From Marinobacter iranensis (lineage in GTDB: Bacteria; Pseudomonadota; Gammaproteobacteria; Pseudomonadales; Oleiphilaceae): a stretch of DNA of 64,000 nucleotides. The notes beneath the pieces were generated by a model. It searched no databases. It was not told the origin of the DNA and saw only the letters and a list, made by a program, of their open reading frames with translations. Below are positions 1 through 64,000 of the stretch, in pieces. The translations under genes were made by a program, and so were the position numbers. Positions within the stretch are counted from its first letter, which is position 1. Every line of letters starts with the position of its first letter. The stretch is from NCBI RefSeq assembly GCF_029207565.1, contig NZ_JANCMW010000005.1:124001-188000 (forward strand), given 5' to 3'.

Positions 1-2174
1 GTGTTGGTGACAGTGCCTGATTTCTCCGACCAAGCGGCGGCAGGCAGGATGACGTCGGCAAACTGGGCAGTCTCCGTAACAAACAGGTCCTGCACCACCA
101 GATGCTCCAGGGCACCGAGCGCGGCCCGGGCATGGGTCAGGTCCGGGTCAGACATCGCGGGGTTTTCGCCAAGGATGTACATACCCTTGATTGTGCCAGC
201 CGTGATCGCGTCCATAATCTCCACAACGGTGAGTCCGGGCTCGGGGTCCAGATCTGTGCTCCAGAGTTCTTCGAACGCGGCGCGCAGTTGGGCATCCCCC
301 ACCGGTTGGTAGTCCGGCAATACCATGGGGATCATGCCAGCGTCCGAGGCGCCCTGAACGTTGTTCTGACCCCGCAATGGATGCAGGCCAGTGCCAGGCC
401 GGCCAGTCTGGCCGCATGTCAGGGCCATTGAGATCAGGCAGCGGGCGTTGTCGGTACCGTGCACGTGCTGGGAAATACCCATGCCCCAGAAGATCATCGC
501 CCTGTCGGCACCCGCGTAGGCTCGGGCCACTTCGCGAATGACTTCAGGGGCAACGCCACAAAGCGGGCTCATTACCTCTGGTGTCATATCCACGACACTT
601 GCTGCCAACGCTTCGAAGCCTTCGGTGTGGGCATCAATGTAGGCCTGGTCATAGAGTCCTTCGCTGATGATCACATTGAGCATGGCGTTAAACAGTGCCA
701 CGTCCCCTCCCGGCGAGAAACGCAGGCTGCGCCAGGCATAGGCGTCCAGTGCCTGACCACGGGGGTCAATAATGATCAGTTTGGTGCCGTTTCGTGCCGC
801 CTGCTTGAAATAGGTGGCGGCCACAGGGTGGTTAACGGCAGGATTGCAGCCGATGAGGATCACCACATCCGACTGAAGCGCCTGCATAAAGGAGGCGGTC
901 ACAGCGCCAGAGCCCAGGCACTCCATCAGCGCCGCCACGGAACTGGCGTGGCAGAGCCGTGTGCAGTGGTCAACATGGTTGGAGCCGAAACCGGTGCGCA
1001 CCAACTTCTGGAACAGCCAGGCCTCTTCGTTGGAGCATTTGGCGCTGCCGAAGCCGGCGAGCGCGCTCGGGCCGTGCTTGCCTTTGAGTTCAGTCAATCC
1101 CGTTGCCGCCTGATCCAGTGCCTCTTCCCAGCTCGCTTCTCTAAAGTGGGTCAAGGGGTTGACCGGATCAAAGTCCGGGTCGAGGCCTTTGGGCACGCCC
1201 TCCCGGCGGATCAGAGGCCGGGTAAGCCGTGCCTGGTGCGCGGGGTAATCGAAGCCGAAGCGGCCCTTGACGCAAAGCCGGCCCTGGTTGGAGGGCCCAT
1301 CCTTGCCTTCAACAAAAAGAATGCGCCCTTGTTGCCCGTTTTCCTCGGCAGGCTCGTCTTTCACGTGATAGGTCAACTGGCAGCCCACCCCGCAATAGGG
1401 ACACACGGAATCCACCATGCGATCAGCCACCGCCGAGTCTCCACGGCCTTTATCATCGATCAGGGTGGCGGGCATCAGCGCCCCGGTTGGGCAGGCCTGC
1501 ACGCATTCGCCGCAGGCAACACAGGTGCTGTCTCCCATGGGATCATCAAAGTCGAAGACGACCTTGGACGCCGCGCCACGGTGCGCCAGCCCGATAACGT
1601 CGTTGCCCTGCACTTCACGGCAAGCGCGCTCGCATAAACCGCAGGTGATGCAGGCGTCCAGGTTGACGCTCATGGCGGAATGGGTGCTGTCATGGCCCTT
1701 GGCGTGCGGCAGCGATTCCAACCGCGCTTCCACATGGTGAACCGTGGGTTCCTCGCGATCTGAACGGGCCGGGAGGCGCTGGCGTACTGCACCGGCATCA
1801 ATGGCCAGTTGATCCGCCGTTTGCCAAAAATGGCTGGACCGGTCCGGGCTCTGCGCTTGCTCTGGCTGGTCCGCCAACAATAATTCCAGAACCGCTTTAC
1901 GGGCCGCATGGACACGGCTGGAACCCGCACTGCGCACAACCATGCCGGGCGCCGCCTCGCGAATACAGCTTGCTGCAAGCACCCGCTCACCTTCCACTTC
2001 CACCATGCAGGCGCGGCAATTGCCATCCGCCCGGTAGCCTGGCGAGTCTTTAAAGCAGAGGTGCGGGATGGTCTCACCGGCGCGTTTGGCCACCTGCCAC
2101 AGGGTTTCGCCGGGATAGGCCTGAACTTCAACGTCGTCCAGTGTCAGGGAAAAGCTTGTGTTGGGATTGCTCAT
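1..2174 (-). CDS. fdsA: NAD-dependent formate dehydrogenase, alpha (catalytic) subunit, 3' end cut by window edge
   Basis: Oxidises formate to CO2 at a Mo/W bis-pterin site and passes electrons through Fe-S clusters to the beta subunit next door. The reading frame is open for 724 codons from ATG 2174 to the window edge, preceded by GGGAG at 7 bp. An N-terminal NuoG-like [2Fe-2S] domain has C40, C53, C56 and C70. [4Fe-4S] ferredoxin motifs sit at C175/178/181/185 and C218/221/224/228. A further [4Fe-4S] site has C258/261/265 and C301. The metal ligand is cysteine, not selenocysteine: C408 in the segment RLCHASSVA, followed by the conserved His. Family members are about 930-990 aa, so roughly a quarter is missing. 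Soluble cytoplasmic NAD-linked type is inferred from the NuoEF-like partner; no Tat signal is visible. Confidence 0.93.
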   Translation of the reverse strand, partial: MSNPNTSFSLTLDDVEVQAYPGETLWQVAKRAGETIPHLCFKDSPGYRADGNCRACMVEVEGERVLAASCIREAAPGMVVRSAGSSRVHAARKAVLELLLADQPEQAQSPDRSSHFWQTADQLAIDAGAVRQRLPARSDREEPTVHHVEARLESLPHAKGHDSTHSAMSVNLDACITCGLCERACREVQGNDVIGLAHRGAASKVVFDFDDPMGDSTCVACGECVQACPTGALMPATLIDDKGRGDSAVADRMVDSVCPYCGVGCQLTYHVKDEPAEENGQQGRILFVEGKDGPSNQGRLCVKGRFGFDYPAHQARLTRPLIRREGVPKGLDPDFDPVNPLTHFREASWEEALDQAATGLTELKGKHGPSALAGFGSAKCSNEEAWLFQKLVRTGFGSNHVDHCTRLCHASSVAALMECLGSGAVTASFMQALQSDVVILIGCNPAVNHPVAATYFKQAARNGTKLIIIDPRGQALDAYAWRSLRFSPGGDVALFNAMLNVIISEGLYDQAYIDAHTEGFEALAASVVDMTPEVMSPLCGVAPEVIREVARAYAGADRAMIFWGMGISQHVHGTDNARCLISMALTCGQTGRPGTGLHPLRGQNNVQGASDAGMIPMVLPDYQPVGDAQLRAAFEELWSTDLDPEPGLTVVEIMDAITAGTIKGMYILGENPAMSDPDLTHARAALGALEHLVVQDLFVTETAQFADVILPAAAWSEKSGTVTN

Positions 2175-2184
2175 GACAGGCTCC

Positions 2185-3900
2185 CTACCCTTTGGCGATC
2201 AGGTTTTGGCTGGCGAGTTCGCTACGGAAATCCCGCAGCAGGCTCAGCACCGGATTGGGAGCGGCCTGGCCCAGGCCGCAGATCGAGGCATCCGTCATCA
2301 CCCTGGCCAGTTGCTGTAGCGTTTCTTCGTCCCAGGTGTTGCGTTCCAGCAACGTGAGCATTTTTTCGGTGCCCACACGGCAGGGCGTGCACTGCCCGCA
2401 GGATTCATCCGCGAAGAAGCCCAGAAGGTTGGCAGCCGCGTCAGCCAGGTTGTCCTGATCCGACAGAATGATCACAGCAGCGGAACCGATAAAACAGCCG
2501 TGTTCCTGCAGCGTGTCGAAGTCCAGGGGAATGTCGGCTTTGCTGGCGGGCAGTATACCGCCGGAGGCTCCGCCGGGCAGATAGGCCACAAGGTGATGCC
2601 CTTCAGCCATGCCGCCGCAGTATTCCTCGATTAACTCATTGAGAGCGATGCCCGCAGGCGCGACATGAACGCCGGGCCGGGCAACCCGTCCGGAAACCGA
2701 AAAGCTGCGAAGACCGCGACGACCATGCCGCCCCTGGCTGGCAAACCATTCGGCGCCCTGTGCATGGATGCGCGGAATCCAGTAAACCGTCTCAACGTTA
2801 TTCACCAGAGTGGGCCGGCCAAAGAGCCCTTTCTGTGCAACGAAGGGCGGACGATGGCGAGGCTTTCCGGGTTTGCCCTCCAGGGACTCAATCAGGGCGG
2901 ATTCCTCACCGCAGATATAGGCCCCAGCGCCACGGCGCAGGATGATAAAACCCGGCGCAACAATTTCGACCGCTTCCAGCTCGGCAATAGCTTCGGTCAG
3001 CACCCTGTGCAGCCCGGGATACTCGTCCCGCAGATAAATGTACAGGGCCTTCGCCTCAACCGCCCAGGCGCTGACCAGTGCGCCCTCCAGGAATCCATGG
3101 GGTTCATATTCCAGGTAATAACGGTCCTTGAAGGTACCCGGCTCGCCTTCGTCGGCGTTAATCACCGCGTAGCGTGGCCCCGGCTCGGCCCGCACAGCCT
3201 GCCACTTGCGGAAGGTGGGAAATCCCGCGCCGCCCAGTCCGCGCAGGCCGGCGTGCTCGAGTTCACTGGTGAGCGTTTCAACACTCACCCTGCCCTCCTG
3301 GCAATCCATCAGCAGTTGATAACCCCCGGCCGAACGATAATCCGCCAGACGCTGCCAGGCGATTTCCTCCGGCTGAACCTGCCCCTGTTCCACCGCCGCA
3401 GCCACACTCATGGCGTTGGCGTACCGAACATGATGATGCCCCACGGCCACCACGGGCGCCGTGTCGCAGCGCCCCATGCAGGGCGCGCGCCGTACCCTCA
3501 CCTGGGTAGGGTCAGCCCCCGCAACCAGAGCCTCATGCAGCGCCTCCGCTCCGGCCAGGCGACAGGAGAGCGAGTCACACACCCGCAGGGTCAGGGCAGG
3601 CGGAGGCGCTTGTTCGTCATGAATAACATCGAAGTGGGCGTAGAAGGTGGCCGTTTCATAAATGGCGGCCATGGGCAGGTTCATGAAAGACGCCAGGGCC
3701 CGGAGCCGGGACATGGAGAGGTAACCGTAGGAGTCATGCAGTGCATGCAGGTGTTCAATCAGACGATCGCGCTGGCGCAATGACGAATCACTACGTTCGT
3801 CACCGATCAGGCCCCGCAGCTCCGACAGCAAAGCCGGCTCGAGTTGCCGGCCCCGAAGCGCGGACCGCCGGCGTTTTACCACTTCTTCGTCTGTGCTCAT
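2185..3900 (-). CDS. fdsB: Formate dehydrogenase beta subunit, fused NuoE/NuoF-type diaphorase
   Basis: Transfers electrons from the formate dehydrogenase alpha subunit to NAD+. It is a 571-aa fusion. Residues 1-150 are NuoE/FdsG-like, with [2Fe-2S] cysteines C108, C113, C141 and C145. The rest is NuoF/FdsB-like, with the glycine-rich FMN/NADH region (GLGGAGFPTFRKW, NADEGEPGTFKDRY) and a C-terminal [4Fe-4S] motif ESCGQCTPCRVGT plus a distal Cys. I chose ATG 3900 because the protein then begins MSTDEEVV before the conserved helical region; an in-frame upstream ATG at 3963 has no Shine-Dalgarno. The stop lies 10 bp before the alpha-subunit start, so the two form an operon. In FdsGBA enzymes G and B are separate proteins; the two-subunit fused form resembles Methylorubrum FDH1. 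Confidence 0.93.
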   Translation of the reverse strand: MSTDEEVVKRRRSALRGRQLEPALLSELRGLIGDERSDSSLRQRDRLIEHLHALHDSYGYLSMSRLRALASFMNLPMAAIYETATFYAHFDVIHDEQAPPPALTLRVCDSLSCRLAGAEALHEALVAGADPTQVRVRRAPCMGRCDTAPVVAVGHHHVRYANAMSVAAAVEQGQVQPEEIAWQRLADYRSAGGYQLLMDCQEGRVSVETLTSELEHAGLRGLGGAGFPTFRKWQAVRAEPGPRYAVINADEGEPGTFKDRYYLEYEPHGFLEGALVSAWAVEAKALYIYLRDEYPGLHRVLTEAIAELEAVEIVAPGFIILRRGAGAYICGEESALIESLEGKPGKPRHRPPFVAQKGLFGRPTLVNNVETVYWIPRIHAQGAEWFASQGRHGRRGLRSFSVSGRVARPGVHVAPAGIALNELIEEYCGGMAEGHHLVAYLPGGASGGILPASKADIPLDFDTLQEHGCFIGSAAVIILSDQDNLADAAANLLGFFADESCGQCTPCRVGTEKMLTLLERNTWDEETLQQLARVMTDASICGLGQAAPNPVLSLLRDFRSELASQNLIAKG

Positions 3901-4171
3901 TGTTTTTGTCCAGGCCTCAAGGTACCAAAGGCAGCCTGGCTGGCTGACCTGACCACTTAGCATTCATTCAAGCATATCCGGTCGGATTGCCGCCAGCAGC
4001 CTGTCGGACTCGCACCGGACTACGTCGTTTTTAGTTGGCCTGTTCATTTGGCTCCCGGCGCTGACCGTTACAACACGGCTCAAGGTCGACGCCGAAAGCG
4101 GGCATGTGATGCGCTACGGGTCACCGGTAGGAAAAATTATGGGTTCTGGAAATCAGGAACGAATAAAATAA

Positions 4172-4245
4172 TGGAGGCGCGGGTCGGAATCGAACCGGCG
4201 TACACGGAGTTGCAGTCCGCTGCATAACCACTCTGCCACCGCGCC
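4172..4245 (-). tRNA. tRNA-Cys (GCA)
   Basis: 74 nt that fold as a cloverleaf on the minus strand: acceptor GGCGCGG pairs with CCGCGCC, the anticodon loop is CTGCAAC (GCA), the T-loop is GGTTCGATTCC, and CCA is encoded. It follows tRNA-Gly by 66 nt and is probably co-transcribed from the promoter at 4405-4432. Confidence 0.97.
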
Positions 4246-4311
4246 GGTAAAAGTTCGAAGGGGATTCGACACTTTTATGCTCTCAGGTGGGCATTGAGAG
4301 ACTGTGTTAAT

Positions 4312-4387
4312 TGGAGCGGGAAACGAGATTCGAACTCGCGACCCCAACCTTGGCAAGGTTGTGCTCTACCAACTGAGCTATTCCCGC
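4312..4387 (-). tRNA. tRNA-Gly (GCC)
   Basis: 76 nt on the minus strand with acceptor GCGGGAA, D-arm AGCTCAGTTGGTAGAGC, anticodon loop TTGCCAA (GCC), T-arm GAGTTCGAATCTC and an encoded CCA. It is the first gene of a tRNA-Gly/tRNA-Cys pair. In E. coli and pseudomonads this pair normally follows pgsA directly; here a 3.5-kb operon on the other strand separates them. Confidence 0.97.
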
Positions 4388-4404
4388 TTGATCAACGAGG
4401 GCGT

Positions 4405-4432
4405 ATTCTACGGATTCGGCCGTTTGCGTCAA
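4405..4432 (-). promoter_or_regulatory. Sigma-70 promoter of the tRNA-Gly/tRNA-Cys operon
   Basis: On the minus strand TTGACG (-35), 16 bp, TAGAAT (-10), then a GC-rich discriminator ACGCCCTC, ending 17 bp before the mature tRNA-Gly. A GC-rich discriminator is typical of stringently controlled stable-RNA promoters; that regulation is inferred. Confidence 0.8.
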
Positions 4433-4570
4433 CCTCTTTTTTCAACTTTCTGTTTTGGTTCAGATTCTGATCGATTTCACATGAAGGCAATGCGGCCTCA
4501 ATATCATATTTCAGCTAGTATCAGGGGTACGTAATAACCATTTCCTGATCATGAATCACAGGATTCCCAG

Positions 4571-5695
4571 ATGCCCTCACCTGGCAAGCTTGAATTCCAG
4601 ACCGACGGCCTGATTGTCTCGGGTGACTGGACGCTGGCGCACTACGCCCGCCTCAAGCGTGAAGTGCACACCGGCATGGCAGCGGAAAGCTTGGCCGGGC
4701 GCTCCGTTGAACTCACGTCCATTGATGCGCTGGATACGGCCGGAGCGTCGCTGCTGGCGGATCTTCTGGGTGCGCAAAGACTTTATGACCTGACTGATGA
4801 GGCACCCGATCTTCCTTCCGAACGCCGGGAGCTGTTGCGCCTCGTTGCCAAAGCCATGTCGAACCCCGACGGAGAGCTGCCCCCCCGTGGCTCTGCCATC
4901 ACTGAATTCCTCGCAGGTATCGGCCGGCAGGTTGAAGGTTACTGGCAGCAGCAACGCCTGTTGATCGGCTTTACCGGGCAGATACTGGCAACACTGGTCA
5001 CCATCCTGCCCACGCCCTGGCGGTGGCGGATGACCTCGCTCGTTGCCCATGTCCATCAGACCGGGTTGAATGCCCTGCCCATTGTTGCCCTGCTCACTTT
5101 TCTGGTGGGAGCCGTGGTCGCGTTTCTGGGCGCGACAATCCTTGATGATTTCGGCGCCACCATCTACACCGTGAACCTGGTGGCATTCTCTTTCCTGCGG
5201 GAATTTGGTGTGTTGCTTGCCGCCATCCTCCTTGCGGGCCGCACGGCCAGTGCCTTTACGGCGCAACTCGGCTCCATGAAAGCCAACGAGGAGATCGACG
5301 CCATACGCACCTTCGGGCTAAGCCCGGTTGAGTTGCTGGTGATCCCCCGGGTACTGGCAATGGTGATCTCCCTGCCGATCCTGACGTTTGTGGGAATGAT
5401 CAGCGGCATTATTGGTGGCTCGCTGGTGTGCGTGATGGCGCTTGATATCTCGATTCCGCAGATTCTGAATATCCTCGAGAACAAGGTCAGGGTTATTCAT
5501 TTCCTGGTCGGGTTGGGCAAGGCGCCCGTCTTCGCTTTTGTGATTGCCGTCATCGGCTGTCTGGAAGGCTTCAAAGCCAGCGGCAGCGCCCAGTCTGTCG
5601 GCGAGCACACCACATCCGCCGTGGTACAGTCCATCTTTATGGTTATCCTTCTGGATTCCGTAGCAGCAATATTCTTCATGGAGATGGGCTGGTGA
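4571..5695 (+). CDS. MlaE-family ABC permease with N-terminal STAS domain
   Basis: Membrane permease of an MCE-type phospholipid/hydrophobic-compound transporter in the inner membrane. The 374-aa protein has about 95 N-terminal residues resembling a STAS (MlaB-like) domain, including LTSIDALDTAGASLLADL, then an MlaE domain with about five to six hydrophobic segments (TGLNALPIVALLTFLVGAVV, FLREFGVLLAAILLAGRTAS, GSMKANEEIDAIRTFGLSP). The last motif is the family signature loop that contacts the ATPase. In E. coli MlaB is a separate protein; here the STAS module is built into the permease. It is the first gene of a four-gene operon, and its stop overlaps the ATPase start (GTGA). AGGA lies 7 bp before ATG. 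Confidence 0.93.
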   Translation: MPSPGKLEFQTDGLIVSGDWTLAHYARLKREVHTGMAAESLAGRSVELTSIDALDTAGASLLADLLGAQRLYDLTDEAPDLPSERRELLRLVAKAMSNPDGELPPRGSAITEFLAGIGRQVEGYWQQQRLLIGFTGQILATLVTILPTPWRWRMTSLVAHVHQTGLNALPIVALLTFLVGAVVAFLGATILDDFGATIYTVNLVAFSFLREFGVLLAAILLAGRTASAFTAQLGSMKANEEIDAIRTFGLSPVELLVIPRVLAMVISLPILTFVGMISGIIGGSLVCVMALDISIPQILNILENKVRVIHFLVGLGKAPVFAFVIAVIGCLEGFKASGSAQSVGEHTTSAVVQSIFMVILLDSVAAIFFMEMGW

Positions 5696-6507
5696 TTCGA
5701 AGCACGGCACAACAGGATGTGATCATCAGTGTCAGGGGCCTGTGCAATCGCTTTGGCAGCAATGAGGTCCACAAGCATCTTGACCTGGATGTCTATCGCC
5801 GGGAAATACTCGGGGTTGTGGGCGGCTCCGGGACGGGCAAATCGGTACTGTTACGCAGCATAGTGGGGCTCCATACGCCGGACTCCGGCACCATAGAGGT
5901 GTTTGGCGAGCAACTGCAGACACTCTCCCAGGAGCAGCGGTCCCGGGTCGAACGACGATTTGGCGTGCTGTTCCAGAGCGGGGCGCTGTTTACCTCGCTG
6001 ACGCTGGAGGAGAACGTTGCGCTACCGTTGATCGAGCATGCGAAACTGTCGAGGATGGACGCGGAGCATCTGGCGCGGGTCAAGCTTGCGTTGGTGGGGC
6101 TTCCCGGCCATGCCTCCGGAAAATACCCGGCGCAGTTGTCAGGCGGCATGGTCAAACGGGCTTCACTGGCTCGGGCCCTGGCGCTGGACCCGGAAGTCCT
6201 GTTTCTGGACGAGCCCACCGCCGGGCTCGACCCCATTGGCGCGGCCGCATTCGACCGGTTGATTGTCACGCTACGGGATGCCCTGGGGTTCAGTGTGTTC
6301 CTTGTCACCCATGACCTGGACACGCTCTACAGCACCTGTGACCGGGTTGCCGTACTGTCCGCCCAGCGGGTACTGGTTGCCGACAGGCTGGCGGTGGTCG
6401 AGGCCACCGACGATCCCTGGATCCGTGATTACTTCCACGGTCCACGGGGCCGTGCGGCCAATCGTGCCAGGCCAACGATGGCGAATGAGCTTGGAGAGGA
6501 GCGCTGA
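5692..6507 (+). CDS. MlaF-like ABC transporter ATPase
   Basis: Cytoplasmic ATPase that powers the MCE transporter encoded around it. In the 271-aa protein, Walker A is GGSGTGKSVLLRS (about residues 43-55), the Q-loop lies in LFQSGALF, the ABC signature is LSGGMVKRASLARAL, Walker B is EVLFLDEPTAGLDP, and the H-loop is VTHDLDTL. The initiator is GTG 5692, overlapping the permease stop by 4 bp, so translational coupling is likely. The C-terminal extension after about residue 245 resembles the MlaF tail. It is followed 1 bp later by the MCE-domain gene. Confidence 0.95.
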   Translation: MIRSTAQQDVIISVRGLCNRFGSNEVHKHLDLDVYRREILGVVGGSGTGKSVLLRSIVGLHTPDSGTIEVFGEQLQTLSQEQRSRVERRFGVLFQSGALFTSLTLEENVALPLIEHAKLSRMDAEHLARVKLALVGLPGHASGKYPAQLSGGMVKRASLARALALDPEVLFLDEPTAGLDPIGAAAFDRLIVTLRDALGFSVFLVTHDLDTLYSTCDRVAVLSAQRVLVADRLAVVEATDDPWIRDYFHGPRGRAANRARPTMANELGEER

Positions 6508-6508
6508 C

Positions 6509-7447
6509 ATGGAACCCAGAGCACATCATGTCCTGATCGGGCTGTTCACATTGCTTTCGCTCGCCTGTGCACTGGTGTTTGCCCTGTGGCTTGGCAAGGC
6601 TTCCACCGACCGCGACTACGCCTGGTACCAGGTGATCTTTGATCGGGGCGTCAGCGGTTTGTCGGAGGGCAGCCCGGTGAAGTACAGCGGCATCGAAGTA
6701 GGAGACGTAGCGGAACTGAGGCTGGACCCGGAGGACCCACGCAACGTCAGGGCACTGATCCGGGTTTACGAGGATGTTCCTATCAAGGAGGATACCCGTG
6801 CCGGCCTTGCCCTGACCAATATTACCGGCAGCATGAGTATCGATCTCAATGGCGGCACCCCCGGCAGTCGCAAACTTACGGGAAGCCGTGAATCGCCACC
6901 GGTGATCCACGCCGAACCGTCAGCCTTCACAACCCTGATGGCAACCAGCGAGAAACTGTTCGCCAAGCTGGACCGGGTTCTAACGAACGCCAACGCCATG
7001 GTGTCCGAGGAAAATGCCCGCAACCTGACTCGCAGCCTGAAGAACATTGAAGCCTTGTCTTCCGGCCTGATGGATCAACGCACTGAACTGAGAAACCTGG
7101 TAACCAGTTTTGATCAGCTCAGTGAACAGACCGAAACCACGCTGGAGACCTTCCGTCAGTTTGGGCTGACCGCCAACTCCCTGCTGGACAACGAGGGGCG
7201 GCAAATGGTTACCACGGCCCAGCGGGCGATGGATTCCCTGGAAACCGCCACCGCCCGTCTTGAGGCGCTGACAGCCCGCAACGAGGGTTCGCTGGACCAG
7301 GGGATGCAGGGAATTGGTGAGCTGGCACCGGCCATGCGGGAACTGCGCACCACACTGAGAAACCTGGACAGCCTGATATACCGTTTCGAGGACGATCCTG
7401 CCGGGCTGTTGCTGGGCCGCGATCCGATACAGGAGTTCAACCCGTGA
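6509..7447 (+). CDS. MlaD-like MCE-domain substrate-binding protein
   Basis: Periplasmic substrate-binding subunit anchored in the inner membrane. The 312-aa protein has one N-terminal transmembrane helix (HVLIGLFTLLSLACALVFALWL, residues 7-28), an MCE domain at about 38-115 (YQVIFDRGVSGLSEGSPVKY, GIEVGDVAELRLD), and a long helical C-terminus rich in Leu/Thr/Glu that likely forms the hexameric needle or tube. I chose ATG 6509, 1 bp after the ATPase stop with GGAGAGG upstream; a longer in-frame frame extends back into the ATPase gene and is not plausible. Single MCE domain like MlaD, but a longer tail. Confidence 0.93.
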   Translation: MEPRAHHVLIGLFTLLSLACALVFALWLGKASTDRDYAWYQVIFDRGVSGLSEGSPVKYSGIEVGDVAELRLDPEDPRNVRALIRVYEDVPIKEDTRAGLALTNITGSMSIDLNGGTPGSRKLTGSRESPPVIHAEPSAFTTLMATSEKLFAKLDRVLTNANAMVSEENARNLTRSLKNIEALSSGLMDQRTELRNLVTSFDQLSEQTETTLETFRQFGLTANSLLDNEGRQMVTTAQRAMDSLETATARLEALTARNEGSLDQGMQGIGELAPAMRELRTTLRNLDSLIYRFEDDPAGLLLGRDPIQEFNP

Positions 7448-8055
7448 CACTGACTTTTCCACGCACGCTGCTGTGCATGGCGGTTGCCGCCTCACTGTCT
7501 GCCTGTACCCTGTTCCCGGAGCGGCCGGCCAACCGGATATTCCAGTTACCCGCCCCCGCCATCGCGAAGGCAGCAGATGCCAAACAGCAGGAGAGAACAT
7601 TAAGGGTTGGTACACCCCAGGCCGAAAACCCCATTAATAGCGCCCGCATTCTGGTCAGCCCGGGAGGCAACAGGAGTAATGAGATCCAGGCCTATCAGGG
7701 CGTGCGATGGAGTAACAAGGCCCCGGTCCTGGTTCGGAATCATCTTATAGAAGCCTTTCGAAGGGATGGAAGGCTGGCTACTGTCATCACAGATACCAGC
7801 CCGGCCAGGAGCGACCTGACCCTGGCCGGTCACCTCACCGCATTCCAGAGCGAGTACCAGGATGGTGCTCCGTTCGCCCTGATACGGCTGGACATCCAGC
7901 TTATCGACGAACGCACCCGCAACACCCTCGCCAGCAAGCGCTTTGAGCATAGGCACCCGGCAACGGGCGAAGAGGTTGAAGCGGTGGTGGAGGCTTTTGG
8001 CGAGGCCAGCGGGGAGCTGGCCCGGGAAGTGGTTGACTGGACGCTGGAACAGTAG
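7444..8055 (+). CDS. ABC-type transport auxiliary lipoprotein (PqiC-like)
   Basis: Predicted outer-membrane lipoprotein partner of the MCE transporter. The 203-aa protein has a signal peptide ending in lipobox LSAC (Cys21), then FPERPANRIFQLP and a beta-rich domain with ARILVSPGGNRSNEIQAYQGVRW, the signature of the ABC-auxiliary lipoprotein family that includes PqiC. The GTG start overlaps the MCE gene stop by 4 bp (GTGA), the second such overlap in the operon. A lipoprotein here instead of MlaC suggests a Pqi/Let-like or pseudomonad-type MCE system rather than the canonical Mla pathway. Confidence 0.9.
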   Translation: MTLTFPRTLLCMAVAASLSACTLFPERPANRIFQLPAPAIAKAADAKQQERTLRVGTPQAENPINSARILVSPGGNRSNEIQAYQGVRWSNKAPVLVRNHLIEAFRRDGRLATVITDTSPARSDLTLAGHLTAFQSEYQDGAPFALIRLDIQLIDERTRNTLASKRFEHRHPATGEEVEAVVEAFGEASGELAREVVDWTLEQ

Positions 8056-8066
8056 CGCCAGGCCCG

Positions 8067-8624
8067 TCAGCTCCCGCTCTTCTCCGGAAACAGATCCGGC
8101 CAGGCGGCCTTCAGGTAGAGGATCATCGACCAGAACGTCAGCACGGCCGCAAGATACAACAGCACCGTACCGGTATGGGCCCATACAACGCCCGGCGGGA
8201 ACGCCAACAGCATGACAATGGCCACCATCTGGGCCGTGGTCTTGATTTTGCCGATATAGGAAACAGCAACACTCGCCCTGCTTCCAATCTCCGCCATCCA
8301 CTCCCGTAGTGCCGAAATCACGATTTCCCGACCGATAATCACCGTGGCGGGAATGGTCAGGACAAAGCTGGCGTGGGCTTCGATCAGCACGGTCAGCGCC
8401 ACTGCAACCATGAGCTTGTCCGCAACCGGGTCGAGGAAAGCACCGAAGGGGGTGCTCTGGTTCAGCTTCCTCGCCAGGTAACCATCCAGCCAGTCGGTCG
8501 CTGCGGCCAGCGCAAAAATACCGGCGCTGACGAGGTAGCTCCACTGTGCCGGCAGGTAATAGATGATCACGAACACCGGAATCATCAGGATGCGGGAAAG
8601 TGTGAGAATGTTCGGTAAGTTCAT
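8067..8624 (-). CDS. pgsA: CDP-diacylglycerol--glycerol-3-phosphate 3-phosphatidyltransferase
   Basis: Makes phosphatidylglycerophosphate, the committed step to phosphatidylglycerol and cardiolipin, in the inner membrane. The 185-aa protein (E. coli 182) carries the CDP-alcohol phosphotransferase motif DWLDGYLARKL...GAFLDPVAD with its three Asp residues, plus about five hydrophobic helices. The start MNLPNILTLSRI at 8624 has AGGG 6 bp upstream and matches family N-termini; an in-frame ATG at 8642 would overlap the uvrC stop. The operon order gacA-uvrC-pgsA is conserved in gammaproteobacteria. Confidence 0.96.
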   Translation of the reverse strand: MNLPNILTLSRILMIPVFVIIYYLPAQWSYLVSAGIFALAAATDWLDGYLARKLNQSTPFGAFLDPVADKLMVAVALTVLIEAHASFVLTIPATVIIGREIVISALREWMAEIGSRASVAVSYIGKIKTTAQMVAIVMLLAFPPGVVWAHTGTVLLYLAAVLTFWSMILYLKAAWPDLFPEKSGS

Positions 8625-8631
8625 GCTGTCC

Positions 8632-10509
8632 CTACTCGTCATGCAGTACTGCGTAGATGGTTTCCGCCAGGTTCCTGCTGATTCCCTGAACCTTGGACAT
8701 TTCGTTAATACTGGCCTTGCGAAGCTCCTGGATACCGCCGAAGTAACGGATCAGGTCCCGGCGACGCTTGGGCCCGACCCCCTCGATGCCTTCGAGGGTA
8801 GACTGCCGCCGCTTCTTGTCTCGCCTGGCGCGATGGCCGGTGATGGCAAACCGGTGCGATTCGTCACGGATATGCTGGATCAGGTGTAGGGCCGGGGAGT
8901 CCGCGGGTACCCGGTACAGGCCACCTGTCATGGCATCGATCAACTGTTCCATGCCCGCGCGCCGCGTTACACCCTTGGCGACGCCAATCAACGGAATATC
9001 CAAAACACCAAGCTCATCAAACACTTCCCGGGCAATGTTCAACTGGCCCTTACCACCGTCGATGAACACCAGGTCCGGGCGCTTGCCCTCACCCGCGACC
9101 ATACGCTTATAGCGCCGGGTCAGCACCTGGCGCATGGCGCCGTAGTCATCCCCACCGGTAACGCCCTCGATGTTGTAAAGGCGGTAGTCGCTTTTCAGCG
9201 GCCCATTCTCGTCGAAAACCACGCAGGATGCGACCGTGTTTTCACCGTGGCTGTGGCTGATGTCGAAACATTCCATGCGGGATGGGGTTTCCGGCAGTTC
9301 CAGCAAGTCCCGCAATGCCAGGAGGCGACGATAGACGGTCTCCTTGCTGGCCAGGTGAGTCAACAGCGTCTGCCGGGCGTTGGTCATGGCCAGTTCCAGC
9401 CAGCGTCTGCGCTCTCCGCGCACATTTTTGCGCACCCGGGTGTCCCGCCCGGCAGACTCCGTCAGCGCCTGCGACAACAGCTCCTGCTCATCGACATCCA
9501 CTGGCACCAGCACATCGGGCGGAATTTCCCGGCGTGTACTGCCACCAAAATAGTATTGCCCCAGAAATGCACTCAACAACTCGCCTTCCGACTGCTCGAT
9601 GCTATAGCGCGGGAAGTAATCCTTGGTGCCCAGCACCCGTCCCCCGCGGACGACGATAACCACGATACAGACCACACCGGCATCCTGGGCAATGGCCACA
9701 ACATCCGCATCGCCGCCCTCGCCGTCCACGCTCTGCTGTTCCTGCACGTGGCGAAGATGGTTGATCTGGTCCCGGTAGGCGGCCGCTTTCTCGAACTCCA
9801 GGTTTTTCGACGCCTTTTCCATGGCCGCCATCAGGTCCTGCAGGATGGCGGGGTTCTTCCCCTCCAGAAACATGGTGGCGTGGCGCACGTCCTCACGGTA
9901 ATCCTCGGGGGAAATAAACCCGACACATGGGGCCGTACACCGATTGATCTGGTATTGCAGACACGGGCGAGTCCGATTCCTGAAATAGCTTTCGCTACAA
10001 TTTCTTATACGGAATATCTTCTGTAGAACATTAAGACTTTCCTTGACCGCGCCGGAGCTCGGAAACGGCCCGTACCAGATCCCCCCGCCCTTTTTGGTTC
10101 GCCCACGGCGAAACGTCAGGGACGGGTAATCGTCGTGGGAAGACAGGTAGATATAGGGATAGGATTTATCATCCCGCAGCAGGATATTGTAGGGGGGCCG
10201 CAGGGATTTGATCAGGTTCTGCTCAAGCAGCAACGCTTCGGTTTCGCTGCCGGTGATGGTGACCTCGATCGACTCTATCCGGGAAACCAGCGCCTCGGTT
10301 TTCGGGGCCAGGCCGGTCTTGCGGAAGTAGCTGGTAACCCGTTTCTTGAGGTTGCGTGCCTTACCGACGTACAGTACGTTGCCCGTGGCATCGTACATCC
10401 GGTAGACGCCGGGCCGCTCAGTCAGCTGCTGCAGGAAGCTTTTGGTGTCGAACTTCCTGTTGTTTCCTGCCTCGGCAGTGTCCGCCGGGGAGTCAGACCT
10501 TGTCGGCAT
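8632..10509 (-). CDS. uvrC: Excinuclease ABC subunit C
   Basis: Dual endonuclease of nucleotide excision repair, making both incisions around a UvrAB-bound lesion. The 625-aa protein has an N-terminal GIY-YIG domain (PGVYRMYDATGNVLYVGKA, about 34-52), a cysteine cluster typical of UvrC (CLQYQINRCTAPC), a UVR domain (about 215-250), an RNase H-like C-terminal nuclease (ECFDISHSHGENTVASC, VFIDGGKGQL) and terminal helix-hairpin-helix motifs (LEGIEGVGPKRRRDLI). I chose ATG 10509, which overlaps the end of gacA by 17 bp; a TTG immediately upstream is an alternative. Confidence 0.96.
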   Translation of the reverse strand: MPTRSDSPADTAEAGNNRKFDTKSFLQQLTERPGVYRMYDATGNVLYVGKARNLKKRVTSYFRKTGLAPKTEALVSRIESIEVTITGSETEALLLEQNLIKSLRPPYNILLRDDKSYPYIYLSSHDDYPSLTFRRGRTKKGGGIWYGPFPSSGAVKESLNVLQKIFRIRNCSESYFRNRTRPCLQYQINRCTAPCVGFISPEDYREDVRHATMFLEGKNPAILQDLMAAMEKASKNLEFEKAAAYRDQINHLRHVQEQQSVDGEGGDADVVAIAQDAGVVCIVVIVVRGGRVLGTKDYFPRYSIEQSEGELLSAFLGQYYFGGSTRREIPPDVLVPVDVDEQELLSQALTESAGRDTRVRKNVRGERRRWLELAMTNARQTLLTHLASKETVYRRLLALRDLLELPETPSRMECFDISHSHGENTVASCVVFDENGPLKSDYRLYNIEGVTGGDDYGAMRQVLTRRYKRMVAGEGKRPDLVFIDGGKGQLNIAREVFDELGVLDIPLIGVAKGVTRRAGMEQLIDAMTGGLYRVPADSPALHLIQHIRDESHRFAITGHRARRDKKRRQSTLEGIEGVGPKRRRDLIRYFGGIQELRKASINEMSKVQGISRNLAETIYAVLHDE

Positions 10510-11158
10510 CAAGCAATCCGAGCCTGACCGCCATCAGCGCCAACTCAACGTCACTGGAGATTTCCAGTTTCTCGAAAATCCGATAGCGGTAACTGTTTAC
10601 GGTTTTGGGGCTAAGGCAGAGCTTGTCGGATATGTCCTGCACTTTCTGGCAGTCCACCACCATCATCGCAATCTGCATTTCCCGCTCGGAGAGTCTGTCG
10701 AATAGCGACAACTCACCGTCTTCATCCCTTGCGTCGCCGCCGCCAAGCTGTTTGAGAGCCATTTTCTGGGCGATTTCGGGGCTGATGTATCGTTGGCCGG
10801 AGTTAGCCATGCGAATAGCCCGCACCATTTCCTTGATGTCAGCACCCTTGGTGATATACGCCGAGGCGCCAGCCTGCATCACTCGCGTAGGATAGGGATC
10901 GTCTGCACAGGCGGTTACAACGATGACCCTGATGGCATCATCAATACGCAGGATACGGCGCGTGGCTTCCAGCCCGCCAATACCCGGCATGCGGATATCC
11001 ATCAACACGATGTCGGGGCTGTCCTTACGCACGAAATCAATGGCGTCCTCGCCTGAGGAGGCCTCACCGATGACTTCAATATCGGGGTTGTCCGCCAGCA
11101 TCCGGGTAATACCGGACCTGACCAGTTCATGGTCGTCTACAACCAATACCCTGATCAA
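10493..11158 (-). CDS. gacA: Response regulator GacA/UvrY
   Basis: Response regulator of the GacS/GacA (BarA/UvrY) system, which activates RsmY/Z-type small RNAs and so controls CsrA/RsmA. In the 221-aa protein the receiver domain has acidic residues D8 and D9, phospho-acceptor D54 (VLMDIRMPG) and the conserved late Lys (YITKGAD). The LuxR-type HTH is at about 150-210 (LSEREMQIAMMVVDCQ, LSPKTVNSYRYRIFEKL). The initiator is TTG at 11158, with GAGG 6 bp upstream; I see no in-frame ATG nearby. Co-transcribed with uvrC. Confidence 0.96.
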   Translation of the reverse strand: MIRVLVVDDHELVRSGITRMLADNPDIEVIGEASSGEDAIDFVRKDSPDIVLMDIRMPGIGGLEATRRILRIDDAIRVIVVTACADDPYPTRVMQAGASAYITKGADIKEMVRAIRMANSGQRYISPEIAQKMALKQLGGGDARDEDGELSLFDRLSEREMQIAMMVVDCQKVQDISDKLCLSPKTVNSYRYRIFEKLEISSDVELALMAVRLGLLDADKV

Positions 11159-11261
11159 AACTCACCTCGCACGCGGCTTCTTATGGGAATTCAGGAATTG
11201 TACCGGTTAAGGGTGCCCGGCGGTAGGTGAATCCATCATTACCGGGAACCTGTCCCCGTTA

Positions 11262-11522
11262 TTACGTCATTCTGCCCGGGGTACCCAGGCTTGCGGTATT
11301 CTCGACCGGATCGAACCAGACCACCAGATCCCCTCGCCGAACGGCGGACTTGACACGCTCCCGCTCCGCCATGGGATTCTCGGTGTCATTGAGGCCGTGG
11401 TAGCGAGTGCAGTACTCATCAACAAGCCCGTCAAGCTGGTCTTCCGAGAGCAGCTCCGCGTCCACCACAAATTTCTCTTCCCGGGGATCGGGCTGGGGCT
11501 CCTGGCCCGCGTCGTCGGTCAT
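11262..11522 (-). CDS. UPF0270 (YheU-like) small protein
   Basis: 86-aa protein of unknown role. The core ELLSEDQLDGLVDEYCTRYH...VKSAVRRGDLVVWFD...TASLG matches the YheU/UPF0270 pattern (short helical N-terminus, then a small beta segment with a conserved W). The N-terminus is acidic and about 15 residues longer than E. coli YheU (72 aa). It lies alone between gacA and the chemoreceptor gene, both on the same strand, with a 103-bp gap to gacA. No function can be assigned. Confidence 0.75.
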   Translation of the reverse strand: MTDDAGQEPQPDPREEKFVVDAELLSEDQLDGLVDEYCTRYHGLNDTENPMAERERVKSAVRRGDLVVWFDPVENTASLGTPGRMT

Positions 11523-11619
11523 TATCTGCTCCGCATCAAACCCTCAATGGTAATGGGTTTAATACGATTGTAGAAGGCCGATACCTGTGCTTTTCCACTC
11601 AAAGTCCGGGTTATGGCGT

Positions 11620-13227
11620 TCAGGCTGCCCTGAACCGCGAGATCAGCTGGCGCATGGTCACTGATTCCTGACGCAGGTATTCGCTGATCTGGCGGGTGTT
11701 GTCGACGCTGGTGATCAGCGAGCCTGAACTGTCATCAAGGGCCCGAGATCGGCGTTCCACCCGACCAATTTCGTCTCTTTGAACCGCGACCGCATCGCTG
11801 ATTTCGGAACTCCGGCTTTCCAGTTCGGTGAATTGGCTACCCAGTCGCTGCAGGTGGTCTTTCAGCGCTTCAAGGTTTTCGCGGTTGCTGCCGCCGGCGT
11901 TGCGCATTTCATCCAGCAGCCCCTCTACCCCTGAAACGCCTGAAACAAGGTCCGTCACCCACTGTCGGATTTCTTTCGTTGAGTCGGAGGTGCGCCGCGA
12001 CAGCGTTCGAACCTCGTCCGCCACCACTGCGAAACCACGGCCATGCTCACCGGCCCGAGCTGCCTCGATGGCGGCATTCAATGCCAGCAGGTTGGTTTGC
12101 TCGGCAATGTCAGCGATCACACCGATGACGCTCTCGATATTGCCCGACGACTCGCTCAACGCCTGGATTGAGCTCGACACCCGGCCAATGACCTCCACCG
12201 TGTGCTCGGCGGCCTGTTCACTGTTTTTGAGTCCATCCTGGACCCCCGCATTGGCAGCGACAGCCTCACGAACCGTGGTCGCCGAATTCTCCGCCGCAGT
12301 CTCGATAGCTGATGCCTGGCTGGCAATGGCCGCCATGGAGTGGCTGACATCGTGAATTTGGCGGCGGGTGGTATCGGTGGAGGCCTGTACGTCCTCCGCC
12401 TGTGAATCCAGCGAGGTGGATCGATCATTGATGCTGTGCGCGGCGGAGCGAACCTCCCCGATGAACTGTTCGAAACGGCCCACCAACCCAATAAATGCAC
12501 GGGTCACGCCAGCCACCTCGTCTTCCCCGGTGATGCTGGGGCGCCTGGTAAGGTCGGAGGTTTCATCCATTTCCCGGAGCACATGTTCCAAAGCCTGGAG
12601 CCGGCCAATCACCGAACGCCGGAGCCAGAGAGTCATCAATACCACGGACAACAGGAAAACAGCGGACCCGGCCACTAGCCAGACCTGCTGGGTATCGAGG
12701 AACGCCAGAAGGTCCTGGCTGCGCAGATTGATCGCCTCGCGGCTCGCCTCCTTTCGGTCATCAATGGCGGCCAACATTGGCTCCAGTGCGGGAAACAGTT
12801 CGAAATCCACGACCTGCCCAACTCGATAATAGCTCCTTTCCTGTATCCCTGGCCGCATGGACTCCACCAGTGCCATTACCCCCTGGAACAGCGCCTGGTT
12901 CTGCCCTGCCCACTCATTAAGGCCGGCATTGTCCTCAATCGAACGCCAGTGGGCTGGCAGCTGTTCCGACAGCACGGAGAACTCCTGGTCGATCTCGTCC
13001 CAGAGCACCAATTGTGCCTTGATCTTATAGGCAAGGTCCTGCAGCCTGCGATGGTCCTGTTCCAGGTCCTCCAGCAACCAGGACTCCGTCAGGTTATCGC
13101 GGACCAACTCCTCTGATGCTGCCTCTGCGCGGGTAATGATGCTCCAGGACAGGGCCGCAAGCGCAGCGAGCGCGAATACAGAGAGGAAGGAAAAAAACAG
13201 GATGCGGCTGCGGACAGTTCTGAGCAT
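11620..13227 (-). CDS. Methyl-accepting chemotaxis protein
   Basis: Transmembrane chemoreceptor signalling through CheA/CheW. The 535-aa protein has TM1 at about 8-32 ([20 protein letters not shown]), a helical periplasmic sensor of about 145 residues with no recognised ligand fold beyond a four-helix-bundle look, TM2 at about 180-200 ([21 protein letters not shown]), HAMP (about 202-255) and a cytoplasmic signalling domain. The tip is conserved: [20 protein letters not shown], followed by [15 protein letters not shown]. No C-terminal CheR-tethering pentapeptide is seen. A perfect TATAAT lies on the minus strand at 13295-13300, but no good -35 accompanies it. Confidence 0.94.
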
Positions 13228-13337
13228 GGTATCTCCACCGGTGGATTGATGCTGTGGAGGTTATGCCTCTTTCATGACGTTTTTATGGCAGGCTATTATA
13301 GGCCCTTGCCCAACCGAACCCGATACAGGCGTGAACC

Positions 13338-13937
13338 ATGGTCTCCGAAAAACCCTTCTCCCAGGCCTGCGAGAACAATAAGCAGCCGATCCTGGAATGC
13401 ATCAGGGATGCATTCACCGCTCCGGGAACGATACTGGAAATCGGTACGGGCACAGGCCAGCATGCGGTGCATTTCGCGGCCGCGATGCCCTACCTCACCT
13501 GGCAACCCAGTGACCGGCCGGCCGCCAGCCAGCTATGCCTGGGTTGGATCGAGGAGGCCGCCCTTCCAAACATCCTTCCACCGGTTGAGCTGGACGTTTC
13601 TTCGGCAAGCTGGCCGGTGGATCATATTGATGGTGCCTACTCCGCGAATACTGCCCACATCATGGCCTGGGAGGAGGTGGAGGCCATGTTTGCCGGCCTT
13701 GGCAACCGACTCGCCACCGGCGGCCTGTTTTGCCTCTATGGCCCATTTAGTTACAGTGGAGCCTATACCAGCGACAGCAATCGCCAGTTTGATCATTATT
13801 TGCGCGGTAAGGCCCAGCACATGGGCATCCGCGACCTGGATGACCTGTTGGCACTGGCTGAGCGGGTAAGGTTCGGGCTTGAAAACGACTACGCAATGCC
13901 TGCCAACAACCGTTTGCTGGTATGGCGTAAACTCTGA
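13338..13937 (+). CDS. DUF938 family SAM-dependent methyltransferase
   Basis: 199-aa class I methyltransferase-like protein. The SAM-binding glycine motif is LEIGTGTGQHAVHFA (about 33-47), with an acidic post-motif (QPSDRPAA), and the DUF938 signatures SEKPFSQACENNKQPIL at the N-terminus and YGPFSYSGAYTSDSN in the middle are present. The substrate is unknown. It overlaps no neighbour; acylphosphatase follows 31 bp downstream on the same strand, so co-transcription is likely. Confidence 0.88.
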   Translation: MVSEKPFSQACENNKQPILECIRDAFTAPGTILEIGTGTGQHAVHFAAAMPYLTWQPSDRPAASQLCLGWIEEAALPNILPPVELDVSSASWPVDHIDGAYSANTAHIMAWEEVEAMFAGLGNRLATGGLFCLYGPFSYSGAYTSDSNRQFDHYLRGKAQHMGIRDLDDLLALAERVRFGLENDYAMPANNRLLVWRKL

Positions 13938-13968
13938 ACAACCATTGGATACAGGGAGGGAGCAGGCA

Positions 13969-14244
13969 ATGAGTCACCAGAGACTGACAATGCTGGTCAG
14001 CGGCAAGGTTCAGGGTGTCTATTACCGTGCCGCCGCAGCCGAGAAAGCAACGAGCCTTGGCCTCACCGGCTATGCCGAAAACCTGCCGGATGGCCGCGTG
14101 AAAGTGGTAGCAGAGGGTTCGCCGGCGTCATTGGTTTCCCTCAGGCAATGGTGCCGGGATGGCCCACCCGCAGCGGTCGTCGACACGATCAACGCAACCG
14201 AGGGCTCAGCAACTGGTGAGTTCACCGAGTTTGGAGTTCGGTAA
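13969..14244 (+). CDS. acyP: Acylphosphatase
   Basis: Small cytosolic enzyme hydrolysing acyl phosphates. The 91-aa protein has the family signature GKVQGVYYR (catalytic Arg20) and GYAENLPDGRVKVVAEG (catalytic Asn38). ATG 13969 is preceded by a strong GGGAGGGAG; an upstream in-frame start at 13879 would lie inside the methyltransferase gene and is rejected. An AEC transporter gene follows 11 bp downstream. Confidence 0.94.
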   Translation: MSHQRLTMLVSGKVQGVYYRAAAAEKATSLGLTGYAENLPDGRVKVVAEGSPASLVSLRQWCRDGPPAAVVDTINATEGSATGEFTEFGVR

Positions 14245-14255
14245 CGACCGACTGA

Positions 14256-15203
14256 ATGACGCTACTCGGAACATTTTTTCACACCCTTGAAACCACCCTG
14301 CCGGTATTCGCCATGGTGTTTATCGGCCTTGGCCTCAGGCGCCTGGGCTGGATAGACACCGCCTTCATCAATACCGCGTCGGCACTGGTATTCCGTGCCA
14401 CCCTACCAACCCTGGTGTTCCTCAGCATCGTGCGGGCGGACCTGGACACCACCCTCAATCCCTCATTGCTGGGGTTCTTTATCGTCGCCACTGTGGCCAG
14501 CTTCCTGCTTTGCTGGCTATGGGCCTTGCGCGCCGTTCCAGTAATTGATCGAGGTGTTTACGTCCAGGGTGCTTTCCGGGGCAACTGCGGTATTGTCGGC
14601 CTGGCCCTGGCAGCCAGCCTGTACGGGGATTATGGTTTGTCCGCCGGTGGCCTCCTGTTGGGCGTGGTCATCATTTCCTACAACGCTCTTTCGGTGATTG
14701 TGTTGACCACTTACCAGCCGGGGCAAGCCGCCAGTTGGAACCGAATCCTCGGGGATATCGTTCGCAATCCCCTGATCCTGGCGGTGGTGGTCGCCGTGCC
14801 GTTCGCGTGGTCCGGCCTGGAATTGCCCACCTGGCTGATGACCAGTGGCGACTATTTCGCGTCTCTAACCCTGCCCCTGGCACTGATGTGTATCGGTGGC
14901 ACCCTGTCTTTGAGCGCCATGCGTAACGATCGCAAACTGGCCATCAGCGCCAGCGTCATGAAGATGGTGACCCTACCTGTATTTTGCACACTGGTGGCCT
15001 GGTTGGCGGGATTCGAGGGACGGGAACTCGGGCTGATGTTCCTGTTCTTCGCCAGCCCGACCGCGGCGGCCAGTTTTGTCATGGTCAAGGCATTGGGTGG
15101 CAACGACCGCCTGGCGGCGAATATCGTGGCTCTGACAACCCTGATGGCAAGCGTGACGGTCACCGCCGGCGTGTTCGTACTGCGTACCGCCGGAATTGCC
15201 TGA
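14256..15203 (+). CDS. AEC (auxin efflux carrier) family transporter
   Basis: 315-aa integral membrane protein with about ten hydrophobic helices in two five-helix halves. Family features include FIGLGLRRLGWIDTAFINTAS near the N-terminus, GNCGIVGLALAASLYG in the middle and FFASPTAAASFVMVKALGGN in the C-terminal half. Characterised relatives move malonate, malate or other organic acids; the substrate here is unknown. It is the last gene of a likely three-gene run with the DUF938 protein and acylphosphatase, facing the convergent GNAT gene. Confidence 0.9.
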   Translation: MTLLGTFFHTLETTLPVFAMVFIGLGLRRLGWIDTAFINTASALVFRATLPTLVFLSIVRADLDTTLNPSLLGFFIVATVASFLLCWLWALRAVPVIDRGVYVQGAFRGNCGIVGLALAASLYGDYGLSAGGLLLGVVIISYNALSVIVLTTYQPGQAASWNRILGDIVRNPLILAVVVAVPFAWSGLELPTWLMTSGDYFASLTLPLALMCIGGTLSLSAMRNDRKLAISASVMKMVTLPVFCTLVAWLAGFEGRELGLMFLFFASPTAAASFVMVKALGGNDRLAANIVALTTLMASVTVTAGVFVLRTAGIA

Positions 15204-15215
15204 TTGGAAAAAAGC

Positions 15216-15806
15216 CTACAGCGCTTTCATCCAGAAGGTCATCGGCTTGGCTGTCTCGACATCCTCGCCAACGTCTTTCCAGCGATATTCGGTATTCAGT
15301 GCCGGCACCTTCTGGTAGCCCCGCTTTTTCCAGAACTCATCCAGTGGCTGGTAGCTCGCAGGCCGAAGCGGGTGATCGGATGGCCGCTCGACGGCACAGA
15401 AACAGCAGTGGGAAAAGCCACCCAGCTCTCTCGCATAACCTTCCCGATGCTCGAAAAACGCAACACCGATACCCTGCCCCCGGTATTCCGGCAATAGCAC
15501 GGATTCGCCGAAGTAAAAAATGGCCTGCGGATCATAGCTGTGGTTGATGAAGGGTTGCTTGAACGCTTCTGTTTCGTCCGCCATGGGGATACCGGTTGCG
15601 GCCCCAACCACCCGGTCGCCATCCCGCGCCAACACAAACTGGCTGCGTGGTGAGCGTGAATAGGTATCGATGTATTTCCGCTCATACGCCATATCGCCGT
15701 CGTAGAGGTAGGGGAAACTGCGGAATACTTCGATCCGAAGATGGGCGAGATCGTCAATGTGGGGGCCGATGTCGGGGCCGGTCAGAGTCTGGATTGTCAC
15801 AGTCAT
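15216..15806 (-). CDS. GNAT family N-acetyltransferase
   Basis: 196-aa acetyl-CoA-dependent acyltransferase. The acetyl-CoA binding motif A is FGESVLLPEYRGQGIGVAFFEHRE (R/Q-x-x-G-x-G as RGQGIG), followed by SHCCFCAVERP and KKRGYQKVP. ATG 15806 (MTVTIQTL) has GAGG upstream at 8 bp; an in-frame ATG at 15827 is less well placed. Substrate unknown. Convergent with the AEC transporter, 12 bp apart. Confidence 0.87.
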   Translation of the reverse strand: MTVTIQTLTGPDIGPHIDDLAHLRIEVFRSFPYLYDGDMAYERKYIDTYSRSPRSQFVLARDGDRVVGAATGIPMADETEAFKQPFINHSYDPQAIFYFGESVLLPEYRGQGIGVAFFEHREGYARELGGFSHCCFCAVERPSDHPLRPASYQPLDEFWKKRGYQKVPALNTEYRWKDVGEDVETAKPMTFWMKAL

Positions 15807-16076
15807 TGGGCCTACCTCACAATTCATCTCTTATGAATGGGCTTTACACTGAAGAATGGTATTGAAATGCTCATCCAGGGCCAAGCCGGAAGCCTTATAC
15901 CCAGGCTGCGGAGAGGGATTATTCGGGCCTTCGGCCCTCACCCCTTCGGGGCCGTCGTCGCGTTGCTCCGACGTTCCTCAGCCTGCTTTGCAGGCTTCGG
16001 TCGAACCCGCGAGGGTTCTTTCTACCCTACCAATCGGCCAATAAAAAACCCCAGCAATTCTGCTGGGGTTTTGTAT
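15807..16076 (+). repeat. Hairpin-rich intergenic region between the GNAT gene and tRNA-Ser
   Basis: No protein gene. At least four short perfect hairpins follow one another: 15925-15937 (GGGCC-TTC-GGCCC), 15941-15951 (CCCC-TTC-GGGG), 15981-15995 (GCCTGC-TTT-GCAGGC) and 16004-16017 (AACCC-GCGA-GGGTT). This could be a repeated intergenic element of this genome or structured RNA downstream of tRNA-Ser; copies elsewhere cannot be checked from this window. Confidence 0.55.
16044..16072 (-). terminator. Rho-independent terminator of tRNA-Ser
   Basis: On the minus strand AACCCCAGCA, loop, TGCTGGGGTT, followed by TTTTTA. It begins only a few bases after the encoded CCA of tRNA-Ser, on the correct strand. 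Confidence 0.88.
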
Positions 16077-16167
16077 TGGCGGAGAGGGAGGGATTCGAAC
16101 CCTCGAAACGCTATTAACGTTTACACACTTTCCAGGCGTGCGCCTTCAGCCACTCGGCCACCTCTCC
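16077..16167 (-). tRNA. tRNA-Ser (GGA)
   Basis: 91-nt class II tRNA on the minus strand: acceptor GGAGAGG pairs with CCTCTCC, the anticodon loop is CTGGAAA (GGA), the long variable arm is GTGTAAACGTTAATAGCGTTTC, the T-arm is GAGGGTTCGAATCCCTC, and CCA is encoded. Confidence 0.96.
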
Positions 16168-16226
16168 AAAAACTTTTCAATAAACTGTTCCAAATCAGCA
16201 ATGTCGTCGCTCATTTGAGGGCGCAA

Positions 16227-16255
16227 ACTCTAATGGTTTTATCCCGCTTTGGCAA
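16227..16255 (-). promoter_or_regulatory. Sigma-70 promoter of tRNA-Ser
   Basis: On the minus strand TTGCCA (-35), 17 bp, TAGAGT (-10), followed by a TTGCGCCC discriminator, about 60 bp before the mature tRNA. Hexamers match five of six and four to five of six consensus positions. Confidence 0.65.
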
Positions 16256-16382
16256 CTCCAATTTTTGAATCGTTTGCCAAAGACTCTCTCGGCGGCGGCG
16301 ATCCAGGCTGTGGCGTTGGCTGCTAAGATTAATACTGCAACACCAGACAAGGACAACGCTCCCGAAGAGGAAACCCTGACCC

Positions 16383-19300
16383 ATGCCGTTCCAACGCCTG
16401 CTGATTGCCAATCGTGGTGAAATTGCTGTTCGTATTGCGCGCGCTGCCGCTGAGCTGGACATACCGACAGTGGCAGTATACGCAAGGGACGACAGCCAGT
16501 CGCTTCATGTACGAAAGGCCGATGCTGCGGTAGCGCTGAACACATCGGGGCCTGCGGCCTACCTGGATGGAGAGCAACTCATTGACATCGCAACGGAATA
16601 CCGCTGCGATGCCATTCACCCGGGTTACGGATTCCTGAGTGAGAGCCCGGAATTTGCACGCCAGTGCGAAGCGGCGGGGTTGTTCTTCATAGGCCCCTCG
16701 CCGGCGGCGCTGGATGTCTTTGGTGACAAGGCCAGCGCCCGGCAGCTGGCCAGGAAGCACGGGGTACCGCTGATTCATGGTACCAATGAGCCAACCAGCC
16801 TGGAGTCAGCCCGGTCCTTCATGGAAGCCCTGGGCGAACAAGGCGCTGTCATGCTAAAGGCCGTTTCCGGCGGCGGTGGACGGGGCATGCGGCCGGTCCA
16901 TTCACTGGCAGAACTGGAACCCGCTTTCCACCGCAGCCAGTCAGAAGCCGCTGCGGCATTTGGGAATGGGGACCTGTATATCGAGCAGTTGCTTCCAGGG
17001 GTGCGTCATATTGAGGTCCAGGTGATTGGTGACGGCACCAAAGCCACCCATCTCTGGGAACGGGACTGTACGCTGCAGCGCCGGCACCAGAAGGTGGTCG
17101 AAATGGCACCAGCGCCCGGCCTGACAGCCGAATTGCGTGACCAGTTGCTGGGCGACGCGGAAATGCTCACCCGCACAGTCGGCTACCGCGGCCTGTGCAC
17201 CATAGAGTTCCTGGTGAATACCGAATCCGGCCATTATGTGTTCCTGGAGGCCAACCCCCGCATCCAGGTGGAACATACCGTCACGGAAGCCATCACCGGG
17301 CTGGATCTGGTGCAGCTTCAGATTCGTGTCGCAGCCGGTATGACCCTGGCAGAACTTGGGCTGGACAACCCACCGAAGCAAAAGGGCCAGGCGATTCAGC
17401 TTCGGATCAATCTGGAAACCATGGAGCGGGACGGCAGCACCAGGCCCGCTGGCGGGAAAATAGTGGCCTATGAACCACCTACCGGCCCAGGAGTTCGTGT
17501 TGATGGGTACGGCTACGCCGGTTACACCACAAGCGCTGCCTATGACTCCCTGCTGGCAAAACTGATTGTCCATTCCGAGGGCGACTATCCCGCCCTGCTC
17601 CGCCGCGCCTATCGCACCCTGTGTGAATTCCGCCTCGAGGGCGTCCCCAGCAATATCGGGTTCCTTCAGAACCTGCTTCTGCACAGCCAGGTTCTGTCAA
17701 ACGACCTATCCACCCGTTTTATCGACACCCATGCAGCGGAGTTGGTGCCTGATCCGGCTAAGCCCCATCCAAACCTCTATTTCAGTCATGAAAGCCCAAC
17801 AGAGTCTACCGACAAGGCCGTTTTTTCCGGCCCGGAAGGGGCAGATCCGATAACCTCCCCGGCCCAGGGCATAGTGGTCCGCATCGACGTGGAACCCGGC
17901 CAGGCCGTTGTCGAAGGTCAACCGGTCGCGGTACTGGAGGCCATGAAGATGGAGTTCGTGATCAAAGCCGGCCAAAGCGGGCGCATAGTGGCTCTGGCTG
18001 CAAGTGCGGGCGACTCCGTGTACGAGGACCACCCATTGATGTTTATCGAACCCGTGGAGGTGGAAGCTGCTGAGATCTCCACGGAAGAATCCGTTGACCT
18101 CGGGCATATCCGCGCCGACCTGCAACAGGTGCTGTCGCTCCACGATCAGTTGGCCGATGAACACCGTCCCGATGCCGTAGCAAAGCGCCGTAAAACCGGC
18201 CAGAGAACCGCCCGTGAGAACCTGGCAGACCTACTGGATGATGGCAGCTTCATGGAATATGGTGCCCTGACCCTCGCCGCCCAGCGTACCCGCCGTAGTC
18301 CGGAGGAACTTCAGGCACTCAGCCCGGCAGATGGGCTGGTCGCCGGTATCGGTACCGTCAACGGCGAGCTGTTTGGGCCGGAGCTAGCCCGCTGCATGGC
18401 CATGAGCTACGACTACACCGTGTTTGCCGGTACCCAGGGCGTAATGAATCACAAGAAGACCGACCGCATGCTGGAACTGGCGGAGAAGCAGCGCCTTCCC
18501 CTGGTCTTTTTCACCGAAGGCGGCGGTGGCCGGCCCGGCGATGTGGACTGGGTTGGCGTGGCAGGGCTGGATTGCACCACCTTTATGCGCATGGCACGGC
18601 TCAGCGGCACCGTGCCGTTGATTGGCATTGCCTCTGGCCGCTGCTTTGCAGGCAATGCTGCCCTGCTGGGCTGTTGCGACGTGATCATCGCTACCGAGAA
18701 CGCCACCATCGGCATGGCGGGCCCGGCGATGATCGAAGGTGGCGGGCTGGGCCGGTATATGCCCGAGGAAGTTGGACCGATCTCCACCCAGAGCCGTAAT
18801 GGTGTGGTTGATATTGTCGCCCGGGACGAAGCGGAAGCCACTCGCATCGCCAAACAATACCTGGCCTGCTTCCAGGGCGACCTTCCTGCCGGTGAAATAG
18901 CCGACCAGCGGGAACTGCGGCACCTCGTTCCGGAGAATCGCTTACGGGCCTATGACATCCGCACCGTAATCGAAACCCTAGCCGACCGGCGATCGGTGAT
19001 TGAGCTGCGCAAACATTTTGCCCCGGGGATGGTTACGGCCCTGATCCGCATCGGGGGGAAGGCCTTCGGGCTGATTGCCAATAACTCCATGCATCTGGGC
19101 GGTGCCATTGATGCCGTGGCAGCAGACAAGGCGGCCCGCTTCATGCAACTGTGCGACGCCCACGGCCTGCCACTGCTTTCCCTGTGCGACACGCCGGGCT
19201 TTATGGTCGGGCCGGATGCGGAAAAGCAGGCCACCGTACGCCACGTTTCCCGCATGTTCGTCACCGCCGCCAGCATGAAGGTACCCTTTTTCACGGTGGT

Positions 19301-19661
19301 GTTACGCAAGGGGTATGGTCTTGGCGCCCAGGCCATGGCCGCCGGCAGCTTCCATGCGCCCATGTTCACCATCGGATGGCCCAGCAGCGAGTTCGGGGCG
19401 ATGGGGCTTGAGGGTGCCGTTCGTCTGGGCTTTGCCAGGGAACTGGCCGCTGTCGAAAACCAGGATGATCGCCAGGCCCTGTTCGACAAACTGGTGGGAC
19501 AACTCTACGAGCGCGGCAAAGGGGTCAGTATGGCGAGCTTTCTGGAAATCGATGCGGTGATTGATCCCGCTGAAACCCGGGACTGGCTGATCCGGGGGCT
19601 GAACGCCATCGATCCGGATTCCCGCCGTGGCGACCATCGACCGATGATTGACACCTGGTAA
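16383..19661 (+). CDS. Single-chain biotin-dependent acyl-CoA carboxylase (BC-BCCP-CT fusion)
   Basis: A 1092-aa protein holding all parts of a biotin-dependent acyl-CoA carboxylase. Residues 1-450 are biotin carboxylase (ATP-grasp: LKAVSGGGGRGMR, FLEANPRIQVEHTVTEA). The biotinyl domain has VLEAMKMEFV with biotinyl Lys522. From about 570 on is a carboxyltransferase with both crotonase-like halves (TEGGGGRPGDVDW, CDTPGFMVGPDAEKQ, LRKGYGLGAQAMAAGSFHAP). Known single-chain long-chain acyl-CoA carboxylases have this layout, so acetyl-, propionyl- or longer acyl-CoA are all possible substrates. Such proteins are often mislabelled carbamoyl-phosphate synthase because of the ATP-grasp domain. An isochorismatase-like gene follows 84 bp downstream. 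Confidence 0.92.
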   Translation: MPFQRLLIANRGEIAVRIARAAAELDIPTVAVYARDDSQSLHVRKADAAVALNTSGPAAYLDGEQLIDIATEYRCDAIHPGYGFLSESPEFARQCEAAGLFFIGPSPAALDVFGDKASARQLARKHGVPLIHGTNEPTSLESARSFMEALGEQGAVMLKAVSGGGGRGMRPVHSLAELEPAFHRSQSEAAAAFGNGDLYIEQLLPGVRHIEVQVIGDGTKATHLWERDCTLQRRHQKVVEMAPAPGLTAELRDQLLGDAEMLTRTVGYRGLCTIEFLVNTESGHYVFLEANPRIQVEHTVTEAITGLDLVQLQIRVAAGMTLAELGLDNPPKQKGQAIQLRINLETMERDGSTRPAGGKIVAYEPPTGPGVRVDGYGYAGYTTSAAYDSLLAKLIVHSEGDYPALLRRAYRTLCEFRLEGVPSNIGFLQNLLLHSQVLSNDLSTRFIDTHAAELVPDPAKPHPNLYFSHESPTESTDKAVFSGPEGADPITSPAQGIVVRIDVEPGQAVVEGQPVAVLEAMKMEFVIKAGQSGRIVALAASAGDSVYEDHPLMFIEPVEVEAAEISTEESVDLGHIRADLQQVLSLHDQLADEHRPDAVAKRRKTGQRTARENLADLLDDGSFMEYGALTLAAQRTRRSPEELQALSPADGLVAGIGTVNGELFGPELARCMAMSYDYTVFAGTQGVMNHKKTDRMLELAEKQRLPLVFFTEGGGGRPGDVDWVGVAGLDCTTFMRMARLSGTVPLIGIASGRCFAGNAALLGCCDVIIATENATIGMAGPAMIEGGGLGRYMPEEVGPISTQSRNGVVDIVARDEAEATRIAKQYLACFQGDLPAGEIADQRELRHLVPENRLRAYDIRTVIETLADRRSVIELRKHFAPGMVTALIRIGGKAFGLIANNSMHLGGAIDAVAADKAARFMQLCDAHGLPLLSLCDTPGFMVGPDAEKQATVRHVSRMFVTAASMKVPFFTVVLRKGYGLGAQAMAAGSFHAPMFTIGWPSSEFGAMGLEGAVRLGFARELAAVENQDDRQALFDKLVGQLYERGKGVSMASFLEIDAVIDPAETRDWLIRGLNAIDPDSRRGDHRPMIDTW

Positions 19662-19745
19662 CCGGGCTGTGGCAGCAACGCCTGGAGGGTTTATGCAATA
19701 CTTGGAGTAAATCCAATAACCGGCCACTGTCGCGAGGAGACCGTT

Positions 19746-20276
19746 ATGCTGATGAATGCCGATCAATCAACCCTGGTGCTGATAGACCTTCAAAAGAAAC
19801 TGATGCCCGTGATCAGCCACGGCAACCTGGTGCTGGCCGAAAGCGTGAGGCTCGCCCGTATTGCCAGACTCCTGAAGGTTCCTGTTATCGCCACGGAGCA
19901 GATCCCCGAAAAGCTGGGGCGCAACGATGAGGAAATAGCGGGGCTCGCCGACCAGACGGTGACGAAGATTCATTTTGACGCCTGCGGTGGCGGCCTGGTG
20001 AATGCCATCCCCACCGACCGGAAACAGGTCATCATCGGCGGTTGCGAGGCCCACGTCTGCATGCTGCAAACCGCCCTGTCTCTCCTTGCGGCTGGCTTCG
20101 GTGTCTGGGTGGTGGAGAATGCAACCGGCTCTCGCCATGACAACGACCGGGATGCCGCCCTGGAGCGCTTGCAGCAAGCCGGAGCCACCATCGTAACCGT
20201 GGAAATGGTTGCATTCGAATGGATGCAGCACTGTGAGCACCCCCATTTCCGGGAGATTCAGAAGCTGATCAAGTAA
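19746..20276 (+). CDS. Isochorismatase-like (cysteine) hydrolase
   Basis: 176-aa member of the isochorismatase/nicotinamidase fold. The Cys-hydrolase triad is present: D14 (LVLIDLQ), K74 (TVTKIHF) and C105 (GCEAHVCMLQTAL) with the usual cis-peptide region before it. The sequence is close to the YcaC-like subgroup, whose natural substrates are mostly unknown. Start ATG 19746 has GAGGAG 6 bp upstream. Possibly co-transcribed with the carboxylase gene; no metabolic link is evident. Confidence 0.87.
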   Translation: MLMNADQSTLVLIDLQKKLMPVISHGNLVLAESVRLARIARLLKVPVIATEQIPEKLGRNDEEIAGLADQTVTKIHFDACGGGLVNAIPTDRKQVIIGGCEAHVCMLQTALSLLAAGFGVWVVENATGSRHDNDRDAALERLQQAGATIVTVEMVAFEWMQHCEHPHFREIQKLIK

Positions 20277-20304
20277 TCAATTCCCTTTGATCGGCGGTTT
20301 CTCT

Positions 20305-20331
20305 TAAATTTACTAAATTTACTAAATTTAC
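20305..20331 (+). repeat. Three perfect tandem copies of TAAATTTAC
   Basis: Units at 20305-20313, 20314-20322 and 20323-20331, all identical; the third runs into the palindrome at 20328-20341. AT-rich in a GC-rich neighbourhood. Confidence 0.9.
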
Positions 20332-20341
20332 GTTTACGTAA
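20328..20341 (+). promoter_or_regulatory. Perfect palindrome TTACGT-TT-ACGTAA, candidate operator
   Basis: A 14-bp inverted repeat with 6-bp arms, lying upstream of the leucine dehydrogenase/symporter pair. It resembles the TTTACGT-type palindromes described for MerR-family regulators of branched-chain amino-acid use (LiuR); the regulator assignment is inference and no such regulator gene is in the window. Confidence 0.5.
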
Positions 20342-20851
20342 GATGTGCCTAGTTTACTGTTCCTGAAGGATTTTTAAAAATCGCTGTCATTTGTGTGATC
20401 TTCAGCCATTGACGACGATGTAAAAGCTATCTAGTCTTTTTTCCCGTCGCGCCCCAAAAGGGCGCCGACGCATGAAATCATGCCAGCCGGCCTACCCGCC
20501 GGGGCACAACAACAAAATGACCACGAAAGCCGTGATCCGGCCTGGTGGAAGAGGATTTCAGTATGTCACCGGTAATTCAGTCCCCGATCTTGGGCCCATG
20601 CGCCCGTGTTCCGCAACTTCCCCTAACATCCTTCCTTTCGCAGACCGCTTTTGCCTCACGATCGTTCCAATCTGATCAACGACCGGACCAACGACGACCT
20701 TTAAGCTCAGCGCGATTGCCGCAGCGTCCAGCCGGTATCTGAGCGCGCCCGTCACCCGCTAACGACTCAGTTTCGGCGTTGCCCGCAAGCCAGGCAGGCA
20801 CCCGCAGCCAGGGTGAACCCTTATGCAAAAACCGTCCAAAGGAACCAGATC

Positions 20852-21913
20852 ATGACTGTATTTACACATCCTGAATTCGACCACCACGAACACCTGACTT
20901 TCTGTTGCGACCCTGAAACAGGGCTGCGCGCCATCATTGCCGTTCACAACACATCCCGTGGCCCTGCCCTCGGCGGGTGCCGCATGTTCCCCTATGCCAG
21001 CGATGAGGACGCACTCAACGATGTACTGCGCCTGTCACGGGGCATGACCTACAAGTCCGCCCTGGCCAACCTGAACCTTGGTGGCGGTAAATCCGTGATT
21101 ATTGGCGACCCACGCCAACACAAAACCGAAGCCCTGCTGGAATCCATGGGGCGGTTCCTGGAACAGCTCGGTGGCCTCTATATCGCAGCGGAGGACTCCG
21201 GCACCAGCGTTGCTGATCTGAAAGTCATGGGTCGGCAAACGTCCAATGTCGCCGGTATCAGCGACCGGCCCGGCTTTGATGGCAAGCCCAGCAATGGCGA
21301 CCCATCGCCCGCTACTGCCTGGGGCACGTTCGTGGGGCTTCAGGCAGCGGTAAAACACAAGCTTGGGCGCAGCGATCTGGAAGGGCTCACCGTAGCGGTT
21401 CAGGGGATCGGCAATGTGGGCTACCGGCTGGCGCGGCACCTCAAGGAGGCTGGCGCCAAGCTCTGGGTCTACGACATCCACCAGGACCAGATGGACCGTG
21501 CCGTGGCGGAGTTAGGGGCCACACCAGCCACCGCCGACGAAATCCTTTACCTGCCCGTCGATGTGGTTGCGCCCTGCGCCATGGGCGCGGTTCTGAATGA
21601 TCACTCTATCAACAAACTGCAAGCCACCATTGTTGCCGGCGCCGCCAACAACCAGCTTGCCAGCCCCGCACACGACGAAGTGCTTTGGAAACGCAGTGTG
21701 CTCTATGCGCCGGATTTCGTGATCAACGCCGGCGGTATCATCGACGTCTATTACGAACGCACCGGCCCGGATCCGGAGGCGGTGCGCCAGCACGTGAACA
21801 CCATCGGCCACACGCTGGAGGAAATATTCCAGCGTTCAGACCGGGACGGTCTGCCTACCGGACAGATTGCCGATCGACTGGCGGAAGAGCGATTCCGGCG
21901 CAAATCCCGTTGA
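20852..21913 (+). CDS. Leucine/amino-acid dehydrogenase (Glu/Leu/Phe/Val dehydrogenase family)
   Basis: NAD-dependent oxidative deamination of a branched-chain amino acid to its 2-oxo acid. The 353-aa protein has the catalytic dehydrogenase motif [14 protein letters not shown] (catalytic Lys) at about 75-88 and a Rossmann domain with [17 protein letters not shown] (about 190-206). Length and the motifs [10 protein letters not shown] and AGAANNQLA fit leucine dehydrogenase better than glutamate dehydrogenase. ATG 20852 has AAAGGA at 8 bp; an in-frame ATG at 20813 has no ribosome site. The NSS symporter gene starts 64 bp downstream, suggesting uptake plus catabolism of leucine-type substrates. 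Confidence 0.9.
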
Positions 21914-21977
21914 AGGCGGCGAACTCGCAGCCTTCACTCACTCCCCCGAAAACAAAAACAGTAATCAGGAGAATACA

Positions 21978-23384
21978 ATGAGCAATGCTTCTTCTTCCGC
22001 CGCGAGCGGTGCCATGGACCCGGTGAGAGCCAAGCGCGGGTTATGGTCCTCACGCCTGGCATTCATACTGGCGGCCACCGGCTCAGCAGTCGGCCTGGGT
22101 AACATCTGGAAATTCCCATACATCACCGGTGAGAACGGCGGTGGCGCCTTTGTGTTGGTTTACCTGCTGTGCATTGCAGCGGTGGGGCTGCCCATCATGA
22201 TGGCGGAAGTCCTGATAGGCCGCCGAGGTGGCCTCAGCCCCGTTAACAGCATGCGGGCGATTACCAGCCACGAAGGCCTTAAACCGGCGTGGCGCTGGCT
22301 GGCGGTGATTGGTGTATTGGCAGGGTTCCTGATCCTGTCTTTCTATTCGGTGATCGGGGGTTGGGCCATTTCCTATGTCGGTACCGCCGCCACCGGACAG
22401 TTAACCGGCCAGACTGCCGAGTCCATCGGGGCCATTTTCTCCGGCCTGTTGAGCGATCCCCTGACACTGCTGATGTGGCACACCCTGTTCATGGCACTGG
22501 TGATGGTTGTGGTTGCCCGTGGCGTTCGTTCCGGGCTTGAACGCGCCGTCAGCATATTGATGCCAGCGCTGTTTGTGTTGCTGCTGGTTGTGGTGGGTTA
22601 TGCCATGACCACCGGCCATTTTGGTCAGGCAGTGGCGTTTCTGTTCCAGCCCGACTTCTCCAAGCTCACGACTTCCGGTGTGCTGGTCGCCCTGGGCCAT
22701 GCCTTCTTCACTCTCAGCCTGGGCATGGGTGTCATGATGGCCTACGGCTCCTATCTTCCGAAAGATATATCCATTGCCAAGACGTCCATCACCGTATCAG
22801 TGATGGATACCGCGGTGGCATTGCTGGCCGGGCTCGCGATCTTCCCGATTGTCTTCGCCAACGGCCTGGAGCCGGGTGCGGGCCCCGGGCTGATCTTCCA
22901 GACCCTGCCACTGGCTTTCGGGCAGATGCCCATGGGCAGCCTTTTCGGCACGCTATTCTTCCTGTTGCTGATCTTTGCAGCCTGGACATCCGGTATTTCC
23001 CTGCTGGAGCCGCTGGTGGAGTGGCTTGAAGAGCAGAAAGGGATGAATCGGAAGGTAAGCACCCTTGGCGCTGGTATTGTCTGCTGGCTCTTGGGTATTG
23101 CGTCTATTCTGTCCCTGAACCTGTGGTCCGACTTCGCGCCCCTGGGCATGTTTGCGATGTTCGAAGGCAAAACCATCTTTGACCTGCTGGACTTCCTGAC
23201 TGCCAATATCCTGCTGCCATTGGGCGGGCTGCTGGTCGCAGTGTTTGTCGGCTGGTATATGTCGCGCCAGGCACTGGAAAGTGAGCTGTCCATGTCACCG
23301 ACCGTGTTCTCCGTCTGGTACCGCGTCCTGCGCTACTTCACTCCGATTGCCGTGGCGGTGGTCTTCGTCTACAACCTGGTTTAA
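21978..23384 (+). CDS. Sodium-dependent transporter, NSS/SLC6 family
   Basis: 468-aa Na+/amino-acid symporter of the LeuT fold with about 11-12 transmembrane segments. The N-terminal signature WSSRLAFILAATGSAVGLGN...WKFPYITGENGGGAFVLVY forms the unwound TM1 and sodium site of the family. ATG 21978 has AGGAG at 6 bp; upstream in-frame codons overlap the dehydrogenase gene. Position next to leucine dehydrogenase suggests branched-chain or hydrophobic amino-acid uptake; substrate is inferred. Confidence 0.92.
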   Translation: MSNASSSAASGAMDPVRAKRGLWSSRLAFILAATGSAVGLGNIWKFPYITGENGGGAFVLVYLLCIAAVGLPIMMAEVLIGRRGGLSPVNSMRAITSHEGLKPAWRWLAVIGVLAGFLILSFYSVIGGWAISYVGTAATGQLTGQTAESIGAIFSGLLSDPLTLLMWHTLFMALVMVVVARGVRSGLERAVSILMPALFVLLLVVVGYAMTTGHFGQAVAFLFQPDFSKLTTSGVLVALGHAFFTLSLGMGVMMAYGSYLPKDISIAKTSITVSVMDTAVALLAGLAIFPIVFANGLEPGAGPGLIFQTLPLAFGQMPMGSLFGTLFFLLLIFAAWTSGISLLEPLVEWLEEQKGMNRKVSTLGAGIVCWLLGIASILSLNLWSDFAPLGMFAMFEGKTIFDLLDFLTANILLPLGGLLVAVFVGWYMSRQALESELSMSPTVFSVWYRVLRYFTPIAVAVVFVYNLV

Positions 23385-23395
23385 CCGGTTACTCA

Positions 23396-23427
23396 AGGTA
23401 CCGGCCCTCCCGTGAGAGCCGGTACCT
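23396..23427. terminator. Bidirectional hairpin between convergent transporter genes
   Basis: AGGTACCGGC and GCCGGTACCT are perfect 10-bp arms separated by 12 nt, located between the convergent NSS and MFS stop codons. There is no long T-tract on either side, so termination strength is uncertain. Confidence 0.55.
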
Positions 23428-23438
23428 CACCTAACGAA

Positions 23439-24626
23439 CTAGCCGGCCACCCCGGAGGCCGCTGGGCGGCGCATCAGCCAGATCGTCATCAATAGGCCGT
23501 GCAGAACCAGGAACGGCACCGCAACCAGTAACAAGCCAGTCCAGTCAAACGCAGCCAGCACTGCTCCGGCACTTAACGCAGCGGTAGCCTGTGATCCGAA
23601 CACCATCAGGTCGTTCAACCCCTGCACCCGGAAGCGCTCTTCATCGCGGTAACCTTGTGGCAGTAATGTGGTGCCACCCACAAACAGGAAGTTCCAGCCG
23701 ATACCCAGCAGGATCAATGCGGACAGGTAATGGTGGAAGCTGATACCACTGAAGGCCAGGGCCACACATCCTAGATACGCCAACAGCCCCAACCCCATCA
23801 TCCGCGGGATGCCCACAACGCGAATCAGCCAACCGCTGATCAGCGACGGCAGGTACATCGCCATGATATGAATCTGGATAACCCATTTGGCATCCTCAAG
23901 CGGATGGCTGGCTACTTCCGTCATGCTCAGGGGCGTTGCCGTCATAATAAAACTCATGATCGCATAACCAACGGCCGCAGCACTGATCGCTGCCCAGATG
24001 ACCGGCTGCCGGAGGATAACGCCCAGCGGGCGACCACCGCCCGTGACAGCCTCTCGTACCCGTTCGCCGCTGGCACGATACCCGAACACCAGCACTACCA
24101 TGGCAAACACCTGCACCCCGCCCAGTGCAAGCCATCCAGCCATAAACGGGTATTCGGCCTGCCCGCCTCCGCCAACCAAGGCAATTTCCGGCCCCAGCCA
24201 GGCAGCCACCAGCCCACCCAGGAGAACCCTGGCGGCGGCAGAGCCAGCCATGTCGGGAGATACTGATTCCATGGCGGCAAAGCGGTACTGATGCACCACT
24301 GCCAGCCCGGTTCCACCCACCACGGCTGCCATACACAGTAACGGGAAACTGGCGGTCCACGCGGACAACGCACCAAGCGTGCCAGCGAGGGTGCCGGCCA
24401 GCGTACCCAGCAACATAACCGGCTTTCTTCCGAGGCGCTCCATCAGCCAGGTCGCAGGCTTGATGGCCAGCACAGTACCCACAACCACCAGCCCGACTGG
24501 CAGGGTGGCCAGTTCAGGCGATGGCGCCAGCAGGCGGCCGTGAATACTTCCAATAAAAACGATGAAAGGCGCTGTACACATGGCAAGCGCCTGGGCTGCA
24601 ACCAGTATCCATACATTGAGCGGCAT
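23439..24626 (-). CDS. MFS transporter
   Basis: 395-aa major facilitator protein with about 12 hydrophobic helices. The loop 2-3 motif is MERLGRKPVMLLGTL and a central cytoplasmic loop follows GYRASGERVREAVTG. I chose ATG 24626 (MPLNVWILVAAQ) with AGG at 6 bp; the longer frame to 24680 lies inside cheR. The gene begins 7 bp after the cheR stop on the same strand, so it is probably read through from the chemotaxis pair although nothing links it to chemotaxis. Substrate unknown. Confidence 0.88.
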   Translation of the reverse strand: MPLNVWILVAAQALAMCTAPFIVFIGSIHGRLLAPSPELATLPVGLVVVGTVLAIKPATWLMERLGRKPVMLLGTLAGTLAGTLGALSAWTASFPLLCMAAVVGGTGLAVVHQYRFAAMESVSPDMAGSAAARVLLGGLVAAWLGPEIALVGGGGQAEYPFMAGWLALGGVQVFAMVVLVFGYRASGERVREAVTGGGRPLGVILRQPVIWAAISAAAVGYAIMSFIMTATPLSMTEVASHPLEDAKWVIQIHIMAMYLPSLISGWLIRVVGIPRMMGLGLLAYLGCVALAFSGISFHHYLSALILLGIGWNFLFVGGTTLLPQGYRDEERFRVQGLNDLMVFGSQATAALSAGAVLAAFDWTGLLLVAVPFLVLHGLLMTIWLMRRPAASGVAG

Positions 24627-24633
24627 GGCGGGC

Positions 24634-25461
24634 CTACTTTTTCCTGTAAATAATCCCGGGATGGCACTGCACCATCTCATAGAGGTGAGGCAGGCCGTTC
24701 AGCGATTCCGATGCTCCCAGTATCAGATAGCCACCGGGATTGAGGGTGGCGTGGATACGGGTCAGGATGTCCTTCTTCAACTCTGCCGAAAAATAGATCA
24801 GCACGTTTCGGCACAGCACGATATCAAACTTTCCAAGCATGTAGCGTTCGAGCAGGTTCAGCTCACGGAACTCCACCATGCTCTTGATCTGTGGCCGGAT
24901 CTGCCAGCTGCCGTTCATGGCGGGGGTGAAAAACTGCTTCTGCCGCTCGGGCGACAGGCCACGGCCAATGGCAATCATCTCATATTCGCCGCGCCTGGCC
25001 ACCTCCAGCACACTTTTCGAGATATCGGTGGCAGTGATCTTCACATCCCGGAGTTTTCCGGGACGCTGACGACGGAACTCTTCAATGATCATGGCCACCG
25101 AATAAGGTTCCTGCCCCGTTGAGCTGGCAGCGGACCAGATACGCAGCGACTGCGCCGATTTTTTGTCGCCAAATTCCGGCAGCAGTTTCTCCTGCAGGAT
25201 TCGGAACGGATGGTTGTCCCGGAACCACAGGGTTTCATTCGTCGTCATCGCATCGATCACGACTTCCTTCAGGCTGCTGCGGCCGGTTCGCTTCACGCGC
25301 TCAAGCAGGTCACCCAGGGTGCTCAGCTTGTTTTCCTCCATGATCCGCCGCAACCGGCTCTTCACCAGGTACTGCTTGTTATCCCCAAGCAAAATGCCAC
25401 ACGCATCCTGCAGGAACGTCTTGAAGGCCTCGTATTCCTGTGGCGTTATTTCAGATTTCAT
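24634..25461 (-). CDS. cheR: Chemotaxis protein methyltransferase CheR
   Basis: Methylates glutamates on chemoreceptors using SAM, setting adaptation. The 275-aa protein has an N-terminal helical CheR_N domain (FKTFLQDACGILLGDNKQYLVKSRL) and a C-terminal SAM methyltransferase (IWSAASSTGQEPYSVAM, DIVLCRNVLIYFS, YLILGASESLNGL). It follows cheV by 41 bp, and cheV-cheR beside flgA/flgM/flgN matches the pseudomonad arrangement. Confidence 0.96.
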   Translation of the reverse strand: MKSEITPQEYEAFKTFLQDACGILLGDNKQYLVKSRLRRIMEENKLSTLGDLLERVKRTGRSSLKEVVIDAMTTNETLWFRDNHPFRILQEKLLPEFGDKKSAQSLRIWSAASSTGQEPYSVAMIIEEFRRQRPGKLRDVKITATDISKSVLEVARRGEYEMIAIGRGLSPERQKQFFTPAMNGSWQIRPQIKSMVEFRELNLLERYMLGKFDIVLCRNVLIYFSAELKKDILTRIHATLNPGGYLILGASESLNGLPHLYEMVQCHPGIIYRKK

Positions 25462-25502
25462 TGGATCTCATTATCGAGTGAGTCGGAAGAGCAACAGCCG
25501 CA

Positions 25503-26435
25503 TCACTGCTCGCGATCGACAATTTCCATGACCCTTTCCGCCAGTTCATCCGGGCTGAATTTGGCCATGAAGTCGTCTGCACCTACTTTCTGTACCATTG
25601 CCTTGTTAAACACACCACTCAGTGACGTGTGCAACATGATAAATACGTCCTTGATTGCAGGCTCATTTTTACACTTGGTGACCAGAGTGTACCCGTCCAT
25701 TTCCGGCATTTCGACATCGGATATGATCAGTGAGAGATGGTCTGTCACGCGGGAGCCGTTGGAAATGATCTCCTGGAGATAGTCGTAGGCCTGTTTGCCG
25801 TCGTTTTTACTGACAACTTCCATTCCAATCGCGGTAAGACACCGCTCGATCTGGCGTCGTGCAACGGCGGAATCATCCACAACCAGCACCGGCAGATGCC
25901 CCGGTACCCTTTCGGCACTACGGGTGCGGACTTCATCGGTGATATCTTCCTCGAACGGCGACACCTCTGCGAGTATCTTTTCAACGTCAATGATCTCGAC
26001 CAGCTTGTCGTCAATGTGCGTGACCGCTGTCAGGTAGACGTCTTTCCCGGCGCCTTTGGGCGGAGGAAGTATGTTTTCCCAGTTCATATTCACAATACGG
26101 TCAACACCGGCCACCAGGAATCCCTGGGTCCTGCGGTTGTATTCGGTAATGATCACGAAGCTTGTGGCCATCTCTTCCTTGGGGATACCAGGAAGGCGGA
26201 TAGACATACCCAGGTCGATGATGGGAATGGTCTCACCGCGAATATGGGCGACACCCCGCACCATCGGACGGCTATTCGGTAACGACGACAGTTTCGGGCA
26301 CTGAAGCACTTCCTTGACCTTGAACACGTTGATGCCGTATATCTGTTTGCCACGAAGGCGGAACAACAGAAGCTCCAGGCGATTCTGTCCCACCAGCTGC
26401 GTGCGCTGATTTACACTGTCCAATACCCCTGCCAT
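25503..26435 (-). CDS. cheV: Chemotaxis coupling protein CheV (CheW-receiver fusion)
   Basis: Couples receptors to CheA and buffers phosphate through its receiver domain. In the 310-aa protein residues 15-160 are CheW-like (LLLFRLRGKQIYGINVFKVKEVLQ, GVAHIRGETIPIIDLG) and residues 175-305 are a receiver domain (LPVLVVDDSAVARRQIERCL, phospho-acceptor Asp in LIISDVEMPEMDGYTL, late Lys in DDFMAKFSP). Divergent from flgA across 197 bp. Confidence 0.96.
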   Translation of the reverse strand: MAGVLDSVNQRTQLVGQNRLELLLFRLRGKQIYGINVFKVKEVLQCPKLSSLPNSRPMVRGVAHIRGETIPIIDLGMSIRLPGIPKEEMATSFVIITEYNRRTQGFLVAGVDRIVNMNWENILPPPKGAGKDVYLTAVTHIDDKLVEIIDVEKILAEVSPFEEDITDEVRTRSAERVPGHLPVLVVDDSAVARRQIERCLTAIGMEVVSKNDGKQAYDYLQEIISNGSRVTDHLSLIISDVEMPEMDGYTLVTKCKNEPAIKDVFIMLHTSLSGVFNKAMVQKVGADDFMAKFSPDELAERVMEIVDREQ

Positions 26436-26632
26436 CGTCTTTCTCCCGCTCGAAACAACTCACTGCCGGCACGCATCTTGCTGCGTCATTGTTCAAAGTC
26501 GTGCGGCACCGAAAATGTGCCGGTTTATTGACTCCCTGGGTAGGCTTAACGGCCGGTTCCGGGAATCATTAGCACATTCCCGAATAACGGGACCTTGCCC
26601 GGTTATTGACAGCATAGGACAAACTGCGGCGT

Positions 26633-27337
26633 ATGCGCATCACCATTTTCATCATCACACTGCTAATGTCTACGTTTGCAGGCGCCGCCCTGGCAACCGG
26701 GACCACGGCGGAACAAATACACAGTGGCGCCGAACGCTTTCTGGAGACGTTTGCGCAGGAACAGGCCAAAGAAGGCTTTTCCGTCACCTATGACACAGGC
26801 CGGCTCGACGCCCGCCTTTCACTGGCGCCCTGTAAAAACCCTCTCAGCGTGTCCTTCAGCGGCGATCCCTGGACAACCACCCAGCCTTCACTGCTGGTAG
26901 CCTGCGAAGGTGGCCGTCCCTGGCGTATGTTTCTACCCGTTTCAGTTACCATTACCGGTGACGCCATGGTGGCAGCCCGTACGCTGGGCCGCGGTGAACG
27001 GCTGACAGAGGGTGCCATTCAGACCGATTCCGTCATCGTGAATTCAATCCGTCGTGGCGCAATCACCAGCAAAGACCAACTGATCGGGATGGAAATGCGA
27101 CGGGGCGTGAACGCCGGAACCGTCTTTACTGCCGATCTGGTGCTGGCCCCGGCCGCCATAGAACGGGGCGATCATGTTATTATCAGCGCTCACAGTGGCA
27201 ACTTCTCGGTCAATTCCAGAGGCAAGGCATTAGCCAGTGCCGGCATTGGAGAGCAGGTCCTGGTGGAGAACCTGTCATCGTCCAGGACCGTACGCGCCCG
27301 TGTGACCGGGCCCGGCCATGTGGAAATTCCCATGTGA
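26633..27337 (+). CDS. flgA: Flagellar basal body P-ring formation protein FlgA
   Basis: Periplasmic chaperone for P-ring (FlgI) assembly. The 234-aa protein has a Sec signal peptide of about 21 residues (ITIFIITLLMSTFAGAALA) and a C-terminal SAF/FlgA domain (VAARTLGRGERLTEGAIQTD, GMEMRRGVNAGTVFTADLV, QVLVENLSSSRTVRARVTG). It heads the flgA-flgM-flgN run; flgM has its own promoter downstream. Confidence 0.95.
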   Translation: MRITIFIITLLMSTFAGAALATGTTAEQIHSGAERFLETFAQEQAKEGFSVTYDTGRLDARLSLAPCKNPLSVSFSGDPWTTTQPSLLVACEGGRPWRMFLPVSVTITGDAMVAARTLGRGERLTEGAIQTDSVIVNSIRRGAITSKDQLIGMEMRRGVNAGTVFTADLVLAPAAIERGDHVIISAHSGNFSVNSRGKALASAGIGEQVLVENLSSSRTVRARVTGPGHVEIPM

Positions 27338-27435
27338 AGCGCGGCTCCGGCATCGGCTGGCCGCTGGCGGCAAGCGTTTGCCGGTTACCGGGAGAAGAAT
27401 GACAGGAATGTAATTCCATTTTTGTAAAAATTTGC

Positions 27436-27462
27436 TAAAGAAACGTAAAGCCATGCCGATAG
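27436..27462 (+). promoter_or_regulatory. Sigma-28 (FliA) promoter of flgMN
   Basis: TAAA at 27436-27439, exactly 15 bp, then GCCGATAG at 27455-27462; the FliA consensus is TAAA-N15-GCCGATAA. It lies 58 bp before the flgM start, so flgMN should be a late, FliA-dependent unit that gives negative feedback through the anti-sigma factor. Confidence 0.85.
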
Positions 27463-27520
27463 ACAGGTATGAAATTCGTGGAGCCGCCCAATGCGGCTGA
27501 TCAGCTAAGCAGGTAACGTT

Positions 27521-27847
27521 ATGTCAGTTGACTTTAATGGAATAGGCCCAGGCCAGGTCAACACCCAGAAAACCACGGCCGACAAGTCTTCCGGGGCTCA
27601 GAACACCCAGCCCTCCGCTGCAGAACAGGCGAAGACCCAGGCTCAGGGTGCCCGTGGCGAAAATGTCAATTTGAGCAGCCAGGCAAAAGACCTGAAGCAG
27701 CTTGAGCAGAAACTCGGCAATTATCCGGAAATGGACGATGACCGCATCGAACAGATCCGCTCTGCCCTGGAAGACGGCTCCTACAAGATTGACGCTGAGA
27801 AACTGGCCCAGAAAATGCTTGAGATGGATGAAAGCATTTTCGGGTGA
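27521..27847 (+). CDS. flgM: Anti-sigma-28 factor FlgM
   Basis: Binds and inhibits FliA until the hook is complete, then is exported through the flagellar secretion system. The 108-aa protein has a Ser/Thr/Gln-rich disordered N-terminus (TQKTTADKSSGAQNTQPS) and a C-terminal sigma-binding half with VNLSSQAKDLKQLEQKL and RIEQIRSALEDGSYKIDAEKLAQKML, the family signature. A FliA promoter lies just upstream and flgN follows by 7 bp. Confidence 0.95.
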   Translation: MSVDFNGIGPGQVNTQKTTADKSSGAQNTQPSAAEQAKTQAQGARGENVNLSSQAKDLKQLEQKLGNYPEMDDDRIEQIRSALEDGSYKIDAEKLAQKMLEMDESIFG

Positions 27848-27854
27848 GTAAATC

Positions 27855-28325
27855 ATGGCCACAATCGATGAATTGAAAGACCTTCTTTCCCAGGATATCC
27901 GCCAGCTGGAAACACTGGCGGATATTCTCTATCAGGAAAAAGACTGCCTCTCCACCTCCGACATCCGCAAACTTGAAGCGCTGACCGGCGAGAAGAACAC
28001 GCTGCTGGAACAAATCCGCGAGCGAGCCAAGCTTAAAATCCGCCTTTTGGTAAACATGGGCTTCCGCCCGGAGAGCGGGGCACCGTCCCGTTTTATCCGC
28101 AGCGCCGGCCTGGCGGACGTACATGCCCTGTGGGAAGACGCCGACAAGCGCCTGAAAGCCTGCCAGGAACTGAACCATACCAATAGCAGGGTTGTCAGCC
28201 ACCTTCAGAAACGTCTTTCCCGGCTCACGGATATCTTCCGAGGCGTAGCCGGGCACCAGAAGCTTTACGGTGCCCAGGGCGAACAGAAAGCGGTGTCTCA
28301 CAGCACTATTCTTGCCAGCGCCTGA
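27855..28325 (+). CDS. flgN: Flagellar export chaperone FlgN
   Basis: Cytoplasmic chaperone for the hook-filament junction proteins FlgK and FlgL. The 156-aa, mostly helical protein matches FlgN in size and pattern (LKDLLSQDIRQLETLADIL, LEALTGEKNTLLEQI). It lies directly after flgM as in other gammaproteobacteria and probably shares the FliA promoter. Its 3' end faces a convergent gene across a hairpin. Confidence 0.92.
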   Translation: MATIDELKDLLSQDIRQLETLADILYQEKDCLSTSDIRKLEALTGEKNTLLEQIRERAKLKIRLLVNMGFRPESGAPSRFIRSAGLADVHALWEDADKRLKACQELNHTNSRVVSHLQKRLSRLTDIFRGVAGHQKLYGAQGEQKAVSHSTILASA

Positions 28326-28340
28326 CCCCTGATATTCGCA

Positions 28341-28369
28341 AGCCCGCGCCGGTTTGGCCTGTGCGGGCT
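28341..28369. terminator. Hairpin between flgN and the convergent MshEN gene
   Basis: AGCCCGC and GCGGGCT arms with a 15-nt loop between the convergent stops. There is no clear T-tract, so it is a weak bidirectional terminator candidate. Confidence 0.5.
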
Positions 28370-29106
28370 CAGCGGGTATAGATCGTCATCTGTGAGTCCG
28401 GGTGAAAACGGATGTTGTCGATGGCAATGTTGCCCATGGACGGTCCCTGGCTGCCACTGACCCTGATATTGTCCATGCGGATCTGTTCAATCCTTTCCGG
28501 GAAAGCCATTGTCAGCCCCCCATCATCCCGAATGGCGTACCGGGGAACATCGTCCCGGTAGTGCACCCCGGAAATGGTCAGGTCGGAATCCAGGAAATTC
28601 AATACCGGCACGAAGATATTCGCCGTCAGCTTCAGACCTTCAACAACGTCCGGTTCCACCTGGCCCGCCCCGCCATCCTCCCCGACCATGGCTGACACAT
28701 TAGCGAGGCGCTCCATCAGGGTTTGATCACCCTGCCCGGAAACACCAGCCATTTCCTCATCGTTCAGTGGCGCAAACCCGGAACGTTCGTAGAGTTGGCC
28801 TGAGTTGCTGGTATCCCGGGAGTCATTTGAGGGGTTGCCCGCCGCGAAACTGATCAACGGCTGGAACGGCAGTACAGCCATGGTAACCAGCGCGGCCGCA
28901 TTTCGGTATCGGGACTGGTGCTTGAGGACACGGTGAAGCTCGCGTTCGGTAATCCAGCCAGACTGGACAAACACTTCACCCAATCGCTGCCCGGTCTCGC
29001 GCTGTAAACGCAAGCCCTCTTCAAGCTGGCTTTCGGAAAGGTAGCCACGGTTTATCAGCAACCGGCCAAGACGGGATTTTTCTTCGAAACCCTGACGGAT
29101 TTTCAC
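28369..29106 (-). CDS. Orphan MshEN-type c-di-GMP-binding protein with export-like segment and DUF6160-like motif
   Basis: 245 aa, function unknown. Residues 12-35 and 41-64 are two 24-residue copies of the MshEN pattern (RLGxxxxxxGxxxxxxLxxxLxxQ): each starts RLG, has Gly at position 10 and ends in Gln (Q35, Q64), with exactly 5 residues between them. MshEN domains normally sit at the N-terminus of GspE/PilB/MshE ATPases; here there is no Walker motif. A hydrophobic stretch at 69-89 (NAAALVTMAVLPFQPLISFAA) looks like an export signal or membrane anchor. Then comes LNDEEMAGVSGQG, a motif seen in exported DUF6160-like proteins, and a polar beta-rich tail. GTG start with GGAGG at 6 bp, a strong ribosome site. 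Lies next to flagellar genes but is transcribed convergently. Confidence 0.8.
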   Translation of the reverse strand: MKIRQGFEEKSRLGRLLINRGYLSESQLEEGLRLQRETGQRLGEVFVQSGWITERELHRVLKHQSRYRNAAALVTMAVLPFQPLISFAAGNPSNDSRDTSNSGQLYERSGFAPLNDEEMAGVSGQGDQTLMERLANVSAMVGEDGGAGQVEPDVVEGLKLTANIFVPVLNFLDSDLTISGVHYRDDVPRYAIRDDGGLTMAFPERIEQIRMDNIRVSGSQGPSMGNIAIDNIRFHPDSQMTIYTR

Positions 29107-29314
29107 GGTATGCCTCCACTCAGTTCACAGTGATTGCCGTACAACCTGGCCCGGTCAGACTGCATCTGTATCCATGATGCGTTAAAAGGTTAGCTGATAG
29201 TCATGAACTTCGCTGTGAATCTGCCCGACTTGACAAGCAATTTCTGCTAACATCCTGTTACATGCAGGAGCCCATGGCGACAGTATCGCAGCAAACATTC
29301 CCGGAGCTAACAAC

Positions 29315-29947
29315 GTGAGCCATTGTAGGATGACAAATTCCGTAAAACCGTTTCGTTATGTGATGCAGATCGCCCTATCTGTAACGATCATGCTGGGTTT
29401 CAGCTTCTCGGCGGTTGCGGAGGAAAGCCAGAACGAATTACCGCAGGTGATTATTGAAACCAGCGAAGGCGCCATTGAAGTGACCCTGCGCCCCGATATT
29501 GCGCCCGAAACCGTGGACAATTTCATCACCTACGCGAAGAGCGGTTTCTACGAAGGCACGCTTTTCCACCGCGTTATCCCCGGCTTCATGATCCAGGGCG
29601 GTGGCTTTGACGAAAACCTGAAGCAGAAACAGACCCGAAGCCCAGTCCCTAACGAGGCCAAACCAACGGCCAAGAACCTGAGGGGCACTATCGCCATGGC
29701 ACGCACAAGCGCACCGGACTCCGCCACTTCCCAGTTCTTTATCAACCTCACCGATAACGGCTTCCTTGACGCTGGAGTTCGCGGGCCAGGCTACGCCGTA
29801 TTCGGAAAGGTCACCGGCGGTATGGGTGTTGTGGACGCCATCGCCAGTAAGGAAACCGTAAGATCCCGGGGTATGGCGGATGTACCCCGGGAGCCCATCG
29901 TCATTCATAGCGTTTCGGTCAGGCAAACCGATACCACTGCTGAATAA
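29315..29947 (+). CDS. Periplasmic cyclophilin-type peptidyl-prolyl isomerase
   Basis: Catalyses proline isomerisation in exported proteins. The 210-aa protein has an N-terminal signal sequence (about 35 residues: [20 protein letters not shown]) and the cyclophilin core with [14 protein letters not shown] (catalytic Arg), [20 protein letters not shown] and [15 protein letters not shown], as in PpiA. The GTG start at 29315 has GGAG at 8 bp; the ATG at 29330 has its only SD-like sequence touching the start codon. It precedes mnmC by 26 bp on the same strand. Confidence 0.92.
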
Positions 29948-29973
29948 TCGAGTAACAGACGGGTAGAGAAACA

Positions 29974-31881
29974 GTGATAACGGATTCAAGGCTTCCATCC
30001 ATCGAAACCGCCGGCATTGAATGGCATGAGGGTGCTCCCTACTCTCGCCGTTTCAGCGATGTCTACTTCAGCCGCGACAACGGGCTTGAAGAGACGCGCC
30101 ACGTGTTCGTCAGCCACAACCAGCTCACGGAACGTTTCCCGGAGGTTCCCGCTGCAGGCTCATTCGTTATTGCGGAAACCGGGTTTGGTACCGGGCTGAA
30201 CTTCCTTGCCGCCTGGCAAGCCTGGGATCAATCTGCTTCGTCAGCCGATGCCTGCCTGCATTTTGTTTCCGCCGAGCGCTACCCGCTCTCCCAGGACGAC
30301 CTGGCGCGGGCGCTCTCCATGTGGCCGGAGTTGAGCGACTACGCCAATCAACTACTGGAACAGTACCCCGAACCGATTCACGGCGCCCACCGGCTCATCT
30401 TCGACGGCGGGCGTGTGAGGCTGACCCTGTTTTTTGGTGACGTGCTTGACGCCTGGCGCGAGCTTGATTTCCGGGCAGACGCCTGGTTCCTGGACGGCTT
30501 TTCGCCCGCCAGGAATCCTGACATGTGGACAGAGGCGGCGATTGATGCCATACGCGGCCACAGCAAGCCCGGCACCACGCTTGCCACCTTTACCTCCGTC
30601 GGGGAAGTTCGCCGGCTGTTGACCAAACTTGGCTTTACCATGCACAAGGTGCCCGGTTTTGGTAGCAAGCGAGACATGTTGGCCGGTGCACTTGCCGCCC
30701 CTGCGGCCCACGCAACACCTGCCGCAGCCAATGACATTGAATCCATCGCCATTATTGGTGCCGGAGTTGCAGGCAGCCTGCTTGCCCGTAACCTCGCCCA
30801 ACGCGGGCTCCATGTCACCGTGATTGATCAGGCAGAAGAGGCAGGAACAGCCGCTTCCGGCAATCTCCAGGGTGCCCTGTATGTGAAACTGGGGGTAGAG
30901 TTCAATGACCAGGCGAGACTCGGTCTCTCGTCGTTGTTATTCAGCCAGCGCTACTATCAACAGTTCGGTGGCGATTGCTGGCACCCGTCCGGGCTTGTGC
31001 AGCTCGCCCACAGTGACAGTGAGCAGGAGCGCCAGGCCCGTTTTATCGAGCGCAATGACTATCCGGCAGGTGTACTACGCCGTGTCAGCCCGGAAGAAGC
31101 CTCGGAACTGGCGGGCGTTCCCCTGCAACGGGGAGGCTTGTGGTTTCCAGGCAGTGGCTGGCTTGAACCCGGCAGGCTATGCCAGTCTCTTATGGAGCAT
31201 CCGCGTATACGCCGGTGCTTCGGTTTTGACGTACACCGGCTGACCCCCTGCAATGGCAAATGGCATATCGCCGGCAACGGTGAGCAGGATGTCGTGGTTG
31301 ACCGGGTGATCATCTGTGCCGGCCATCAAACCCCCGGCCTGATTCCCCTGCACGGCGGCTTCCGCTTCCGCGCCATACGTGGGCAGGTCACCCATGTGCC
31401 GGCGGCGTCTTTAAAATGCCCCAACGTTGTCGTATGCGGCTCAGGTTACCTGAACCCTGCCCACAACGGTATTGCGCTGGCCGGCGCCACCTTCGACCTT
31501 CACGACCATTCACCGGCGCTCTCCACCAACAGCCACCGGGACAACCTGTCGATGCTCGACTCGATGATTCCCGGCGCCCTGCAGGTACCGGAGTCGGAAC
31601 CTGACGACTTCGAGGGCAAAGTCGGCTTTCGCTGCACTACCCATGATTACCAACCAGTCGCCGGCCCCCTGATGGACGCACACGGTCATGCGCTTGAAGG
31701 CATTGACCTGTTTACCGGCCTGGGCAGCAAAGGGTTGAGTTATGCACCGCTATTGGCGGAATACATTGCCGACCGGATCTCCGGGCAACCTCAGTGCCTT
31801 CCGCGTTCTCTGGCGAAGCGTGTGGCGACTCACCGCTGCCATCGTCCGGAAATCGTCCAGCCGGAAACCATTAGCGCCTGA
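29974..31881 (+). CDS. mnmC: Bifunctional tRNA mnm5s2U34 biosynthesis protein MnmC
   Basis: Completes the 5-methylaminomethyl-2-thiouridine wobble modification. The FAD-dependent C-terminal domain removes the carboxymethyl group and the N-terminal SAM domain methylates the amine. The 635-aa protein has a methyltransferase at about 1-240 (VIAETGFGTGLNFLAAW, DAWFLDGFSPARNPDMW) and an oxidoreductase at about 255-635 (IAIIGAGVAGSLLARNLAQRG, LFTGLGSKGLSYAPLLAE). GTG start 29974 has a weak purine-rich site; length fits the full two-domain family. Confidence 0.94.
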   Translation: MITDSRLPSIETAGIEWHEGAPYSRRFSDVYFSRDNGLEETRHVFVSHNQLTERFPEVPAAGSFVIAETGFGTGLNFLAAWQAWDQSASSADACLHFVSAERYPLSQDDLARALSMWPELSDYANQLLEQYPEPIHGAHRLIFDGGRVRLTLFFGDVLDAWRELDFRADAWFLDGFSPARNPDMWTEAAIDAIRGHSKPGTTLATFTSVGEVRRLLTKLGFTMHKVPGFGSKRDMLAGALAAPAAHATPAAANDIESIAIIGAGVAGSLLARNLAQRGLHVTVIDQAEEAGTAASGNLQGALYVKLGVEFNDQARLGLSSLLFSQRYYQQFGGDCWHPSGLVQLAHSDSEQERQARFIERNDYPAGVLRRVSPEEASELAGVPLQRGGLWFPGSGWLEPGRLCQSLMEHPRIRRCFGFDVHRLTPCNGKWHIAGNGEQDVVVDRVIICAGHQTPGLIPLHGGFRFRAIRGQVTHVPAASLKCPNVVVCGSGYLNPAHNGIALAGATFDLHDHSPALSTNSHRDNLSMLDSMIPGALQVPESEPDDFEGKVGFRCTTHDYQPVAGPLMDAHGHALEGIDLFTGLGSKGLSYAPLLAEYIADRISGQPQCLPRSLAKRVATHRCHRPEIVQPETISA

Positions 31882-31941
31882 AGAAATCAAATATCCGGCC
31901 GATACCCTGAAAAGGCCCTGTTGTTACCGGAGCAAATCGCT

Positions 31942-32574
31942 ATGTCCATTCATGTCAGTGAACCCGGCAGACCTGTCGGAACCCGCCTGCCGGAAATATT
32001 CCGGGGCCGCCGCGTGGACGACGTTACAGAATTGACTGAGTCACACAGCATCGACGTGAGGCACAGCGAGACAACCGACGCGGAGTTCCAGTTGGCAGCC
32101 AGGTCTGGCAGACAACGTGCCATTGAGGAATACGGTGCTGCGGCTTCCGGTGAACCCAAAGAGAGACGTGCCTACCTGCCGGTATCCCAGATTTGTACGC
32201 CGGCCCTCTATTCCCAGCCAGCAACCGCAACCGTCGCCGAGGCACTGGATGCCATGGATGAGAACGGCGTGCATCACATTGTGATTACGGCAGAGGGTAA
32301 CGTTGCGGGGCTTGTGGATTTGCGCTGGCTTCTGGCATGGCTGCACGAAACCAATGCGGATGCCATGGGCTCAAGCTTCGTGAACATTGAGCTGCCCGCC
32401 TTCCTGACCTCGTCTCCCGAGACTGATGCACATCAGCTTGCAAGACTGATGCTGGCTCATCAGTTGAACGCGGCGCTGGTGGTTGATGAAAAAGGCCGCC
32501 CGTCCGGAATTGTGACCAGTACGGACTACCTGAGGCTATACGCCGATGCCGGAAGGCATGAAGGTAGCGTATAA
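31942..32574 (+). CDS. CBS-domain pair protein
   Basis: 210-aa cytoplasmic protein. The C-terminal part has two CBS repeats (about 85-140: ICTPALYSQPATATVAEALDAM, HHIVITAEGNVAGLVDLRWLL; about 150-205: LARLMLAHQLNAALVVDEKGRP, GIVTSTDYLRLY), which usually bind adenosyl nucleotides and regulate a partner. About 80 N-terminal residues are polar with no recognised domain. ATG 31942 has GGAG at 9 bp; an upstream TTG at 31921 is possible. It follows mnmC by 60 bp and no effector domain is present. Confidence 0.83.
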   Translation: MSIHVSEPGRPVGTRLPEIFRGRRVDDVTELTESHSIDVRHSETTDAEFQLAARSGRQRAIEEYGAAASGEPKERRAYLPVSQICTPALYSQPATATVAEALDAMDENGVHHIVITAEGNVAGLVDLRWLLAWLHETNADAMGSSFVNIELPAFLTSSPETDAHQLARLMLAHQLNAALVVDEKGRPSGIVTSTDYLRLYADAGRHEGSV

Positions 32575-32596
32575 CCATTGGCACCCACTGCTGAAT

Positions 32597-35338
32597 TTAA
32601 TGCAGCGGGTGGCCCTCTCCTGTAAACAGCCGAATCTCCCAGCTGTCTGACGTTGCGCCCAGGATTCTGACCAGCGCTGTAATCTCATCATCCCGGTAGT
32701 TTTCCAGGCTGACGATGTCGCCCTCGGCGCCCCCTAACGACAACTGCCTTCGCCATTCACGGCTCTCGTTTTCGGTTTCACCATCATCGCTGATAGCATC
32801 CTCAAGCCGGATCCGCGCCAGGATGGGATTATCCAGGCTGTTGCCCTCACTCTGTGCAAAATTGCCATTGGTCCTGCCCGCCACCAGTATGTCCCCGTCA
32901 TAAGGCCTGACAGCGTTCAGGGATTCGGTAGAGACATCATCCTCATCGTTAAAGGTGAAGGCACGGGTGACATCCCCGGCTGTGGTGTAGGACAGGGCAA
33001 ACCCGGCCTGACTGTTGAGCTGGCTACGCTGTAGGGAACGGGCGGTATTTTCGGATTCAACCCGATAACGACCGTTGCTCTGGCCAACCATCCAGATGTT
33101 GTTTGTGCCGTAGATGGCGTTGACGGGGTTCTCATCGCCGCCGGTTCCGCGCTGATTGACGTTAATAGTGCTGTCGGCGCTGGATGCAACGTAGAAGAAC
33201 AGGTCCCTTCTCCCAAGCTGGGGTTCACCCCTGACAGCGCCGGAGGAGCTGCCGATCAGCAGCGGGCTGCTGGCAGACGTGCTGCCGCCAACAACGGACT
33301 CGTCGTGTCCGGCAGAGCCCACCTGTCTTGTCCAGGCAACAACAGGCACCACCGAATTCCCGTCCACAGTGGTGTCAATTCTTTGGAGGAAGCTGTCCAC
33401 GCCCCCTGCGGCGCTCTCGTTTGGCCATTGGCCGTTGGTCTCACCGGTATTGACCACGTAGCCGCTGCCTTCATCAATGCCCGTCCACCTGGGAATATCA
33501 TCACCGGATGTGCCAGTGACGATGTCCCATACCAATACATAGCTATCAGGATCCGGGGCCGTGTCGAAGAAGTACAGGAGAGTATGAACGTCCACACCGT
33601 TGCCACTGGGGTCACCGGCGGGGGTCTCGTCACTGCCGAAGGAAACCACAAATTCGTAGCGGGTGACATCATCGCCCCCTTCCTCTACCTCCCGTTCCGC
33701 GAATCCAATAACAGGCCCGGCTCCGGCAGTAACGGCGGCTTCCGACAACCGTTGCTCGCTCATGTCCCCTTTCTGATTGAAAATACGGACCCAGGGTCGG
33801 TTGCCGTCATCAACGCGATAGCCGGCAACGAAAAGGCGGCCATCATGCCCCATCGCTGTATCCGTAGGTACAAAGCCCGCGCTTTCGCCCACCGCGAGCG
33901 GCGAGGTCAGCTCATTGATATTGACTCGCAGTTTGTCGGCATCCGCCGTGGCCGCGAAATTCTCCCTTCCGGACTGGTAACGCTCATCCAGGCCCAGCAG
34001 GATAAACCGGTCGTTCTCCAGCTGGCCATTGGTGTAGGTGTCGGGAACCCTGATGCGAAAGTGAACCTCCCCGGTACCTTCTTCAAACGTAAGGATCTCC
34101 CCATCCGTCCAGTCATCATTCTCGTCCCGAACCTGAACAATAAAATCCTCGCCCAGGATAACCTCGGAATCATCATCCTCACCCAGCTTCACCTTGTAGG
34201 CACCGGTGCGCTCGCCGCTGATCAAAGCGACGTATTCCTGAGTATCCCCAACATTGATGGCGTCCCGGGTGCCGCCGGAAGTGGTCTCCAGGCGCACTGA
34301 CGGCTCGTTGTCCTCAATCCGCAGCAATTCTCTCACCCCGGAATTGGAGCTGCCCAGGCCGGCCAGCCCGGAACGTACCTCGGTCAGCCTGAGGTTCAGG
34401 GTTTCCAGTGGCTCTGGCTCGGAATCCTCAATGACTTCCAGCCTTATGTAGCATTCGGTGATTCCAGGCTCCAGCGTGATCACCCCCTTTGACAGGAAGC
34501 CCTCGTCACCGGGCTGGTATTCCAGATAGGAGGGCACCGGCAGTGCCCCTTCACTGGCGGTGCCCAAGCCAACAATGTCCTTGCCGATAATCGCTTCATT
34601 ATTGTTGGCCGCCCCGTTCTCGCAGCGTTGGTGCGGAGGGTCAAAACCTTCGTCGCAGCGTGACGGATTGAAGCTGGAGTCCAGCTCGAAGGCGACGGCC
34701 ACCCGCGTGACAGAAGGCTGGTCCAGAAGCACGCGGACCAGAACCGGATAAGTGTCGGTCGTACGTTGCTCGGTATCGATCACCGATCCATCGTCGTCGT
34801 AGATGTTCACATCGTAGGTCTGGCTGCCGGTCTCACCCAGTTCCGGCGCCTCGCAGCGACTATCCCTTTCCTCGGGCGCTTCGGTTGCCTCTCCCTCGGT
34901 GAAATCCTCAATGGCAAGGCTGATAACATTTTCCTGCACTTCAATCTCGAAGGGCTGGGCTCCGGCCGAGCTGCCATCATTAGCAACCAGGGTGATGTTC
35001 TCGGTTGTGCCCAGGTCATCCCGGCCCCGTGAGCCACCGGTCAGCCCTGGAACACCCCGCATGATGACGCCCTGGCGCGCCTTGTTGGTGGTGTCTTCCA
35101 GTGCCAGCCAGGAAGGGGCGTTGGTGAGCGAGTAATCGAGAATGTCATCACTGTCAAAGGCACCGAAGTTGTAGGCGTATTCAACGCCAAGGTAGGCGTC
35201 ATTCGGCGGGACACCCAGGATGAACGGGTCGTCGGCATCCTGTTCGGTCTTGCAACCGCCAACAGCAATGACAACAAAGGACAGCAGGGCAAGATACCCG
35301 GCTCGGGCAAAGCTGCGAGGTAGCGAATCGGCGCGCAT
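32597..35338 (-). CDS. Large predicted lipoprotein with Ig-like and Calx-beta domains
   Basis: 913 aa, no assigned function. Signal peptide with a near-consensus lipobox VGGC (Cys29). Residues about 38-135 resemble a putative Ig/cadherin-like domain (PPNDAYLGVEYAYNFG, LTNAPSWLALE). About 140-350 and 350-475 resemble Calx-beta domains, acidic and Ca-binding-like (IEDFTEGEATEAPEERD, EVIEDSEPEPLETLNLRL, VHFRIRVPDTYTNG). From about 485 to the end, beta-propeller-like segments repeat the pattern hydrophobic-VAG-R/Y-x-DG (RLFVAGYRVDDGN, DILVAGRTNG). The acidic composition suits a secreted marine protein. It sits alone with its own gaps on both sides. A surface adhesion or matrix role is only a guess. 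Confidence 0.75.
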   Translation of the reverse strand: MRADSLPRSFARAGYLALLSFVVIAVGGCKTEQDADDPFILGVPPNDAYLGVEYAYNFGAFDSDDILDYSLTNAPSWLALEDTTNKARQGVIMRGVPGLTGGSRGRDDLGTTENITLVANDGSSAGAQPFEIEVQENVISLAIEDFTEGEATEAPEERDSRCEAPELGETGSQTYDVNIYDDDGSVIDTEQRTTDTYPVLVRVLLDQPSVTRVAVAFELDSSFNPSRCDEGFDPPHQRCENGAANNNEAIIGKDIVGLGTASEGALPVPSYLEYQPGDEGFLSKGVITLEPGITECYIRLEVIEDSEPEPLETLNLRLTEVRSGLAGLGSSNSGVRELLRIEDNEPSVRLETTSGGTRDAINVGDTQEYVALISGERTGAYKVKLGEDDDSEVILGEDFIVQVRDENDDWTDGEILTFEEGTGEVHFRIRVPDTYTNGQLENDRFILLGLDERYQSGRENFAATADADKLRVNINELTSPLAVGESAGFVPTDTAMGHDGRLFVAGYRVDDGNRPWVRIFNQKGDMSEQRLSEAAVTAGAGPVIGFAEREVEEGGDDVTRYEFVVSFGSDETPAGDPSGNGVDVHTLLYFFDTAPDPDSYVLVWDIVTGTSGDDIPRWTGIDEGSGYVVNTGETNGQWPNESAAGGVDSFLQRIDTTVDGNSVVPVVAWTRQVGSAGHDESVVGGSTSASSPLLIGSSSGAVRGEPQLGRRDLFFYVASSADSTINVNQRGTGGDENPVNAIYGTNNIWMVGQSNGRYRVESENTARSLQRSQLNSQAGFALSYTTAGDVTRAFTFNDEDDVSTESLNAVRPYDGDILVAGRTNGNFAQSEGNSLDNPILARIRLEDAISDDGETENESREWRRQLSLGGAEGDIVSLENYRDDEITALVRILGATSDSWEIRLFTGEGHPLH

Positions 35339-35449
35339 GGAAAAGTCCGTTTCAGAGCATTGTTTTTATGGGTGCGTTACACACCGTTACAGAACAGGCT
35401 CATGGTAATCAATTTATAACGGGCGGGATCTGCGCGAGTTCTCAGAATC

Positions 35450-35475
35450 AGGCCACGGCGGTGGGCGCCGCGGCC

Positions 35476-35476
<1 letters not shown>
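35450..35476 (-). terminator. Hairpin after ligA
   Basis: Eleven-bp arms AGGCCACGGCG and CGCCGCGGCCT with one mismatch and a 5-nt loop, starting at the ligA stop codon. The T-tract is poor, so it may act as a terminator or mRNA stabiliser. Confidence 0.5.
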
Positions 35477-38558
<3,082 letters not shown>

Positions 38559-38699
38559 AGTGGTGCTGTCCTGTTTGCAGATCAGATATCGTTGCTACTC
38601 TAAGAAAAGCCTGTAATGAATACAACGCAAACACAGGCCAGATGGCGTTTTTGTCATCTTTGCACGAAGTTTCATCATTCGAAGCCAGAGCGCGGGAGA

Positions 38700-41600
38700 T
38701 CAGGCCTCCGCCAACGCCGCGGCCTCATCCACATCCACCGACACCAGCCGCGAACACCCCGGCTCGTGCATGGTAACGCCCATTAACTGGTCCGCCATTT
38801 CCATGGCAATCTTGTTATGGGTAATGTAGATGAACTGCACCTGTTTTGACATTTCCTTCACCATGTTGGCGTAACGACTCACGTTGGCGTCGTCCAGCGG
38901 CGCGTCCACCTCGTCCAGCATACAGAACGGGGCCGGGTTGAGCTGGAAAATCGAAAACACCAGTGCGATCGCCGTCAGTGCTTTTTCCCCGCCCGAAAGC
39001 AGGTGAATTGTACTGTTTTTCTTGCCCGGTGGCCGCGCCATGATCGCCACGCCTGTTTCCAGCAGATCTTCGCCGGTCAGTTCCAGGTAGGAGTTACCAC
39101 CCCCGAACACCTTCGGGAACAATGCCTGCAGGCCACCATTCACCTGGTCAAAGGTTTCCTTGAAGCGCTGGCGGGTTTCCCGGTCGATCTTGCGTATGGC
39201 GTTGTCCAGGGTTTCCAGGGCTTCCATCAGGTCTTCGTGCTGGCTGTCCAGGTAGGTCTTGCGCTCGCTCTGTACCTGGTATTCCTCAATCGCCGCCAGG
39301 TTAATGGCACCCAGACGCTGGATGCGCGAGGCAAGCTTTTCCAGCTCGTCCGCCCACTCTTTTTCACTGGCATTTTCCGGCAGTGTCGAGAGCACTTCCT
39401 GCAGGCGGACATCCAGTTCCTCGAGCTGTTCCAGATGATTACCAGCGCGGATTTCCAGCGCCTGTGATTCCATTTTCAACTTTTCGAGGCTGGCCCTGAC
39501 ATCCTGGATGGTGTGCTCTATGCGGCTGCGGCCCTGCTCTTTCTCACGCACTTCCTGGTCAATCTCTTCAAGGGCATCCCGGGCCGCGCCCAGTTTTTCC
39601 TCCTCGGCAAGGCGACGGTCCAGCAACCCTTCCAACTGCATCTGCAGGTCTTCAATAGGTTCCTCAGCGCTTTCACGGCTTTCACGGAGGATATCGAGCC
39701 GTTCGTCCAGGCGCTCTTTCTGCAGTTGCATCCGGTCGATGGTTTGCCGCAGCCCGTCGCGCTGGCTGTTCAGGGACTGCAACTGAAGCTGCAACTGGTG
39801 GGCGTGGTCGCGATCGTGCCGGGCTTCCTGGCGAAGGTTGTCGAGGTTTTCCCGCAGCACATCCCTGCGTTCCAGAAGACGCTCTTTCTCTTCGTCGCTG
39901 TCTTCCGTCGAGGCCAGGGCCTGCTGCCATTCTTCCCGGGTTTCCAGCAGTTGTGCCTGCTGTTCCTCCAGGTTCATGGACACGTCCGCGAGGTCGTCAC
40001 GGATGCGATGCAGGCGAGCATCGATCTGTTCCGCCCGGGCCTTCAGGCCGCTGATCTTTGACGACAGCGTTGCCAACTCCCGGTCCGCGTCCGACAGGCG
40101 GGCCTGGGCCTCGTCCCTGGCGGCCTCCGCGCGCTCAGACTGCTCCAGCAAACGGTCGAGGTTATCGGTGGCGGCTTCCAGGGCCGCTTCCGCCTGCTCC
40201 AGTTCACTGGCCAATGCGGTGACCTTTTTCTGACGTTCGATCACGCCAATCTGGGCGGCATCGGAATCCGGCATCAGAATCCAGTCAGAGGACAACCAGG
40301 CACCCTCGGGAGTAATAACGCTTTTACCGGGTGCCAACGTACCCTGGCGCTCAAGCGCCTCTGTCATGGACTCTGCGGTATCGACAAGGGCAAGGACGGA
40401 AGCCATGCCGCCAGCACCGGTGACCTTGCCGGCGAGCCCATCTGACGGGCTGTTGCCGTTTGGCTCACTGCTAACCAGGGCCAGGCCCCGAGGAGCACCG
40501 GCCATGGCCGATTGTACCGAGCCCAGGCCGGGAACACTGAGCCCCTGGCTGAAACGCCCGATCACCTGCTCCACGGCAAATTCCCAGCCGTCCTCAATCC
40601 GGAGCTGCTTCGCCAGCCGCGGGCTGTTGCTCAGGCCCCGATCATTCAGCCATGCCTGCAGGGTATCGTCCTGGCCGCCCATCTGTTCGTCCAGCAGGGC
40701 CTGCTGGGACTCGAGCGATGCCCTGAGGCTCTGGACCTGCTGACGGGCATCCGTTACCGTCTGCTCCGCGTCCCGCTGCTGGTGACGCGCTTCCTGAAGC
40801 TCGTCCTGAACAATATTGATTCGCTCTGATGCTTCTTCCCGCTGCAGCTCCAGGGTTTCCTGTTGCTCCAGCAAATCGTTCAGTTCCGCACGGTCAAGCT
40901 GGCCTTCCAACAGTTCCTGCTCGTCCTGAAGCCGTTGTTGGCGGGTACGGAGTTGCTCAATGGCATTCTCCAGGGAGCGGATACGGGACTGGGCCAATTC
41001 CGCCTGCCGACGGGCATCCGCGGAGCGGGAGCTGAAGTCCTCCCAAGTGTGCTGCCATTCACTCATGGCGTCCTCGGCACCCTGAAGTTTTTCCCCGGAT
41101 TCCTCGGATTTCAGTGCCAGGGCCTCCTGTTCCGGCTCCAGCATGTCCAGTTCTTCCTGAATACCCGCCAGCTTTTCTTCGTCCTGCTCCAGTTCCCGGG
41201 CCAGTTCGCGCTGGTTTGCCATGGACTGGTCCAGTTCCGCGGCTGTCTGCCGGCTACGTTCACGCTGGTGCTCAAGGCTCTGTTCGATCCGGGCGATATC
41301 GGCGCCGGCTTCGTAATAGCGGGCCTGGGCCTTGTTGAAATGTTCGTTGCGGTCCTGGTGGCTGTCCCGCAGGGACTCCAGGGAGGTTTCCAGGCTGACA
41401 CGCTCGGACAACTGCTTTTCCAGCTCCAGCTCGGTATCACGGATGCGGGTGCGCCAGGTCTGAAGGTCGGTGTCCAGGGACTGCCAGCGCAGCACCGTCA
41501 ATTCGGCCTTCTTCTGGCGCTCCTCCTGTTTGTAGGCCTTGTACTTTTCCGCCGCCTGGGCCTGTCGCTCCAGGTGCTGCAACTGGCGCCCCAGTTCTTC

Positions 41601-42194
41601 CCTCAGGTCCGTCAGGCGCTCGAGGTTCTCCTGGGTCCGGCGGATGCGGCTTTCGGTTTCCTTACGGCGCTCCTTGTACTTGGAGATGCCCGCTGCCTCT
41701 TCGATATACATCCGCAGTTCTTCCGGCTTGGCTTCGATCAAGCGGGAGATCATACCCTGTTCGATAATAGCGTAGCTGCGGGGGCCAAGGCCGGTACCCA
41801 GGAACAGGTCGGTAATATCACGACGGCGGCATTTGGACCCGTTGAGGAAGTATTCTGACTGCCCCTCGCGGGACACCCGGCGCCGGACAGAGATTTCATT
41901 GAACCGCACAAATTCACCAGGTGCGGAACCGTCGCTGTTATCGAAGACCAGTTCAATGGACGCCTGGCCAACCGGTTTGCGGGCGGTGGAGCCGTTAAAA
42001 ATGACGTCGGACATGGATTCGCCACGGAGGTACTTGGCGGAACTCTCACCCATGACCCAACGCACGGCATCGATGATATTGGACTTGCCGCAACCGTTAG
42101 GGCCCACAACCGCGGTCATGTTGGAAGGGAACGGCACCGTGGTCGGGTCCACGAACGATTTGAAACCGGATAGCTTGATGGATTTCAGGCGCAT
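38700..42194 (-). CDS. smc: Chromosome segregation protein SMC
   Basis: ATPase of the SMC-ScpAB condensin that compacts and segregates the chromosome. In the 1164-aa protein the N-terminal head has Walker A (VVGPNGCGKSNIIDAVRWV, from about 30), long coiled coils flank a hinge at about 505-660, and the C-terminal head has signature LLSGGEKALTAIALVF and Walker B PFCMLDEVDAPLDDANV. It begins 1 bp after the GntR-regulator stop. The partners scpA and scpB lie only 2.9 kb away on the same strand. Confidence 0.97.
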   Translation of the reverse strand: MRLKSIKLSGFKSFVDPTTVPFPSNMTAVVGPNGCGKSNIIDAVRWVMGESSAKYLRGESMSDVIFNGSTARKPVGQASIELVFDNSDGSAPGEFVRFNEISVRRRVSREGQSEYFLNGSKCRRRDITDLFLGTGLGPRSYAIIEQGMISRLIEAKPEELRMYIEEAAGISKYKERRKETESRIRRTQENLERLTDLREELGRQLQHLERQAQAAEKYKAYKQEERQKKAELTVLRWQSLDTDLQTWRTRIRDTELELEKQLSERVSLETSLESLRDSHQDRNEHFNKAQARYYEAGADIARIEQSLEHQRERSRQTAAELDQSMANQRELARELEQDEEKLAGIQEELDMLEPEQEALALKSEESGEKLQGAEDAMSEWQHTWEDFSSRSADARRQAELAQSRIRSLENAIEQLRTRQQRLQDEQELLEGQLDRAELNDLLEQQETLELQREEASERINIVQDELQEARHQQRDAEQTVTDARQQVQSLRASLESQQALLDEQMGGQDDTLQAWLNDRGLSNSPRLAKQLRIEDGWEFAVEQVIGRFSQGLSVPGLGSVQSAMAGAPRGLALVSSEPNGNSPSDGLAGKVTGAGGMASVLALVDTAESMTEALERQGTLAPGKSVITPEGAWLSSDWILMPDSDAAQIGVIERQKKVTALASELEQAEAALEAATDNLDRLLEQSERAEAARDEAQARLSDADRELATLSSKISGLKARAEQIDARLHRIRDDLADVSMNLEEQQAQLLETREEWQQALASTEDSDEEKERLLERRDVLRENLDNLRQEARHDRDHAHQLQLQLQSLNSQRDGLRQTIDRMQLQKERLDERLDILRESRESAEEPIEDLQMQLEGLLDRRLAEEEKLGAARDALEEIDQEVREKEQGRSRIEHTIQDVRASLEKLKMESQALEIRAGNHLEQLEELDVRLQEVLSTLPENASEKEWADELEKLASRIQRLGAINLAAIEEYQVQSERKTYLDSQHEDLMEALETLDNAIRKIDRETRQRFKETFDQVNGGLQALFPKVFGGGNSYLELTGEDLLETGVAIMARPPGKKNSTIHLLSGGEKALTAIALVFSIFQLNPAPFCMLDEVDAPLDDANVSRYANMVKEMSKQVQFIYITHNKIAMEMADQLMGVTMHEPGCSRLVSVDVDEAAALAEA

Positions 42195-42195
42195 A

Positions 42196-42879
42196 TCAGG
42201 CGCTCACCTCTTCCCTGAGAATGCTCAGTACCTGCTCGCGCTGGTGCTCACCGAACTCGCTGATTGCCTTCTCGAGGCCGGCCGCATCGTCACGGATGGC
42301 GGCCTCCGCCAGTTGCCGGAAAAAGCGCCCGGTTTCTTCCAGTTCATCGCGGAAGTTTTCCAGTGCCACAAAATAGGTTCGGCTGATCGCTGGGCGGAAA
42401 TTCTCCAGAGTCTCTTCCAGGAACGGATTCTCCACCAGGCCGTAGGCATAACGCATAACCCCGAAACCCGCGTCGATTACCTGTTCGGCCGCATCACCGC
42501 CGGATGAGTTGAGGGCGTCGATAACCGCCTGCAGTTCGCGAACCTGCCCCATGACACCGGAGAGTTCGTTGCCGGACCAGCGCTCAAGTACCTTGCGGCC
42601 GAGCATGCACAACAAATCAATGTAGATATCGTAGAGACTGTTGACCAGTTCCGGTGTCAGGCGGGAAACAACGGCGCCACGGCGTGGGAAGATATCCACC
42701 AGATGACGGCGCTGGAGTATCAGCAGCGACTCCCGAACGGAGCCGCGACTGACATTGAGTTCCCCGGCAACCTTGAGTTCCTGGATCCGCTCGCCCGGCT
42801 TCAGGTCACCGGTAACGATACGCTGCCCCAGATGCTGGGCTATCTGCTCGGAAAGACTTTCGGGGGCCTGAAACCTCAT
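42196..42879 (-). CDS. GntR-family (FCD) transcriptional regulator
   Basis: 227-aa regulator: N-terminal winged HTH (GDLKPGERIQELKVAGELNVSRGSVRESL, about 21-49, with the GntR recognition helix NVSRGSVRE) and an all-helical FCD effector domain (about 80-220). It is the first gene of the apparent gntR-smc-zipA-ligA unit, its stop only 1 bp from the smc start. Ligand unknown. Confidence 0.92.
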   Translation of the reverse strand: MRFQAPESLSEQIAQHLGQRIVTGDLKPGERIQELKVAGELNVSRGSVRESLLILQRRHLVDIFPRRGAVVSRLTPELVNSLYDIYIDLLCMLGRKVLERWSGNELSGVMGQVRELQAVIDALNSSGGDAAEQVIDAGFGVMRYAYGLVENPFLEETLENFRPAISRTYFVALENFRDELEETGRFFRQLAEAAIRDDAAGLEKAISEFGEHQREQVLSILREEVSA

Positions 42880-43151
42880 AAAGTTGATCGCTCACTCGCT
42901 ACTGGCCGCAAAGAATAAGCGCAGAAGTTTACCACAGGCACGAGCAAGCCCAATCCCCTTGTCCGACATTTTAACGATCCTGTCATGCCGGCAAACTCCT
43001 GCCGAAAATTTGACACGACCGAAAGCCTGGATGTCCAATATTCTCGAAGTCACTCAATGATTACGTTTTATCATGCTGTTTTATATTTATTTTTAATTAG
43101 TGGCTCGAAATATGCACTATGCGGGAAAAATACCTTTACAGGCCGCTTTGA

Positions 43152-44081
43152 GTGAAACACGTTCCCACTATCAACAAATCCGGACCGCAGCCCCAGAAAC
43201 TCGCCGCCCTCAGGCAGGCGCACCGGGAGTGGAATGAGTCGCCGGATGTTCTTACGCGACTGACCCGCAGGCTTTCCACGACCCTCAATCTGGAAACCCA
43301 ACTGGCCATACTGGCAGACGAAATTGGTCAGGTTGTTCCCTATGATCACCTGACCTATCGACATCAGATTACCTCCAGGGATTTTGTCTATGCCACGGGC
43401 ATGGGTGGCCCTCACCGCTGCGATTATCGACTGAATCTCGAGGGCAGCTTTTACGGCACGCTCTCGCTCAGCCGGCGACAGAAATTCACCGAACAGGAAC
43501 TGGAAGGTCTGGAGTTGATGCTTGCCGCGGCCATATGCCCTATTCGCAATGCCTGTCATTTTATTGCCATTGAGCAGGCAGCGCTGACCGACTCTCTGAC
43601 CGGCGTTCCCAACAAGCGCGCCATGGACGAGGCGCTGACCAGGGCCAGCTGCCTTGGTGAGCGGCATGGCGAGGAGTATTCACTGATCCTGTGTGACCTG
43701 GACCATTTCAAGCAGGTGAACGACCGCCATGGCCATGTGGTGGGTGATCACATCCTGAAACTGGCTGCTGTGGAACTTGAGAGGGCTGTGCGGAATTCCG
43801 ACTGCGTGTACCGTTTCGGCGGTGAGGAGTTCGCCATCCTGTTACCCCATACCGACGAGGCACACGCCCGGGTTGTCGGTGACCGGATCCGCGAATTCAT
43901 TAACACCATTACCGTGAACTGCGGGGATACCGATGTCAGTGTCACCGCCAGTTGTGGCGTGGCCATGCGCCTTCCAGAGGAGACTGCCGACCAGTGGGTG
44001 GCGCGGGCAGACGAAGCACTGTACCGGGCGAAGGACCATGGCCGGAACTGCACAAGGGTATTCGCCGCAATCGGTATCTGA
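43152..44081 (+). CDS. Diguanylate cyclase (GAF-like sensor + GGDEF)
   Basis: Makes c-di-GMP from two GTP. In the 309-aa protein residues about 30-145 look GAF-like (LTRRLSTTLNLETQLAILAD, DHLTYRHQ) and the GGDEF domain is about 150-305. The active-site loop is G223-G-E-E-F227, and an RxxD inhibitory site (R214NSD217) sits exactly 5 residues before it, so product feedback is expected. No signal peptide or TM segment, so cytoplasmic. GTG start with a poor ribosome site. The stop codon abuts the convergent rluB stop with no spacer. Confidence 0.93.
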   Translation: MKHVPTINKSGPQPQKLAALRQAHREWNESPDVLTRLTRRLSTTLNLETQLAILADEIGQVVPYDHLTYRHQITSRDFVYATGMGGPHRCDYRLNLEGSFYGTLSLSRRQKFTEQELEGLELMLAAAICPIRNACHFIAIEQAALTDSLTGVPNKRAMDEALTRASCLGERHGEEYSLILCDLDHFKQVNDRHGHVVGDHILKLAAVELERAVRNSDCVYRFGGEEFAILLPHTDEAHARVVGDRIREFINTITVNCGDTDVSVTASCGVAMRLPEETADQWVARADEALYRAKDHGRNCTRVFAAIGI

Positions 44082-45050
44082 CTATCGTTTACCTGACTTG
44101 CCGGGTGATTTGGCCGCTGGCTTTTTCGCAGGCCCGGTGCTGTCAACCTGCCATCGTGCGCCACCGGATTTACGGGGCGCAGCGCCGGGCTGCTTACGCC
44201 GTTTGCGATCATGGACTTTCTGCTCGGATGGCGTTTTGGCCGGAATCTCAACCGGTTTCAGGTCAACGGCCTTGCTCAGTGAATCCACCGCCTTCTGGTC
44301 AAGCTCTTCCCACTTACCGACGGTCAAGCGGCTGGGCAGGAAAACAGGCCCATAACGAACCCGCTTGAGGCGACTGACCCGCACACCCTGGGACTCCCAC
44401 AGGCGGCGCACTTCCCGGTTCCGTCCTTCCAGCAGGGTCACGTGAAACCACTGGTTTATGCCCTTGCCACCGGCCTCGGAGATGTCGGAAAACTTCGCCA
44501 TACCATCATCCAGCAGCACACCTTCAGACAGCCGCTGAATCATCGCCTCGTCCACTTCACCAAACACCCGTACCGCGTATTCGCGATCAATCTGCCGTGA
44601 CGGGTGCATCAACCGGTTGGCGAGTTCGCCGTCGGTGGTGAAAAGCACCAGGCCGGTGGTGTTGATATCCAGCCGGCCAATGGCAATCCAGCGATGATCA
44701 CGCAGCCGCGGCAGGCGATCAAACACCGTTGGGCGCCCTTCCGGATCACGTCGCGTGGTTACCTCGCCTTCAGGCTTGTTGTAGATGAGCACTCGCCGGA
44801 CCACTTCGGCACCTGCGGTGATATCAAGGCGTTTGCCGTCCAGTTCAATGCGGTCATCGACGGTGGCCTTCTGGCCTGGTTCCACGGGCTGGCCATTAAT
44901 AACCAGGCGGCCGGCTTCTATCCAGCCTTCGACCTCCCGGCGTGACCCGACACCGGCACGAGCCAACAGCTTCTGGATGCGTTCCGGGCCGCCAACGGGG
45001 GCGTCTTCCGGCTTTTTGTGTTCCGGTTTGCGGGGGCGATCTGCCGCCAT
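44082..45050 (-). CDS. rluB: 23S rRNA pseudouridine(2605) synthase RluB
   Basis: Isomerises U2605 in 23S rRNA helix 93. The 322-aa protein has an N-terminal S4 RNA-binding domain (about 23-75, LLARAGVGSRREVEGWIEAG) and a catalytic domain with Asp in IGRLDINTTGLVLFTTDGEL (about 122-141). A C-terminal Lys/Arg-rich tail of about 55 residues (residues 265-322) is likely disordered. Position after scpB, and no C-terminal truncation, fits RluB rather than RluE/F. Confidence 0.95.
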   Translation of the reverse strand: MAADRPRKPEHKKPEDAPVGGPERIQKLLARAGVGSRREVEGWIEAGRLVINGQPVEPGQKATVDDRIELDGKRLDITAGAEVVRRVLIYNKPEGEVTTRRDPEGRPTVFDRLPRLRDHRWIAIGRLDINTTGLVLFTTDGELANRLMHPSRQIDREYAVRVFGEVDEAMIQRLSEGVLLDDGMAKFSDISEAGGKGINQWFHVTLLEGRNREVRRLWESQGVRVSRLKRVRYGPVFLPSRLTVGKWEELDQKAVDSLSKAVDLKPVEIPAKTPSEQKVHDRKRRKQPGAAPRKSGGARWQVDSTGPAKKPAAKSPGKSGKR

Positions 45051-45086
45051 GAATCTGTCCTTAACGAGTGTCCGATGCCGGCGGCA

Positions 45087-45749
45087 TCAGTGAAGTGTCT
45101 GTCCTGGCGTGGGTTCGGAGGGTTCCTCCGCCTCCGGTTCGCCAGCGTCTCTGGCCGGAGATTCGAATTCGATCTCTGCCTGCATGTTCTTTTCGATTTC
45201 CCGCCCGATCTCTTCCAGATCGCGGATTTCTGAAAGCGGAGGCAACTGGTCCAGGCCCTGGAGATTGAAGTAATCCAGGAACTGCCTGGTGGTAGCGTAC
45301 ATGGCGGGCCGGCCGGGAACATCGCGATGCCCGACAACCCGCACCCATTCCCGCTCGAGCAGCGTGCGAACGATGTTACTGCTGACAGTTACACCGCGAA
45401 TATCCTCGATTTCGCTGCGGGTGATGGGCTGGCGATAAGCCACCAGGGCCAGGGTTTCCAGCAATGCCCGTGAATACCGCTGGGGTTTTTCCTCGAACAG
45501 CCGCCCGACCCAGGGCGCATACTCTTCCCGTACCTGCAATCGGTAGCCGCTGGCTACCTTCTTCAGCTCGAACCCCCGCCCATGACAGGACTGCTCAAGC
45601 AAGACAAGCACATGCTCCATCACCTGGCGGGCCGGGCGCTCCTCTTCCCCGAACAGGTCCCGCAACTGGTCCACAGACAACGGTTTGCCCGCGGCAAGCA
45701 GGGCTGCTTCGGTAATGGCCTGAATTTTTCGGAGGTTCTCTTCGTTCAT
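45087..45749 (-). CDS. scpB: Segregation and condensation protein ScpB
   Basis: Winged-helix kite subunit that bridges ScpA in the SMC complex. The 220-aa protein has tandem winged-helix domains (AITEAALLAAGKPLSVDQL, LETLALVAYRQPITRSEIE, GVTVSSNIVRTLLEREWV) and an acidic C-terminal tail. It follows scpA with a 39-bp gap and precedes rluB. Confidence 0.96.
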   Translation of the reverse strand: MNEENLRKIQAITEAALLAAGKPLSVDQLRDLFGEEERPARQVMEHVLVLLEQSCHGRGFELKKVASGYRLQVREEYAPWVGRLFEEKPQRYSRALLETLALVAYRQPITRSEIEDIRGVTVSSNIVRTLLEREWVRVVGHRDVPGRPAMYATTRQFLDYFNLQGLDQLPPLSEIRDLEEIGREIEKNMQAEIEFESPARDAGEPEAEEPSEPTPGQTLH

Positions 45750-45788
45750 AAATCCGCTACCGGAGTTAGGGTGTGCAACAACAATCGC

Positions 45789-46634
45789 TTATCTGGACGC
45801 CCTGGCCCTGACGTGAATCGGGCCCAATACTTCTGCCTGCACCACTTCGATCAATTGTTCCTTGACCAGCTCAAGGGTCGCCAGAAAACTCACCACAACC
45901 CCAAGCCGCCCCTCATCCGGCGTAAACAGGCTTTCGAAGGTGACGAACTGGTCGTCCCGCAAAACCGACAGTATCGCCGACATACGCTCCCGGGTGGACA
46001 GACGCTCCCTTTCCACATGATGGCTGGTGAACAGGTCCGCGCGCTTCAGCACCCCCTGCAAGGCGAACAATATTTCCTTCAAGTCCACATCGGGATGGGG
46101 GTGGCTGGAGGGCATCCGGGGCAACGCGGCTGAGGCCGAAAAGGTATCCCGCTCCTGCCGGGGCATTTCGTCAATGTCTTCGGCGGCCTGCTTGAAGCGT
46201 TCATATTGCTGCAGTCGGCGGATCAGTTCCGCCCGGGGATCAATGTCTTCTTCATCCTCGGTTTCCTGTCGTGGCAGTAACATCCGGGACTTGATCTCTG
46301 CCAGGGTTGCCGCCATCACCAGGTATTCCGCTGCCAGTTCAAAACGCATCGCTTCAACTGCACCGATGTAGTCCATGTACTGTTTGGTGATTTCACTGAC
46401 ATCGATATCCAGAATGTCCATGTTCTGGCGCCGGATCAGGTACAGAAGCAGGTCCAGCGGGCCCTCAAAGGCCTCCAGGAACACCGCCAGGGCATCGGGG
46501 GGTATATAAAGGTCCCGGGGCAGATCAACCATCGGTTTACCGGAGACCCGTGCGAGCGGTGCCTGCTCAGCGGCCGGAACAGGTACCTCTGCACCCTCCT
46601 CTGCCGCTGCCTTGCCTGCGCTATCGTCCGTCAT
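45789..46634 (-). CDS. scpA: Segregation and condensation protein ScpA
   Basis: Kleisin subunit that closes the SMC ring. The 281-aa protein has a kleisin N-terminal motif (FEGPLDLLLYLIRRQNMDILDI, about 54-75), helical middle (YLVMAATLAEIKSRMLLP) and a C-terminal winged helix (about 210-275). ATG 46634 has GGAG at 5 bp; a TTG at 46667 in the same frame overlaps the trpS stop and is rejected. Operon trpS-scpA-scpB-rluB. Confidence 0.95.
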   Translation of the reverse strand: MTDDSAGKAAAEEGAEVPVPAAEQAPLARVSGKPMVDLPRDLYIPPDALAVFLEAFEGPLDLLLYLIRRQNMDILDIDVSEITKQYMDYIGAVEAMRFELAAEYLVMAATLAEIKSRMLLPRQETEDEEDIDPRAELIRRLQQYERFKQAAEDIDEMPRQERDTFSASAALPRMPSSHPHPDVDLKEILFALQGVLKRADLFTSHHVERERLSTRERMSAILSVLRDDQFVTFESLFTPDEGRLGVVVSFLATLELVKEQLIEVVQAEVLGPIHVRARASR

Positions 46635-46663
46635 GGTATCTCCAGAATCGTCATCGCCAGGGC

Positions 46664-47878
46664 TCAACGATAGCTCAGCCCCATCGCCGCCCGGACTTCC
46701 TCCAGCGTATCCCTTGCGGCATCCCTGGCGTGCTCACAGCCTTCCTCAATAATGGCGTGAACCAGGTCTGGATTGCCTTCATACTCGCGGGCGCGCTCTT
46801 GCAGGGGGCGCTGCTCTTCAATAATCGCGTCTATCAGCGGCTTCTTGCACTCCAGGCAACCGATACCCGCGGTGCGACATCCAGTTTGCACCCATTCCTG
46901 GGTATCCGCATCGGAATAGACCTGGTGAAGCCCCCACACCGGGCACTTCTCCGGCTCACCCGGGTCGGTCCTTCGCACCCGCTGCGGGTCGGTCTGCATG
47001 GTGCGGATTTTCTGGGCAACACTGTCAGGATCTTCCCGCAGGCCGATGTAATTGTTGTAGGATTTGGACATTTTCTGGCCATCCAGCCCCGGCATCTTCG
47101 ATTCCGGTGTTAACAACGGCTGGGGCTCCGGCAGGATCACCTTGCCACCACCTTCGATGTAACCATAGAGTCGCTCACGATCGCCCAGGGAGATGTTCTG
47201 CTGCTCCTTGAGCAATGCCCGGGCCGTTTCCAGGGCTTCCAGGTCGCCCTCTTCCTGATAGCGCTTCTTCAGTGTGCGGTAGAGCTTGGCGTTTTTCTTG
47301 CCCATCTTGACGATGGCCCCCTCCGCCTGCTCTTCAAATCCCGGCTCACGGCCATAAATGTGATTGAAGCGCCGGGCAACTTCCCGGGTGATCTCGACGT
47401 GAGACACCTGGTCCGCGCCCACGGGCACGCGCCCGGCCCGATACATGAGGATGTCCGCGCTTTGCAGTAACGGGTAGCCCAGAAAGCCATAGGTGGCCAG
47501 ATCCTTCTCACGCAGTTTTTCCTGCTGATCCTTGTACGTGGGTACGCGCTCCAGCCAGCCCAGAGGTGTAATCATCGACAACAACAGGTGCAGTTCGGCG
47601 TGTTCCGGCACTTTGGACTGGATAAACATCGTGGAGGAACCAGGGTTAACCCCGGCCGCCAGCCAGTCGATCACCATATCCCAGACACTTTCCTGGATAC
47701 CGCTGGGGTCATCATAGTTCGTGGTAAGCGCGTGCCAGTCGGCAACGAAGAAGAAACACTCGAATTCATGCTGGAGTTTTACCCAGTTCTTCAGAACACC
47801 ATGATAATGGCCAAGGTGCAACTTGCCGGTGGGACGCATGCCGGACAATATCCGTTGCTGGGATTCGACAGAACTCAA
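46664..47878 (-). CDS. trpS: Tryptophanyl-tRNA synthetase
   Basis: Charges tRNA-Trp. The 404-aa protein is a class I synthetase with HIGH-like GKLHLGHYH (about 18-26) and KMSKS in LDGQKMSKSYNN. Longer than E. coli TrpRS (334 aa) because of an insertion at about 165-230 (EGAIVKMGKKNAKLYRTL) and a C-terminal cysteine pair (TAGIGCLECKK), as in other marine gammaproteobacteria. The start is TTG 47878, with AAGGAG 8 bp upstream; an out-of-frame ATG in between (ATG-CTT-TGA) ends after two codons. First gene of the trpS-scpAB-rluB operon. Confidence 0.94.
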   Translation of the reverse strand: MSSVESQQRILSGMRPTGKLHLGHYHGVLKNWVKLQHEFECFFFVADWHALTTNYDDPSGIQESVWDMVIDWLAAGVNPGSSTMFIQSKVPEHAELHLLLSMITPLGWLERVPTYKDQQEKLREKDLATYGFLGYPLLQSADILMYRAGRVPVGADQVSHVEITREVARRFNHIYGREPGFEEQAEGAIVKMGKKNAKLYRTLKKRYQEEGDLEALETARALLKEQQNISLGDRERLYGYIEGGGKVILPEPQPLLTPESKMPGLDGQKMSKSYNNYIGLREDPDSVAQKIRTMQTDPQRVRRTDPGEPEKCPVWGLHQVYSDADTQEWVQTGCRTAGIGCLECKKPLIDAIIEEQRPLQERAREYEGNPDLVHAIIEEGCEHARDAARDTLEEVRAAMGLSYR

Positions 47879-47934
47879 AGCATGAACTCCTTCTATTTAT
47901 AGGGAACAGCCATCATATTGCAGGCTGACCGGGC

Positions 47935-47963
47935 ATTATAGTCTTATGTGTGGCCCGCGTTAA
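47935..47963 (-). promoter_or_regulatory. Sigma-70 promoter of trpS operon
   Basis: On the minus strand TTAACG (-35), 17 bp, TATAAT (-10), giving a leader of about 50 nt before the trpS start. Confidence 0.7.
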
Positions 47964-48000
47964 GAAGCCATTGAAAAACCTGCCCCGGTGCCCGAAAACA

Positions 48001-48040
48001 AAAAGCCCCCGGCAGTCCGCAAGGCAGACCCGGGGGCTTT
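48001..48040 (-). terminator. Rho-independent terminator of the sdh-suc operon
   Basis: On the minus strand AGCCCCCGG and a complementary CCGGGGGCT with a short GC loop, followed by TTTTTG; it lies 18 bp after the sucD stop. Confidence 0.85.
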
Positions 48041-48057
48041 CATTCACCGGCGATGAT

Positions 48058-48930
48058 TTACCAGCCAGTCACTTCCTTCAGCGCCTTGCCGATCTCGGCC
48101 AGGCTGCGCACGGTTTTGACACCGGCGTCGTTCAGGGCGGCAAATTTCTCGTCCGCCGTGCCCTTGCCACCGGAAATAATGGCGCCGGCGTGGCCCATAC
48201 GCTTGCCCGGAGGTGCCGTGACACCGGCAATGTAAGAAACCACTGGCTTGGTAACGTTCTCTTTGATGAACGCTGCCGCTTCTTCCTCAGCCGTACCGCC
48301 GATCTCGCCAATCATCACGATGGCTTCAGTCTTCGGATCGTCCTGCAGCAATTTCAGGATATCGATGAAGCTGGAGCCCGGGATCGGGTCACCACCAATA
48401 CCGACACAAGTGGACTGGCCGTAGCCGAAGTCCGTGGTCTGCTTGACCGCTTCGTACGTCAGGGTACCTGAGCGGGATACGATACCCACCCTGCCCGGCT
48501 TGTGGATGTGGCCCGGCATGATACCGATCTTGCTCTCGCCCGGAGTGATCACACCCGGACAGTTCGGCCCAATCATGCGAACGCCCTTGCGATCGACGTA
48601 CTCTTTTGCGTAGAGCATGTCGATGGTCGGGATGCCTTCAGTGATGCACACGATCAGCTGGATGCCAGCGTCCGCGGCTTCAATGATGGCGTCCTTGCAG
48701 AACGGAGCCGGTACGTAGATAACGGTGGCTTCCGCGCCGGTCTTCTCAACCGCTTCACGAACGGTGTTGAACACCGGCAAGCCCAGGTGCTCTGTGCCGC
48801 CCTTGCCGGGGCTGACGCCACCAACCATCTTGGTGCCATACTCAATGGCCTGCTCAGAGTGGAACGTACCCTGTGCGCCGGTAAAGCCCTGGCAGATAAC
48901 CTTGGTGTCTTTGTTGATCAGGATGCTCAT
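48058..48930 (-). CDS. sucD: Succinate--CoA ligase, alpha subunit
   Basis: With SucC converts succinyl-CoA to succinate and makes ATP or GTP. The 290-aa protein has a CoA-binding Rossmann domain ([19 protein letters not shown]) and the phosphohistidine motif NPVVSYIAG-like region [14 protein letters not shown] near the C-terminus (phospho-His in KRMGHAG). Its start overlaps the sucC stop by 1 bp. Last gene of the cluster, followed by a terminator. Confidence 0.97.
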
Positions 48931-50096
48931 TATTTACCCCCCGCGGCTTTAACGACTTGCTCTGCCGCATTGGACAGACTGGTGGCAGCGATGATGTTCA
49001 GGCCACTGTCGGCGAGTACTTGTGTGCCTTTCTCGGCATTGTTGCCTTCCAGACGCACGACCACAGGAACCTTGACGCCAACGTCTTTTACGGCGCCGAT
49101 AATGCCCTCGGCAATCATGTCACAGCGAACAATGCCGCCAAAGATGTTAACCAGAACCGCCTTGACGTTGGTGTCAGACAGAATGATCTTGAAAGCCTCG
49201 GAAACACGTTCCTTGGTGGCACCGCCGCCAACGTCCAGGAAGTTGGCAGGCTGGCCGCCGGACAGCTTGATGATGTCCATGGTACCCATGGCCAGACCGG
49301 CACCGTTAACCATGCAACCGATGTTGCCCTCCAGCGCCACGTAGTTGAGCTCCCACTTGGCCGCTTCCGCTTCCCGGGAATCTTCCTGGGAGGGATCGTG
49401 CATCTCGTGGATCTTCTTCTGGCGATAAAGTGCGTTACCGTCAACGCCAATCTTGGCATCCAGGCAGTGCAGATCACCGGCCGGAGTGATGACCAGCGGG
49501 TTGATCTCTACCAGTGCGAGATCGCACTCTTCAAACAGCTTTGCCAGGCCCAGGAAGATCTTGGTGAACTGACCAATCTGCTTGCCTTCCAGGCCCAGCT
49601 TGAACGCCAGTTCGCGGCCCTGGTATGGCTGTGCGCCAACCAGCGGATCGACTTCGGCTTTGAGGATCTTTTCCGGAGTCTCTTCAGCCACCTTTTCGAT
49701 CTCAACACCACCCTCGGTGGAGGCCATAAACACGATACGACGAGTGCCACGGTCTACCACCGCACCCAGGTAAAGCTCCTGGTCGATATCGGTAAGGGAC
49801 TCAACAAGAATCTTGCTGACCGGCTGGCCGTTTTCGTCGGTCTGGTAGGTCACCAGGTTCTTGCCGAGCCAGTTTTCGGCAAAAGCACGGATCTCGTCCT
49901 TGCTCTTGACCAGCTTTACACCACCGGCCTTGCCGCGGCCACCAGCGTGAACCTGGGCCTTCACAACCCAGGCGTCGCCGCCGATTTCGTCAGCAGCAGC
50001 CACTGCGTCCTTGGGGGTATCGCAGGCAATGCCCTTGGATACTGGCAGGCCATATTCAGCGAACAGCTGCTTGCCCTGATATTCATGCAAATTCAT
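48930..50096 (-). CDS. sucC: Succinate--CoA ligase, beta subunit
   Basis: Nucleotide-binding subunit of succinyl-CoA synthetase. The 388-aa protein has an N-terminal ATP-grasp domain ([37 protein letters not shown]) and a C-terminal CoA-ligase domain ([32 protein letters not shown]). 175 bp after lpd; sucD overlaps its end. Confidence 0.97.
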
Positions 50097-50233
50097 AGTT
50101 AATGTCCCGCTTTCTGATGGAGGATAACCACATACGGAAATTGAACCCGCGCTGTGCGAATTCGGTTCGATGCGCCGGGGATCACCTCAGCGCACCCTTA
50201 ACGCAACCGGAAACCAGCCGTTTTAATAGCAGC

Positions 50234-50255
50234 GGGGCGCCGTCATTGGCGCCCC
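50234..50255 (-). terminator. Perfect hairpin between lpd and sucC
   Basis: GGGGCGCC and GGCGCCCC arms (8 bp) with a 6-nt loop, 17 bp after the lpd stop. There is no T-tract, so it may partly terminate or stabilise the upstream mRNA within the operon. Confidence 0.5.
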
Positions 50256-50271
50256 TGTTTCCTGATCTGCG

Positions 50272-51714
<1,443 letters not shown>

Positions 51715-51746
51715 TTATCCCGTTATCCAATTCGTTAAGTGTCAGC

Positions 51747-52997
51747 TCAGACGTCCAGCAGAATACGCGCCGGATCCTCAAGCATTTCCTTGATAGCCAC
51801 CAGGAACTGCACTGCTTCCTTGCCATCGATCATGCGGTGGTCGTAGGAAAGCGCCAGGTACATCATTGGCTGAATCTCGACCTTGCCGTTCACCGCCATC
51901 GGGCGCTCCTGAATCTTGTGCATGCCCAGGATGGCCGTCTGCGGGGGATTGAGGATTGGTGTGGAAATCAGTGAACCAAAGATACCGCCATTGGTGATGG
52001 TGAAAGTACCACCGGTCATATCCTCGATACCCAGTTTGCCATCTTTGGCCTTGGTACCATACTCGACAATCTTCTTCTCGATGTCGGCGAGGCCCAGGGC
52101 GTCGGTATCACGCACGACAGGCACAACCAGCCCGCGATCACTCGAGACCGCAATGCCGATGTCCTGATAGCCATGGTAAACCATGTCGTTGCCGTCGATG
52201 GAGGCGTTAACCGCCGGGAACCGCTTCAGCGCTTCGGTGGCTGCCTTGGTGAAGAACGACATGAAGCCAAGCTTGACTCCGTGACGCTTCTCGAAACTTT
52301 CCTTGTACTGCTTGCGCAGCTCCATCACCGGCCCCATGTTCACTTCGTTGAACGTGGTGAGCATGGCAGCAGTCTGCTGGGCATTGACCAGTCGCTTGGC
52401 GATGCTCGCGCGCAGACGGGTCATGGGTACGCGCTTCTCCGGGCGCTCTCCAGAGCCCACATCCACCTGGGGCATATCACCAGCCGGTTTCGACGCAGGA
52501 GTTGACTCAGCACTTGAAGACTTCCCGGCATCTATATGATTCTGAACGTCTTCTTTGGTTACGCGACCATCCTTTCCAGTGCCTTCAATAGCCTCCGGAG
52601 AAATGTTGTTCTCCTCCGCCAGCTTGCGGGCTGCAGGGCTGAGAATGGCTTCGCCGGAGGATTTGGCAGGCGCTTCAGACGACTTCGCAGGCGCCTCCTC
52701 CTGTTTGCTCTCCTCTTTTTTGCCTTCATCCTTGGCAGCAGGTTTGGATTCACCGGTGGCGCCTTCCTTGAACTTGCCTACCACCTCACCGCTTTCCACG
52801 GTGTCGCCTTCGCCCTTGAGTATTTCCTCAATCACACCATCAGCCGGAGCTACCACTTCGAGCACGACTTTGTCGGTTTCAATATCGACAATCAGCTCGT
52901 CACGTGAACAGGCTTCGCCAGGCTGCTTGTGCCAGGTCGCGACTGTTCCTTCTGCGACCGACTCTGGAAATACAGGGGCTTTTATTTCAGTTGACAT
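51747..52997 (-). CDS. sucB: 2-oxoglutarate dehydrogenase E2, dihydrolipoyl succinyltransferase
   Basis: Core acyltransferase of the 2-oxoglutarate dehydrogenase complex. The 416-aa protein has one lipoyl domain (lipoyl Lys in [11 protein letters not shown], about residue 43), an Ala/Lys/Glu-rich linker (about 82-115), a peripheral-subunit-binding domain ([19 protein letters not shown]) and a catalytic domain ending with [16 protein letters not shown] (catalytic His). Follows sucA by 25 bp. Confidence 0.97.
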
Positions 52998-53022
52998 CTC
53001 GGATCCTTAGTTCGGTAGCTCG

Positions 53023-55860
53023 TCAGATTTCGAACGCGTCGTTAACCAGTTTTTTCTGTTCTTCAATGTGAACCGACATATGTCCACAGGCCGGAGCAGC
53101 AGAGGCATCTCGACCGGCATACTGAAGATACAGTTTGGGGTTGTGGCGATGCAGCGCATTTCTCATGTGATGCTGGCTGCAGTACCAGGCACCCTGGTTC
53201 ATGGGCTCTTCCTGACACCAGACCACGTGCTTGAGCTTGCTGTACTGGCTCAGGAGCTCATCCAGGTCATCCCCCGGGAACGGATACAGCTGTTCGATAC
53301 GAACAATGGCAACATCATTCCGCTCATCCGCCTTCTTGCGCTCCAGCAGATCAAAATAGACCTTGCCACTGCAAAGAATCAGGCGGTTCACTTTCTTCGG
53401 GTCGGAAGGCTCTTTCTCGGGCAGCACCGTCTTGAAGGTGCCAGATGTCAGGTCGTCCAGGTCCGAGGTGGCTTCCTTGTGCCGCAGAAGACTCTTCGGC
53501 GTGATTGCGACCAGCGGTTTACGCAGTGGGCGCTTGACCTGACGGCGCAGCATATGGAAAACCTGCGAGGGCGTCGTCGGCACACACACCTGAATGTTGT
53601 GCTCGGCGGACAACTGCAGGAAGCGCTCAAGCCGTGCTGAACTGTGCTCGGGGCCCTGGCCTTCGTAGCCATGCGGCAACAGCAGGGTAAGGCCACACAG
53701 CCGGCCCCACTTATGCTCGCCACTGGTCAGGAACTGGTCAATCACCACCTGTGCACCGTTGGCGAAGTCACCAAACTGGGCTTCCCAGACCACGAGCCCA
53801 TTGGGGGCCGTGGTGGAATAACCGTATTCGAACGCCATCACTGCCTCTTCCGAAAGCAGGGAGTCGTAGATTTCGAATCTGGGCTGGTTCTCGGACAGAT
53901 GCTCCAGGGCAATATGGGTGGCGCCGTCCTTCTGGTTGTGCAACACCGCATGACGGTGTGAGAAGGTGCCACGCCCCACGTCCTGGCCGGTAATACGAAT
54001 GGGGTGTCCTTCATTGAGAAGCGTGGCATAGGCCATCACCTCACCATAACCCCAGTTGATCGGCAGTGCTCCGGCGGTCATCTTCTCCCGGTCGCTGACG
54101 ATCTTGGATACCTGGCGCTGTACGCTGAAGCCTTCCGGGATATGGGTCAGCTTCTTGCCAAGCTTCTGGATCGTCTTCAGGGCAACACTGGATTTGCACT
54201 TTGCCGTCCACTCGTGCCCCAGGTACGGAGTCCAGTCGACATACAGGTCCTTGTTGGGTTCCTTGACCAGGGACTTGACGACGTGATCGCCCTTATCCAG
54301 CTCGTCACGGTAATCCAGCTCGATCTGCTTGGACTCTTCCTCGGTAATAATTCCGTCTGCCACCAGTTTCTCGGCGTAGAGGTTCCGGGTCGTCGTCAGC
54401 TTGCGGATCTTGTCGTACATTACCGGCTGGGTAGCCGCCGGCTCATCCGCTTCGTTGTGGCCGCGGCGGCGATAACAAACCAGATCAATCACGACGTCGT
54501 TCTTGAACTCGTGGCGATAGTCCATGGCCATCTGGGTCACAAACATGACCGCTTCGGGATCATCCGCGTTCACGTGCAGGATCGGGGCCTGGATCATCTT
54601 GGCTACGTCAGTGCAATACTCCGTAGAACGGGCATCTTCCTGCTTGCTGGTGGTAAAGCCAACCTGGTTGTTAATGACGATATGAATGGTACCGCCAATA
54701 CCGTAGCCCCGGGTCTGGGACATCTGGAAGGTTTCCATGACCACGCCCTGCCCGGCAAAGGCAGCATCGCCGTGCATGATGATGGGCACACACTGGGTGC
54801 CATTGGGATCGTTACGGCGGGTCTGACGGGCGCGGACGGAGCCTTCAACCACCGGGGAAACGATTTCCAGGTGGGACGGGTTAAACGCCAGTGCAAGGTG
54901 AATTTCGCCACCTTCGGTCATCACGTTGGATGAGAAGCCCTGATGGTATTTCACGTCACCAGAGCCGGAATCCGCGAGCTTCTTGCCCTCGAATTCATCA
55001 AACAGTTCTTTCGGGTTCTTGCCGAGTGTATTCACCAGAACATTCAGGCGCCCACGGTGTGCCATACCCAGCACAATTTCCTTGGCACCATAGCTACCAG
55101 CCCTCTGGATCAGCTCATCAAGGCACGGGATCAGGCTCTCAGCGCCTTCAAGACCAAAGCGTTTGACACCCGGGTAACGGGACCCCAGATACTTTTCCAG
55201 GCCCTCGGCAGCTGTCAGTCGCTCCAATAAATGCTTGCGGGTGGCGGCTTCATAATTCGGGCGGGAACGAACCGGCTCCATACGTTGCTGGAACCAGCGC
55301 TTGATGCGGGTGTCCACAACGTGCATGTATTCGGCGCCGATGCTCTCACAATAAGTCTGACGCAGGCCCTCAACGATGTCGCGCAGCTTCATCGTCTCCG
55401 AACCAAGGTTCAGTGACCCGGTCTGGAATTCGAGATCGTAATCCGTTTCCGAGAGTTCATGAAATGAAGGGTCGAGGTCTTCAACCTGCGGACGATTCCA
55501 GACTCCGAGGGGGTCCAGCTTTGCTTCCTGATGGCCACGAAAACGGAAGGCATTGATCAACTGGAGAACACGAATCTGCTTCTTGTCCGCATCAGCGGTT
55601 GCGCTGGCAGGTACACCGCCGGTAGCAAGGAAACGCTGATTGCGGGATATGTGCTCAAACTGCTGGCGAATAGATGAATGATCTATATCGCGGCCTTTAT
55701 AGCCATCCACACTGGGAAGTTTATCGAAATAGCTACGCCATTCTTCGGGAACGGCGTTGGGATCTGACAGGTAGGTTTCGAAAAGCTGTTCAACATAGGC
55801 AAGATTCCCTCCTTGAAGGTGGGAAGTCTGCCACAACTGCTCCATTATGCTTTCGTGCAT
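53023..55860 (-). CDS. sucA: 2-oxoglutarate dehydrogenase E1
   Basis: Thiamine-diphosphate decarboxylase of the 2-oxoglutarate complex. The 945-aa protein has the conserved N-terminus (LWQTSHLQGGNLAYVEQLFE), ThDP-binding GDAAFAGQGVVMETFQM and catalytic region LGMAHRGRLNVLVNTLGK. An in-frame ATG at 56010 would add 50 residues of unrelated sequence and lies upstream of the TATAAT at 55997-56002, so ATG 55860 (GGTGAG upstream, E. coli-like length) is chosen. Confidence 0.95.
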   Translation of the reverse strand: MHESIMEQLWQTSHLQGGNLAYVEQLFETYLSDPNAVPEEWRSYFDKLPSVDGYKGRDIDHSSIRQQFEHISRNQRFLATGGVPASATADADKKQIRVLQLINAFRFRGHQEAKLDPLGVWNRPQVEDLDPSFHELSETDYDLEFQTGSLNLGSETMKLRDIVEGLRQTYCESIGAEYMHVVDTRIKRWFQQRMEPVRSRPNYEAATRKHLLERLTAAEGLEKYLGSRYPGVKRFGLEGAESLIPCLDELIQRAGSYGAKEIVLGMAHRGRLNVLVNTLGKNPKELFDEFEGKKLADSGSGDVKYHQGFSSNVMTEGGEIHLALAFNPSHLEIVSPVVEGSVRARQTRRNDPNGTQCVPIIMHGDAAFAGQGVVMETFQMSQTRGYGIGGTIHIVINNQVGFTTSKQEDARSTEYCTDVAKMIQAPILHVNADDPEAVMFVTQMAMDYRHEFKNDVVIDLVCYRRRGHNEADEPAATQPVMYDKIRKLTTTRNLYAEKLVADGIITEEESKQIELDYRDELDKGDHVVKSLVKEPNKDLYVDWTPYLGHEWTAKCKSSVALKTIQKLGKKLTHIPEGFSVQRQVSKIVSDREKMTAGALPINWGYGEVMAYATLLNEGHPIRITGQDVGRGTFSHRHAVLHNQKDGATHIALEHLSENQPRFEIYDSLLSEEAVMAFEYGYSTTAPNGLVVWEAQFGDFANGAQVVIDQFLTSGEHKWGRLCGLTLLLPHGYEGQGPEHSSARLERFLQLSAEHNIQVCVPTTPSQVFHMLRRQVKRPLRKPLVAITPKSLLRHKEATSDLDDLTSGTFKTVLPEKEPSDPKKVNRLILCSGKVYFDLLERKKADERNDVAIVRIEQLYPFPGDDLDELLSQYSKLKHVVWCQEEPMNQGAWYCSQHHMRNALHRHNPKLYLQYAGRDASAAPACGHMSVHIEEQKKLVNDAFEI

Positions 55861-56169
55861 TTTGAATAGCTCACCTTGGGCTGGTGCGGGGAGCTGGCTA
55901 TGGTCGGCCAGGGGTAAATCTGAGTCAATACGGGTTTTTACGGGATCGACTGTGGCCACCACACCCAACAAGGATGTTTTCCGTTCCCCGGTGGTTATTA
56001 TACTCAGCAAACATGCGTGGGAGCCTTTTAAGTTCCCGTCACGGCTTGCGTAGTGTGCACCCCGCTAAGACTTTTGACTATAAGCCTTTGGTTGAAGAGC
56101 CCGCGTCGTTGCGGGCTCTTCCGGGTGCGAGCCTTGTCAGCACAGTATAGCGTTTGTTCCGGATTCTGC
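55861..56169 (-). promoter_or_regulatory. sdhB-sucA intergenic region with candidate internal promoter and hairpin
   Basis: 309 bp between sdhB and sucA. On the minus strand a perfect TATAAT is at 55997-56002, without a good -35, about 140 bp before sucA. A perfect 10-bp hairpin (AAGAGCCCGC/GCGGGCTCTT, 56095-56120) sits 50 bp after the sdhB stop and lacks a T-tract. Partial termination plus an internal sucA promoter is plausible. Confidence 0.45.
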
Positions 56170-56874
56170 TTACGTCGCCCGCTGAAGCAGGAGATTCCGG
56201 ATATGACCAATCGCCCGTGTCGGATTCAGGCCTTTCGGACAGACACTGACGCAGTTCATGATGCCGCGGCAACGGAATACACTGAACGGGTCGTCAAGAT
56301 TGGCAAGCCGTTCGGCCTGGGCTGTGTCGCGACTGTCTGCCAGGAAGCGATAGGCCTGCAGCAGGCCGGCCGGGCCGATGAACTTCTCCGGGTTCCACCA
56401 GAATGATGGGCAGGCCGTGGAGCAGCAGGCACAGAGAATACACTCGTACAGGCCGTCCAGTTTCTCCCGGTCTTCCGGAGACTGATAGCGTTCAATGGCA
56501 GGTGCCGGATTGTCATTGACAAGGTATGGCATTACCTGTTCGTACTGCTTGTAGAACAGGCTCATATCCACAACCAGGTCACGAATCACCGGCAGGCCCG
56601 GCAACGGGCGCACCACCAGCTTGTTTTTCTTCAACACCTCGGACAGCGGCGTGATACAGGCAAGACCATTCTTGCCGTTCATGTTCATGCCGTCCGACCC
56701 GCACACGCCTTCACGGCATGAGCGACGATAAGCCATCGAGGGGTCTTGCTCCTTGACCAGGTTCAGAACATCCAGAACCATCAGGTCCTTTCCTTCCGGG
56801 ATGTCGAGCTCTACGTCCTGCATGTAGGGCGCATTGTCTGTTTCCGGGTTATAACGGTACAGGCTTACTAACAT
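56170..56874 (-). CDS. sdhB: Succinate dehydrogenase iron-sulfur subunit
   Basis: Electron wire of complex II. The 234-aa protein has [2Fe-2S] (SCREGVCGSDGMNMNGKNG...C), [4Fe-4S] (CILCACCSTACP) and [3Fe-4S] (CRGIMNCVSVCPKGLNP) motifs in order. Length fits SdhB. Follows sdhA by 13 bp. Confidence 0.97.
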   Translation of the reverse strand: MLVSLYRYNPETDNAPYMQDVELDIPEGKDLMVLDVLNLVKEQDPSMAYRRSCREGVCGSDGMNMNGKNGLACITPLSEVLKKNKLVVRPLPGLPVIRDLVVDMSLFYKQYEQVMPYLVNDNPAPAIERYQSPEDREKLDGLYECILCACCSTACPSFWWNPEKFIGPAGLLQAYRFLADSRDTAQAERLANLDDPFSVFRCRGIMNCVSVCPKGLNPTRAIGHIRNLLLQRAT

Positions 56875-56887
56875 TGCTCAATCCCCC

Positions 56888-58660
56888 TTAGTAAGTCCGG
56901 ATCTTCGGCTGGAATGTATCAACCGTTCTCGGAGCGAAGTTCACATCACGCTTGCCAACACGCTTGTCCAGCGGGAAGTACAGCGAATGCTTCAGCCAGT
57001 TTTCGTCGTCACGCTCGGTAAAATCATTACGGGCGTGGGCGCCGCGGCTTTCCTTGCGCTCATAGGCCGAAACCGCCGTTGCCAGCGCGACTTCGTAGAG
57101 GTTATCCAACTCAAGGGCTTCGATGCGGGCCGTGTTGAACGCGTTGCTGGTGTCGGCAAGCTTGGTATTGCGGACACGCTCACCGATCGTCTCCAGCTTC
57201 CTGAGCCCTTCTTCCATGCTGGTGCCATCGCGGAATACACCGAAATAGAGCTGCATGCAGTTCTGCAGGTCTTTGCGTACTTCGGCAACACTTTCACCCT
57301 CGGAAGCGCTGTTCAGGCGATCCAGTCGGGCCATGGCGTTCTTGATATCTTCCTCGCTGGCGCCGTCCACTTCGAACCCGCCGCGCAGTTGCTCTTCAAT
57401 GTGCAGGCCAGCCGCACGACCAAAGACAACCAGGTCCAGCAGGGAGTTACCGCCAAGACGGTTGGCACCGTGTACGGATACACAGGCAGCCTCGCCACAG
57501 GCAAACAGGCCCGGAATCGGCTTGTCGTTACCGTTCTCGTCCTGGGTCAGGGCCTGGCCGCCCACGTTGGTCGGGATACCCCCCATCATGTAGTGACAGG
57601 TCGGCACAACCGGCACCGGCTCTTTGACCGGGTCCACGTGAGCAAAGGTGCGGGACAGCTCACAAATGCCGGGCAGGCGCAGGTTCAGGGTCTCTTCGCC
57701 CAGATGGTCCAGCTTCAGCAGTACGTGGTCCTTGTCCGGGCCACAACCGCGGCCTTCAAGAATCTCGATAACCATGGAGCGTGCAACCACGTCCCGGCCC
57801 GCCAGATCTTTTGCGTTCGGAGCGTAACGCTCCATAAAACGCTCACCCTCGGAGTTGATCAGGTAACCGCCCTCACCCCGACAGCCTTCGGTAACCAGTG
57901 TTCCCGCACCGTGAATACCGGTGGGGTGGAACTGCCACATTTCCATGTCCTGCATCGGGAATCCGGCACGCAGCGCCATGCCAATACCATCGCCGGTGTT
58001 GATCAGGGCGTTGGTGGTGGAGGCATAAATGCGGCCGGCGCCGCCAGTGGCCAGAACCGTTGCCTTTGACTTGATATAGGCCACTTCGCCGGTTTCGATT
58101 TCGATGGCGACAACACCCACCACGTCATTCTTGCTGTTCTTCACCAGATCGACGGCGTACCACTCGTTCAAGAAGGTGGTTCCGCCCTTGAGGTTAGCCT
58201 GATACAACGTGTGCAGTAGTGCGTGGCCGGTACGGTCGGCAGCAGCACAGGTACGGGCCGCCTGGGCGGGATTGTCCGGCCCCTTGGACTGGCCACCGAA
58301 CGGGCGCTGGTAAATACGGCCCTGCTCGGTCCGGGAAAATGGCAGGCCCATGTGCTCCAGCTCGAAAACAGCCTGAGGGCCCACGGAACACATATACTCG
58401 ATAGCATCCTGGTCGCCGATATAGTCGGAGCCCTTGACGGTATCGTACATGTGCCAGCGCCAGTCATCGTTGGGATCGGCACTGGCGATCGCGCAGGTAA
58501 TGCCACCCTGGGCAGACACCGTATGAGAACGAGTCGGAAACACCTTGGTGATACACGCGGTGTTGACGCCGGATTCAGTTAACTGAAGGGCGGCTCGCAT
58601 ACCGGCACCGCCACCACCGATAACAATCGCGTCATAAGACATGGTCTTGATATTAGCCAT
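56888..58660 (-). CDS. sdhA: Succinate dehydrogenase flavoprotein subunit
   Basis: FAD subunit oxidising succinate to fumarate. In the 590-aa protein the FAD Rossmann motif is [21 protein letters not shown], the His linking FAD is in [11 protein letters not shown], the active-site region is [15 protein letters not shown] and [19 protein letters not shown]. Start 3 bp after the sdhD stop. Confidence 0.97.
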
Positions 58661-58663
58661 TAA

Positions 58664-59008
58664 TTAAAGCCCCCAAAGAATCTGAATGCCCCAGACGAGA
58701 TACACGAACATGACCAAACCACAAAATGCCTGAACCAGGAATCGCGGCAGGGTTGGCTTGATGTAGTCCGTTGTCACGGTCCAGAGCCCCACCCAGGCGT
58801 GCCCGCCAATCGACAGCAGTGCAAGCAGGGTAAAGATACGGAACCAGGTCTGGTCGAAAAGCGCGGACCAGGTTTCATAGTTAACGTCAGACGTCAGGAT
58901 GAAACCGAAAAGAAAAATTGCATACAAAGCAAGCACGTAGGCGGTAACACGCTGGATCATCCAGTCGAATACGCCACTGCGTCCGAGGTTCGTTACGCTG
59001 TCTACCAT
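58664..59008 (-). CDS. sdhD: Succinate dehydrogenase membrane anchor SdhD
   Basis: Quinone- and heme-b-binding membrane subunit. The 114-aa protein has three TM helices (VFDWMIQRVTAYVLALYAIFLFGF, WFRIFTLLALLSIGGHAWVGLW, FLVQAFCGLVMFVYLVWGI) and the heme-ligand His in GGHAWVGLW. It overlaps sdhC by 7 bp. Confidence 0.93.
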   Translation of the reverse strand: MVDSVTNLGRSGVFDWMIQRVTAYVLALYAIFLFGFILTSDVNYETWSALFDQTWFRIFTLLALLSIGGHAWVGLWTVTTDYIKPTLPRFLVQAFCGLVMFVYLVWGIQILWGL

Positions 59009-59376
59009 ACCCAGACTCCTGCCAGAAGGATGAGAATAACGGAAATCACGATGGTGGCTTTCGCCGCGAGCCGGCCACTTTCCAGCTCCTCACCGATGCC
59101 CATGTCCATCAGCAGGTGTTTGATACCCGCAACCAGGTGGTACAGCAAGGCAGATAGAATGCCCCAGGTAATCAGCTTCGCCAGGAAGCTGTCCAGCAAT
59201 CCACTCACACGGCTGAAGCCTTCTTCCCCGGACAGGGAAAGCTGAAGCCCGTACAGCATGAAAGCAACACCCACGAAAATGATGATGCCACTGATGCGAT
59301 GCAGTATGGACGTTATGGCTGGCAGCGGAAAATGGAACTTGCCGAGATCGAGATTTACTGGTCGTTTGCTATTCAC
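59002..59376 (-). CDS. sdhC: Succinate dehydrogenase cytochrome b556 subunit SdhC
   Basis: Quinone- and heme-binding membrane subunit. The 124-aa protein has three TM helices and the SdhC signature RPVNLDLGKFHFPLPAITSI...HRISG and YHLVAGIKHLLMD (heme His). GTG start at 59376. First gene of the sdhCDAB-sucAB-lpd-sucCD unit. Confidence 0.93.
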   Translation of the reverse strand: MNSKRPVNLDLGKFHFPLPAITSILHRISGIIIFVGVAFMLYGLQLSLSGEEGFSRVSGLLDSFLAKLITWGILSALLYHLVAGIKHLLMDMGIGEELESGRLAAKATIVISVILILLAGVWVW

Positions 59377-59833
59377 AGCGCTCTCACACTCTCTCTTGGT
59401 TCCGCGGGGCCGGAAAAACCGGATGCGGATGGTTGGTATGTAAGGATCAGCGTGCTGAACGAGTTCGGCACACGATTGGCTCAGGAGGGAGAAAAACCGG
59501 CATGCGCTCTTCTGAGATCTGACGCTGCGGCCTGTTATATCCCCGATTCCGGGCTACGGATTATAAGGAGTACCCCTTTCAATTACAAACGCGCAACGGT
59601 TCGGGAGCCCGTAAAATCAGGGCCCGGGACCCGCTATAAAGATCATTGACAAAATCAATTTGGACTCGAAACCGACCATATTCGGGGTTTCCCTGATTTA
59701 CAAGGATTGTCAAATAATGGGTTTTATTGCCTCTTTCATTGACAAAAAAAGCCAACGCCCTATATTTTGCCGCCAGTTTTGCGATAATACGCGCCTTCTA
59801 GCGCATCCAAATGCTGATAAATAGGAGAGCACC
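59377..59833. other. Divergent sdhC-gltA intergenic region
   Basis: 457 bp with no gene. Contains a gltA promoter at 59739-59766, an exact 11-bp direct repeat CATTGACAAAA at 59644-59654 and 59737-59747 (the second contains the gltA -35), and AT-rich sequence from 59640. The sdh promoter is not clear by eye. The half nearest sdhC (59377-59620) shows no element I can support. Confidence 0.6.
59739..59766 (+). promoter_or_regulatory. Sigma-70 promoter of gltA
   Basis: TTGACA (59739-59744), 16 bp, TATATT (59761-59766), giving a leader of about 60 nt. Perfect -35 and 5/6 -10. Confidence 0.75.
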
Positions 59834-61108
59834 ATGACCGACAGGAAAGCCACGCTTTCGGTGGGTGACAAGTCCATTGAGCTACCGGTTTACTCGGGCA
59901 CCGTCGGCCCTGACGTCATTGACGTGAGAAGCCTGGTCCAGGAAGGCGTCTTTACGTACGACCCGGGCTTTGTATCCACCGCAGCCTGCGAATCCCAGAT
60001 AACCTATATTGATGGTGCCAACGGTGTTCTCCTGCACCGTGGCTATCCGATCGAGGAACTGGCGGAGAACTCAGACTACCTCGAGGTCTGCTACCTCCTG
60101 CTGAACGGCGAACTGCCAACGGCCGAAGAGAACAAGCGCTTCCACGAAACGATTAAAAGCCACACCATGCTGCATGACCAGATGCGCAACTTCTTCCAGG
60201 GTTTCCGTCGGGATGCGCATCCAATGGCTATTATGTGCGGCGTTGTCGGCGCACTTTCCGCGTTCTACCACGACCAGATGGATGTTACCGACGTGCACCA
60301 GCGGGAAATTACCGCTCATCGCCTCGTCGCCAAAATGCCGACCATTGCGGCCTGGTGCTACAAGTACAGCATCGGCCAGCCGTTCATGTACCCGCGCAAT
60401 GACTTGTCCTACGCCGAAAACTTTCTGCAGATGATGTTTGGCGTTCCCTGTGAGGAGTACAAACCGAATCCGATCCTGGCAAAAGCCATGGACAAGATTT
60501 TCATCCTCCACGCGGATCATGAGCAGAACGCCTCCACGTCCACTGTGCGCCTGGCCGGCTCTACCGGTGCCAACCCGTACGCCTGTATCGCCTCTGGCAT
60601 TGCCGCCCTCTGGGGACCTGCCCATGGCGGCGCCAACGAAGCCGTGCTGGACATGCTTGCGGAGATTGGGGATGAAACCAATATCGAGAAGTTTATTGCC
60701 AAGGCAAAAGACAAGGACGACCCCTTCCGTCTGATGGGCTTTGGTCACCGGGTTTACAAGAACTTCGACCCGCGCGCGAAGGTAATGGCGGAAACCGCCC
60801 ACGAAGTGCTGACCGAGCTTGGTCTGGAGAACGATCCCCTGCTTCGTATTGCCCAGCGCCTCGAGAAGATTGCACTGGAAGACGAATACTTTGTAGAGCG
60901 CAAGCTTTATCCGAACGTGGATTTCTATTCCGGCCTGATCCTCAAGGCCATCGGCATACCGACCTCCATGTTCACCGTCATCTTCGCCCTTTCCCGCACA
61001 ATCGGCTGGTTCTCACACTGGAACGAAATGGTCAGCGGCGATTATCGCATCGGCCGTCCGCGCCAGCTGTACACGGGTGAGAAAGCTCGGAAATACCCGG
61101 AAAAATAA
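59834..61108 (+). CDS. gltA: Citrate synthase (type I hexameric)
   Basis: Condenses acetyl-CoA and oxaloacetate. The 424-aa protein has a small N-terminal domain of NADH-regulated GltA type, catalytic His in [16 protein letters not shown] and [12 protein letters not shown], catalytic Asp in the segment after [15 protein letters not shown] has AGGAGA 5 bp upstream. Divergent from sdhC, as in E. coli. Confidence 0.97.
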
Positions 61109-61131
61109 ACAAAAACGGGTTATCAAATCAG

Positions 61132-61155
61132 GGCCGCTGCACAGCGGCCTTTTTT
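61132..61155 (+). terminator. Rho-independent terminator of gltA
   Basis: GGCCGCTG-CA-CAGCGGCC followed by TTTTTT, 24 bp after the gltA stop. Confidence 0.92.
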
Positions 61156-61223
61156 GTGCCTGCTCATTCTGCAATGATTAAAGCTGTTTTCCCCAATAAC
61201 AATCGACTTCCGGAGACTGACTG

Positions 61224-62099
61224 ATGAGCGTAACCGCAGCATTTATCGGCCTCGGCATTATGGGCTACCCCATGGCCGGCCACTTGGCAAAAGCAGGGAT
61301 CGACGTACGAATCTGGAACCGAACCAGCGGAAAATCAAAAAGTTGGACCGAGCAATATCAGGGCAAAACCTGCGACTCCATCGCCAGCACCGTTACAGAA
61401 GCCGACTTCGTGTTCACCTGTGTCGGTGCAGATCATGATCTTGTCGAAGTGTATGAAGGGCCTGATGGCATCATCGCCAACGCCAAACCCGGCGCCATTC
61501 TGGTGGACCATACCACCGCCTCTGCTGGCATCGCCGAGCAGTTGGCCCAATTGGCCAGGGCCCGCAACCTTGAGTTTATCGACGCCCCGGTATCCGGCGG
61601 ACAGCAAGGCGCTGAAAAGGGACAACTTACCATTATGTGCGGTGGTGAACCCGATGCATTTTCGCAAGTGAAGCCATTGATGGAGCACTACTCCAAGGCT
61701 CTCAACCTCATGGGGCCCGTTGGCAGTGGGCAGAAGACCAAGATGGTGAACCAGATCGCTATTGCCGGACTGGTTCAGGGGCTATCGGAAGCCCTTCATT
61801 TTGCCGAACAGGCCGAGCTGGATGTTCGCAAGGTGGTGGACGTCATCTCCAAGGGTGCAGCCCAGTCCTGGCAGATGGAAAACCGCTCCGGCACCATGAT
61901 CGACGGGGAGTTTGATCACGGCTTCGCCGTTGACTGGATGCGCAAGGATCTGGCGATCTGTATTGAGGAAGCACGCAAGAACGGCGCACGGATTCCGGTT
62001 GCCGCCCTGGTGGACCAGTTCTATGGGGATGTTCAGCAGATGGGCGGGAAACGCTGGGATACGTCTTCGCTGATTCAGAGGCTCAGGAAGAAGGGGTAG
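61224..62099 (+). CDS. NAD(P)-dependent beta-hydroxyacid dehydrogenase
   Basis: 291-aa member of the 3-hydroxyisobutyrate dehydrogenase family. Nucleotide motif FIGLGIMGYPMAGHLAKAG, substrate motif DAPVSGGQQGAEKGQLTIM and catalytic Lys in GSGQKTKMVNQ. Could be 3-hydroxyisobutyrate, tartronate-semialdehyde or succinic-semialdehyde (GLYR) reductase; the sequence alone does not decide. Own start with GGAG at 8 bp. Confidence 0.88.
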   Translation: MSVTAAFIGLGIMGYPMAGHLAKAGIDVRIWNRTSGKSKSWTEQYQGKTCDSIASTVTEADFVFTCVGADHDLVEVYEGPDGIIANAKPGAILVDHTTASAGIAEQLAQLARARNLEFIDAPVSGGQQGAEKGQLTIMCGGEPDAFSQVKPLMEHYSKALNLMGPVGSGQKTKMVNQIAIAGLVQGLSEALHFAEQAELDVRKVVDVISKGAAQSWQMENRSGTMIDGEFDHGFAVDWMRKDLAICIEEARKNGARIPVAALVDQFYGDVQQMGGKRWDTSSLIQRLRKKG

Positions 62100-62102
62100 C
62101 CT

Positions 62103-62219
62103 CCCCCTCTCCCCCGGCCCCTCTCCCGCGAGGGGAGAGGGGAGCTTATGGGTTCGGGGTAAGCAGGTATCTCTGTTTAGCCCCTCTCCCCTCGCGGGAG
62201 AGGGGTTGGGGAGAGGGGG
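62103..62219. repeat. Large near-perfect inverted repeat (REP-like)
   Basis: Two arms of about 40 nt (62103-62142 and 62180-62219) are near-perfect reverse complements. The inner 25 nt (62118-62142 and 62181-62205) match exactly, around a 38-nt centre. The CCCCTCTCCC / GGGAGAGGGG units look like the abundant intergenic repeats of proteobacteria. Lies between convergent genes and would form a strong cruciform or RNA hairpin. Confidence 0.85.
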
Positions 62220-62239
62220 CGCGCGAAGCGCTTGCTCCC

Positions 62240-64000
62240 CTACTTCTCCTTCGCCTGCCACTTTCCGTTCACATACCACGCAGACCAGCCCGTCGCCTTG
62301 CCGTCTTTCTCCGACATAACGTACTGCTCTTTGCTCTTGCGGCTGTAACGGATAACCGTCGGGTTACCCTCGGGATCACGATCTGGCGCATCCATCAGGT
62401 AATCGTACTTCGGATCAATTTCCTTGCGATGGGGTTTGATTTCCATCACCAGCGGCGGACGTGTTTCCCGGTTCTTCGGGAACTTGCTCGCAGCCAGGAA
62501 CAACCCGGAAGCGCCGTCCCGCAGCACATAGGTATCGTCGACCTTCTGACACTGGAGCTCCGGCATCGGTACCGGGTCCATCTTGGGTGGCGCTGGCTCG
62601 CCACTTTTCAGTAGCTTGCGGGTGTTCTTGCATTCCGTGTTGGTGCAGCCGAAGTACTTGCCGAAGCGCCCGGTCTTGAGCTGCATTTCGGAACCGCATT
62701 TGTCGCACTCCAGGGTCGGGCCCTCATAACCCTTGATACGGAACGTGCCCTTCTCCACCTCATAGCCAGAGCAGTCGGGATTGTTACCGCACACGTGCAA
62801 CTTGCGGCTTTCGTCCACCAGGTAGCTGTCCATGGCTGTTCCACATTTCGGGCAGCGGCGCTTCTTGCGCAGCAGGCGGCTTTCGCCCTCACCTTCCACG
62901 TCTTCATCAGCACTGACCACTTCATCGCCTGAAACCAGGTTAATGGTGGTCTTGCAGCGCTCTTTCGGTGGCAATGAATACCCGGAGCAGCCCAGGAACA
63001 CGCCGGTACTGGCTACGCGGATCTGCATCGGGCGGCTACAGCTCGGGCACGGGATGTCGGTCTCGGTCGGGATGTTGGCCCGCATGCTGCCATCTTCACC
63101 GCCCTCGGCTGTTTCCAGTTGCTGCCGGAACCGACCGTAGAAATCGTTCAGTACCTTTTTCCAGTCCACCTCACCACCGGCGATATCATCCAGCTCATCT
63201 TCCATCTTGGCGGTGAAATCAAAATCCATCAGGTTCGGGAAGGATTCGGACAACCGCTCAGTGACGATTTCGCCCATCTTTTCAGCGTAAAAACGGCGGT
63301 TCTGCAGGCGAACGTAGCCGCGATCCTGGATGGTGGAGATGATTGAGGCGTAGGTGGACGGCCGTCCGATGCCCTGCTTCTCCAGTTCCTTGACCAGGCT
63401 GGCCTCGGTGTAACGGGGTGAAGGCTTGGTGAAATGCTGGCTGGGGTCGAGCTTTTTCAACGCCAGGGTTTCACCCACCTGAATATCCGGAAGCGCAATG
63501 TCCTCGTCTTTCTTGGCCGACTGGGGCGCCACCTTGAGGAAACCCTCAAACTTGATAATGCGACCGCGTGTACGCAGCTCATAATCGCCGTTAGCGACAA
63601 CAATTGACGTGCTAAGGAATTCGGCGTCCGCCATCTGGCAGGCAATGAACTGGCGCCAGATCAGGTCATACAGCTTCTCAGCGTCCTTCTCCAGGCCGCT
63701 GATATCAGCTGGCCTGCGACCTACATCCGTTGGGCGAATGGCCTCGTGTGCCTCCTGAGCGCCCTCCTTGCTCCCGTATACCCTGTGCTTCTCTGGCAGG
63801 AACTTGTCACCAAACTGTTTCTTGACGAATTCGCGGCAACTGGCCACAGCATCCTGGCTCAGGTTGGTGGAGTCAGTACGCATGTAGGTGATAAAACCGG
63901 CTTCGTAGAGGCGCTGGGCCAGCATCATGGTCTTCTTGACGCTGAACCCCATCCGGTTACTGGCAGCTTGTTGCAACGTGGAAGTAATAAAAGGTGCCGA
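62240..64000 (-). CDS. topA: DNA topoisomerase I (C-terminal part, 5' end cut by window edge)
   Basis: Relaxes negative supercoils through a 5'-phosphotyrosine nick. The frame is open from the right edge: 586 residues begin [19 protein letters not shown], matching mid-TopA. The catalytic Tyr is in [16 protein letters not shown] near the start. The C-terminal zinc fingers are CPSCSRPMQ...C, CPKCGTAM...C and CDKCGSEMQ...C, followed by a Lys/Tyr-rich tail. About 280 N-terminal residues (Toprim) are outside the window. Confidence 0.96.

Follow-up and report, generated by a model that had tools for sequence, protein, structure and literature searches.

The c-di-GMP receptors closest to the protein analysed here are the secretion and pilus ATPases MshE, PilB, PilF and GspE, whose MshEN_N domain (NF053729; structures 5htl and 8pdk) is a 53-residue four-helix fold that carries all the ligand contacts. 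According to the part of Wang et al. 2016 (PMC5013675) available to us, the isolated 62-residue MshEN_N of MshE (residues 1-62) binds c-di-GMP at 0.35 uM, and MshEN is also known in fusions with REC, HD-GYP, CheA, CheX, cyclase, kinase and glycosyltransferase domains. In the membrane-associated protein NfrB of E. coli the domain likewise lies outside a secretion ATPase, at the C-terminus, where it acts on a glycosyltransferase domain and has been shown to bind c-di-GMP (available part of PMC8669469). LapD and Alg44, which use degenerate EAL or PilZ receptors, link a c-di-GMP receptor inside the cell across the membrane to a periplasmic part (available parts of PMC3032553 and PMC12564702). The DUF6160 (PF19657) and FilA (NF050077) proteins have an exported part of about 270-330 aa, with a VSGQ-type motif after the signal peptide and strands at the C-terminus. 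For Alg44, the topology used in our comparison is in part presumed.

The protein encoded at 28369-29106 of the window, by which we mean the whole 64,000-nucleotide stretch of DNA of the marine bacterium Marinobacter iranensis that was analysed, resembles each of these systems and differs from each. It shares the fold and the complete set of ligand contacts with the MshEN_N domain of the ATPases, but has neither MshEN_C nor an ATPase domain and passes at once into a signal-peptide-like segment. Whereas the MshEN of NfrB is C-terminal, here it is N-terminal and has a putatively exported partner; in contrast to LapD and Alg44, the receptor is an MshEN_N placed before a cleavable-looking signal; and unlike the DUF6160/FilA proteins, whose motif and C-terminal strands it shares, it would export a part of only about 157 aa, carries an MshEN head and scores below the curated cut-offs. 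This predicted architecture of a receptor head, an export segment and an exported-type tail is well supported by the comparisons that follow. The first-pass annotation of this DNA had suggested that the arrangement would be new; the fusion of MshEN_N with an export segment is supported here, but MshEN outside ATPases was already known (available parts of PMC5013675 and PMC8669469). No MshEN before a signal peptide was found among the papers listed for MshEN, c-di-GMP and signal peptides, a coverage that ends short of the supplementary fusion tables of PMC5013675, which may list one; nor is one described in the available parts of PMC12943098 and PMC8844925. The features of the locus are as follows.

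28369..29106, minus strand: the whole MshEN gene, 245 aa, GTG start, with 80 named homologous loci
29113..29117, minus strand: ribosome-binding site GGAGG, 6 nt upstream of the GTG
28915..29073, minus strand: predicted MshEN_N c-di-GMP-binding domain, residues 12-64 (NF053729 E 4.7e-19; superposes on 5htl_B)
29002-29073, minus strand: MshEN motif I, residues 12-35, 24 residues
28915-28986, minus strand: MshEN motif II, residues 41-64, 24 residues, separated from motif I by a 5-residue spacer
28903..28914, minus strand: basic patch SRYR, residues 65-68, between the last contact, Gln64, and the hydrophobic stretch
28843..28902, minus strand: h- and c-region resembling those of a signal peptide, residues 69-88, which include PFQP and a small-x-Ala site
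28729..28767, minus strand: LNDEEMAGVSGQG, residues 114-126, a DUF6160-type motif near the start of the putative exported part
28381..28593, minus strand: putative exported beta domain, residues 172-242, from AlphaFold strands, with a FilA/DUF6160-like C-terminus

The gene (minus strand) is an intact reading frame of 245 aa. Profile searches with the protein found no ATPase domain, as had been claimed from the letters, and Walker A is absent because the 245-aa sequence has no GK pair; the ATPase domain with Walker A that marks the T2SS/T4P secretion ATPases (PilB/GspE) is therefore lacking. When the organism's own genome was searched with NF053729, two places were matched, this protein and a 585-aa secretion-type ATPase whose sequence has a GKT loop. 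On the window's contig but outside the window, a 520-aa frame has a weak MshEN match (contig C400, 95714-95947, locus L004) of 23.3 bits, just above the cut-off. Blocks are conserved in the aligned upstream regions of 12 Marinobacter genes, and no nameable motif was found in that alignment.

The MshEN assignment is clear. NF053729 aligns over 53 of its 53 positions (67.9 bits against a curated cut-off of 38), while the protein is not among the matches of PF05157, Pfam's longer MshEN model. Both 24-residue motifs that the first-pass annotation had read at residues 12-35 and 41-64, exactly five residues apart, were recovered, together with the ligand-site residues it had seen at the RLG starts and the final Gln. 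Specifically, all 12 residues that contact c-di-GMP in V. cholerae MshE (available part of PMC5013675) are present, as R12, L13, G14, L28, L32 and Q35 in the first motif and R41, L42, G43, L57, L61 and Q64 in the second. In an alignment of 30 diverse homologues (A1), mean identity was 97% in the 12 contact columns compared with 59% in the other 41 domain columns, and a mean as high as that of the contact columns was not reached in any of 20,000 draws of 12 columns at random. R41 is M in 3 of the 30, and L32 is I or V in 5. Since some of the contacts also shape the fold, this conservation supports c-di-GMP binding without proving it.

The AlphaFold model of the protein (mean pLDDT 73.7, pTM 0.39) has a head of four helices, with block mean pLDDT values of 83-92 for residues 11-60, and can be superposed on MshE with bound c-di-GMP (5htl_B) with Z 8.1 and rmsd 2.6 over 60 residues. 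Foldseek with the whole model returned no match at E 0.001 or better, its top rows being MshE/PilF at E 0.06-0.3 and probability 1.00. Because MshEN_N 1-62 of MshE binds alone (available part of PMC5013675), the absence of MshEN_C is no obstacle, and we predict from the conserved residues that the head binds c-di-GMP. In the same part of that paper, a change of Gly11 (G14 here) abolished c-di-GMP binding, the G40I variant (G43 here) was not stabilised by the ligand, and Arg9 changes are cited as having effects on binding of at most fivefold, so that substitutions at R12 or R41 would test binding only weakly.

The hydrophobic, signal-like segment reported after the MshEN domain is present at residues 69-88. 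From Gln64 the sequence runs through SRYR, the hydrophobic stretch and P80 to a small-x-Ala site whose last residue is A88, after which a cut of the signal-peptidase-I type is predicted. Judged by simple rules rather than by a trained predictor, the region has what a Sec/SPase I substrate needs, namely a basic n-region, a short h-region and a small-x-Ala site. In alignment A1, R68, P80 and A88 are each found in 30 of 30 rows, and position -3 is occupied in all 30 by one of S, A, T, G and V; in a second alignment of 41 rows (A4), R68 and P80 are again without exception, A88 is replaced once, by G, and position -3 holds S, A or T in every row but one, where it is unknown. The spacing is fixed to within one residue: among 63 unique family sequences, a set that includes three loci with divergent tails or tails of another type (L077-L079), the last basic residue lies 4 positions past the Gln in 60 and 5 positions past it in 3. 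A hydrophobic segment within 30 aa of MshEN was found in 63/63 family sequences versus 0/35 other MshEN proteins (frames of at least 300 aa in loci from MshEN searches, with the fusion loci L114, L116 and L284 excluded), at a hydropathy threshold picked after the family had been seen. All 63 sequences also have a small-x-Ala site somewhere in the stretch, against 46.1 expected by shuffling; because such sites are already this common in shuffled sequences, only the invariant A88 column carries weight.

The first-pass annotation had suggested that the receptor may span the membrane. What holds of this is an export-type segment, and residues 69-88 resemble a cleavable signal peptide more closely than they do a simple transmembrane helix. 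The maximum 19-residue hydropathy, 1.72 in this protein and 1.16-2.03 across the family, is borderline for a transmembrane segment, so an uncleaved membrane helix has to be considered. The protein would then be a single-pass inside-out receptor with the segment as its permanent anchor, and c-di-GMP would change the shape or the partner binding of the periplasmic tail, for which LapD (PMC3032553) and Alg44 (PMC12564702) offer precedents in the available parts of those papers. We regard this alternative as possible and rather less than probable: it sits badly with the invariant small-x-Ala column, with the length of the uncharged stretch, which in 10 of the 63 family sequences is just 13-18 aa and so short for a membrane anchor, and with the existence of tail homologues that have ordinary-looking signal peptides.

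The head and segment are not tied to one tail. They also precede short tails ending in F or Y (L079, L080, L086, L095 and L096) and tails with no Pfam match (L097 and L251). In L251 (870-1961, minus strand) three consecutive MshEN stretches stand directly before the signal-peptide-like segment; two stretches stand before it in L083 (7015-7722, plus strand), and also in L114 (520-2121, minus strand) and L116 (589-1965, minus strand), where the segment leads into a Beta-lactamase2 domain, a serine hydrolase domain (E 2.8e-21 and 4.6e-19, respectively). For three tail types we found a homologue without MshEN that has an ordinary-looking signal peptide instead, as judged by eye. The protein's own tail type occurs in this form in L238-L241, adjoining the full-length gene in four genomes. 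The L097 tail type does so in L302, 37% identical and about 4 kb from the L097 gene; no other genome among the 42 searched had a match to that tail. The hydrolase tail does so in L298, L299 and L300, the last of these in L114's genome, from a search in which 4 of 46 genomes matched. Of all the evidence that the segment serves as an export signal and that the head was added to it, this exchange of the head for an ordinary-looking signal peptide is the strongest.

The tail itself had been singled out for carrying LNDEEMAGVSGQ, which is indeed present at residues 114-125 and can now be described more closely as a DUF6160-type motif. Block pLDDT in the AlphaFold model is 82-91 for residues 171-240. 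PF19657 (DUF6160) matched 12 of 20 tails at E up to 1 (best 0.0029), with the tail of this protein at E 0.068 over residues 111-126, and its score of 13.9 bits lies below the curated cut-off of 27. In the organism's own genome nine DUF6160 matches were obtained at E 0.01 or better, this protein not being among them, and the DUF6160 proteins of that genome carry a motif similar to LNDEEMAGVSGQG. The C-terminus of L077 aligns with that of FilA at E 0.012, and hhalign of a tail profile against seven DUF6160/FilA proteins gave E 3.9e-4, over only 26 C-terminal columns and with a probability of 35%. Among 6,493 ORFs, a set enriched in loci fetched as DUF6160/FilA matches, 19 of the 21 tail-profile matches with E 1e-5 to 1 fall in DUF6160/FilA loci. 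One protein of G163 (4014297-4014734, a 228-aa frame) matches both the tail profile (E 1.0e-6) and FilA (E 1.4e-7). The reverse search weighs against homology: a DUF6160 profile reached no family protein at an E better than 0.0015, and those that it did reach were interspersed with unrelated frames. On these comparisons the tail is probably a short relative of the DUF6160/FilA proteins, though below curated cut-offs.

A profile of the DUF6160/FilA proteins of L257, L260, L261, L263 and L268-L270 (A7) matched the PDB chain 9xfv_A, whose deposition describes a pilus-like filament of bacteria, with E 5.4e-6, through one stretch at each end of the fold that alone gave 0.015 and 0.56. This match suggests that DUF6160 proteins form surface filaments, and that the tail is a shortened subunit of the filament type or a partner of one. 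The chain sequence of 9xfv_A starts right after the position of the conserved VSGQ-type motif. This motif may be a processing site. With the tail alone, Foldseek found no match at E 0.001 or better and VIA-align no Z of 5 or more among the rows listed; the VIA-align comparison with 9xfv_A gave Z 3.1, rmsd 4.1, 68 aligned residues and 24% identity, which ties with unrelated rows. When the tail profile was compared with solved structures, the best rows were plant PR-10 proteins (E 0.022), a relation that we take as chance, and 9xfv_A followed at E 1.8. No functional paper on the FilA/DUF6160 pilus-like proteins was found among the papers listed for DUF6160, Fil genes and a cave pilus.

We propose, with the balance of our judgement close to even, that the protein is a cytosolic c-di-GMP receptor that governs how its own exported tail is inserted, processed or released. 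Residues 12-64, the MshEN_N head, would stay in the cytoplasm and bind c-di-GMP, and the segment after it would act as a Sec signal peptide that takes residues 89 onward to the periplasm or surface. Binding of the ligand would alter the segment's entry into the translocon or its cutting by signal peptidase, and the c-di-GMP state would in this way set how much of the FilA/DUF6160-like tail is released and how much is held at the membrane. Gating is proposed because helix 4 carries the contacts L57, L61 and Q64 and runs directly into the signal peptide; in the AlphaFold model this helix is unbroken from 54 to 88, with block pLDDT falling from 77 to 67 to 54 over residues 61-90. Both the route through helix 4 and the direction of gating are conjectural; from what is established about MshEN and Sec we would expect the tail to cross the membrane and c-di-GMP to bind the head in the cytoplasm. 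In a wider form the proposal would make MshEN_N before a signal peptide a general, portable and ligand-switchable export signal, used for a pilus-like subunit, a serine hydrolase and other exported proteins; this we offer tentatively, as an idea more apt to fail than to hold.

A further explanation dispenses with control by the ligand: the tail would always be exported and cut, and the head would slow or localise targeting, dock the precursor to a secretion machine, or remain behind as a small c-di-GMP-binding fragment, and do no more than that. A stand-alone gene with no partner common to all lineages would suit such constitutive export, as would the MshEN-like domain of XpsE, which has been kept despite its lost c-di-GMP binding (available part of PMC5013675). 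We nevertheless think it unlikely, given that the ligand contacts are the best-kept part of the head and that the head occurs in up to three copies before the export segment (L251). A truncated PilB/GspE remnant or a chance motif, both named by the first-pass annotation as ways in which its reading could fail, deserves almost no credence, the pseudogene being ruled out by full-length homologues in 52/73 Marinobacter genomes and several other families, and chance by the NF053729 match (E 4.7e-19, 67.9 bits versus 38).

To our knowledge, the targets of the c-di-GMP receptors described so far are enzymes, transcription, motors or stable transmembrane partners. If c-di-GMP does control release of the tail, a receptor domain at a fixed distance from an export signal, before several kinds of exported protein, would mean that the second messenger may act on export itself, and that an internal signal may directly control what exported proteins do outside the cytoplasm. 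Should the export signal also prove portable, the second messenger would directly control Sec export, or processing by signal peptidase, for each substrate individually. In addition, the analysis yields a list of predicted c-di-GMP receptors, from Marinobacter, Hahella, Thalassolituus, Oleispira and others, and would link c-di-GMP to the FilA/DUF6160 pilus-like proteins.

The flagellar genes reported as adjacent are there in the window, where the gene is convergent with flgN and divergent from a cyclophilin gene, with FlgN, FlgM, FlgA, CheV and CheR on one side and cyclophilin on the other. Across the 36 loci compared, with gene names assigned partly by eye, clusters of cheR, cheV or flgA lie near the gene in 11, namely the window, Marinobacter and close relatives, Tamilnaduibacter, Vreelandella, Mangrovitalea and three MAGs; they are absent in the Thalassolituus/Oleispira group and the other families compared. 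A thioredoxin-reductase-like gene adjoins instead in 11/36 loci, of the Thalassolituus/Oleispira type, an mnmC-like neighbour is present in 15/36, with Hahella and Halospina having the mnmC side only, and the remaining loci have yet other neighbours. No partner gene common to all lineages was found among the 36 loci and, since the neighbours vary, the flagellar link is local and not general. The diguanylate cyclase said to lie nearby is also present, as a GGDEF protein of 309 aa at 43152-44081 on the plus strand (PF00990 E 1.2e-44), and nothing beyond distance was found to tie it to the gene at 28369-29106.

Finally we analysed how widely the protein is distributed. A search with the entire protein gave matches at E 1e-3 or better in 82 of 117 related genomes, many of these matches covering the MshEN part only, in frames of about 600 aa. 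Within Marinobacter, a homologue of full or nearly full length was found, with E 2e-66 or better, in 52 of 73 genomes, a count that includes the protein's own genome. The order-wide sample gave matches at E 1e-12 or better in 37 of 390 genomes, which represent 17 of 142 genera. The alignment extends at least as far as residue 232 in 34 of the 37, and in G106, G079 and G116 it does not do so in one piece. Among named genomes, 94 of 148 pattern matches encode relatives, of which 80 were kept; these are mostly from Marinobacter, then from Tamilnaduibacter, Halospina, Vreelandella, Mangrovitalea, Hahella, Thalassolituus, Oleispira and others, with several MAGs. The nearest among the matches listed are from Marinobacter algicola (88%) and M. 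salarius (87%), closer records possibly being absent from the set.

A profile of the first members (A2) matched in 161 of 369 genomes of the class, nearly all in long frames of ATPase size, and newly added G543, G663, G588, G534, G488 and G475. With a broader profile (A9), which already contained rows from G000, G106, G543, G588 and G534, matches ran through the segment in 6 of 274 genomes (G000, G106, G543, G588, G534 and G663) and were partial in G488 and G475. At the level of the phylum, profile A5 matched through the segment in 9 of 398 genomes, all in the protein's own order and several of them rows of A5 itself, and in 4 further genomes it matched the motif only. The arrangement of MshEN plus an export segment is rare. 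In three other genomes of Marinobacter (G058, G040 and G026) only short pieces of the tail were present. Those of G058 and G040 start with a contig's first base, and the piece in G040 (C100:1-105) contains one in-frame TAG and is perhaps a decayed or truncated copy.
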